From NCBI GenBank assembly GCA_027622005.1, contig JAQBZH010000022.1:1-36316 (forward strand): 36,316 nt of DNA. Reading direction: 5' to 3'. This document shows, one piece after another, positions 1-36,316 of the stretch. Numbering within the stretch: position 1 is the first letter of the stretch; every line of letters starts with the position of its first letter. The notes beneath the pieces were generated by a model. The model was not told the DNA's origin, did no database searches, and saw nothing but the letters and a program-made list of their open reading frames with translations. The position numbers and the translations under genes are program-made. The DNA comes from Bacteroidota bacterium. Its GTDB lineage: Bacteria; Bacteroidota; Rhodothermia; Rhodothermales; UBA10348.

Positions 1-96
1 CGCTTTTCAATTGTCACCGCCGAAATAGAATTTGCTTCTATTGGCCGTGTTGGGTCTAGCTAAGGAAATGATGTTTCCTCAACCAAATTCCCAAAA

Positions 97-2124
97 TTAC
101 ATGGCACCTAGATCTTTAACGACACCTGCAAGTGCTTTCACCTTTGCATCTGACGTGTTTTTGCCTAGGTCAGTAGCAAGTGCAGAAAGGGCTGACTTGC
201 GAGCTGCACCAGTCGAACCTTCAGCAGCTGCCAAAGCTTTGCGGGTGGACTCAATCTGTGCAGGAGAAAGACCTTTAGATCTTTCTAGCTGATCGACATA
301 AGCTTTAGCCAATACATACGTGGTTGGCCAAGTGTAGGTTGGCTGGCCTTGAGCATTGAGATAGGACAGCTTAACCGTGTTAGCAGCTGCAATCTCATTC
401 GCTGAAAGAAATCCACTTGGCTTCAATTCGAAAATATCCAAGCCTCTGGAAATTTCCGAGCTAACTAGGAGTCCATTGTACCAATAGACGGACCAGCTAC
501 CACCTGGACCTTGGGTGTCGGCTGCACTTGGACCACGGTCGTGGAACGCAATTTCATATACGTTTTTCAGGTCCGTCCAATCAAAAATAGAGATTCCGCC
601 CTGGTACCAAGACTGAACCATAATTTCGCGACCGGGAACTGGGATAAGTGAGCCGTTGTGGGCAACACAATTCTCAATGTTGGTCTGAGGGGCAGGAAGC
701 TTGTAATAGCTCTGAAACTTCATTTTGCCCTTATCGATGCTAAAATAGGCGTTAGCACCCCATTCTTTTGGATCGTCAGCACGGCATTTTGGCTGGCCGC
801 CTCCGCCCCATTCATCCGTAAACAATACTTTGGAACCGTCATTGTTAAACGTAGCAGAATGCCAATATGAGAAGTTAGAGTCCGCAACGGCGTCCATGCG
901 GAATGGATTGACCGGGTCCGTAATGTCTAACAACAGTCCATAGCCACCACAAGCACCACCCGCACGTCCAATTTCTGGATAAAGGGTAATGTCATGGCAC
1001 TGAGTTGGTCCGGGCCGAGGGCCTGTCTGTTGTGGACGAGGAGGTTGAGGAGGAAATGCCGCTGCAATAAGCGCAGGTAAAGCTGCTCTAGCCGCAGCGC
1101 TATCGGCTGCGTTCATCGTAGCCAAAGTTTTATTACGCTCTTTTAGGAAAGACTCGAGAAGTTGACCTAATATTTGGCGTGGAATAATACGTTCTTGGCC
1201 AAATATGTCGGCGGTGAACTCGCCACGAGCTTTGGCTTCTGCCATTTCAATGGCATCAGCTGGAGAAGCACCGTGTTGCGGAGGAGCTACCAGACCTTCA
1301 AAAATCCTGGGCGCACTCACAACTGCTGAATTTTCAGGGTGAGCAAGAGGCACTTTGATGATTTCAATGCGGAAAAGAGCCGAATTTGGATCTTCGCTTG
1401 GAGGCGCCGCGATACAACCTGGTACTTCTTCTTCAGATCGAACACCTGAAGAACCTGAGATGTAGATATAGATGTTGTCGTTGTCCTTAGGGTCTTTCAA
1501 CACGGAATGCGTGTGTGAACCGCGACATGTTTGAACGTTTGCTACGTTTTTGGGATTTTGCAGATCTGAAATATCAAAAATGCGAATTCCGCGCAGACGG
1601 TCGTGGCTAACGGCTTCAGCTACACCCTGGCCTCCACAGTCAATTCGACCCGTAAGGCCTTCTCCTGAAATGAACAGCAAGTCACCGTAGACGGAAACGT
1701 CGCTTTGAGAAGCTGGACAAACAAATTCCTTGGCTAATTTTGGACTTTTCGGGTTCGAAATATCCCAAACCATAACGCCGTTATAGTTGCCTTGGAAAAC
1801 CAAATTGCCTTTGAATGCAAGATCTGAACTCGTTACACCAAGGAATGGTGCTGACGGCTTGGTTGTCGAGACCTTGCTTAGATTCCAAAACGCTTCTTCT
1901 GCATCAAAAAGGCCTGGCTTCAATCCGACTCTGGGGTCAGGACTTGGAGCTTTTGTTGACATGTTCGCTTGCGAGCTCATGGCCATGGATGTCGAAGACG
2001 AAGATGCCATTGGATTCGGAGCACAAGCAGAAATACCGACAGAGACGGCAATGACTAGACCTAGCCAAAGCCGGCCGGCCTTCGTTCCTATCAAGGAACC
2101 GATATGTAGAGGATGACCTTTCAT
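97..2124 (-). CDS. LVIVD-repeat secreted lipoprotein
   Basis: Predicted 675-residue envelope protein. The chosen start gives a lipoprotein signal: basic N-terminus, hydrophobic stretch at about 19-32 and a lipobox ISAC with Cys34; an in-frame ATG 69 bases upstream (2193) would bury that signal. Repeats of the LVIVD type are visible as hxxDIsxPxxP strands near residues 117-130 (VMVWDISNPKSPK), 182-195 (IRIFDISDLQNPK) and 396-408 (LLLDITDPVNPF), with a Trp-His-Ser plus LFTDEWGGGG stretch around 420-442. This pattern suggests a beta-propeller. An Ala/Pro-rich insertion lies at about 285-375, and the C-terminal 120 residues are helical and Ala/Lys-rich. Several Cys residues in the propeller could form disulfides after export. 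No enzymatic residues are recognised, so the function is unknown. It lies just downstream of a DUF305 lipoprotein on the same strand. Confidence 0.85.
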   Translation of the reverse strand: MKGHPLHIGSLIGTKAGRLWLGLVIAVSVGISACAPNPMASSSSTSMAMSSQANMSTKAPSPDPRVGLKPGLFDAEEAFWNLSKVSTTKPSAPFLGVTSSDLAFKGNLVFQGNYNGVMVWDISNPKSPKLAKEFVCPASQSDVSVYGDLLFISGEGLTGRIDCGGQGVAEAVSHDRLRGIRIFDISDLQNPKNVANVQTCRGSHTHSVLKDPKDNDNIYIYISGSSGVRSEEEVPGCIAAPPSEDPNSALFRIEIIKVPLAHPENSAVVSAPRIFEGLVAPPQHGASPADAIEMAEAKARGEFTADIFGQERIIPRQILGQLLESFLKERNKTLATMNAADSAAARAALPALIAAAFPPQPPRPQQTGPRPGPTQCHDITLYPEIGRAGGACGGYGLLLDITDPVNPFRMDAVADSNFSYWHSATFNNDGSKVLFTDEWGGGGQPKCRADDPKEWGANAYFSIDKGKMKFQSYYKLPAPQTNIENCVAHNGSLIPVPGREIMVQSWYQGGISIFDWTDLKNVYEIAFHDRGPSAADTQGPGGSWSVYWYNGLLVSSEISRGLDIFELKPSGFLSANEIAAANTVKLSYLNAQGQPTYTWPTTYVLAKAYVDQLERSKGLSPAQIESTRKALAAAEGSTGAARKSALSALATDLGKNTSDAKVKALAGVVKDLGAM

Positions 2125-2223
2125 AGTTGATAGATGGGTTATTAAAACGGGGACGCGATTTACAATTCGGCGGAACTGCCAAATGTAACTCATTTTAGGT
2201 TAAAAAGACTTCTAGAAAGAAAT

Positions 2224-2910
2224 TCAGTTGGTTTCGCTCAGTGCTTTGAGCATCAGCTCCATTCGGGCAATCTCTGTTATTTGATCTACCTGAATGTCAT
2301 TGGCCAATTTGAAGGACGTTTCTTCTTGACCAGCACCGTCATGACTAAATAGCTCCTTCACCATAGAAACGGCGCCCTGATGGTGTTGAATCATATACGT
2401 CAAGAATAATCGATCATAATCGACCCCTTTGGCGGCGTTCAATTCCTCCAATTGCTCCTGGGTTAACATCCCTGGCATTTGCATCGCATGATCGCCGCCA
2501 CCGTGGACCATTAGCGTCGTACCATCGATATGAACCTGGGGCGCCTCACGGCCGCGCTCTTTTAGCCAATTTTGCATGGTCGCGATTTCATCTTTTTGAG
2601 CATTGATGATTCGGGATGTAAGAATCTGAACTTCAGACCCAGCTCCGTTTTTCGGGGCCATTTCTGACATAATTAGGGCCTGGGCATGATGCCCGATCAT
2701 CCCGGTCATGAAGTCGACATCGGCCTGGACGAAGGTCATTTTTGCCGCCTGGATTTTTGCCCAAAACTCAGCTTCCAAAGCAGCGTCACTTTTGGTCGTG
2801 GAAACATTCGCGGTAGACTCCGACGCCATATTTCCAGTCGATGAACAAGCCGAGACAAAAACGGTCGAGCAAAGCAGCAAGACGATGGTAAAAACGCGGT
2901 CGATATTCAT
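2224..2910 (-). CDS. DUF305 family lipoprotein
   Basis: 228 residues. The start at 2910 puts a lipoprotein signal at the N-terminus (lipobox VSAC, Cys22); an upstream in-frame ATG at 2946 would add 12 residues ahead of it. Two DUF305 hallmark helices are clear: FMTGMIGHHAQALIMS (His74-His75) and FLTYMIQHHQGAVSMV (His176-His177), plus the linking QKDEIATMQNWL helix and a His/Met stretch at about 135-148. DUF305 proteins are ferritin-like four-helix proteins of the cell envelope; the paired histidines and methionines suggest metal binding, and some relatives are linked to copper handling, but the function of this one is not established. It ends about 100 bases before the LVIVD lipoprotein on the same strand, so the two may be co-transcribed. 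Confidence 0.9.
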   Translation of the reverse strand: MNIDRVFTIVLLLCSTVFVSACSSTGNMASESTANVSTTKSDAALEAEFWAKIQAAKMTFVQADVDFMTGMIGHHAQALIMSEMAPKNGAGSEVQILTSRIINAQKDEIATMQNWLKERGREAPQVHIDGTTLMVHGGGDHAMQMPGMLTQEQLEELNAAKGVDYDRLFLTYMIQHHQGAVSMVKELFSHDGAGQEETSFKLANDIQVDQITEIARMELMLKALSETN

Positions 2911-3059
2911 TATATGCGGCCAAAAAGGCAGTTTATGTAGGGTCAAAAGATAAGAATCTTATGGATCATATCTCTCTAATAATGAAATATTTTGTTCTAA
3001 AATATCGAGGTTATAGATGGCTCACTGGGAAATATTGACCACCTTTCTCGCTTAGACGC

Positions 3060-3419
3060 TTACCCCATCACTTCATTCCTTCTGAACTCCGTTATCCGTC
3101 GAATCAAATCGTACGGAATCGGTTTATCGAGCGGAAACTGCACGGCACCTTTTGAGCCTTTGTACCCAACAAGCTCTGCTTTAAACCTCTCAAGCGCTCT
3201 AGGAGCGGGGTAAAATCCAATGTGATTTTTATAAGCAGCAAAGTGGACTAGATTCTCCTTTAAAACAAAGGTGGGGATTTGATATTTGATCGCTTCCGTT
3301 GCTTCGGGAGCGACTTCTTGAATCGTCCGCCGAATTTGCTGGAGGATGGTCTGGATTTCTGGGCTAAATGCAGCGATGTAGTCGTCGAAATTGGCAGCCG
3401 GTTGTGATTCTCTTTTCAT
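3060..3419 (-). CDS. DUF1801 (YdhG-like) protein
   Basis: 119-residue soluble protein. It matches the DUF1801/YdhG fold: an N-terminal helix FDDYIAAFSPEIQTILQQIR, then the characteristic APEATEAIKYQIPTFVLKEN stretch, the strand LVHFAAYKNHIGFYPAP, and the end KGAVQFPLDKPIPYDLIRRI. Proteins of this family are small cytoplasmic proteins; some are described as iron chaperones, but most have no known role. The protein is full-length for the family. No partner gene is evident: it is separated from the DUF305 gene by about 150 bases and from the divergent peptidase gene by about 200 bases. That latter intergenic region contains a short perfect hairpin (GCCACT-TGGA-AGTGGC, 3519-3534) of unknown role. 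Confidence 0.85.
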   Translation of the reverse strand: MKRESQPAANFDDYIAAFSPEIQTILQQIRRTIQEVAPEATEAIKYQIPTFVLKENLVHFAAYKNHIGFYPAPRALERFKAELVGYKGSKGAVQFPLDKPIPYDLIRRITEFRRNEVMG

Positions 3420-3627
3420 GCGATAGGTGCGCTAATTAGCAACGATTCGTTGTCCAGAGTAACTTACGACTTCCTTCAACTTTTTTTGTGGAATCGACCA
3501 GCAAAGAAGGTCGGTTTTGCCACTTGGAAGTGGCCAGCTTGACCGTTACAACGGCGATTGAGTCGGACGGATTCGCCAAAATCGAGAAGAAAGGCCTGTA
3601 AACCGAGCCTGTTTAACGGAGTGAGGT

Positions 3628-5013
3628 ATGAAATTGACTATCGAGAGTACACTGGTTGCGGCCCTAATTGGGGTTTGTTTTTTAATCGGTTCCGAAACGG
3701 CTACGGCCCAGGGTACGCCAGAACAGCGCTATTTCGATTGGGCAGAGTTACCGCATTCGCCCGCTGTGTACGCGGATCGAAGGATGCGCATGATGAGTCT
3801 CTTACATGATGAGGGGCTCGATTTTTTGGTGATACCCGGCGCCGACGGCTATTCGGATGGCTCGACGTTTCGTCAGACCAATGATTTTTTGTATTTCACG
3901 GGTCTAGAGATTCCAAACGCACTACTGGTTCTAGATCTAATCAATCAGGAAACGCTCATTTTTGCTCCTGGGCGAGATCCTCGATTTGAAAGCAGCTCAC
4001 GACCGAACGACTTTCCCGGTCGACCTTTGGCGGATGACCCCGATATCTCCCGTCTATCAGGAATCCATATGATTCTCCCAGTCGAAGAGTTTTCAGCCCA
4101 TTTGGGTGAGTGGGTGGCCATGGGAAATTCGATCGCGCTCAACCTTGGGAAAAGTGGTGATGTGGGCGCGGTTGAAAAGACATTTATTATGAGCTGGAGT
4201 CCGGTTTCCACTCTCCAAGATCGTATCCATTCGCTCTATCCGTTGGTCAAACTGGAGAACGCGTTCGAGCAGGTAGCCAAGCTACGCATGGTGAAGGGGC
4301 CAGAAGAGATCGCAACCATGAGGCGGGTGGCTTCGCTCACTGCAGAAGCGATTAAAGCCGCCGCCGGATTTGTTAGAGATGGGGTGGATGAACGAACCTT
4401 GGAAGCCGAACTCGAAGCCGTGTACAAACGAAACGGTGCCCAGCGACTGTCCTTCGCATCCATCATTAAATCCGGACCCAATTCGCTTTGGCCTTGGCGC
4501 ATCCTCGCTACGCACTACGACCGACGCAATCGAACCATGCACGACGGTGAATTGGTCATTTTTGATGTGGGGACGGAATTGGACTATTACATTAGCGATG
4601 TAGGCAGGACGTTTCCCGTTTCGGGTACCTTTTCCGAAAAGCAGGCCGAAAAACTGGCCATGATCACGGCCGTTTCCGATGCCATTATAGCCGCCATTCG
4701 GCCGGGAATCACGCTACAGGAGTTGCTTGACGTGGCCATAGCGGCCATTCCGGAAGGTGAGCGCCCGTACATGCAAACGGGGAGCTTCTTCGGACATCAC
4801 ATAGGCATGTCTTCCGGCGATCCCAGTTTATTAGATGCTCCCCTCGAACCCGGAATGATTTTCACCGTGGAGCCCTGGTATTACAACCACGACGAGGACA
4901 TTTCCGTATTTCTCGAGGATGTGATTTTGGTCACTCAGAATGGCGCGGATGTGCTGACTGCGTCGCTTCCGCGGAGCCCCCAAGCACTCGAGCGGATGGT
5001 CCGCAAGCACTAA
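3628..5013 (+). CDS. Secreted Xaa-Pro aminopeptidase (M24B)
   Basis: 461 residues. It removes N-terminal residues that precede proline; a signal peptide (about residues 1-28, cleavage near ATAQ) indicates an exported form. The N-terminal domain (about 45-200) is a creatinase/aminopeptidase P N-domain containing the FRQTNDFLYFTGL signature. The C-terminal pita-bread domain carries the five dimetal ligands of family M24: Asp313 (IFDVG), Asp324 (ISDVGRTF), His390 (FFGHHIG), Glu415 (FTVEPW) and Glu430 (FLEDVIL). The length is normal and no catalytic residue is missing. The start is supported by a GGAG six bases upstream. It stands alone on the plus strand and converges with the FtsX-type permease gene. 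Confidence 0.93.
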   Translation: MKLTIESTLVAALIGVCFLIGSETATAQGTPEQRYFDWAELPHSPAVYADRRMRMMSLLHDEGLDFLVIPGADGYSDGSTFRQTNDFLYFTGLEIPNALLVLDLINQETLIFAPGRDPRFESSSRPNDFPGRPLADDPDISRLSGIHMILPVEEFSAHLGEWVAMGNSIALNLGKSGDVGAVEKTFIMSWSPVSTLQDRIHSLYPLVKLENAFEQVAKLRMVKGPEEIATMRRVASLTAEAIKAAAGFVRDGVDERTLEAELEAVYKRNGAQRLSFASIIKSGPNSLWPWRILATHYDRRNRTMHDGELVIFDVGTELDYYISDVGRTFPVSGTFSEKQAEKLAMITAVSDAIIAAIRPGITLQELLDVAIAAIPEGERPYMQTGSFFGHHIGMSSGDPSLLDAPLEPGMIFTVEPWYYNHDEDISVFLEDVILVTQNGADVLTASLPRSPQALERMVRKH

Positions 5014-5048
5014 GCGTGGTTTGCAGGAGTCATTTGTTGTAGCGTGGT

Positions 5049-7415
5049 CTATTCCGACTTTAATGCATGCACCGGATTGGCAACCGCCGTTTTGATCGCT
5101 TGATAGCTGACCGTAAGCCAGGCAATCACGAGAGCGGCGACGCCGGAAGCGGCCAAAATGCCGACCCCGAGTTCCGTGTGATATTCAAATTCGTTCAGCC
5201 AATTGTTCATCATGATGTAGGCGATAGGCGCTGCAACCAGAAACGCACCGCCTACTAGAATGAGGAATTCCCTTGATAGAAGGGCAACGACTCCTGGAAC
5301 AGTGGCTCCAAGCACTTTTCGAATGCCGATTTCTCGGGTCCGCTGCTCTGCAGTAAAGGATGCCAATCCAAAAAGACCCAAACAGGCTATGAAAATGGCC
5401 ACAAACGCAAAAATATTGGATAGTGAGCTGATTATCACTTCGCTGCGGTAGGCCAACTCAAACTCCTCATCCATGAACTTGAATTGGAACGGATACTCAG
5501 GGTTAAACCGTTTATAGACGCCTTCCAATCCAGCCAGAGCATCTTTTGATTGGTCGCCGTCCATCCGAACAAACAGAATTCCGGTGTTTTCGGGTTCTAA
5601 TCGGAAAATGACTGGAGAGATTGGCCGATACATCGAACTCATATGAAAGTCTTCCATTACCCCGATAATGGTCCCTTCTTGTTCCCAAAACTGAATGGTT
5701 TGGCCTACCGGGTCTTCCATTCCCATGGCGGCCGCCGCTTTCCAGTTAATGATGTAGTTAAGGGAATCGGTCCCGAATTCTTCCGAAAAGGTGCGGCCCG
5801 CTGCCATTTTTATACCCATTGTTTCAACGAAATCATACCCGATGGCACTATTCGTGAACAAGGTATTATCATCCGGATCTTTGCCGTCCCACTGAACCCC
5901 AATGGTATCGTTCCCAATAAAAAGAGGGTTGTTATTGGATGAAGAGACAGACAAAACGCCCGGAACGTTCATCAATTCCCCTTTAAAGCTATCGTATTGG
6001 CTTTTGATACCCCCAACAAAATCGACCATTGCCACATTTTCGCGGTTGATACCCAAGTCTTTTCCGCGAATGTAGCTCAATTGGTTGTAGACCGTAAAAG
6101 TGCCCACGATGAGCACAATAGACAAACCAAATTGGACGACCACTAATGCCTTCCGGAGACCAGCTCCGCGGCTTTTCCCTCTCCTGTTGGACCTAAAAAC
6201 GCCAATTACGTTAAAATTTGACAGGTAAAGCGCCGGATAGGATCCGGCAAGTAAACCGGTCACAAGGGCAATTCCAGCAAATTCAAGCCAAATGAGAGGT
6301 TTCAAGGTAAGCACCCCAACCACCTTTCCTGTTACCGAATTAAAGGCTGGCATGAGTAAAATGATTAGTACGATCGAGATCACAAATGCCAATCCCGCCT
6401 TCAGCACCGACTCACCCATAAACTGTCGTGCTAGAATAGCGCGGGTGGCGCCAACGGATTTTCGCACACCAATTTCCCGGGCTCTTCCCGCGCTTCGCGC
6501 CGTGGCCAGATTCATAAAATTGATACTGGCAATAATGATTATTACCAGTGCGACGAGACCAAAAATTCGGACATAGTCGATGCGCCCTCCGACCAAAACA
6601 CCGTTTTCAAAATCTGATCGGAGATACATTTCCGAAAATGGATAGAAGAATAAATCCGTCTCATAGACATCGACGTGCTCGTCAACCAAGTCGATAATTT
6701 TAGCGTTGAAGCTAGCCAAATCGGTACCAGGAACCAGTCGCGCAACCAAATGAAGGCCGTTGTTTGACCAGCTCTCAACCCAATCGTTGCGTCGTGTGTA
6801 TTCTTCAATCGGAACCACAAACTCGAACTTCAGCGTCGAATTGGCAGGAATGGCTTCAAATACCCCGGTTATGGCTACTTCAAGTCGCTTCCCGAGCGTA
6901 AGCGTAGATCCTAGAATATCGTTTCGGGTACGCCAATTCGTTCCAAAGTAGGCTTGTGCCAAATCAGCTGATAGGACGATTGATTCCGGAGTACGAAGGG
7001 CCGTTTCTTTGTCTCCCAAAGCAAGCGGATAACTGAAAACCTTGAAAAAGTCGGGCCCTACCCATCGGCCACTGGGACGAAAAGAGTTGTTTTCACGAAA
7101 CAACAGAGTTTCCATTTCCCAACTTATCAGTACCGCATTCTCAACTTCAGGATAATTTTCGACCAATGCAGCGGCGAGAGGCTTCGGAATAGCACGGGTT
7201 GTACCCTTATTACCACCGAAGGTAGAGTGGCGCATCACCGAGTACATCCGATCCCCCGATTCATGAAATCGATCGGTGCTTACTTCATCCTGAATCCAAA
7301 GCACGATGAAAAACGCGCAAGCAAGTCCGACGGCGAGACCAGCGATATTGAGGAATGAGTATCCTTTGTGGCGCAGTATATCGCGAATGCTGGTCGTTAG
7401 ATAGTTTCGAAGCAT
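5049..7415 (-). CDS. MacB/FtsX-family ABC transporter permease
   Basis: 788-residue inner-membrane protein with the duplicated MacB_PCD-FtsX layout. A first transmembrane helix (about 20-42) is followed by a large periplasmic domain (45-280), three helices (about 285-405), a second helix-plus-periplasmic unit (about 430-670) and three terminal helices (about 680-780). Both FtsX cores carry the cytoplasmic-loop motif, ARSAGRAREIGVRKSVGA and EQRTREIGIRKVLGA, that contacts the ATPase. Such long permeases are abundant in Bacteroidota and Acidobacteriota and act with a MacB-type ATPase, which is not adjacent here. The substrate is unknown; MacB relatives power efflux or mechanotransmission rather than simple import. 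The gene is monocistronic by spacing and appears intact. Confidence 0.92.
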   Translation of the reverse strand: MLRNYLTTSIRDILRHKGYSFLNIAGLAVGLACAFFIVLWIQDEVSTDRFHESGDRMYSVMRHSTFGGNKGTTRAIPKPLAAALVENYPEVENAVLISWEMETLLFRENNSFRPSGRWVGPDFFKVFSYPLALGDKETALRTPESIVLSADLAQAYFGTNWRTRNDILGSTLTLGKRLEVAITGVFEAIPANSTLKFEFVVPIEEYTRRNDWVESWSNNGLHLVARLVPGTDLASFNAKIIDLVDEHVDVYETDLFFYPFSEMYLRSDFENGVLVGGRIDYVRIFGLVALVIIIIASINFMNLATARSAGRAREIGVRKSVGATRAILARQFMGESVLKAGLAFVISIVLIILLMPAFNSVTGKVVGVLTLKPLIWLEFAGIALVTGLLAGSYPALYLSNFNVIGVFRSNRRGKSRGAGLRKALVVVQFGLSIVLIVGTFTVYNQLSYIRGKDLGINRENVAMVDFVGGIKSQYDSFKGELMNVPGVLSVSSSNNNPLFIGNDTIGVQWDGKDPDDNTLFTNSAIGYDFVETMGIKMAAGRTFSEEFGTDSLNYIINWKAAAAMGMEDPVGQTIQFWEQEGTIIGVMEDFHMSSMYRPISPVIFRLEPENTGILFVRMDGDQSKDALAGLEGVYKRFNPEYPFQFKFMDEEFELAYRSEVIISSLSNIFAFVAIFIACLGLFGLASFTAEQRTREIGIRKVLGATVPGVVALLSREFLILVGGAFLVAAPIAYIMMNNWLNEFEYHTELGVGILAASGVAALVIAWLTVSYQAIKTAVANPVHALKSE

Positions 7416-7580
7416 GGCCGGTGGGTGATCAGTCAGAAATAGCGGGGTTTACTCCCTACAGACCCCTTCTGTCACGAATTAGTTTGCGCCGTACTCAGGC
7501 AAAAATTCGGGCATGCCTTGAAACGTCCTTATTGAATCGGATGAAGTTTCGCTCCGATTCCGATTCTCAAGCGGTATTGC

Positions 7581-7922
7581 TTATTTCTTTTTCTTCCCTT
7601 TTTTAGAGGATCGCGCCACTTCAATGGCCTTGAGGGCCCACTTTTGAAGTTCATCCGCGCCCTCAAGAACGCCAACGGGTACTTCGTAATACTGCATCGT
7701 TCGTCCATCGCCGTACGGCTCAAAAGCCCCCATTTCCGCCGCCTCAAAGTCGGGACGGTTCGTATCGTCCACCTTTAAATAAATTCCGTCATTGTCTAGC
7801 AACGCAAAGAAAAATTCTTCGGAGTAGACCCCCACCCCTCCAAACATGCTCTTGGAAGTGACGTGAGGAATTCGTTCAAGCTGCTCAAGAACGTATGCGC
7901 GAAAGCTGGCAGATACGGCCAT
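7581..7922 (-). CDS. TfoX/Sxy N-terminal domain protein
   Basis: 113 residues from the start at 7922, which places only 11 bases between it and the preceding VOC gene; the longer in-frame ATG at 7976 would overlap that gene. The TfoX_N signature is clear: ERIPHVTSKSMFGGVGVYSEEFFFALLDNDGIYLKVDDTNR, with the SKxMFGG(V/L) core, then FEPYG and YYEVP. The tail is a run of lysines. Stand-alone TfoX_N proteins are small cytoplasmic proteins of uncertain function; full-length Sxy/TfoX in gammaproteobacteria activates competence genes, but the C-terminal half is absent here, so that role should not be assumed. It is probably co-transcribed with the VOC gene. Confidence 0.88.
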   Translation of the reverse strand: MAVSASFRAYVLEQLERIPHVTSKSMFGGVGVYSEEFFFALLDNDGIYLKVDDTNRPDFEAAEMGAFEPYGDGRTMQYYEVPVGVLEGADELQKWALKAIEVARSSKKGKKKK

Positions 7923-7933
7923 AATATTACTGA

Positions 7934-8326
7934 CTAAGGGTTCATTTGAGTCGAAAACCACCAAGAATTCCCGCACGGCCCCAGGACTCCACCCCGTTTG
8001 TCAGAGTCGCCTTCTTTTTGTTCGGGCTCATGAATGACGGTTGCTCCATTCGTTAGGGCCTTTTTGAAGGTGACGTCTACGTCTGTCACATAAATATGGA
8101 GGTGACATGGTACACTTGGCCACAATTCTCCAGCACCACCGATCATGAGGACCGAGTCGTCCACTCGCACCTCAGCGTGCATAATGCAGCCGTCCGGACG
8201 CTCTATTCGACGTAGAGGCGTTCCGTCCAAAGTGGCGCAAATAAAATCGATACAGGCCTGAATGTCAGCCACCACTAAATACGGAGATATTGAAGGGTAT
8301 CCAGTTGGTTTAAATGTTGAAGCCAT
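7934..8326 (-). CDS. VOC (glyoxalase-like, PhnB-type) protein
   Basis: 130 residues from the start at 8326; an upstream in-frame ATG at 8416 adds 30 residues that do not resemble the family. The vicinal oxygen chelate fold is indicated by ISPYLVVADIQACIDFICATL, the central strand IMHAEVRVDDSVLMIGG, and the second repeat LHIYVTDVDVTFKKALTNGATVIHEP ending in GPCGNSWWFSTQ. The order of elements fits the PhnB/YcgJ-like branch. These are small cytoplasmic proteins, many without a known substrate; some bind metal. It sits 11 bases upstream of the TfoX_N gene, and the pair probably forms a small operon. Confidence 0.85.
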   Translation of the reverse strand: MASTFKPTGYPSISPYLVVADIQACIDFICATLDGTPLRRIERPDGCIMHAEVRVDDSVLMIGGAGELWPSVPCHLHIYVTDVDVTFKKALTNGATVIHEPEQKEGDSDKRGGVLGPCGNSWWFSTQMNP

Positions 8327-8535
8327 GGCCGGTGCGATAATATTGGTTGATGATTCTCCAGCAGTCAGAACGTACAAAATCAGAAACGCTTTCGTTTCCT
8401 GCAATGGGAAAACCACGGCCTGGTAGGTTTTAGTATCGCAAACGTCGTTTCTTCGTCAAACCTCGTTATCTGAATCGATTTCCCTTCCTTAGCTTCCCTG
8501 AGTCCAGAGCCCGCACCGTCATTTAACCCACCCTG

Positions 8536-10431
8536 ATGAATATTCTTACTATTGAAGGCTTACGCAAAAACTTCGGTGTGAAGCCCCTTTTGGATGCGGT
8601 CACGTTTGGCTTGGCGGACGACGAAAAAATGGGCTTAATCGGCGCGAACGGGTCTGGAAAAACGACCCTCATGCGCATTATTGCCGGAATTGAAAAAGCA
8701 GATGGCGGCCGGGTGATGATTCCAAGTGGCTCAAGAGTCGCGTTTTTACCCCAAAACCCCGAATTTGACGCCGGTATGTCGGTCCTGGACGCCGTATTTG
8801 ACCAGGGAGATCCAAATCTTCGCCTCTTGCATGACTATGAAGAGGCAACCCACGCGCTCTCAGCCACTGACGGTTCTGACGAAGCCTTGTTGGCGAGGGT
8901 ATTTGAACTAAGCCATCAGCTCGATGTGACTGGTGGGTGGGATCGGGAAGCCAACGCCCACGCCATTCTCGACCGACTCGGTATTGTCGATACCGATGCA
9001 TTGGTAGGTACGCTTTCCGGGGGACAACGCAAACGAGTGGCATTAGCCCGGGCGCTGCTGCTTCAACCTGATTTATTGTTGTTAGATGAGCCTACCAACC
9101 ACCTAGACACCGAAACCATTTCGTGGCTCGAAACCTACTTGGCAAGGTATCCCGGAGCGCTTCTCTTGGTTACCCATGATCGGTATTTTTTGGACCGCGT
9201 GACCAATCGGATGCTCGAAGTCGAGCCAGGCGGGGTAAAAAAATACGAGGGAAATTACACTCGATATCTCGAGCTTAAAGAAGTTCAGGAACAGCTAGCA
9301 GAAGCCACCGAACGAACGCGCCAGAACCTGGCCAAACGAGAGCTTATTTGGCTTCGACGTGGCGCCAAGGCGCGTACTTCTAAATCTAAGTACCGCTTGG
9401 AGCGGGCGCACGCTCTCCAGGAAGGAGGTCGCTCGGGTCCTGGAGCCGGCATTGAATTGACAGCCGCTTCTACAAGACTTGGGAAGATGGTGTTGGAAAT
9501 TGATGCGGTATCCAAATCGTACGGCGACCTGACTCTCGTTAAAAAGTATTCCCACATTCTGACCCGCGAAGACCGAATTGGGATTATTGGGCCGAACGGA
9601 TCGGGAAAAACGACCCTTTTGGAGATGATAGCGGGCCGCGTGGCACCCGATTCTGGGAAAATTGACGTCGGACCCACAGTGGTCATCGGCTATTTCGACC
9701 AGGAAGTTCGGACGCTCGATGATTCTCTTCGGGTCATAGACACCGTGACCAAAGTCGCAGAACACGTTCGAACGGCCGATGGAACCCTTATTTCGGCCAG
9801 CGTGATGCTCGAACGTTTCCTTTTTCCATCCGCCGTACAATACACGCCGGTGGCCAAGCTTTCGGGAGGAGAGCGTCGTCGTCTGCACTTGCTCCTTGTT
9901 TTGATGGGCGCGCCGAACGTTCTGTTGCTCGACGAGCCTACGAATGACCTCGATATTCCTACCCTTGCGGCTCTTGAAGAGTATTTAGACACCTTCGCTG
10001 GCGTACTCATTGTAGTATCGCACGATCGTTGGTTTTTGGACCGGACCATCGATAATATTTTGCGCTTTGAGGGCGACGGCACTATTCGTCCATACCCTGG
10101 CGATTACAGCGCCTATCTCGAAATCAAAGCTCGAGAAGAAAGCGCCCAGGCGGCTCCTAAACCTCAAGCAGCACCTAAGCCGGTGGAAGTGGCGGCTCCT
10201 GCCAAGGCAGCATCACCCGGGAAACTCTCGTTTAAGGAAAAAACGGAATTAGCCGAGATCGAAAAACGAATCGAGAAGGCGGAATTACGCAAGGTCGAAA
10301 TTGAAACGGCTTTGGGCAGCAATCCGAGCGATTTTGAGGCGGTGGCGTCCCTTTCCAATGAGCTTGGTGTCCTAATCGAGAAGTTGGACAAGGATGTCGA
10401 GCGCTGGGCGGCTTTGTCCGATCGGGCTTAG
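8536..10431 (+). CDS. uup: ABC-F family ATPase, Uup-like
   Basis: 631 residues, close to the length of Uup. It has two complete ATPase domains and no membrane segment. Domain 1: Walker A GANGSGKT (36-43), signature LSGGQ (160-164), Walker B LLLLDEPTNHLD (180-191). Then comes the ABC-F linker (about 235-310), with an Arg/Lys-rich arm (RRGAKARTSKSKYRLERAH). Domain 2: GPNGSGKT (352-359), LSGGERRR near 444, LLLDEPTNDLD. A C-terminal Ala/Pro/Lys linker leads to a coiled coil (about 560-630), the DNA- or ribosome-binding tail of Uup and YfmR. ABC-F proteins act on ribosomes, relieving stalled translation; Uup is also linked to transposon excision and branched DNA in E. coli. The uup assignment rests on the C-terminal coiled coil. 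Confidence 0.92.
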   Translation: MNILTIEGLRKNFGVKPLLDAVTFGLADDEKMGLIGANGSGKTTLMRIIAGIEKADGGRVMIPSGSRVAFLPQNPEFDAGMSVLDAVFDQGDPNLRLLHDYEEATHALSATDGSDEALLARVFELSHQLDVTGGWDREANAHAILDRLGIVDTDALVGTLSGGQRKRVALARALLLQPDLLLLDEPTNHLDTETISWLETYLARYPGALLLVTHDRYFLDRVTNRMLEVEPGGVKKYEGNYTRYLELKEVQEQLAEATERTRQNLAKRELIWLRRGAKARTSKSKYRLERAHALQEGGRSGPGAGIELTAASTRLGKMVLEIDAVSKSYGDLTLVKKYSHILTREDRIGIIGPNGSGKTTLLEMIAGRVAPDSGKIDVGPTVVIGYFDQEVRTLDDSLRVIDTVTKVAEHVRTADGTLISASVMLERFLFPSAVQYTPVAKLSGGERRRLHLLLVLMGAPNVLLLDEPTNDLDIPTLAALEEYLDTFAGVLIVVSHDRWFLDRTIDNILRFEGDGTIRPYPGDYSAYLEIKAREESAQAAPKPQAAPKPVEVAAPAKAASPGKLSFKEKTELAEIEKRIEKAELRKVEIETALGSNPSDFEAVASLSNELGVLIEKLDKDVERWAALSDRA

Positions 10432-10476
10432 TTCGGGCTGCCCGCCGTACGAGGAGGCGCGTCATTCGATGTGGAA

Positions 10477-11697
10477 CTACGCGGAGACGGTCTTATTTCG
10501 AAGCGATTCATAGCCCAATCCAATCACGACCAGTGTGGCCAACGCTGCTCCTGTGAAAAACGTGGCTGATGCGCCGATGGAAGTCCACATGGCCCCTGCA
10601 ATGAGGCTGGCGAAAAGGAGCGAAATTCCACTGACTAAATTGAAGATACCAAAGGCCGTTCCCAACAGGTTTTGAGGTGCTGCGTCCGCAACGAGTTTTG
10701 AAAGCAAACCCTGCGTGAACGCCATGTGCAGCCCCCAAATGGCCGCGCCAATCAAAACCATATTAGTGGTGCTTGCTAGGGCAAGTACCACATCTGCCGC
10801 AATCAGAAGCAACAATCCGAGGAGTAAAAGCTTTCGTTTGTCGAAACGATCTGCGGCCGCTCCAGCCGGAAAGGACGCAGCAGCATACAACACGTTCATG
10901 ACGATCATCACGACCGGGACGTAGGCCAGTTCGAGGCCGATTCCTTGCGCTCTGATCACCAAAAAAGCCTCGCTGAAACGGGCTAGCGAAAACACGGCGC
11001 CCAGCCCGACGATCCACCAAAAGTCTTTCGGAAGTAGCTTTAGATCCCGAATGGTAATCGGAAGTCGTTTTGGCTCTGAAGCCGAACCTGCAATAGTCGC
11101 CGGCTCTTTCAAGAAAAAAACTAGGATCGCGACGGCGATAAAGGCTGGAATGACGGCAAACCAAAGCACGGATCGAATGTCATTTACAAAGACAACCATC
11201 AAAATCACGGCGACTAAAGGTCCCAGAAGGGCGCCCACTGAGTCCAGCGCTTGACGCAGCCCGAAAGCCGCCCCTAGATGCGCTTTTGGGGTGATTTCTG
11301 AGACCAGAGCATCACGCGGCGCACCCCGAATTCCTTTTCCAATCCGGTCTACAAACCGTGCGGTAAATACCCATCCGGCCGATGAGGCTAGCGGAAAAAT
11401 GGGCTTCGTGAGCGCCGCCAATCCATACCCTAAAATCAGCAAGAGTTTTCGCTTTCTCAGGTAATCGCTCAGCGCACCGGAGAAGACTTTGGTGATCGCG
11501 GCCGTAGCCTCGGCCATCCCTTCGATAAGACCGACCGTCAAAACAGAGACCCCCAGCGTCGTAACTAAAAATACGGGCAAAAGGCTATGGACAAGCTCTG
11601 AGGATAAATCCATAAACAGAGAGCCCAGTCCAAGTACCCAAATTCCTTTGGGCATGGCTTTCCAAACGGGAAAAGAGCGATCGGTTGGATGGTTCAC
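10477..11697 (-). CDS. MFS transporter
   Basis: 406-residue inner-membrane protein with about 12 hydrophobic segments, matching the major facilitator superfamily. The cytoplasmic-loop motif between helices 2 and 3 is recognisable as GALSDYLRKRKLLLILGYG, and the equivalent loop of the second half as GAAADRFDKRKLLLLGLLL. The conserved RFVDRIGKGIRGAPRDALVSE stretch of helices 4-5 places it in the group of drug- or metabolite-efflux MFS proteins related to the bll-type RGxRGAPRD family. The substrate is unknown. The start is a GTG (11697) whose GTGA overlaps the TGA stop of the upstream VOC gene, a four-base overlap that implies translational coupling. Confidence 0.92.
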   Translation of the reverse strand: MNHPTDRSFPVWKAMPKGIWVLGLGSLFMDLSSELVHSLLPVFLVTTLGVSVLTVGLIEGMAEATAAITKVFSGALSDYLRKRKLLLILGYGLAALTKPIFPLASSAGWVFTARFVDRIGKGIRGAPRDALVSEITPKAHLGAAFGLRQALDSVGALLGPLVAVILMVVFVNDIRSVLWFAVIPAFIAVAILVFFLKEPATIAGSASEPKRLPITIRDLKLLPKDFWWIVGLGAVFSLARFSEAFLVIRAQGIGLELAYVPVVMIVMNVLYAAASFPAGAAADRFDKRKLLLLGLLLLIAADVVLALASTTNMVLIGAAIWGLHMAFTQGLLSKLVADAAPQNLLGTAFGIFNLVSGISLLFASLIAGAMWTSIGASATFFTGAALATLVVIGLGYESLRNKTVSA

Positions 11698-12092
11698 ATC
11701 TTCTCCGAGGTAAGAAGTTCGCTCAGAAGAGCCAGCTGATTACCATCCGGATCCGTGAACTCCGACAACCACAATTCCATCTGAGGAGTTTTGTGGACCA
11801 AATGTGGAGCTGCCCTAAACGTCACCCCTTTGTCTAACAACGTGGAATAAACCGCGTGAATGTCTTCGACTTTAAAATATATGGCCGATCCTCTTCCGGC
11901 CACCTCCGTTTCCGGCATCACGCCCACCAACAGTCGAATCCCGCCGCAATCAAAAAAAGACATTTGAGGCGGTGCTGAAAACAGAAAAGGAATCCCTAAG
12001 ACATCTCGATAAAAAGAGGTGCCTTTTTCAAAGTCTTCGACCGGGATGAGCAATTGAGCGACAGAAGCATTTGAAAGGTTCATAAGCGACAT
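11694..12092 (-). CDS. VOC (glyoxalase/bleomycin-resistance-like) protein
   Basis: 132 residues, one complete VOC module pair. The first repeat is AQLLIPVEDFEKGTSFYRDVLGIPFLFSAP, the second is AIYFKVEDIHAVYSTLLDKGVTF, and the ending LWLSEFTDPDGNQLALLSE has the usual DPDGN turn and a Glu-type ligand region. Cytoplasmic. The family includes glyoxalase I, extradiol dioxygenases and drug-binding resistance proteins; the substrate cannot be read from the sequence. Its stop overlaps the GTG start of the MFS transporter by four bases. Co-production of a binding or resistance protein with an efflux pump would suit detoxification, but this is inference. Confidence 0.88.
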   Translation of the reverse strand: MSLMNLSNASVAQLLIPVEDFEKGTSFYRDVLGIPFLFSAPPQMSFFDCGGIRLLVGVMPETEVAGRGSAIYFKVEDIHAVYSTLLDKGVTFRAAPHLVHKTPQMELWLSEFTDPDGNQLALLSELLTSEKM

Positions 12093-12151
12093 ACCATTTT
12101 AACTTGATAGCTGACGCTGGAGTCGGGGCCAATCATTGATCCCGAGTCAAT

Positions 12152-13074
12152 TTACCCTTCCAATACGCCCGGAGCTATCTCAAAAGCACCTTGTTTTGGA
12201 AATCGACTCCACCTTACCCAATAATGAATGGCCACCATCGAAAGAATCAAAAATGGGATCAATAAAATACTTCCTTCCGCCCCAAATTCCCCGCCCGACA
12301 ACCATTCCGGGCCAATGGGAGCTTGAGCAATCAGCGATGGCGATTTTTGACCGCTAGATGCAAAGCCAAACACAGAGGCTTGAAAGAAATTCCAACCCAA
12401 GTGCAGACCCATGGGAAGCCACAACTGACCTGTTTTGAGATAGGCGTAAATGAGCTGGGGGGTGACAAGGGCAATCAAAAAAGAACCAAAAATCCCAGCA
12501 TTCGGATTGAAATAATGCCCGAATCCAAACACCAAGGACGAAACGACAATGGTCCAAATCAAATTGGTCCCTTCAACCATGTTTTGAATAAAGTAGCCTC
12601 TAAAAAAAGTTCTTCCCACCAAGCAACAATGGCCAGCTTGTAAGCCACGGCTCCCGCAATCAGCCACGCAGATGTTTGAATAACGGTACCGAGAGCTTCC
12701 GGATCTTGCCAGAACGTAAATCCCTTGAATTCAATCAGGCCAGTCCAAAGCATTAAGAAGAAGACGCCAGCCATTAAAACGGCGCTATTCAAAACCCCAG
12801 AAAGAATATCCAGAATCGCATATTTATCCCATCTAAGTCCTAGGGACACCATCGATTTTTTATCAAGGTACTTTCTTGCAATCAGTACCGTTAACGTAGA
12901 AGACAGCGCAACCAGCGACCATTGAAGGGTTGAATCTTTTCTAAGGCTTCCTAGAATGGTCCGAATCCCAACCATCAAAACGGCTGAGATGAGAGCCATC
13001 AGCAGCAAACAAATCAAGATGCGCCATCCGGCACGAATTCGACCGGTATCGGGATTAATAAAGGTTGCTTTCAT
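12152..13074 (-). pseudogene. CPBP-family membrane protease, split by a -1 frameshift
   Basis: Two overlapping frames together encode one CPBP (Abi/CAAX-like) intramembrane metalloprotease of about 307 residues. The upstream frame starts at 13074, supplies several membrane helices and reaches AWWEEL, then runs out of family resemblance and stops at 12559. The downstream frame resumes with FRGYF at the same point and carries the remaining motifs: FGFGHY, the HLGWN motif and terminal helices. Joined, they restore the catalytic EExxxR motif (EELF-x-RG). The break lies in a run of seven T (minus strand, 12608-12602) read CTT TTT TTA. One extra T, or a -1 ribosomal shift, repairs it. It may be a sequencing or assembly error, a true pseudogene, or programmed frameshifting. 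Related prokaryotic proteins process peptides or protect against bacteriocins. Confidence 0.8.
12601..12609 (-). other. Homopolymer frameshift site, U UUU UUA heptamer
   Basis: On the minus strand the coding sequence reads CTT TTT TTA GAG in the upstream frame. This contains T TTT TTA in exactly the X XXY YYZ phase of a canonical -1 slippery heptamer. Shifting back one base gives AGA GGC TAC, which continues the protease as RGY. The same run of seven T is also a common place for single-base sequencing errors. Confidence 0.6.
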
Positions 13075-13081
13075 TTGGTAC

Positions 13082-13113
13082 CCTGTGTTGACTAAAAAAA
13101 GCCTGTGTTGACT
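13082..13113. repeat. 12-bp direct repeat upstream of the CPBP gene
   Basis: CCTGTGTTGACT occurs at 13082-13093 and again at 13102-13113, a 20-base period (two helical turns), with an A-rich spacer. It begins eight bases upstream of the CPBP start codon. It could be a regulator-binding pair or a simple duplication. The rest of the 195-base gap up to the GNAT gene shows nothing recognisable. Confidence 0.5.
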
Positions 13114-13269
13114 GAGCAGAGCCCAGCTGTCTTAGAAGAGTAGGGATTACGTAATGCCCCGTCTATTGGTTACTCGACCCTCGTAAAACACCAACTTGGG
13201 ACCGATCGGATGGGAAATAACTGAACTTCTACACTTGTCAATTCCAGACCATTTCTAATGATGATCTAC

Positions 13270-13758
13270 CTACTCCGCGAATTTTTTATACATGACCAAG
13301 GCATCGATATCACCTAATTGAGGGTGAGCAAAAGCTCCTTGCAACACCCCGATTGTTTCAAAGCCTAGCCTGTTCCAAAGCCGGATCGCCCCCGTGTTGG
13401 TGGAAACGACGAAGTTGAACTGCATGGCTCTAAAGCCGGCCTCAACGGCTACCTTTTGTGAATGCTCGCACATCGTTGAAGCGATTCCCCGACCCTGATA
13501 CATCTCGTCAACCACGTACCCGCAATTACAAACATGAGACCCTAGTCCCGGCTGATTGGGTTTGATAAAATACGTCCCAACGATGGTCCCCTGGAGGACG
13601 GCAACGAAGGTTTGGGATGGGGTGTCTACCCAGAAGCGGCGTGCTTCTTCCTCCGAAATATCTGGTGAAAAGACATACGTAGTACCCGCCCGAAATGCAG
13701 GTTCAAGGATGCCCCAAACGGCCGGCCAATCTTCCACCAAAAAGGGTCTTATTTCCAT
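13270..13758 (-). CDS. GNAT family N-acetyltransferase
   Basis: 162-residue cytoplasmic enzyme that transfers acetyl from acetyl-CoA to an amine. The start MEIRPFLVEDWPAVWGILEPAF is a typical GNAT N-terminus. The strand FVAVLQGTIVGTYFIKPNQ leads to motif A, YVVDEMYQGRGIASTMCEHSQ, containing the QGRGIA pyrophosphate-binding loop. The second half, MQFNFVVSTNTGAIRLWNRLGFETIG, is the usual motif B with the Asn and the LWNRLGF segment. It resembles small L-amino-acid or antibiotic acetyltransferases of the YncA/PhnO kind, but the acceptor is unknown. It stands alone by spacing. Confidence 0.92.
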   Translation of the reverse strand: MEIRPFLVEDWPAVWGILEPAFRAGTTYVFSPDISEEEARRFWVDTPSQTFVAVLQGTIVGTYFIKPNQPGLGSHVCNCGYVVDEMYQGRGIASTMCEHSQKVAVEAGFRAMQFNFVVSTNTGAIRLWNRLGFETIGVLQGAFAHPQLGDIDALVMYKKFAE

Positions 13759-13823
13759 ATCAATCTTTCGATTGCGATTAAGTCGCGCGAAGCCAACCGA
13801 CCTCTACAGCACTCAGACAGCTT

Positions 13824-14378
13824 TTAGGCTCCCAGTATACGCCCAACTCTAGGATCTAAGAATACAATCAATGCCGTTATAATGGATGCGGCGACGTACA
13901 AAATAGCGTTTGTTTTCCAGGTCAATTGGAGCTTTTTACTACTCCAAAAGGTCATTCCTGAAAGCACGGCCACAACGAATAGGGGAAGAAGCCACATTGG
14001 AAGTCCGAGCTCTAGACTTACCCTTGCTTCGTCGTTGGGCATGATAAAACTCATACCCAAAGCAAGGGACCGCATATACCATGCAAAAAATAAGAAGGGG
14101 TAGGCAGCCCTCCATTTCAGACGATAAATCAAAAGCATGGAAACGATGGCTTGCAGGTAGGTCGTCCAGGGACCGGCCATGTCAACCATCAATCTGTGCC
14201 CGATTGTTGCATATTCGCCGTGAATCAAGCCTGCCTGATTGAGTGACACCCACATTTCGTAGCCCAACAAGGACCCTATCAAATAGTGGGCGAGCTCATG
14301 AATGGTCCATGTGATAATCCCGGCCAACGGTACGGTCAACCAAAACCTTAAATCGACTTTTGAAGCTGAATCGGGCAT
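13824..14378 (-). CDS. Membrane protein with HExxH motif, M50-like
   Basis: 184-residue protein with about five hydrophobic segments (near 12-26, 68-85, 90-108, 122-140 and 150-170). The first helix ends in TWTIHELAHYLIG, a zinc-protease HExxH motif at His27-His31, and a later DMAGPWTTYLQ segment near 68 resembles the NxxAGP-type element of site-2 proteases. It is short for a full M50 peptidase and lacks an evident PDZ domain or a certain third zinc ligand, so it may be a minimal M50-type peptidase or an inactive relative. It starts six bases after the stop of an upstream lipoprotein gene and is probably co-transcribed with it. Confidence 0.75.
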   Translation of the reverse strand: MPDSASKVDLRFWLTVPLAGIITWTIHELAHYLIGSLLGYEMWVSLNQAGLIHGEYATIGHRLMVDMAGPWTTYLQAIVSMLLIYRLKWRAAYPFLFFAWYMRSLALGMSFIMPNDEARVSLELGLPMWLLPLFVVAVLSGMTFWSSKKLQLTWKTNAILYVAASIITALIVFLDPRVGRILGA

Positions 14379-14384
14379 GGGTTG

Positions 14385-14822
14385 TTATTTGCACTTAACG
14401 AGTCGACCGGATTGACCGCTAAAAAGCACAAACGGTCCGAGCTCGATGCCGGAGTCGACCAATACTACCGACAGTTCCATTCGATTCCCAACGATTCGAC
14501 CTTGATAGACGGCTGGTAGGGGATCCGGCGGATCCGTAGGCACGGGCCCGCCTTCTGGAGTATGGTTACCTGTCAACTGAAATCTTCCTGTGGAATCAAC
14601 CACAAACGGCCCGTTGATTTGCCCACGCCCGCAATCGTACTCGACCCGAATACCATTGCTATCGGACACGATTTCGATATGATCGGCCCCCCAGAGGCCC
14701 TCAATTCCCGCGATGGGATCCTCTTCAACCGATTGACAACCCGCCAGTTGACAACCCATGAGGATCGCCAGCACGGCCAAAGCCGATATCCAAATCGATT
14801 TTCGAAGGTTCATCCAGTTCAT
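14385..14822 (-). CDS. Hypothetical lipoprotein
   Basis: 145 residues, or 142 from a second ATG at 14813. The N-terminus is a lipoprotein signal with two possible lipobox cysteines, ILMGC (Cys24) and QLAGC (Cys29). The mature part is short and strand-rich: it has GLWGADHIEIV, then a GPFVVDSTGRFQLTGNHTPEGGP loop, and VYQGRIVGNRMELSVVLVDSG. That layout resembles small beta-barrel lipoproteins that test for a residual effect (META/lipocalin-like), but no family is recognised with confidence. It has a Cys near the start of the mature domain (YDCGRG) and one at the very end. It lies immediately upstream of the HELAH membrane protein gene. Confidence 0.75.
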   Translation of the reverse strand: MNWMNLRKSIWISALAVLAILMGCQLAGCQSVEEDPIAGIEGLWGADHIEIVSDSNGIRVEYDCGRGQINGPFVVDSTGRFQLTGNHTPEGGPVPTDPPDPLPAVYQGRIVGNRMELSVVLVDSGIELGPFVLFSGQSGRLVKCK

Positions 14823-14856
14823 AAATAGCGGCTAGGGGTTAATCGACTCTATTTCG

Positions 14857-14936
14857 CAGGTTGACTTGATCTATGACAGGTTGACTTGATCTATGACAGG
14901 TTGGCTTGATCTACGATAGGTCGACTTGATCTGCGA
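14857..14936. repeat. 20-bp tandem repeat, four copies
   Basis: Four head-to-tail copies of a 20-base unit, CAGGTTGACTTGATCTATGA, at 14857, 14877, 14897 and 14917. The first two are identical; the third and fourth each differ at a few positions (TTGG and CGA in the third; TAGG, TCG and TGCGA in the fourth). The array lies in the divergent region between the lipoprotein gene (minus) and the amidohydrolase gene (plus), about 170 bases upstream of the latter. Each unit holds a TTGACTTGATCT core. It may be a regulatory array or a variable-number repeat. Confidence 0.9.
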
Positions 14937-15105
14937 AAGACGAATATATGACTTTCGTCAAGATCAAAACCTGCCCCTTTTAACTTCTTGCCATCTCCGA
15001 GATGTGTTGATTGCCGATATATAAACGACTACTTTTTTCACACGCCTACGGGTCCAGGTCCACCTCCCGGGCACAAAAGACGTTATCACGAAATAGGCAT
15101 TCGAA

Positions 15106-16428
15106 ATGAATCAACGTTCAATTCTTTTATGGTCCGTCTTGTTTTTGGGATGGACTTGGACGGCTTCGGCACAGACTACGGTTATTAAGGCAGGGCATCT
15201 TGTTGATGTGGCTTCCGGAACGGCAACGAAAAACCAGATGATTCTGATTGTTGATGGGATTATCAAGGAAGTTGGCAGTAACATCAAAACGCCTGATGGC
15301 GCCGAAGTGATCGATCTCTCCAAATCTTACGTCATGCCTGGATTCATCGATTCCCACACGCATGTGACGATGACGACTATGGCCGGCGCCGATATCAACG
15401 ACTTTGGGGCTTACTATTACACGGGGCTGGTTGAAACGACGGCGTTTCGGGCTATCCAAGGCGTTACGCAGGCTCAATCCCTCCTGGAATCAGGCTTTAC
15501 CTATATCCGGGATGTGGGAAACAACGCGTTGTATGCCGATATCGAAATTCGTCGCGCCATTGAGGGAGGATGGATCCCCGGCCCCAACGTAATTGCGTCT
15601 GGAAGGCTCATTTCACCCTTTGGCGGCCAATTCCAAATGCAACCGGAAAAACCCGGTCTCGGCAATCCCGAATACTATTATGCCGATTCGATAGATGAAA
15701 TCCGAAAAGCTATTCGTGAAAATATCCACTATGGCGCTACGGTCATCAAAATCATTGTAGACAATCAACCTTACATCTATTCGGTTGAAGATATCGCTGC
15801 AGCGGTGGACGAAGCCGGGGATGTTGGATTGAAAGTTGCCGCCCATGCCTACAGCCCAGAAGCCATTAATAACGCGGTCGTGGCAGGCGTGGCGTCGATC
15901 GAGCACGGCAATAATCCTTCGGACGAAACGCTTGCGCTCATGAAAAAAATGGGTACCTATTTGGTGGGTACCGATTTTCCCGCCTCTCAATCGGGACAAG
16001 AACGTTTCGAATTGATTTTGGCACGCAACCGCCGAGCTTATGCAGCGGGCACTCCGATGGCTTTTGGCTCCGATGTGACCTATTCGAGACCAGGTTGGAC
16101 CCGGGGTGAACTGACGTTGGAGTTTTTAGAAAGCTTTACGCTGGCGGGTATTCCGAATGATTACATCCTGCGGATGTTTACAATGAACGCTGCTGATCTT
16201 CTTGGTGTCGAAACGGGGCAAATCAAAGCAGGACTTGCCGCAGACATCGTGGCTTTTGATGGCGATCCTCTAAAGGACGTTACCGCATTGCGCGGGGTTC
16301 ATTTCGTCATGAAAGACGGCACGGTATACAAGCAGGGTGGGGAATTTAAGTGGGAATCACCTCGAAATATGAATAACCCTCGCCGCAAACCCGTCCGCAA
16401 GGTTCTTCCACCTCGCAAGGTGAATTGA
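15106..16428 (+). CDS. Secreted amidohydrolase (metal-dependent)
   Basis: 440-residue amidohydrolase-superfamily enzyme with a signal peptide (about 1-22, cleavage near ASAQ). The small beta domain (23-80) leads into the TIM barrel at VMPGFIDSHTHV with metal ligands His84 and His86. The rest of the metal site is readable: Lys215 (ATVIKII, likely carboxylated bridge), His247 (VAAHAYS), His267 (SIEHGNN) and Asp323 (AFGSDVT). The C-terminal barrel strand MNAADLLGVETGQIKAGLAADIVAFDGDPL is typical of the imidazolonepropionase-like or secreted dipeptidase branch. The substrate is unknown; secreted relatives include Xaa-Pro/Xaa-Arg dipeptidases and organophosphate- or mycotoxin-degrading hydrolases. 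It is complete, with a Lys/Arg-rich end. Confidence 0.92.
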   Translation: MNQRSILLWSVLFLGWTWTASAQTTVIKAGHLVDVASGTATKNQMILIVDGIIKEVGSNIKTPDGAEVIDLSKSYVMPGFIDSHTHVTMTTMAGADINDFGAYYYTGLVETTAFRAIQGVTQAQSLLESGFTYIRDVGNNALYADIEIRRAIEGGWIPGPNVIASGRLISPFGGQFQMQPEKPGLGNPEYYYADSIDEIRKAIRENIHYGATVIKIIVDNQPYIYSVEDIAAAVDEAGDVGLKVAAHAYSPEAINNAVVAGVASIEHGNNPSDETLALMKKMGTYLVGTDFPASQSGQERFELILARNRRAYAAGTPMAFGSDVTYSRPGWTRGELTLEFLESFTLAGIPNDYILRMFTMNAADLLGVETGQIKAGLAADIVAFDGDPLKDVTALRGVHFVMKDGTVYKQGGEFKWESPRNMNNPRRKPVRKVLPPRKVN

Positions 16429-16444
16429 GGAAACGGATATCAGG

Positions 16445-16475
16445 TGCCGGCCATCAAACCGAATGGTGGCCGGCA
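16445..16475. terminator. Hairpin between convergent genes, possible terminator
   Basis: TGCCGGCCA (16445-16453) pairs perfectly with TGGCCGGCA (16467-16475), a GC-rich nine-base-pair stem with a 13-base loop. It sits 16 bases after the plus-strand amidohydrolase stop and 45 bases beyond the convergent minus-strand DinB gene. The T-tract after the stem is weak on the plus strand (CCTTCTATT), so efficiency is uncertain. Confidence 0.55.
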
Positions 16476-16519
16476 GCCTTCTATTCGACTGTTCTTAGCG
16501 TGCTATTAGCCGACTTCAA

Positions 16520-17023
16520 TCACTTGTTCTCTGCTATTTCCGCCAACAAAGCAGGACTGGTAGATTGATTGGCGCCCGAGAGAAACCGTCGTAAATACCC
16601 CATTTGACCCAAATGAAGGCTTAAATGGGAACACAGATGCATCAAAAACTGCTGTGTATTTAGCTGAAAACCGCCGACAGCTTCCGGATAAGTCGTCCCC
16701 AAAACCGATTCGTCTAGTTGGGGCAAAACCATTTCAAGTACGCTGATCGTGCTTTCAATTTCGCGATAGATCTCGTTTCGGGTCATGGTACGATTCGCAA
16801 ATTCGTTCGCTCGATCCCGAGTATAGGGCACGCCCCCCAAAACGAACCCGATGTAGTGTTTTAGATTGCCGCAACCATGAATGGCAAGCGTCCCAGCAGG
16901 ATTTGCAATCCCTGGAACGACCGCCCATATTTGCGCATCGTCGGGATATGCTTCAATTTCTCTTTTCATCCCTCCGAGGTCGCGTACCAGAAGGGCCTCT
17001 ATATGAGTAAAAACTGATTCCAT
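16520..17023 (-). CDS. DinB-like metal-dependent protein
   Basis: 167-residue helical cytoplasmic protein of the DinB/YfiT four-helix family. The three-histidine metal site can be proposed: one His in the second helix (LAIHGCGNLKHYIG), and two in the last helix (HLCSHLSLHLGQMGYLRR, HxxxH). Other family marks are the TMTRNEIYREIE segment and LNTQQFLMHLCSHLS. Members bind Ni, Zn or Mn; some are thiol-dependent transferases (bacillithiol or mycothiol), but most are uncharacterised. The length is normal. It converges with the amidohydrolase gene and lies 90 bases downstream of the start of no other gene, so it is probably monocistronic. Confidence 0.85.
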   Translation of the reverse strand: MESVFTHIEALLVRDLGGMKREIEAYPDDAQIWAVVPGIANPAGTLAIHGCGNLKHYIGFVLGGVPYTRDRANEFANRTMTRNEIYREIESTISVLEMVLPQLDESVLGTTYPEAVGGFQLNTQQFLMHLCSHLSLHLGQMGYLRRFLSGANQSTSPALLAEIAENK

Positions 17024-17113
17024 GGGTCGATACTTGCTGTTTCGAAGTGAAAGCGAAAGGTCCGATTTAATATGGGGCCCAGACTTCGATGAAAGACGGC
17101 CCCAAGATGCAAT

Positions 17114-18910
17114 CTATCGCAAAATCACAACCGGCGCTGCTTGCCGACCGGTCAATCTTTCAACCACGAGGAGATAGCTACCCGGATTTAAATCTGAAAC
17201 AACGAAGTTTCCGCCCCGATGCGAATCATCAACAGAAAAAGTCCGCCCTAATATATCCATGAAATACACGCGCCTAACGCTGGCGTCCATCGAAGGAATT
17301 TGAATCGAATCGCCGATCCGAACGGGATTTGGATACACTTGCAGAGGTCGAACTTCTACAGGGATTTCATTTCCTGGTTCGACCGCCGTGACCAGTCGGC
17401 CTTCTATGATATCGAGCCTTTGGTTGGGCATGATTTGCCGGATGGACGTAACCATCCCGCTTGGCCACTCAACAACAAGGGAATCGACGACCGTTGCGCT
17501 ACCTAAGCCGAAATGTTGAACTAACGAATTCATTCCATTAAATGAGTTTTGGCTAGAAACATCTCTCACTTGCCACTTTTTGTCGTTCCCTTCGGTGGTC
17601 TGGATGTGCACACGCGCACCAATTCCCGCTCGATTGGACGTAGCACCCTGCAGCTTGACCTTTAACCAACTATTGCTACCCGCGTAATCATTGATAAACA
17701 AGTAGTTAGGGGCGACCGAAGATCCCGTGTTGGCGACAGCGACGTCCAGATCTCCATCATTATCATAATCCCCTGCTGCGATTCCCCAAGATGCCGCGAT
17801 GGCGGCATTAACCGATGCTGAATTGACACGAGTAAAAATGCCCTGGCCGTCATTCGAAAAAATCTGATTAGGCCGATTGGTACTTCCTTCTGCGATAAAA
17901 ACATCCAGATCCCCATCATTGTCATAATCACCCCAAGCTTGCCCGAGCGATACAAACGTGGCATTGGTGAGCGGATTGTTCTGGTCCTTTACCATCACCC
18001 CATTGTTATTCCGAAAAAGCTCGTCGGCGAGCCCTCCGCCCAACCCGCCGCCCCAGTTCGTGATAAAAGCGTCCAGATCACGATCATTGTCGACATCAAT
18101 CCAGTTAATTACCTGTCCGTCGCGAAGCCCATTTGCAATTGGGCCGGATGTCTGTTTGACTAACGAAAAAGTGCCCGTTTCGACAAGCTGGTTGACATAA
18201 ACATTATCAGGTCCTGGAGAATTAGTTGCGGGACCTGACCCGATAAATAGGTCCAAATCGCCATCCAAATCAAAATCATACCACGTGGGAATGGTAAAGG
18301 GCGCAAACACATCATCCACGGGAGTGCTAGTCAGTCGCTCAAATTTTCCATCACCCCGGTTGCGGAAGAGCCAATTGGACGTAATCGTTCCACCCACAAA
18401 ACCAGCTGGGTGCGTGATGACGAGATCAACCCATCCATCGCGATCCATATCGCCCCAGGCGCAGGCCCAGCCCGTTGCCAAACTGATTCCAAAAATGGTG
18501 AGGAAATTCGTTGATGATAGGTTACCCGTGCCATCGTTCGTGAACAAAACACTTCCTGAGCCGCCAGTTGTAAACAGATCCGCATCCCCATCATTGTCAT
18601 AATCAGCCCAGCATTGGCCATTATTGGAACGAGCAGCTTGAACGAAATCCCCGGACGTACTTCTGATGAGGTCTCCGTCACCGTCATTTATAAATACTAG
18701 GTCGGTCTGTCCCGCACTTCGGGTGATGAACAGGTCATCAAAGCTATCGCCGTTGACATCAATCCAGGAAACGCCTCTCGAATCCCCCGTTACCTGTGCT
18801 GGGGGCTGAGAAAAGTTTCGGGTGAAACTGATCTGGCCCGAAGAACTAAGGGTCACGAATGCCAAAAGCAGCAGAATTGAGAGTGTTTTTGACGAGTTTG
18901 GAGTGCGCAT
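17114..18910 (-). CDS. FG-GAP/ASPIC-UnbV secreted protein with T9SS sorting domain
   Basis: 598 residues with a signal peptide (about 1-25, ending near SSGQ). The body is a run of FG-GAP/VCBS-type repeats marked by calcium-binding-style loops such as DYDNDGDADLF, DMDRDGWVDL, DFDLDGDLDLF, DVDNDRDLDAF and DYDNDGDLDV (twice), consistent with a seven-bladed propeller. It is followed by an ASPIC/UnbV domain (about 430-500) with GIGARVHI and HFGLGSATVVDSLVVEWPSG. The last 80 residues (VYPNPVRIGD, then VYFMDILGR, GSYLLVVE) are a type IX secretion (Por) C-terminal sorting domain. It is therefore exported across the outer membrane, probably to the cell surface; its role (adhesion or polymer binding) is not known. 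This is good evidence for a Bacteroidota-type host. Confidence 0.93.
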   Translation of the reverse strand: MRTPNSSKTLSILLLLAFVTLSSSGQISFTRNFSQPPAQVTGDSRGVSWIDVNGDSFDDLFITRSAGQTDLVFINDGDGDLIRSTSGDFVQAARSNNGQCWADYDNDGDADLFTTGGSGSVLFTNDGTGNLSSTNFLTIFGISLATGWACAWGDMDRDGWVDLVITHPAGFVGGTITSNWLFRNRGDGKFERLTSTPVDDVFAPFTIPTWYDFDLDGDLDLFIGSGPATNSPGPDNVYVNQLVETGTFSLVKQTSGPIANGLRDGQVINWIDVDNDRDLDAFITNWGGGLGGGLADELFRNNNGVMVKDQNNPLTNATFVSLGQAWGDYDNDGDLDVFIAEGSTNRPNQIFSNDGQGIFTRVNSASVNAAIAASWGIAAGDYDNDGDLDVAVANTGSSVAPNYLFINDYAGSNSWLKVKLQGATSNRAGIGARVHIQTTEGNDKKWQVRDVSSQNSFNGMNSLVQHFGLGSATVVDSLVVEWPSGMVTSIRQIMPNQRLDIIEGRLVTAVEPGNEIPVEVRPLQVYPNPVRIGDSIQIPSMDASVRRVYFMDILGRTFSVDDSHRGGNFVVSDLNPGSYLLVVERLTGRQAAPVVILR

Positions 18911-19046
18911 AGAAAAAGTAATGCGGAAGATGAGGAGGTACTTCGCCCTGAAAACTGGTTCGGAGGCTTAGGTTGTCGGTCTTTACCTTAAGTATTGCAG
19001 TTGGTTGCGGATGACCGCTTTCTGGCGTTTCCTTTTGCCCTAACCC

Positions 19047-19060
19047 CTACCCTAGGGTAG
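19047..19060. promoter_or_regulatory. 14-bp perfect palindrome, possible operator
   Basis: CTACCCTAGGGTAG is a perfect palindrome in the divergent 257-base region between the ASPIC/T9SS gene (minus) and the small Gly-rich gene (plus). Its position between divergent starts fits an operator, but no regulator is known. The rest of that region shows nothing recognisable. Confidence 0.35.
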
Positions 19061-19167
19061 GTAGGTCCTTTTCTGAACTTAAAGTGGGTAATTGCAGATC
19101 ATTGCCTCGCCCCAAGGTTTAGAACCTATCGAACTTTTGTTAAGTTGATTTAAAACCTCACGCATCC

Positions 19168-19362
19168 ATGAAAAAAGACCAATCACCCAAAAAAAACGCA
19201 GCCCAGGACAAACAGCCCGAAGATAGAGTTGGCGTTTGGATTGGGGTGGGTATCGCTATCGGATCCGGTGTGGGTGTGGCCATGGGTAACATAGCTATCG
19301 GAATCTCGATAGGTATCGCGATCGGAGTAGCAATGGCTTACAGCCGGAAAGCTGCACAATAA
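19168..19362 (+). CDS. Small Gly/Ile-rich membrane protein
   Basis: 64 residues. A charged N-terminus (Lys/Asp/Gln-rich, 1-20) is followed by a continuous hydrophobic stretch (about 22-58) with alternating Gly and Ile/Val, such as GVWIGVGIAIGSGVGVAMG, then a short positive end (YSRKAAQ). The spacing of glycines resembles a glycine zipper, and the segment could cross the membrane as a hairpin or single long helix. The codon phase is consistent and the start is well separated from neighbours. The similarity to small glycine-zipper proteins annotated in Bacteroidota is my recollection, not a search result. Function unknown. Confidence 0.7.
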   Translation: MKKDQSPKKNAAQDKQPEDRVGVWIGVGIAIGSGVGVAMGNIAIGISIGIAIGVAMAYSRKAAQ

Positions 19363-19583
19363 CTCAAGAAAAACCGACAATTCTGTGGGTTGTGCCTGAG
19401 GTTAAACCCCCACACAGTCGCGGGAATATTGCGTGTTGACGCACGCTATGCCTCAATCCTCTAGAAAGTGCCGCAAAAGGGACAAAGGCCGCAAAAGACC
19501 GTCCAAGATCAACGCGCAACCAGCCCGACGCCATTCCGTAACTGAACTTCACTCCCGAAAAGATCATCCACCCACATCAGATC

Positions 19584-21056
19584 ATGCAGTCCAAAATTGT
19601 CCTTACCGTCCTTGCCGGTTTAGTGTTGCTTGGGGGCTTGGTTATCGGCCTTCCAAATGGTAACCCTGACAAATGGCTCAGCGATTTTGAGCATCTCAAA
19701 TCAGAACTCGCCGGCGGATACGCCAATCTGGAATGGGCTGCAGAACACAACCAGTTGGATTTGGCGAAGCTGGCAAGTGAGACTGAAGCTAAGCTAGCAA
19801 AGGCCTCTTCAGAGCGACAAGCGCGTAGCATCATCAAGGATTTTATTGCTTCATTCAATGATCCGCACCTGAGAGCCGAGAAATCGGATCCTCCTGTCAA
19901 CGGACCCTATTCTGAGGAGGAATGGGTAGGACCGTCAAAAACCGCATCGGCTAAACAAGCCCTTAAGGTGTTGGGATACCGGAAAGCGAGTTATGACTTC
20001 GGGATCGATTTTGACAAAATGGACGGCTTCAAACGTGTCGCTAGCGAGGACAATCCATTTCCAACCGCCATTCTTCCGATGAAGGATGGGCGGATATGGG
20101 GTCTCATTCGGATCGAGTACTTCGGCGAGGATCGTTACTACGCGGTGGCGGAAGCCATTTGGCGTGATTTTAGTCCCAAGATGACTACCGATACGTGTGG
20201 TACCGAATGCTGGAGGGATTTCCGACATCAAGTTCGAACCCGATTGATGGAATATCTCCAGGAAAGTGTCGAAGCGCTGGAGGCTTCTGGAGTCGATGCA
20301 ATTGCCATGGATGTGACCGGAAATGGCGGAGGCACGGAGTGGGTCGAGGATGTTGCACGACTTTTAACGACGAAACACCTGCGCGGCCCGAGTTCAGTCT
20401 TCGTAAGGCACCCGCACTGGGTAGGCCCGATTACGGAAGAAATAGAGGCTTTGAAGGCAGATCTTTTAAAAAGTGACCGCTCCCCGGAGTTGAATACTCT
20501 TTTGCGCACTTCGCTGGAAGATCATGTGGTGCTTTTAAAAGAAGTCATGGCGGGATGCCCCGCGTCTTCCCTTTGGGAGACGTCCAATGCGCGCCTAGCC
20601 TGTGAGAGACTTGTTCAGGACCCCCATGGAATGAATTTGGTTTCTAGTTTTGAAAAGGAGGAAGTGTCCTCTCTCTCTTCCAACGAAGTTCTTTTCACCG
20701 TAATCCGGCACCCGGAAAAGGTTGGCTTATATGATGGACCTTTATTTGTAATTGTAGACGGTGGGAGCGCATCTGCTACCGAGCAATTTGCAACCCTTTT
20801 GGAGATGAATAGTGCGGCCACAATTGTCGGGGAGAAGACCTACGGAGCCGGCTGTGGGTATACCAACGATGGAATCAAAGTGTATTTGGAGAACACCCAT
20901 CTCCGCATTTTTATGTCCGACTGCATGCGAGGTCGAGCCGACGGAGAAAACGAGTTGGCTGGTATCGAACCCCAAATACCCGGATGGAAAAAGGGGGCAA
21001 AAGGAAAGTCTCGGGCCAGGCAGCTTGTCGAAACGCTTGGTCGGCAGAATTACTGA
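19584..21056 (+). CDS. S41-family peptidase-like protein
   Basis: 490 residues. An N-terminal hydrophobic segment (about 4-23) is a signal peptide or anchor. An S41 (C-terminal processing peptidase) fold is supported by the N-terminal helical domain ending in FNDPHLRAEK (about 91-100), the VDAIAMDVTGNGGGTEW strand (238-253), the nucleophile region VDGGSASATEQF (391-402) and IVGEKTYGAG (414-423), whose Lys418 is the likely general base. No PDZ domain is obvious; instead there is a long middle insertion (about 265-385) with several Cys (CGTEC, AGCPASS, RLACERL, GAGCG, SDCMRG), suggesting disulfides outside the cytoplasm. It is likely a secreted or envelope protease with an unknown substrate. 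Confidence 0.82.
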   Translation: MQSKIVLTVLAGLVLLGGLVIGLPNGNPDKWLSDFEHLKSELAGGYANLEWAAEHNQLDLAKLASETEAKLAKASSERQARSIIKDFIASFNDPHLRAEKSDPPVNGPYSEEEWVGPSKTASAKQALKVLGYRKASYDFGIDFDKMDGFKRVASEDNPFPTAILPMKDGRIWGLIRIEYFGEDRYYAVAEAIWRDFSPKMTTDTCGTECWRDFRHQVRTRLMEYLQESVEALEASGVDAIAMDVTGNGGGTEWVEDVARLLTTKHLRGPSSVFVRHPHWVGPITEEIEALKADLLKSDRSPELNTLLRTSLEDHVVLLKEVMAGCPASSLWETSNARLACERLVQDPHGMNLVSSFEKEEVSSLSSNEVLFTVIRHPEKVGLYDGPLFVIVDGGSASATEQFATLLEMNSAATIVGEKTYGAGCGYTNDGIKVYLENTHLRIFMSDCMRGRADGENELAGIEPQIPGWKKGAKGKSRARQLVETLGRQNY

Positions 21057-21151
21057 CAGTTTGAGGACGATCGTGCTGGCAGATCGATTGTTTTCTTTGG
21101 TGCGGTGATTCTTATAGCTAAATTGCCTTCATCACCAAAAACAGGACCCCC

Positions 21152-21862
21152 ATGCGCCATTGCTCTTACCTATTCGTTGCCTGCTTTATCACGATTTTGA
21201 CTACGACGAATGCATCGGCCCAAAACAATCCCCCGGAGGGTTTCACAGCCTTATTCAACGGAACGGACCTAAGTGGTTGGTTTGGCCATGGCACAGAGGA
21301 TCCCCGAACGCTTTGGAAAATGACGCCCGAAGCGCTCGAATCCCACAAAGAAAAAACGCGCGAAGACGTTCGCGGGCATTGGAGCGTTGAGAACGGCGAG
21401 TTGGTTAACGATGGCGAAGGACTCTATTTAACCACCAATAAGGACTTCGGTGATTTCGAGCTTTTACTGGAGTATAAAACGGTTCGGTTAGCTGATAGCG
21501 GCATTTACCTTCGCGGCGTTCCGCAGGTGCAGATTTGGGACACCACCGAAGAGGGGGGAAAATGGAATATCGGAGCCGATAAGGGCTCGGGAGGCCTGTG
21601 GAATAACAGCGCGGGCGCACCTGGGAAAGACCCCTCCAAATTGATGGACAAACCGTTCGGAGAGTGGAATAGTTTTCGGATTCTGATGATAGGAAATCGG
21701 GTAACGGTCTATTTTAACGGCGAAAAGGTGGTCGATCAGGCCGAAATGGAAAATTACTTTGACCGATCCATTCCGATTTTCGAAAGGGGTCCTATTCAAT
21801 TGCAGACCCACGGCGGAGAGATACGCTGGAAAAACGTTTTCATTCGGGAGATTGGAAAGTAA
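21152..21862 (+). CDS. DUF1080 (3-keto-disaccharide hydrolase-like) secreted protein
   Basis: 236 residues with a signal peptide (about 1-24, ending near ASAQ). The domain begins with the family signature GFTALFNGTDLSGWFGHG and continues through WSVENGELVNDGEGLYLTTNKDFGDFELLLEYK, DSGIYLRGVPQVQIWD, GGLWNNSAGAPGKDPSK, FGEWNSFRILMIGNRVTVYFNGEKVVD and the end GPIQLQTHGGEIRWKNVFIREI. This concanavalin-like domain occurs in secreted glycan-active proteins; several members hydrolyse 3-keto-glycosides. The specific substrate here is unknown. It follows the S41-like gene by 95 bases on the same strand, so they could share a transcript, but no functional link is evident. Confidence 0.9.
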   Translation: MRHCSYLFVACFITILTTTNASAQNNPPEGFTALFNGTDLSGWFGHGTEDPRTLWKMTPEALESHKEKTREDVRGHWSVENGELVNDGEGLYLTTNKDFGDFELLLEYKTVRLADSGIYLRGVPQVQIWDTTEEGGKWNIGADKGSGGLWNNSAGAPGKDPSKLMDKPFGEWNSFRILMIGNRVTVYFNGEKVVDQAEMENYFDRSIPIFERGPIQLQTHGGEIRWKNVFIREIGK

Positions 21863-21871
21863 TCGTATGCC

Positions 21872-23176
21872 TTACTCGGAAGATGAATTGGCGGACTTCC
21901 TCTTCAACCAATAGTAGATCGGTAGCCCCGCGGCGAGTAAGATGAGTCCCAAGGAGGCGTCTTTTAGCCCAGCGCCGAATATGACGAAAATAGAAAAAGC
22001 CAAGGCTCCTGTGGCCACCAAAACCGACTTCCAACGCCATCCCTCAGAAGGGGCGGCACGCTTTTGAAGCACCAAATCGGCAACGGAAGAGGAGGCATAA
22101 GGCAAGACCGAAGTTAGAGTGGAAAGGATGATGAGCGTTTTGTACGCCGATACAAGTCCATCCAAATAGTTCATGGCCACGAGTAAAGATGCTAATAATC
22201 CTGTAAATATTAAGGCAAAGGCTGGCGCGCCCGCCTTATTTGTGCTAGCGAACCGAGCGGGAAAGAGTCGGTCCAAAGCCACGGCTCGCAACGTCATTCC
22301 ACTCAGTAAAATATTCCCGTTAAGCCCGCCTACAATGGAAATCAGGGCGCCTATAGCCACAAGTGTTGATCCCCAGGGTCCAAAGACGACCTTGGCCGCA
22401 TCTGCGAACGGAGAGGTCGACACCGCCAGCTCAGGCCCAGGGATCAGAGCCATGACGCCATAGGTTGCCAAAATGTATACGCCGGTCACAGTGAGCGTCC
22501 CAACCAAGAGGGCCTTGGGAATCGTTTTTTCCGGTTGAATGACGTCGTCGGCGGGAATGGTGGCAGCTTCGACCCCTACAAAGGCCCACATTGTGATCGT
22601 AATCATGCTTGCCACCATCACAAAAAAGGACTCATCGGTAGGGTTTGAGGTTGATACAGACGTTACGTCGCCAAGAAGCATGCCCGCACCCGCAATCAAA
22701 AAAAGAGGCAGCAACTTTAAAAGAGTCGTGATCAATTGGACGGTCCCTGCAGACTTCATCCCGGACACACAAATTCCAGTAAAGATCCAGATAACCAAAA
22801 GGGCCGTCATGGCTCCAGGAATCGCTTCGGAACTTATTGAAGGGATGAAAACACCGAAATAACCAGCAAAAGCGACACCACCAGCTGCCGTTGCCAGACA
22901 CAACGACAGCCAATAACCCCAACCGATCAGAAATCCTGTAAGATCGCCAAACGCGGCGCGGGTGTAGGCATAAGGACCCCCGATTTTAGGCATTCGTCGG
23001 GCAAGGGATCCTAGCATCATTGCTATAAAGAGGGTTCCTCCTCCCGCAAAGATCCACCCCAACAAACTCAAGTTGCCGTAAGGAGCCAACAGAGCCGGAA
23101 GAAGCAAAATTCCGTTGCCAATCATGACACCCACAACAAGGCCCCAAGTGCGCCAAAATCCCAAGGTTCTCTTCAT
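21872..23176 (-). CDS. APC-family amino acid permease
   Basis: 434-residue inner-membrane transporter with about 12 hydrophobic segments. The helix 1 signature GVMIGNGILLLPALLAPYG matches the APC fold's broken helix, and GGPYAYTRAAFGDLTGFLIGW is the conserved helix 2-3 region of the basic amino acid/polyamine antiporter group (AdiC/YjeH-like). WAFVGVEAATIPADDVIQPEKTIPKALL is the typical helix 6 to loop stretch. Family members exchange or import amino acids and related amines; the substrate is not determinable. The end is Ser-rich (KRKSANSSSE). It is convergent with the DUF1080 gene, only nine bases away. Confidence 0.92.
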   Translation of the reverse strand: MKRTLGFWRTWGLVVGVMIGNGILLLPALLAPYGNLSLLGWIFAGGGTLFIAMMLGSLARRMPKIGGPYAYTRAAFGDLTGFLIGWGYWLSLCLATAAGGVAFAGYFGVFIPSISSEAIPGAMTALLVIWIFTGICVSGMKSAGTVQLITTLLKLLPLFLIAGAGMLLGDVTSVSTSNPTDESFFVMVASMITITMWAFVGVEAATIPADDVIQPEKTIPKALLVGTLTVTGVYILATYGVMALIPGPELAVSTSPFADAAKVVFGPWGSTLVAIGALISIVGGLNGNILLSGMTLRAVALDRLFPARFASTNKAGAPAFALIFTGLLASLLVAMNYLDGLVSAYKTLIILSTLTSVLPYASSSVADLVLQKRAAPSEGWRWKSVLVATGALAFSIFVIFGAGLKDASLGLILLAAGLPIYYWLKRKSANSSSE

Positions 23177-23293
23177 AAAATGTAATACTACCTAGTCAAA
23201 AACGGTGGGTAACAAAAGCACAGATCAACTCGCAAAATGTGGCCAACATGCATCTTTTACCGCCAACTGGAGCCCACCTTATCGTGGCTCCGA

Positions 23294-23569
23294 TCAAGCT
23301 AGAGGGAGGCTCCGGAGGACAGGTTCGCATCTGGGCCATCTTGCCTTAGCCGCGTACTGACGGGCGTCTACATTCGGGACGATAATCACGGGGCAACTGT
23401 CCCCATCTGCAACCTGCAGTTGTACGTATTGTGCCTTCAAAAAAAACAGCAGTCTATTCCGCTGCTTATGCCCCAAGATTAATACCGAAGCGGACGAAAT
23501 GAGCAGGATGGCCCAAGAGAGAACGCCCCGCTTCATGTAGCCAACGCTGGACCGTTTGAAGGTGCTCAT
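23294..23569 (-). CDS. Small hypothetical protein coupled to amidohydrolase
   Basis: 91 residues, or 80 from an internal ATG at 23536. The ATG at 23569 overlaps the upstream amidohydrolase stop (ATGA), which supports translational coupling. The second ATG starts a basic stretch and one hydrophobic helix (VLSWAILLISSASVLILG), followed by a short soluble tail with no family I recognise. It lies at the edge of the GC-rich block. It may be a real small membrane protein, a degraded remnant or a chance frame, so confidence is low. Confidence 0.35.
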   Translation of the reverse strand: MSTFKRSSVGYMKRGVLSWAILLISSASVLILGHKQRNRLLFFLKAQYVQLQVADGDSCPVIIVPNVDARQYAAKARWPRCEPVLRSLPLA

Positions 23570-24957
23570 CGAACGCCGATATTTCCTTCGACCGCTTTTT
23601 CCATTCGGCCAGAATTGAAACCGACGCCGTCCTTGAAGACGATTCGCGCACGGGTAATCGTTGTGTCGTCCGAGATCAGATCACCTTCGAATACGACCAG
23701 ATCGGCGCGCTTGCCCTCCACGATAGATCCAGTCTCGTCCTCAATGCCCAGGATCTTGGCGCCGTTCAGCGTCGAGATCTGGACGGCTTCGGCCGGCGTG
23801 AACCCGGCTTCGAGCAAGAGCTGATAGTTGCGCTGGTCACCGTATCCCGGCAAGGCTCCACCGTATCCCGTCGGGTCCACGCCGGCCGCTAGCAACCCAC
23901 CTGCCCGGTAGAATGCCAGATCGTAGGCAAGGGACTTGTTCCACTGGTCCACCGGCGTTCCATTTGCCGACATGTGTTGATAGGTCGCGAGGTATTCTTC
24001 ACGAGTCTCCGGCGACATGGCGGCCAGGGATCGTTCGTCTGCCATGGGGCGGCCCTGGACATACATTTCAAAAACGGCAGGGGTCGTTGTCCGTCCAATT
24101 CCATTGTCGATCATGGTCCGGAAGGTGTGCTGCACCTCTTCGGAGTCAAGATCCAAGTTTACATATTCGGCTCGCCATGGACCGGTCGGACACTTGTCGG
24201 GCTCCTTGTCCTTGACGTAGTCGGTGTTTGTTGAAAGGTCATGTTCGATCGAGTCGATGCCCAATTCGACGGCTTCCGTGTGACTGATCGAGCACAAATG
24301 ACCGGTCACTTTGACGCCTTTAGCGTGGGCGGCCTTGACGATGGCTTTCAGTTCGTCCCGGGTCACCTGGGTGTAGACTTTCATCCAGTCCACTCCCTCT
24401 TCACCCCAATAGGCCGTAACACGGGCTGCATCCTCCGGACCCTGAAGCCACGCCTCATCGCCCCGCAGGTAAGGACCCGTGATGAACATATACGGTCCGG
24501 CGGCCTCCCCACTTTCGATGGAGGCTCGAAGATTAATCTCCGAGTACGGAGCCACGCTACCTGTGGTCCGGATGGTGGTGACTCCCGAGGCCAGGTAGAG
24601 CATCGGGGCGGAGTAGTTTAGCTGGATGTTTCGCTGACTCGTGGTGTAGAACGTATGGTTGTGGAGACCGACAAGTCCCGGCGTGACGGTATGACCCTTT
24701 AGGTCAACTCGGATGGCTCCCTCGGGGACAATGACTTCGGTAGATGAACCGACGGTCTGTATGGTGCCTCCGTTGATAATGATGGTTTGGCCGGTCCGGG
24801 CCGCGGCGCCTGTACCATCGAAAACGGTCACATTTTCGAGCGCGACTAGCCCTCTGTGGTAGTCGATCAGTCGATCAACAGTGGCTGAAAAGGTCTCCTG
24901 TGCTTGGACAGAAAGGGTTGACAGCGCCATCAGCGCTACGAGGAAAAGGTGTTTCAT
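23566..24957 (-). CDS. Secreted amidohydrolase (metal-dependent)
   Basis: 463 residues with a signal peptide (about 1-20, ending VQAQ). It belongs to the amidohydrolase superfamily: beta-domain strands ENVTVFDGTGAAARTGQTIIINGG, entry to the barrel at VTPGLVGLHNHTF with His99 and His101 as metal ligands, Lys193 (WMKVYTQVT) as the likely carboxylated bridge, His220 (VTGHLCS), His239 (SIEHDLS) and Asp361 (AAGVDPTG). The C-terminus has GFTPAEAVQISTLNGAKILGIEDETGSIVEGKRADLVVFEGD, the usual closing signature. The substrate is unknown. It is only distantly related to the amidohydrolase at 15.1 kb. Codon use is GC-richer than in most of the window. It lies downstream of the multicopper oxidase gene on the same strand (about 100 bases). 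Confidence 0.92.
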   Translation of the reverse strand: MKHLFLVALMALSTLSVQAQETFSATVDRLIDYHRGLVALENVTVFDGTGAAARTGQTIIINGGTIQTVGSSTEVIVPEGAIRVDLKGHTVTPGLVGLHNHTFYTTSQRNIQLNYSAPMLYLASGVTTIRTTGSVAPYSEINLRASIESGEAAGPYMFITGPYLRGDEAWLQGPEDAARVTAYWGEEGVDWMKVYTQVTRDELKAIVKAAHAKGVKVTGHLCSISHTEAVELGIDSIEHDLSTNTDYVKDKEPDKCPTGPWRAEYVNLDLDSEEVQHTFRTMIDNGIGRTTTPAVFEMYVQGRPMADERSLAAMSPETREEYLATYQHMSANGTPVDQWNKSLAYDLAFYRAGGLLAAGVDPTGYGGALPGYGDQRNYQLLLEAGFTPAEAVQISTLNGAKILGIEDETGSIVEGKRADLVVFEGDLISDDTTITRARIVFKDGVGFNSGRMEKAVEGNIGVR

Positions 24958-25059
24958 GGTAAGGGTGGGATTGATGGTAGCCCATTATAGCGAAGCCAAT
25001 CCGTTTCGCCAAGCATTCGCCATCGCCGTCCCTTCGGCTCCGACTGGGAAGCTCGCAGG

Positions 25060-27144
25060 TTACTTCACCGTAAACATCGTCATCATGCCGGATTCTAGAT
25101 GCTCTGCGATGTGGCAATGCATCATCCAGTCTCCGGGATTCGTGAATTCGACCACGATGTCCGCGCTCATACCGGCCGGAATCAGGACGGTATCCTTCCA
25201 GACCAGATTGTCGGTAGGGCGACCGTTGTAATCCACCACGAGGAAGCGCTGCCCGTGAAGATGAATGGGGTGCTGCATGCCGTGCATGGCATCCCGCAGG
25301 TTGTGTATGCGGATTTTGGCTGTGGATCCCACGTCGAAGTGCCAGTGGACGTCCATGTTCTCCAAACCTGTGGACGGCTCCCGGATAACCCACTCCACTT
25401 CCCGGGCGGTTGCGCTCCAGTTCATCATGGGCATGGTGCCAGACCACTCGATTGGATGGAAATAGACTTGGTCTACCTTCATCACCCAATCCACCACCGG
25501 TACAAGACCCTCCGTCCTGAGAAGCAACTCCACTTCGTGGGTCGGCTCTACGTCTATCCACTCGCGAAATGGATCCATACCTGCCATCACATCGTGTCGC
25601 ACCACGGTTGTGTTCGCCCCGGCATCTGTGGGCGGACCTTCCACCGTGATGATGGCCAGCGTATCCCGTTCCGGGAAGAAGACCCCGGTGGTATGGTTCA
25701 GCGCCTGGACATGGTTGACCAGCGCGTAAGACCCAGGATCGGAGAATGCCATTTCCACGATGTAGCGCTCGGCGGGAGCGATGGGTACGCTTTCCACCCA
25801 TGTCTCCTGCTCAAACGCACCCAGGTCGGACGCCACCAGTTTCAGCGCCATTCCGTCCACCGACAGGTTCATGGTGCGTGTATTGGCCACATTGGTCAGG
25901 AACCAACGAACAGGTTCACCGGTGCGGGCATTCAATTCGACGCGTTGTTCGCCATTAACCAGCAACACGTTGCCGAAACGCCCCATGAGGGCGTAATTGG
26001 CCTCTTCCTGACCGTAAGGGACATTATCTGTCGGGGTCAGGGTAAGGTCGTCGAACACCAGGATTTCCTCTCGGGCCGTTCCCGTAAAGAGATCGGGCGA
26101 CCGGACAAGCATGTTGCCGTAGAGTCCCAGATCCTGCTGGATGTCCTCCCGGTGGTGCGGATGATACCAGTAGATGCCCGGATCGGGAAAGTGGACGGTA
26201 TAAACAAACGATCCTCCGGGCGGGACGGGATCCTGGGTAAGACCCGGCACCCCATCAAACCGGTTGTCATGCCTCAAGCCGTGCCAATGGATGGAGCTTT
26301 CGAAGGGCGTGTCATTGATAAAGGTCACCGTGATGGTGGTTGCTTGAGGGACGTCGATCAGGGGTCCGGGAATCTGACCGTTGTAACCCAGCATGATCAA
26401 GTCGCGTCCGGCCAGCCGCTTGCGAACAAAATGCGCCCTGAGCTCGAGGGAGTCTCCGTCAGCCATGGATCGGACGGATCGGGGCGCGGCGAGGGGTACC
26501 GTCATGGTCGAGTCGGGCAACCAGGGATTGACTGAGGGCTTCAGCCCCATCATGTAGGGCATCATGTCAATACGCGGATGCATGACCGGATGCGGCCACT
26601 CCTTCGCGGACATCTTGTCGCCTTCCCCGTGCACGTGCGTCTCGGCCGATTCCGTATAAGACGCCAGCTGGAACATGTCGTGCGGTTCCATCCGACTGGA
26701 CGGCGACCGTCCACGAAGAACGAGTGATCCTTTCCGCTGCTCTCCACCCAATTCGGCTTCGCGGCTGACGATGAGCATGAACTTGTTGAAGCTGATCTCC
26801 CCGACCTCATGGTGGCCGTTGCCCACCTCACCCAAGTTGATCACCGGATCCAGAGTCAGGGTCGACGCCCACAAGACATAATGACCTTCTCCACGACCGA
26901 GCTCGGGTAATCCATCGATATCCAGCAAAAGTTCGTATCGCTGGCGGCCCTCCCGGGTCACCGTCAGACCAAAAGGCGATGACGGGCGGGCCATTTCGAC
27001 GTGACCAAGGGCACCCAGGTAATCGCGGGTGGGAAGCAGCTGAATGCAATACAGCGACAGCTCCGTGCACTCCGGAACCGACTGGGCCGATGAGGTCGGT
27101 GGGGCCCACCCAAACGTCAGTAAAATGATCAGAACCCACTTCAT
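25060..27144 (-). CDS. Multicopper oxidase with N-terminal extension
   Basis: 694 residues from ATG 27144, which yields a signal peptide (about 1-22); a longer in-frame ATG at 27306 would hide it. The cupredoxin domains occupy about 240-694 and contain all four copper-binding motifs: HWHG (286-289), YHPHH (327-331), HPIHLH (625-630) and HCHIAEHLESGM (676-687). The last includes the type 1 Cys677 and a Met687 axial ligand. The active site thus looks complete. A 200-residue region before it (about 45-200) with strand-rich YELLLDIDGLP and GHYVLWASTL, then a His/Met stretch, is unusual for the family. Substrates could be cuprous ions, metals or phenolics. Neighbours: a secreted amidohydrolase downstream and the integron end upstream. 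GC-rich. Confidence 0.93.
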   Translation of the reverse strand: MKWVLIILLTFGWAPPTSSAQSVPECTELSLYCIQLLPTRDYLGALGHVEMARPSSPFGLTVTREGRQRYELLLDIDGLPELGRGEGHYVLWASTLTLDPVINLGEVGNGHHEVGEISFNKFMLIVSREAELGGEQRKGSLVLRGRSPSSRMEPHDMFQLASYTESAETHVHGEGDKMSAKEWPHPVMHPRIDMMPYMMGLKPSVNPWLPDSTMTVPLAAPRSVRSMADGDSLELRAHFVRKRLAGRDLIMLGYNGQIPGPLIDVPQATTITVTFINDTPFESSIHWHGLRHDNRFDGVPGLTQDPVPPGGSFVYTVHFPDPGIYWYHPHHREDIQQDLGLYGNMLVRSPDLFTGTAREEILVFDDLTLTPTDNVPYGQEEANYALMGRFGNVLLVNGEQRVELNARTGEPVRWFLTNVANTRTMNLSVDGMALKLVASDLGAFEQETWVESVPIAPAERYIVEMAFSDPGSYALVNHVQALNHTTGVFFPERDTLAIITVEGPPTDAGANTTVVRHDVMAGMDPFREWIDVEPTHEVELLLRTEGLVPVVDWVMKVDQVYFHPIEWSGTMPMMNWSATAREVEWVIREPSTGLENMDVHWHFDVGSTAKIRIHNLRDAMHGMQHPIHLHGQRFLVVDYNGRPTDNLVWKDTVLIPAGMSADIVVEFTNPGDWMMHCHIAEHLESGMMTMFTVK

Positions 27145-27327
27145 GACAGCCTGCCCTCGATCTGTGCAATGGAATCCCGCAATTCGAGGGTGATTGTCGA
27201 TGCTGTGAGAAGCACCGCGATACTCTTCCTGAACTCTTTCATGATTATGTCTTTGGCTTCCACATATAGGTTGGGGGGGTTTATACAAATCCTTCGGCTT
27301 CTCCATTTACTCGCCCTCCGGGCTTTT

Positions 27328-27359
27328 CAGTCGTGCGAGTCCGCAAAATGCGCCTTTTA
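27328..27359 (-). other. Degenerate or truncated attC after the DUF3995 cassette
   Basis: On the minus strand, directly after the DUF3995 stop, the sequence continues with a copy of the R''/L'' half of the attC at 27821-27951. The 16 bases CGGACTCGCACGACTG are identical in both (27328-27343 and 27917-27932), and AAGG, GCAT and TT align before them. The RYYYAAC core is changed to GTAAAA, and no GTTRRRY partner was found in the next 150 bases toward the multicopper oxidase. It reads as a half-site left at the end of the array. Confidence 0.65.
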
Positions 27360-27815
27360 CATCCCACGCCGAGCAACCCAAACGGAAAGAATAGCAATAA
27401 TTAAGCAAAGCGGACTAAATAACGTCGTGTCTAACTCTGCAAAGTAGGTGCCTTTTACATTCTTAAAAAAACCGACGTAGCGAAAGTCACCAATACAACG
27501 AAGGAAAAACACAGTGGCGATAGCCCAACTACCCCACTTTGAAAGGTTATATACGGGATGATTAGGATCCAGATCGAGGATTAATTGGCTCCTTATAGCG
27601 ATGATCATTGCGCAAGCTAACAGCAAAGTTGCTACGACGAGCGTTGCAACGATTCCAGGACGCGAAGTACCGTCCTCATGAGACCTAAAAATGTGTTCGC
27701 CATTCTCTTTAGTAGGAAATACGCCTTTCACCCCCCTCTGCCCTCCGGCGGCCCAGTAGAAATGAAAGGCGGATAGGACTATAAAAATCGACAAAAGTAG
27801 AATTCCTATTCTCAT
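27357..27815 (-). CDS. DUF3995 membrane protein, integron cassette
   Basis: 152 residues with four hydrophobic segments (about 4-24, 52-72, 92-108 and 128-147). It matches DUF3995: an N-terminal helix with FHFYWAAGGQRGVKGVFP (the (F/H)xxWAxGG motif), a polar loop, then helices with LSKWGSWAIATVFFLRCIGDFRYVGFF and a final helix. Function is unknown. The ATG lies only 11 bases after the recombination point, so there is little room for its own promoter, and expression is likely driven from upstream (cassette promoter Pc or read-through from the toxin cassette). The TAA stop lies in the degenerate attC, as is common in cassettes. Confidence 0.9.
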   Translation of the reverse strand: MRIGILLLSIFIVLSAFHFYWAAGGQRGVKGVFPTKENGEHIFRSHEDGTSRPGIVATLVVATLLLACAMIIAIRSQLILDLDPNHPVYNLSKWGSWAIATVFFLRCIGDFRYVGFFKNVKGTYFAELDTTLFSPLCLIIAILSVWVARRGM

Positions 27816-27820
27816 TCTTA

Positions 27821-27951
27821 ATCTAACTAGAGCAGATAACGGCTGGGGGATTTACCTCGACGGTCGGCGAGCGAGCGCTCACCTTACAGAAAGTAACTGT
27901 TTCAAACCAACTCAGCCAGTCGTGCGAGTCCGTAACATGCCCTTGTTAGAC
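27821..27951 (-). other. attC recombination site between cassettes
   Basis: 131 bases. Read on the minus strand it begins with R'' GTCTAAC (27951-27945) and ends with R' GTTAGAT (27827-27821), the RYYYAAC/GTTRRRY consensus of integron attC sites. Inside, GGGCATGTTACGG near R'' is imperfectly complementary to CCGTTATCTGCTC near R', with unpaired bases as expected for the extrahelical bases of a folded bottom strand. The site starts 11 bases after the toxin stop and ends 5 bases before the DUF3995 start codon. Length lies within the known attC range. Confidence 0.8.
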
Positions 27952-27962
27952 TGCGAAAGACA

Positions 27963-28253
27963 TTATCTAGACTTCCAATGATCGGGATGCTGCCGCTGAT
28001 GCCCAACCGTCAAAATGAGGATCCGGTCAGATTCTACCCTATAAATCAAAACAAATGGGAATCGCCGAACGATTATTCTTCGATTACCATCCCCCACTTC
28101 CATACCAATATGCGGGGAGCCGGAAATCAACTCTACTGCCGCATCTACTTCCGATAAAAATGATCGAGCAAGGGTCGGTGATTGTTCAGAATAATACCTG
28201 GTTGCTGATCGAAAATCTTCAGAGGCCCATGACGAATACGTGACGTCCATCAC
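27963..28253 (-). CDS. RelE/ParE-family toxin
   Basis: 96 residues from a GTG (28253), or 95 from the ATG directly after it (28250). It matches the RelE/ParE superfamily toxins: the helix VTYSSWASEDFRSATRYYSEQSPTLARSFLSEVDAAVELI, then the strand core GMEVGDGNRRIIVRRFPFVLIYRVESDRILILTVGHQRQHPDHW, with the typical ending H(x)R(x)P. ParE members poison gyrase while RelE members cut mRNA in the ribosome; the activity here cannot be assigned. Its start overlaps the stop of the antitoxin gene (TGA within GTGATG), the standard coupled arrangement. It forms the second gene of the first cassette and is followed 11 bases later by attC. Confidence 0.9.
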   Translation of the reverse strand: MMDVTYSSWASEDFRSATRYYSEQSPTLARSFLSEVDAAVELISGSPHIGMEVGDGNRRIIVRRFPFVLIYRVESDRILILTVGHQRQHPDHWKSR

Positions 28254-28471
28254 AGGTTGAACTCTTTTCGGATTGCAGCCATCACTGATGAGGCTGAGAC
28301 AACACTGCCCTCACCATTCAAATAAGCTTGATATCTACGGTCGGCTTCTAGGATCCAAGCCTTTTCTATATCTGTTTCTTCGTCAAGGCTAGCAATCAAC
28401 CGCTCTGCGAGTTGTGCTCGTACGGAACGGGGAAGTTTTAATATTTCTGCTTCAAGATGTGCGGTCGTCAT
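28250..28471 (-). CDS. Addiction-module antitoxin
   Basis: 73 residues. It resembles the small addiction-module component family that pairs with RelE/ParE toxins: an N-terminal helix-rich region MTTAHLEAEILKLPRSVRAQLAERLIASLDEETDIEKAWILEADRR with the LxxxxRxxLAxxLIxSL pattern, and a C-terminal toxin-binding segment around YQAYLNGEGSVVSASSVMAAIRKEF. It neutralises the toxin and probably represses its own promoter, which must lie in the 80-base cassette leader upstream (28472-28550) or in the integron platform. It is the first gene of the cassette next to the presumed attI. Confidence 0.87.
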   Translation of the reverse strand: MTTAHLEAEILKLPRSVRAQLAERLIASLDEETDIEKAWILEADRRYQAYLNGEGSVVSASSVMAAIRKEFNL

Positions 28472-28885
28472 AACTCTATCTCAAAATTTGGCTTGGGGAT
28501 AGTAACGAGATCGTTCACGAATTGCTCCCAAGATTACAGAAGCAGTCTAACATGGATTATACGGCCAGACTCGCTTTCAGAATATCGCTGAAGGGCTGGC
28601 TAGCCGTACTCTTAGTCTAGTTGTTGTGATATTAACTTACAACTCTTCAAACTGCTAAATTTGGCCTTGAGGAGCTTTTTGGTTCCTGTTTTCGACATTT
28701 AATATCAACTAAGCGCCACGATCTAAATTCTAGATATTGCCCGTCTCGAAGGGCGCTTACCAATTGAAATAATTCCTGATATCAAAGTCATACTTTCGCC
28801 CAAAAAAATTGCGTGATATCACACTTTGGAAAATAGGTTATGAAATTGCAGGGGCTGCGTCTTTGTTTAAAGACTCAACACGCCC
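28472..28885. promoter_or_regulatory. Integron platform: cassette leader, putative attI, divergent promoters
   Basis: This 414-base stretch has no gene. On the minus strand GTTAGAC (28551-28545) is the likely attI/cassette junction. Toward intI there are TGATATTAA (28627-28635), its inverse TTAATATCA (28699-28707), the palindrome TGATATCA (28777-28784) and GTGATATCAC (28813-28822). A nested pair of inverted repeats is TAAGCGCC/GGCGCTTA (28710-28717, 28752-28759) enclosing ATCTA/TAGAT (28721-28735). These could be IntI or regulator binding sites. No confident -35/-10 pair or LexA box was recognised. Confidence 0.5.
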
Positions 28886-29851
28886 ATGACAACTACCCCG
28901 CGTCGGGGACAACTAGTCCGTGACATTCGAACGACCTGTCGAAGGAGAAACCTAGCCATGACTACAGAGCGACTGTACCTGAATTGGATTAAACGATTTA
29001 TTAGGTTCAATCAGACGAAACATCCCATGGCCATGGGTGCAGCAGAAGTGGCTGGGTATCTGGATCACCTGGCAACGAAACGTCACGTGGCGGCATCGAC
29101 CCAGAACCAGGCATTTAATGCTTTGGTCTTTCTGTATCGTGATGTTCTTGGGACAAACCTGACCGAATTGGATGATTTTGTGAGGGCACGGAAACCCAAA
29201 CGGCTCCCAGTTGTGCTTTCCCGTCAAGAGGTTCGCTTAGTCCTTTCTTTTATGAAAGGAACAACAGGGCTTGCCGCTCGCCTGTTGTACGGCGCTGGCC
29301 TTCGAGTGTCCGAAGCCTTGACGTTAAGAGTCAAAGACATCGACTTTGAATACGGAATCGTTAATTTACAGGCCGCAAAGGGCCAAAAAGATCGCGTAAC
29401 GGTACTTCCTGATCTACTCAAGACTCCGCTGTCCACGCATCTGGGGCGAGTCAAAGGGATTCATAACGAAGATATCGAGGCTGGATATGGCCATGTCCCA
29501 CTTCCTTATGCCTACGATCGTAAGTCGACAACGGCCGCGACTGATTGGGCCTGGCAATATGTATTTCCCAGCAGGCGGCTAACAATCAACACGTCAACCG
29601 GAGAAACCGCGCGCCATCACATTGCCAATAGTACGGTCCAAAAAGCGTTTAAATCGGCATTAAAAAACGCTGGGATTCCCAAAAAAGCGTCCTGTCATAC
29701 ACTCCGGCACAGCTTTGCAACCCACCTTCTCGAGACCGGCTCCGATATCCGAACAGTCCAGGAGTTGTTGGGACACAAAGACTTAAGAACAACTATGATC
29801 TATACACACGTATTAAATCGGGGTATTTCTGTTCGAAGTCCTCTCGACTAG
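28886..29851 (+). CDS. intI: Integron integrase (tyrosine recombinase)
   Basis: 321 residues, the usual IntI length. It recombines attC and attI sites. The N-terminal SAM-like domain (about 10-95) precedes the catalytic domain with all tyrosine-recombinase residues: Arg140 (GAGLRVSEAL), the beta-hairpin Lys (AAKGQKDR, about 165-168), His271 and Arg274 (CHTLRHSF), His297 (LLGHKD) and nucleophile Tyr306 (MIYTHVLNRG). The region at about 187-227 (HLGRVKGIHNEDIEAGYGHV through ATDWAWQYVFPS) is the extra domain diagnostic of IntI, absent from XerC/XerD. The end NRGISVRSPLD is also typical of IntI. It is transcribed divergently from the cassettes. No truncation or frameshift is seen, so it is potentially active. 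Confidence 0.95.
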   Translation: MTTTPRRGQLVRDIRTTCRRRNLAMTTERLYLNWIKRFIRFNQTKHPMAMGAAEVAGYLDHLATKRHVAASTQNQAFNALVFLYRDVLGTNLTELDDFVRARKPKRLPVVLSRQEVRLVLSFMKGTTGLAARLLYGAGLRVSEALTLRVKDIDFEYGIVNLQAAKGQKDRVTVLPDLLKTPLSTHLGRVKGIHNEDIEAGYGHVPLPYAYDRKSTTAATDWAWQYVFPSRRLTINTSTGETARHHIANSTVQKAFKSALKNAGIPKKASCHTLRHSFATHLLETGSDIRTVQELLGHKDLRTTMIYTHVLNRGISVRSPLD

Positions 29852-29895
29852 TCAAGGAAAGAGGATGTACTAACAAGGTCAGCGTCGTGAGTGAT

Positions 29896-30402
29896 TCACT
29901 TCAGTTCAGCCAGTAAATCATCCAAATCCAGCCGATAAGTCCCCATTTGCAGCTCACCATCCGCAGATCTAGGCCATTCATCTTCGGGTAAATCCCAACA
30001 CAACTCAACGCCGTTCTGATCGGGGTCGCGCAGGTACAAGGCGTGACTCACGCCGTGGTCGCTCGCCCCGTCCAGCCGGATTCCGGCGCCCTTAAGGCGG
30101 CGAAGCGCATCGGCCAATTCGCGCCGGGTTGGGTACAAAATGGCAAGGTGAAAAAGTCCGGTCGTACCCCGCGCCGGGGGATGTCCGTCTGCACTTTCCC
30201 ACGTGTTGAGTCCGATGTGGTGATGGTATCCACCTGCAGCAATAAACGCGGCACTGTCGCCCACGCGTTGTTTCAGCTCAAAACCCAGCACGCCGCAATA
30301 AAAACCTAGCGAACGGTCCAAATCCGCCACCTTTAAGTGGACGTGCCCTATTCGGACACCGGGATGGATCGGTAGGTCGCTTGCCGCAGAACGAGTACCC
30401 AT
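29896..30402 (-). CDS. VOC protein, CatE-like dioxygenase/glyoxalase
   Basis: 168 residues. First VOC repeat: IGHVHLKVADLDRSLGFYCGVLGFELKQRVGDSAAFIAAGGYHHHIGLNTW; second: GLFHLAILYPTRRELADALRRLKGAGIRLDGASDHGVSHALYLRDPDQNGVELCWD. Metal-ligand candidates are His in GHVHLKV, His in LFHLAI and Glu in GVELCW, so the iron or manganese site of the extradiol dioxygenase-like branch looks intact. The GYHHHIGLNTW strand is typical of CatE/YfiE-like proteins, presumed catechol 2,3-dioxygenases. The substrate is not determined. Its start codon directly abuts the stop of the upstream peptidase gene (no gap), suggesting co-transcription. It converges with intI, 44 bases away. Confidence 0.9.
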   Translation of the reverse strand: MGTRSAASDLPIHPGVRIGHVHLKVADLDRSLGFYCGVLGFELKQRVGDSAAFIAAGGYHHHIGLNTWESADGHPPARGTTGLFHLAILYPTRRELADALRRLKGAGIRLDGASDHGVSHALYLRDPDQNGVELCWDLPEDEWPRSADGELQMGTYRLDLDDLLAELK

Positions 30403-32109
30403 CTAGTTTCCGCGGCCTACAACACTCAAACCCTGCTCAAACACAATATCAACAGGGATGCCGGCGTCTGACAACCTATCCAGGTCCGCTTGAAGCTGCG
30501 AACCTACTTGTCCATAGGTGTCTACGAAAGCTCCAACTGCGTTGTAGTCTCCGACTCCTTGAAGCTTGAGAATCGTCTCAGAAAGTGCTGCCATGGCTAG
30601 TTCCATCTTCTCAAAATCGACCCGATACGTTCCAGAATCGGCGTCTCTCGCGAAAGCGCCCATCTCTTGGAAGAAATTAAACCGGATCATATTGGCTTTC
30701 CCGTGGGCGCTGGAAGCCCCAAATCGCACCGACCGGAAAATACCGGCCATAAATGTCACCATGTGGTCCGATGGATTGGCTTCATAGTCCTTGGAATTAA
30801 TGAGACTCAGCACCATGTAAAGCCCTAAAATGTCGGCTTTGCCTTCTTCGAGCGCTGAAGCATGTTCCTTTAAGGCTTCCCGGACGGTCCCTTTTCCGGT
30901 GATGGTGTTTTTGATTCCCAATCCGTGCGCCACTTCGTGAAACATCGTGTTACCGAAAAAGGCGTCAAAGGAAATATTTCCGCGCTGATCTTCCGCAATC
31001 AATTGATCGGCAATCGGGACAAGGATCTTATCAAATTTGGCCTGCATCGAGTTCTTAAGTTGCAGACGACGCGTTCCGCGCGATAGCTGAACTTCTTCAT
31101 CATTCGGGAGATTGATGGCTATCGTCTTTGAGCCGGCGTTCGTGTCGCCGGCGTAATAAATCACGTCGTAGGCGTTCAGGTCCGAGTCCGTACCCGGCAT
31201 TTCCTGTTTATAGGCGTCAGGAACGGGAAGACCTACTTGCAGCTGGGGTAGAAGGGCAGCGTATCTCGACAAGCGCTCACTCCAAGCCATGTCTTTGATC
31301 AACACGTAGGCCTCAGCTGCCGCTTTTTGTCCAAAAAGGGCATCTTCATACGTCTCGATAGGACCAATAACCATTTCGATCCGATTGGTTTTCATGTCCA
31401 TCCACGCAAAATCGCTGGCTTGATAGTCGGATGATAAAAGCGCATCCGCCCGAAGCGCGAGATAGTTTTTCAATCCGGGATCGTCCGCAAATTCGGCGGC
31501 GGCTCTCAAGTGAGCTGCGGCGTTTTCCATTTGCTGTCCGAACGCTTCGTGGTAAGGAATGGACTTTAACTTTTCGTCTGAATCGCGAACTACAACGGTG
31601 TATAGGTCCGCAAGGGTCGGGTCGAGAAGAACCGCCGTTTCGAATTCAGATTTGGACATATCCGCCGGATAGAGGTTGGCTCCGAATGGTTTCGGTCCAA
31701 AACCCTCGGCAAACGGAGCATTTCCGTCAATCCGATCCCACGGGCCGTAGTTGATCTTGGCAAACTCGCGAATGGCTGGATCTTCTATGGATGATAATAG
31801 AGCCTCCTTGTCACCATACGCCTGAAGCCAGAAGACCTCGTCCATTTCTGCGGCTGCCGCGAATAAATGAGGCAGCATTTTGCACTCATTTTCGCTCAAA
31901 ACGGACAGGTCCGTCGTGAGAGCAAATGACGTGTATTTAGAAAGCAGATCCCGTCCGAATCCTGAGCCTTCGGTCATGGTTACGTTGATGCTGTTCATGG
32001 TGCCTCCCTCGGCCAGATGCGTTGCGCAGTCAAAAGTAATAGTCGATTCACGGGCACAACCTGACAGAATAATGGCTGCACAGGCAACAAAAAGTGCTGT
32101 AATTCTCAT
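30403..32109 (-). CDS. M49-like zinc peptidase lipoprotein
   Basis: 568 residues from ATG 32109 (a GTG at 32118 would add three). A lipoprotein signal is present: IILSGC with Cys18. The zinc site is readable: HEVAHGLG (His391, Glu392, His395) and, after a loop, LEEGKADILGLY (Glu421/422), the third-ligand motif in the style of dipeptidyl-peptidase III (family M49), whose members use an HExxxH or HExxH site plus EE(C/G)xA(E/D). The upstream part (about 80-330) is helical with PAIREFAKINYGPWDR and YGPWDRIDGNAPF, the substrate-binding lobe of this group. It is likely a surface- or periplasm-facing oligopeptidase. It ends where the VOC gene begins. Confidence 0.88.
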   Translation of the reverse strand: MRITALFVACAAIILSGCARESTITFDCATHLAEGGTMNSINVTMTEGSGFGRDLLSKYTSFALTTDLSVLSENECKMLPHLFAAAAEMDEVFWLQAYGDKEALLSSIEDPAIREFAKINYGPWDRIDGNAPFAEGFGPKPFGANLYPADMSKSEFETAVLLDPTLADLYTVVVRDSDEKLKSIPYHEAFGQQMENAAAHLRAAAEFADDPGLKNYLALRADALLSSDYQASDFAWMDMKTNRIEMVIGPIETYEDALFGQKAAAEAYVLIKDMAWSERLSRYAALLPQLQVGLPVPDAYKQEMPGTDSDLNAYDVIYYAGDTNAGSKTIAINLPNDEEVQLSRGTRRLQLKNSMQAKFDKILVPIADQLIAEDQRGNISFDAFFGNTMFHEVAHGLGIKNTITGKGTVREALKEHASALEEGKADILGLYMVLSLINSKDYEANPSDHMVTFMAGIFRSVRFGASSAHGKANMIRFNFFQEMGAFARDADSGTYRVDFEKMELAMAALSETILKLQGVGDYNAVGAFVDTYGQVGSQLQADLDRLSDAGIPVDIVFEQGLSVVGRGN

Positions 32110-32140
32110 GGTGGTCACTGGGCCTTGGCCCTTTTTTAGT

Positions 32141-33454
32141 CTATCGAGTCCGCGTTCCGTAAGTGCGTGGGAGCGTTTCGTCTCCCAGAATCACAAAATC
32201 ACCCATTCCCAAATGAGTTTCTTTGTTGAATTGGGTGATATCGTCCGTCGTTTTCATGGTGATGACCATAAAGCGCGTTCCCGGACGATACTGAACCAGG
32301 TGTTCAGGCGTTCCGGTGCCGGTTTCCGAGTGAAATCCGCCGACCATATGGACCACTTTAGAGCCCGGTTTGCGAGCTAAATGTTCTGCGATCGACCATG
32401 CCATGGTTGCATCCCATAGCGTCTGCGCGTCAAGCATCGTATCTCCACCGTGTTGTTGGGCAGGAGCCGGTGGAGGTGGTGGGGGCGGCGGGGTGTCGGA
32501 GGTTTTGGCCTCGTGTTTCATCGCCATTCCTTCGCCCATCTTGTGCTCAGAACCCATCTCGTGACCCGCGCCTTCTTCGTGCTTCATCTCGCCCATCTTG
32601 TGCTCTTCACCCATCTCATGCTGGGCTTCTTTGCCCGAAGCCATATGCTCGACGTGCATTTTGGCGTGAGCTTCGGAGTCCATCTTCATTCCTTCCGCCA
32701 TCTTGTGCTCGGAGCCCATTTCATGTCCTTCTACCATTTCATGGCCAGCCCCTTCTTCGTGCTTCATTTCCATTCCTTCCGCCATTTTATGCTCCATGGC
32801 CGCCTTTTCAGCTGGCACAGCCGGAGGGGCGAACGGAGGTACAACAGGTGTCGCGGGCCGCATCGAGGCCATGGCATCCGACATCACCTTATTCCATTGC
32901 TCGGTGTATTTCGCACTAGCTGCGCCGTAAGGGAGTGGGGCGAGATAGGTCAATGCCTGATCAGACAAGTCATGCAAGGACTGACGGCCGTTGCGGGTAA
33001 CCCTGTTGGCATAACGCCGAGGTGCGTTAGCAGCAATGACAGCGAGATTTTTGTCTTTGGCGAAATCAACTAGTGGCTTATAGTCCTGCGGATAGTTCGA
33101 CCACGGGCTGCTACTGAGTTGAAAGTGCGCATCTGTTATCAATCCTGCCAGGTATTCATCCACGATATACTGGACATCCCGCGAAAACATTTCCAGCGAT
33201 AGAGCTGCGGCATTTCCGTACGTGTCGAACATGGCTTCGAGGACACGCTGTTCAATAAAGTGGGAAACGGGGTCATCATGCTGTTCGCCGACAAATACGA
33301 CATCCACTTTTTTGATGGCGGCGCGAATATCGTCCATGGTCGCCGGAGTACCATCCGAACGATAAATCCGATAATGCTCTGCTTTAACCTTAATGGTATC
33401 TGCAGGAACGGAAATCAGATTCGCTAAAAGGAAGGCCAGAATTGTGAGTAACAT
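32141..33454 (-). CDS. ChaN-like protein with His/Met-rich insertion
   Basis: 437 residues with an N-terminal signal (about 1-18). The ChaN (heme-binding-uptake lipoprotein) fold is split in two. The first part (about 25-200) has VDVVFVGEQHDDPVSHFIEQRVLEAM, LSLEMFSRDVQYIVDEYLAG and IAANAPRRYANRV. The last part (about 345-437) has LWDATMAWSIAEHLARKPGSKVVHMVGGFHSETGTGTPEHL. Between them sits an insertion of about 95 residues (220-314) rich in His, Met, Glu and Lys (HKMAEGM, KHEEGAGHEM), then a run of nine prolines. Such a segment is a candidate soft-metal (copper, silver, zinc, nickel) binding arm; the core could still bind heme. It is the upstream neighbour of the M49-like gene and may share its operon (31 bases). 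Confidence 0.88.
   Translation of the reverse strand: MLLTILAFLLANLISVPADTIKVKAEHYRIYRSDGTPATMDDIRAAIKKVDVVFVGEQHDDPVSHFIEQRVLEAMFDTYGNAAALSLEMFSRDVQYIVDEYLAGLITDAHFQLSSSPWSNYPQDYKPLVDFAKDKNLAVIAANAPRRYANRVTRNGRQSLHDLSDQALTYLAPLPYGAASAKYTEQWNKVMSDAMASMRPATPVVPPFAPPAVPAEKAAMEHKMAEGMEMKHEEGAGHEMVEGHEMGSEHKMAEGMKMDSEAHAKMHVEHMASGKEAQHEMGEEHKMGEMKHEEGAGHEMGSEHKMGEGMAMKHEAKTSDTPPPPPPPPAPAQQHGGDTMLDAQTLWDATMAWSIAEHLARKPGSKVVHMVGGFHSETGTGTPEHLVQYRPGTRFMVITMKTTDDITQFNKETHLGMGDFVILGDETLPRTYGTRTR
32513..32797 (-). repeat. His/Met-rich internal repeat within ChaN-like gene
   Basis: Codes for residues 220-314. The 11-residue unit MKHEEGAGHEM occurs at about 230-240 and again at 290-300, and GSEHKM(A/G)EGM at 247-256 and 301-310. 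So a block of roughly 60 residues appears duplicated, with shorter HEM/EHKM units in between. The DNA shows corresponding repeats (for example CCTTCTTCGTGCTTCAT at both ends). Copy number may vary between strains. Confidence 0.8.
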
Positions 33455-33527
33455 AGCAGGACCTCTTTTCGGGAAGATTAATCGGCCCTAAAAAGTACTC
33501 AATCTGGACCGTATTATCGAACGCTAA

Positions 33528-35108
33528 CTAGCGCCGACGGCTGTTTCCGCCACGGTTTCCCTGATTTTTCTTACCACCGCCGTCGCGGTCACCACCACGA
33601 TCGTCTGAACCGCCACCAGACCTATCATCCGCATCACTGTAATGGATTGAATCATCAAACGAATCATCCTCCGAAGACTTGTTGGACTCTTTGCTTCGAT
33701 GCACTTCGTTGTGATACAAATCATCAAGGAGCATCGCTAGCAACTCGGGCTCTTCATTCGCCAAATTCTCTACCAAAGGTAGAAATCGCTGTAAACGCTC
33801 TTTGGCCAGGTTGCCGCGGTCGCGATATGACGATTCCAAAACAACGGTCAATCGGTCGGTAACTCGATGGGCTACATCGTCTTCTGAGGGGACATCGTGC
33901 TGTGTCATAGGGATTCCGTAACGCTGGCCGATGGCCAACAAGGTGCGCTGTTCTTGGATGGTAATTAGGATGATGGCCGTTCCGGTTTTTCCGGCACGGG
34001 CCGTGCGGCCGGCTCGATGGACATAATATTCCGGATCTTGGGGAATATCGTACATCAATACGTGGCTGAGATCCGTGATATCAATTCCACGTGCCGCCAC
34101 GTCGGTTGCCACCAAGAAGCGGCAACGGCCGTCGCGAACTTTCTGCATCACTTTCTCGCGGGCGGCCTGCGATAGATCACCCGAAATCAGGTCGACATCG
34201 TAGCCATAGTTTTTCAAAAAGGTGCCCAAATACTCAACATCCCGCTTGGTGTTAGCGAAAATGATGGCCGAATCCGGATTTTCCATTTCGATGATGCGCA
34301 CCAGAATCCGGTCTTTCTGCATACGATCCACGCGGTAATACCGGTGCTCGATGGTATCGACGCTCACATTCCCGGTCGATAGAGATAAGAAGACGGGGTC
34401 GTTCAGGAACTGGTGGGAGAGGTAGCGCACACGGGCTGGCATGGTCGCACTGAACATGCACGATTGCCTTTTGGCCGGCAAGTAGCGCTTAAGTTTGAGC
34501 ATGTCCGGGAAGAATCCCATCGACAACATTTCATCTGCTTCGTCAAAAACCAGCATACGGAGGTCGTCTAGGACCAGTCGCCCTTGTTGGATATGATCCA
34601 AAATTCGACCTGGTGTACCAATAATGACCTGAGCTCCGTCCTTCAGCGCTTTAATCTGCGCTTCGTACTTAACTCCGCCATAAATCACGACACTGGAAAA
34701 GTTGTGCTTGCCACGCAGGCGGTCAAACTCTTCGTGGATTTGTCGAGCAAGTTCACGTGTGGGAGACAAAATGAGCGCCTGGGCTCCAAATTGACGTTCA
34801 TCCAGCAGGTTAAACAGCGGAAGCAAGAAGCCTCCGGTTTTACCGGATCCGGTACGCGACTGGACAATCATGTCTCGGCCGTCGAGCAAATACGGAATCG
34901 CTTGCTCCTGAACCGGCATCAGCTTAGACCATCCGGCAGACTTAACAGCTTCTTTTATTTTTGGGGGTAAGGTTTCGACATCGAGTTCCGGCATCTTCTC
35001 TTCCGGTTCCGACATGGACGAGCGAATGTTTTCTTCCTTGCGTTCAGCTTGGGCTCGACTAGTAAGATCTATTCCCTTAATGAAACTCCTTCTGGTTCCG
35101 TTGGACAT
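33528..35108 (-). CDS. DEAD-box RNA helicase
   Basis: 526 residues from ATG 35108 (a TTG at 35117 and an internal ATG at 35015 are alternatives; the N-terminal 30 residues before MSEPEEKMPELD look poorly conserved). It unwinds RNA during ribosome assembly or mRNA decay. Motifs in order: Q motif (MPVQEQAI), SRTGSGKT (about 84-91), PTRELA (116-121), TPGR, DEAD (about 189-192), SAT (220-222), and domain 2 with IIFANTKRDVE, DVAARGIDI and HRAGRTARAG. An RNA-binding region follows, and the end is Arg/Gly/Asp-rich (DDRSGGGSDDRGGDRDGGG), an RGG-like tail of the DeaD/CsdA or RhlE type. It is complete; the specific paralogue is not resolved. Confidence 0.92.
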   Translation of the reverse strand: MSNGTRRSFIKGIDLTSRAQAERKEENIRSSMSEPEEKMPELDVETLPPKIKEAVKSAGWSKLMPVQEQAIPYLLDGRDMIVQSRTGSGKTGGFLLPLFNLLDERQFGAQALILSPTRELARQIHEEFDRLRGKHNFSSVVIYGGVKYEAQIKALKDGAQVIIGTPGRILDHIQQGRLVLDDLRMLVFDEADEMLSMGFFPDMLKLKRYLPAKRQSCMFSATMPARVRYLSHQFLNDPVFLSLSTGNVSVDTIEHRYYRVDRMQKDRILVRIIEMENPDSAIIFANTKRDVEYLGTFLKNYGYDVDLISGDLSQAAREKVMQKVRDGRCRFLVATDVAARGIDITDLSHVLMYDIPQDPEYYVHRAGRTARAGKTGTAIILITIQEQRTLLAIGQRYGIPMTQHDVPSEDDVAHRVTDRLTVVLESSYRDRGNLAKERLQRFLPLVENLANEEPELLAMLLDDLYHNEVHRSKESNKSSEDDSFDDSIHYSDADDRSGGGSDDRGGDRDGGGKKNQGNRGGNSRRR

Positions 35109-35165
35109 AAAATTCAATAAATGTGGCCTTTCCGAGGCCTAAAAGTGCTTGGTTGTAACCCGCGG

Positions 35166-35909
35166 TTACATGGCCAAGCCGCCGTCCACATGTAATACGT
35201 GACCGGTAATGTATGATGCACCTTCCGATGCAAGAAAAATGACAGCTGCTGAAATATCTGCAGGACTCGCCGGGCGTCCCACTGGTACCGAACTCAACAT
35301 TGCTTCCCGGGCTGCGTCCGAAAGTTTAGCGGTCATATCCGTTTCAACGTAACCAGGGGCCACAACGTTCACTGTAACACCTCGTCCACCTAATTCCTTG
35401 GCTAAACTTTTCGAAAACCCAATTATTCCAGCTTTAGAGGCCGAATAATTCGTCTGACCTGCGTTACCGGTAACGCCCACAATCGAGGACATGTTAATAA
35501 TACGCCCCGAACGCTGCTTCATCATCGGACGATACGCAGCTTTCGAATAGTTGAAGACGCTCTTGAGGTTGGTACCTACAACGGCGTCCCAATCGGCTTC
35601 GCTCATTCGAATCATGAGTCCGTCGCGGGTCACACCGGCGTTATTTACCAGTACGTCAATCGACCCCCAAGTAGCTATAATAGAGGAAACCGCGGCTTCT
35701 GCTGCTTCAAAATCGGCGGCATCAGCCTGAATACCCATGGCTTGAACTCCCATCGCTTGCAGTTCGGCGACCAAAGCATCGGCCTCCGTTGCAGACGAGC
35801 GGTAGGTGAATGCCACATTGGCCCCTTGTGCCGCAAAAGCTTCCACAATCGAGCGGCCAATGCCGCGCGTTCCGCCGGTTACTAAAACATTTTTATGGGC
35901 AAAAGACAT
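35166..35909 (-). CDS. fabG: 3-oxoacyl-ACP reductase FabG
   Basis: 247 residues from ATG 35909, the standard FabG length (an upstream in-frame ATG at 35933 would add eight). It uses NADPH to reduce beta-ketoacyl-ACP in fatty acid elongation in the cytoplasm. Seen: cofactor loop TGGTRGIG (11-18), NNAG (89-92), catalytic Ser (SS at 141-142), YSASK with Tyr155 and Lys159, and the late motif PGYVETDMT. The end YITGHVLHVDGGLAM is a FabG signature. It follows fabD by about 45 bases, so the two probably share an operon. acpP, which often follows fabG, is absent; a DEAD-box helicase gene comes next. Confidence 0.95.
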   Translation of the reverse strand: MSFAHKNVLVTGGTRGIGRSIVEAFAAQGANVAFTYRSSATEADALVAELQAMGVQAMGIQADAADFEAAEAAVSSIIATWGSIDVLVNNAGVTRDGLMIRMSEADWDAVVGTNLKSVFNYSKAAYRPMMKQRSGRIINMSSIVGVTGNAGQTNYSASKAGIIGFSKSLAKELGGRGVTVNVVAPGYVETDMTAKLSDAAREAMLSSVPVGRPASPADISAAVIFLASEGASYITGHVLHVDGGLAM

Positions 35910-35954
35910 GATGAACTTGTTTTCTGGTGACATTATATCGCGTCGGCATCGTCG

Positions 35955-36316
35955 TTAGACTACGCCCAGATCGGTTGCGGTTCCAAACGCAGACGTCTCC
36001 GCTTCCTTGCTTACACTTCTCTTGGCTAAACCGCTGAGCACTTTCCCCGCACCCACTTCAACAAAAGAAGTCGCGCCTGCCGCTTCCATCGCCACCAAAC
36101 TCTGCGCCCATCGAACGGGAGCCGTTAGTTGTTTGACGAGCATCGAACGAATTTCTTCGGGGTCGGTGCTTGCTGCGGCCGTCACGTTTAGAAATACAGG
36201 ACACTTGGGTTTGGTGATGGGGAGCGCGGCGAGCGCTTTTCCCAAACCACCGGTGGCATACGCCATGAGGGTCGAGTGAAACGCTCCGGCCGCCGGAAGC
36301 AAAAGCGCTCGCCGCG
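35955..36316 (-). CDS. fabD: Malonyl-CoA:ACP transacylase FabD, C-terminal part
   Basis: The final 119 codons of fabD; the reading frame continues off the right edge of the window, so the start and the catalytic GHSLG serine region are not visible. It moves malonyl from CoA to ACP in fatty acid synthesis. Seen: the PAAGAFHSTLM segment with the catalytic-dyad His, the FLNVTA strand, the VKQLTAPVRWAQSLVAME helix and the FVEVGAGKVLSGLAKR end, all diagnostic of FabD. The stop is 45 bases upstream of the preferred fabG start. The C-terminal extension after AKRS is short and variable. Confidence 0.93.
   Translation of the reverse strand, partial: RRALLLPAAGAFHSTLMAYATGGLGKALAALPITKPKCPVFLNVTAAASTDPEEIRSMLVKQLTAPVRWAQSLVAMEAAGATSFVEVGAGKVLSGLAKRSVSKEAETSAFGTATDLGVV

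What the first reader, a model, noticed from the sequence alone, without database searches (positions are those of the whole stretch)
27328..29851. A compact chromosomal integron in a Bacteroidota-like genome
Seen: a full-length IntI with the IntI-specific extra domain and all catalytic residues, a divergent array of two cassettes, one well-formed attC with RYYYAAC/GTTRRRY ends and a second degenerate attC sharing 16 identical bases. Established: IntI/attC platforms are known mostly from Gammaproteobacteria and a growing list of other phyla. Inference: this is a sedentary chromosomal integron of an under-sampled lineage, possibly with a distinct attC family.
Basis: partly seen in the sequence, partly recalled or inferred. 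Interest (0 to 1): 0.85.

Follow-up and report, generated by a model that had tools for sequence, protein, structure and literature searches.

The report
Chromosomal integron in a Bacteroidota genome
This is a real but small and partly decayed bacterial gene-capture device (an integron) of a known kind, sitting at the same chromosomal place in some close relatives, and its relatives carry gene cassettes whose two ends match each other over an unusually long 14 letters.

Summary
The finding holds, with corrections. The gene at 28886-29851 is an integron integrase (417 bits, cut-off 265). The attI crossover is visible: a congener agrees with the window up to G|TTA at 28551 and then differs. So one cassette is well bounded (27840-28550; antitoxin and ParE toxin). 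The second 'cassette' (DUF3995) ends in half an attC and is not shown to be mobile. Genes downstream of intI are the same in two of five congeners, so the platform looks sedentary. The integrase is in 13 of 27 family genomes; this attC type is in 24 of 27 family genomes and 0 of 87 others of the order. A complete integron was already reported in Bacteroidetes (Salinibacter ruber M1), so this is a new member of a known kind. The most interesting extra lies in the relatives: each cassette's end is complementary to its own start over up to 14 nt with a sharp edge. 9-11 nt is published; sister families here show 12. The window's own cassette shows 10.

The parts
28886..29851 (+). intI, integron integrase, 321 aa
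   Evidence: TIGR02249 416.8 bits vs cut-off 265; PF13495 + PF00589; clade with 10 family IntIs, 99/99
28551..28885 (-). attI region; crossover between 28551 (G on the minus strand) and 28550
   Evidence: Window and G023 share the 16 plus-strand bases that begin at 28551 (CATGGATTATACGGCC) and the TAA before them, and differ beyond that; G026 has the same junction with a weaker match
27840..28550 (-). Cassette 1 (711 bp), toxin-antitoxin cassette
   Evidence: start GTTAGACTGC is the exact complement of GCAGTCTAAC, which ends in the R'' box of attC1
28250..28471 (-). antitoxin, Unstab_antitox family (scanned as 28256-28471; stop read from the sequence)
   Evidence: PF09720 49.8 bits, TIGR02574 32.5 vs 31.9; 82% identical match in G024
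27963..28253 (-). ParE toxin, GTG start
   Evidence: PF05016 51.5 bits; 67% identical match in G024
27834..27951 (-). attC1: R'' GTCTAAC (27951-27945), L'' TTACGG, L' split by an insertion of 10 nt, R' GTTATCT (27840-27834)
27357..27815 (-). DUF3995 protein, possible former cassette 2
   Evidence: PF13160 108.2 bits; no intact attC found after it
27328..27359 (-). attC2 remnant, 5' half only
   Evidence: nhmmer 19.7 bits, E 9e-5; not among model matches; the start of the presumed cassette 2 matches its flank at 5 of 14 positions
28628..28824 (.). GATATC-like words between attI and intI, possible regulatory or accessory sites
   Evidence: 2 SATATC sites in the window (60 of 2000 shuffles as many), 4 each in G023, G009, G020 (0 of 2000), 0 sites in 6 of the 13 genomes looked at

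Best explanation
A sedentary chromosomal integron, nearly emptied, of a family of Bacteroidota with its own attC type. Shown by sequence: IntI, attI with a visible crossover, one bounded cassette holding a toxin-antitoxin pair, its attC, a truncated second attC, and a chromosomal neighbourhood shared with two congeners. Inferred: IntI recombines the folded bottom strand of attC with attI or another attC, inserting cassettes at 28551|28550 (established for integrons, not tested here). The toxin-antitoxin pair may keep the last cassette from being lost. In the relatives each cassette end pairs with its own start over up to 14 nt, which can form at the attC only when the cassette is a free circle; I infer that the R arm of the attC, about one recombinase footprint, is fully double-stranded in the circle and only partly so in the array, which would favour integration over excision.
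For: IntI profile and tree. attI junction in two congeners. Cassette ends. attC: 53 sites, L pair 19-102 is GC in 28, AU in 15, GU in 5; 89.2% of cells paired against 21-53% when slid; 0 of 500 shuffles reach the covariation score. Family restriction of the attC. attC sites on the divergent side of intI on the same contig in the window and in G003, G004, G005, G006, G008, G009, and as a weak match in G018; in the other five genomes with intI the contig ends 325-856 bases upstream of it. Synteny: glyoxalase, two unnamed genes, DEAD helicase and SDR in the same order downstream of intI in G026 and G023. Circle form of attC more stable than array form by 4.5 kcal/mol on average, in 20 of 26 pairs, p=0.0004.
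Against: No activity can be shown by sequence. The window has a single intact attC, so 'array' is generous. Its own cassette ends match over only 10 nt, inside the published 9-11, so the 14-nt feature belongs to relatives. Much of the attC pairing reflects conservation: shuffled 3' letters still pair in 87.4% of cells, and the two outermost R pairs fail in 14 and 27 of 53 sites. No sigma-70-type promoter was found. Within the genus G024 holds only the IntI C-terminus joined to the antitoxin and G022 has the neighbouring gene without intI. The greater stability of the circle form follows in part from the complementarity itself and is not independent evidence.
Confidence: 0.93

Rival explanations
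1. A relic (not exclusive of the best explanation): the integron is no longer active and what remains is vertically inherited debris.
For: One intact attC with an insertion, a half attC, and lone attC sites on five other contigs, three of which (C54, C15, C60) have at least one end off the family pattern; intI broken in a congener.
Against: IntI is an open full-length frame and the cassette ends are still complementary.
Confidence: 0.4
2. A Xer-type recombinase beside an unrelated palindromic repeat family.
For: The repeat is dispersed in the genome and some copies lack R boxes.
Against: XerC/XerD scores below half of their cut-offs; repeats form arrays with cassette spacing beside divergent intI in relatives; cassette-end complementarity.
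Confidence: 0.02
3. The 14-nt end complementarity is only the ordinary extension of the R stem, with no lineage-specific meaning.
For: 9-11 consecutive nt is published for most cassettes (PMC2727003, passage); loci of other phyla here show partial matching up to about position 12; control samples are small.
Against: Positions 13-14 both match in 28 of 50 family cassettes, 0 of 11 sister-family and 2 of 24 other-phylum cassettes (p 0.0005 and 0.0001); matching falls to background at position 15.
Confidence: 0.35

Closest known systems
Sedentary chromosomal integrons (Vibrio, Xanthomonas and others; recalled and from the papers)
   Same: IntI with extra domain, attI, attC with AAC/GTT ends, divergent intI, attC sites alike within a lineage, shared chromosomal place
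   Different: One intact attC here instead of a long array; family-specific attC sequence; Bacteroidota host
Complete integron of Salinibacter ruber M1 (reported in PMC9024848, passages read)
   Same: Bacteroidetes host, intI with cassettes
   Different: That record was not compared here; whether it belongs to the same order is not tested
Class 1 integron attI1/attC (compared through paper passages only)
   Same: G|TT crossover, R and L boxes, circle intermediate
   Different: No DR1/DR2-like sites were identified; GATATC-like words lie between intI and the crossover, role unknown

Membership tests
Integron | IntI: tyrosine recombinase with the IntI-specific segment | tested here: met
   TIGR02249 416.8 vs 265, profile 2-313/315
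Integron | attC: palindromic R and L boxes with AAC/GTT ends | tested here: met
   published attC model not available here
Integron | attI beside intI with crossover at G|TT | tested here: met
   junction comparison with G023, weaker with G026
Integron | Cassette as a unit with complementary ends | tested here: met
   cassette 1: 10-base exact complement, though a search allowing mismatches is not significant (130 of 300 random probes as good); not met for the presumed cassette 2
Integron | Cassette promoter Pc | tested here: inconclusive
   no sigma-70-type site; other promoter types are not covered
Integron | IntI-catalysed recombination | not testable with these tools
   needs an assay
Sedentary chromosomal integron | Fixed chromosomal locus within the lineage | tested here: met
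   same downstream genes in 2 of 5 congeners; broken in G024, not found beside the neighbouring gene in G022, unclear in G025
Sedentary chromosomal integron | Many cassettes with homogeneous attC sites | tested here: inconclusive
   window: one intact attC; own genome 6 sites on 6 contigs; other family genomes 0-19 sites
XerC/XerD | Score over the family cut-off | tested here: not met
   137.7 vs 335.15; 145.6 vs 329.6

The most novel reading that the evidence does not exclude
In this lineage the cassette carries a private 14-nt inverted end (12 nt in sister families) whose sharp edge marks a full recombinase binding arm. That arm is paired only in the free circle, so a cassette advertises its own completeness to IntI and integration is favoured over excision; the arm length has been tuned, or is copied by a fixed-length mechanism, lineage by lineage.
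Probability: 0.3. Interest if true: 0.65.

Novelty: new member of a known kind. Interest (0 to 1): 0.42.

Why it matters
It adds a family-wide integron lineage with its own attC type in Bacteroidota, a phylum not among the 11 taxa with attC models in PMC8352920 (passage). The sharply bounded cassette-end complementarity gives a sequence-only test of cassette boundaries, also for some lone cassettes far from an integrase, and a testable idea about why circles integrate.

Tried and rejected
Rfam search of 26800-30500 listed one chance-level riboswitch match and no attC family. Folding energy of single sites does not separate attC1 from shuffles. The RNAalifold consensus did not choose the R/L pairing; I counted the R/L structure as named. 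The first attempts to find control attC sites in the 80 named loci were too strict (0 clusters; 3 pairs; 6 pairs). One search found repeat arrays by eye-readable listing; one search gave 21 pairs (0 in reversed decoys) and looser sets (family 10, sister 9, named loci 19 pairs; decoys 1, 0, 1; single family sites no better than decoys, 47 vs 50). All agree in direction with the sets that I use. The first tree had wrongly chosen outgroup reading frames and is not used; in the second the outgroup rows have very long branches and one own recombinase (L001) sits on an unresolved fork at the base of the IntIs, so the Xer question rests. Trees used 11 of the 13 family IntIs; those of G005 and G006, with a stop inside, were left out. 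A search of each own-genome site's upstream side for its cassette start, mismatches allowed, is not significant for attC1 (130 of 300 random probes as good), C15, C60 and C50, but is for C49 (14 of 14 positions, 0 of 300) and C54 (12 of 14, 1 of 300). Dropped: a MITE/REP family independent of IntI.

Limits of the controls: sister-family cassettes came from 4 of 20 loci, 8 of 12 from one locus (L194), two of them the same cassette repeated; named-locus cassettes from 12 of 80 loci. One search dropped 11 of 61 family, 1 of 12 sister and 1 of 25 named-locus cassettes whose first five positions matched in fewer than four. The family search model covered a few flank bases; permuting starts between cassettes is the control for shared flanks. 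Model R1 was built on family sites, so matches inside the family are partly by construction; the zero outside is the informative part, under the tool's stricter filters.

Full report
What is there. The integrase gene at 28886-29851 (+) encodes 321 aa that match the integron-integrase model TIGR02249 at 416.8 bits (cut-off 265) over nearly its whole length; XerC and XerD models reach less than half of their cut-offs. In a tree the window's IntI is sister to that of congener G026 (73% identity), and the 11 family IntIs used, of 13, form one clade (99/99). The window carries a T9SS sorting domain (TIGR04183, 26.3 vs 23 bits), which fits Bacteroidota.

attC. A DNA search with the site gives nine matches at E<=1 in the own genome, the site itself and the attC2 remnant included, and matches in 17 of 60 relatives, all 17 in the same family. 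I aligned 75 fuller sites from fetched stretches. R'' ends in ATAAC in 41 of 75 and R' begins GTTAT in 51 of 75. On 53 sites the R/L structure has 89.2% of cells paired against 21-53% in slid controls, but 87.4% when 3' letters are shuffled; the covariation score is reached by 0 of 500 shuffles, and one L pair is GC in 28, AU in 15 and GU in 5 sites. A covariance model from these sites finds six sites in the own genome, on six contigs, and sites in 24 of 114 genomes of the order, all 24 among the 27 of this family. IntI itself is in 41 of 114 genomes of the order, 13 of them in the family. So IntI is shared across the order and this attC type is not.

attI and cassette. On the plus strand window and congener G023 share TAA followed by CATGGATTATACGGCC from 28551; on the array side of TAA they differ. 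G026 has the same junction with a weaker match. Read in array direction this is attI ...G|TTA, the canonical crossover. The window's cassette starts GTTAGACTGC, the exact complement of GCAGTCTAAC, which ends in the R'' box of attC1; a contiguous match of 10 was reached by 0 of 574 control probes from the window and 20 of 20000 random probes. The cassette (27840-28550) encodes an antitoxin and a ParE toxin. After attC1 comes a DUF3995 gene and then half an attC, so the second cassette is not demonstrated.

Place and history. In G026 and G023 the genes after intI are the same as in the window: glyoxalase, two unnamed genes, DEAD helicase, SDR. G024 has matches to the toxin-antitoxin genes joined to the last codons of intI, which I read as a deletion. 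G022 has the neighbouring gene without an integron beside it. The platform therefore looks resident in part of the genus, and broken or missing in part.

Cassette ends. In 26 neighbouring attC pairs of relatives, the bases before R'' are complementary to the start of their own cassette (6.54 of 9 at positions 6-14) and not to the start of the next one (3.15; random 2.94, 0 of 5000 as high as the own value). In 61 cassettes from 28 loci (the presumed cassette 2 of the window included, 5 of 14), positions 6-14 match in 57-80% against 24-48% when shuffled, positions 15-20 fall to 20-30%, and 15 of 61 match at all of the first 14 positions. The window's cassette 1 matches over 10. With a separate finder, 12 cassettes of sister families match up to position 12, and 25 cassettes of named loci, mostly of other phyla, fade from about position 9 (filtered counts). 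Bouvier and co-workers state that self-pairing extends to a total of 9-11 consecutive nt in most cassettes (PMC2727003, passage). So the extension is known; a 14-nt extent with a sharp edge I did not see in the listings or in the passages. Start and end of a cassette meet at the attC only in the free circle; the circle form of attC is more stable by 4.5 kcal/mol on average, in 20 of 26 pairs, less or equal in 6.

Prior knowledge. Integrons in Bacteroidota are listed in PMC8618304 (passage) and PMC9668308 (passage); PMC9024848 reports a complete one in Salinibacter ruber M1 (passage). The taxon-specific attC models of PMC8352920 cover 11 taxa, none in Bacteroidota (passage). Searches that joined integron terms with Rhodothermaeota, Rhodothermus, Bacteroidota, Bacteroidetes and Salinibacter held 0, 1, 3, 1 and 8 papers. 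I also saw passages of PMC12901181, PMC3518468 and PMC4792948 and the abstract of PMC11023631; the rest I saw as listings.

Verdict. Interest is moderate and rests on the family-specific attC and on the cassette-end pattern of its relatives.

Noticed in passing
own genome G000:C49, about 13384-13754 (L025): A lone small cassette with no integron integrase on its contig: its start GTTATACGTACCGC is complementary 14 of 14 to the bases ending its attC R''. Possibly an ectopic insertion.
   Followed up: partly
L156 8659-8978 (G024:C393): The antitoxin gene of a related toxin-antitoxin cassette runs straight into the last about 43 codons of intI; attI and the rest of intI are missing, apparently by deletion.
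   Followed up: partly
upstream of intI in G020 (L164), G009 (L163), G023 (L151); window 28628-28824: Iterated CATATCAC/GATATC-like words, in G020 with a 16-base period; in G003 CATATAGGACG words with a 21-base period, similar words in G001 and G002; none in several others. Possible accessory IntI sites or operators.
   Followed up: partly
L163 (G009:C25) and L225 (G009:C23): Two attC-rich contig ends in one genome, perhaps one long array broken in assembly.
   Followed up: no
G012:C1:644678-646323: Three attC sites in a two-contig genome with no integron integrase over the cut-off: a cluster of attC sites without intI.
   Followed up: no
L147:27, L149:54, L172:1109, L176:5746: Four sites in three genomes share the variant R'' stretch GCCTAATAGTATGG, perhaps one cassette type that spread between genera.
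   Followed up: no
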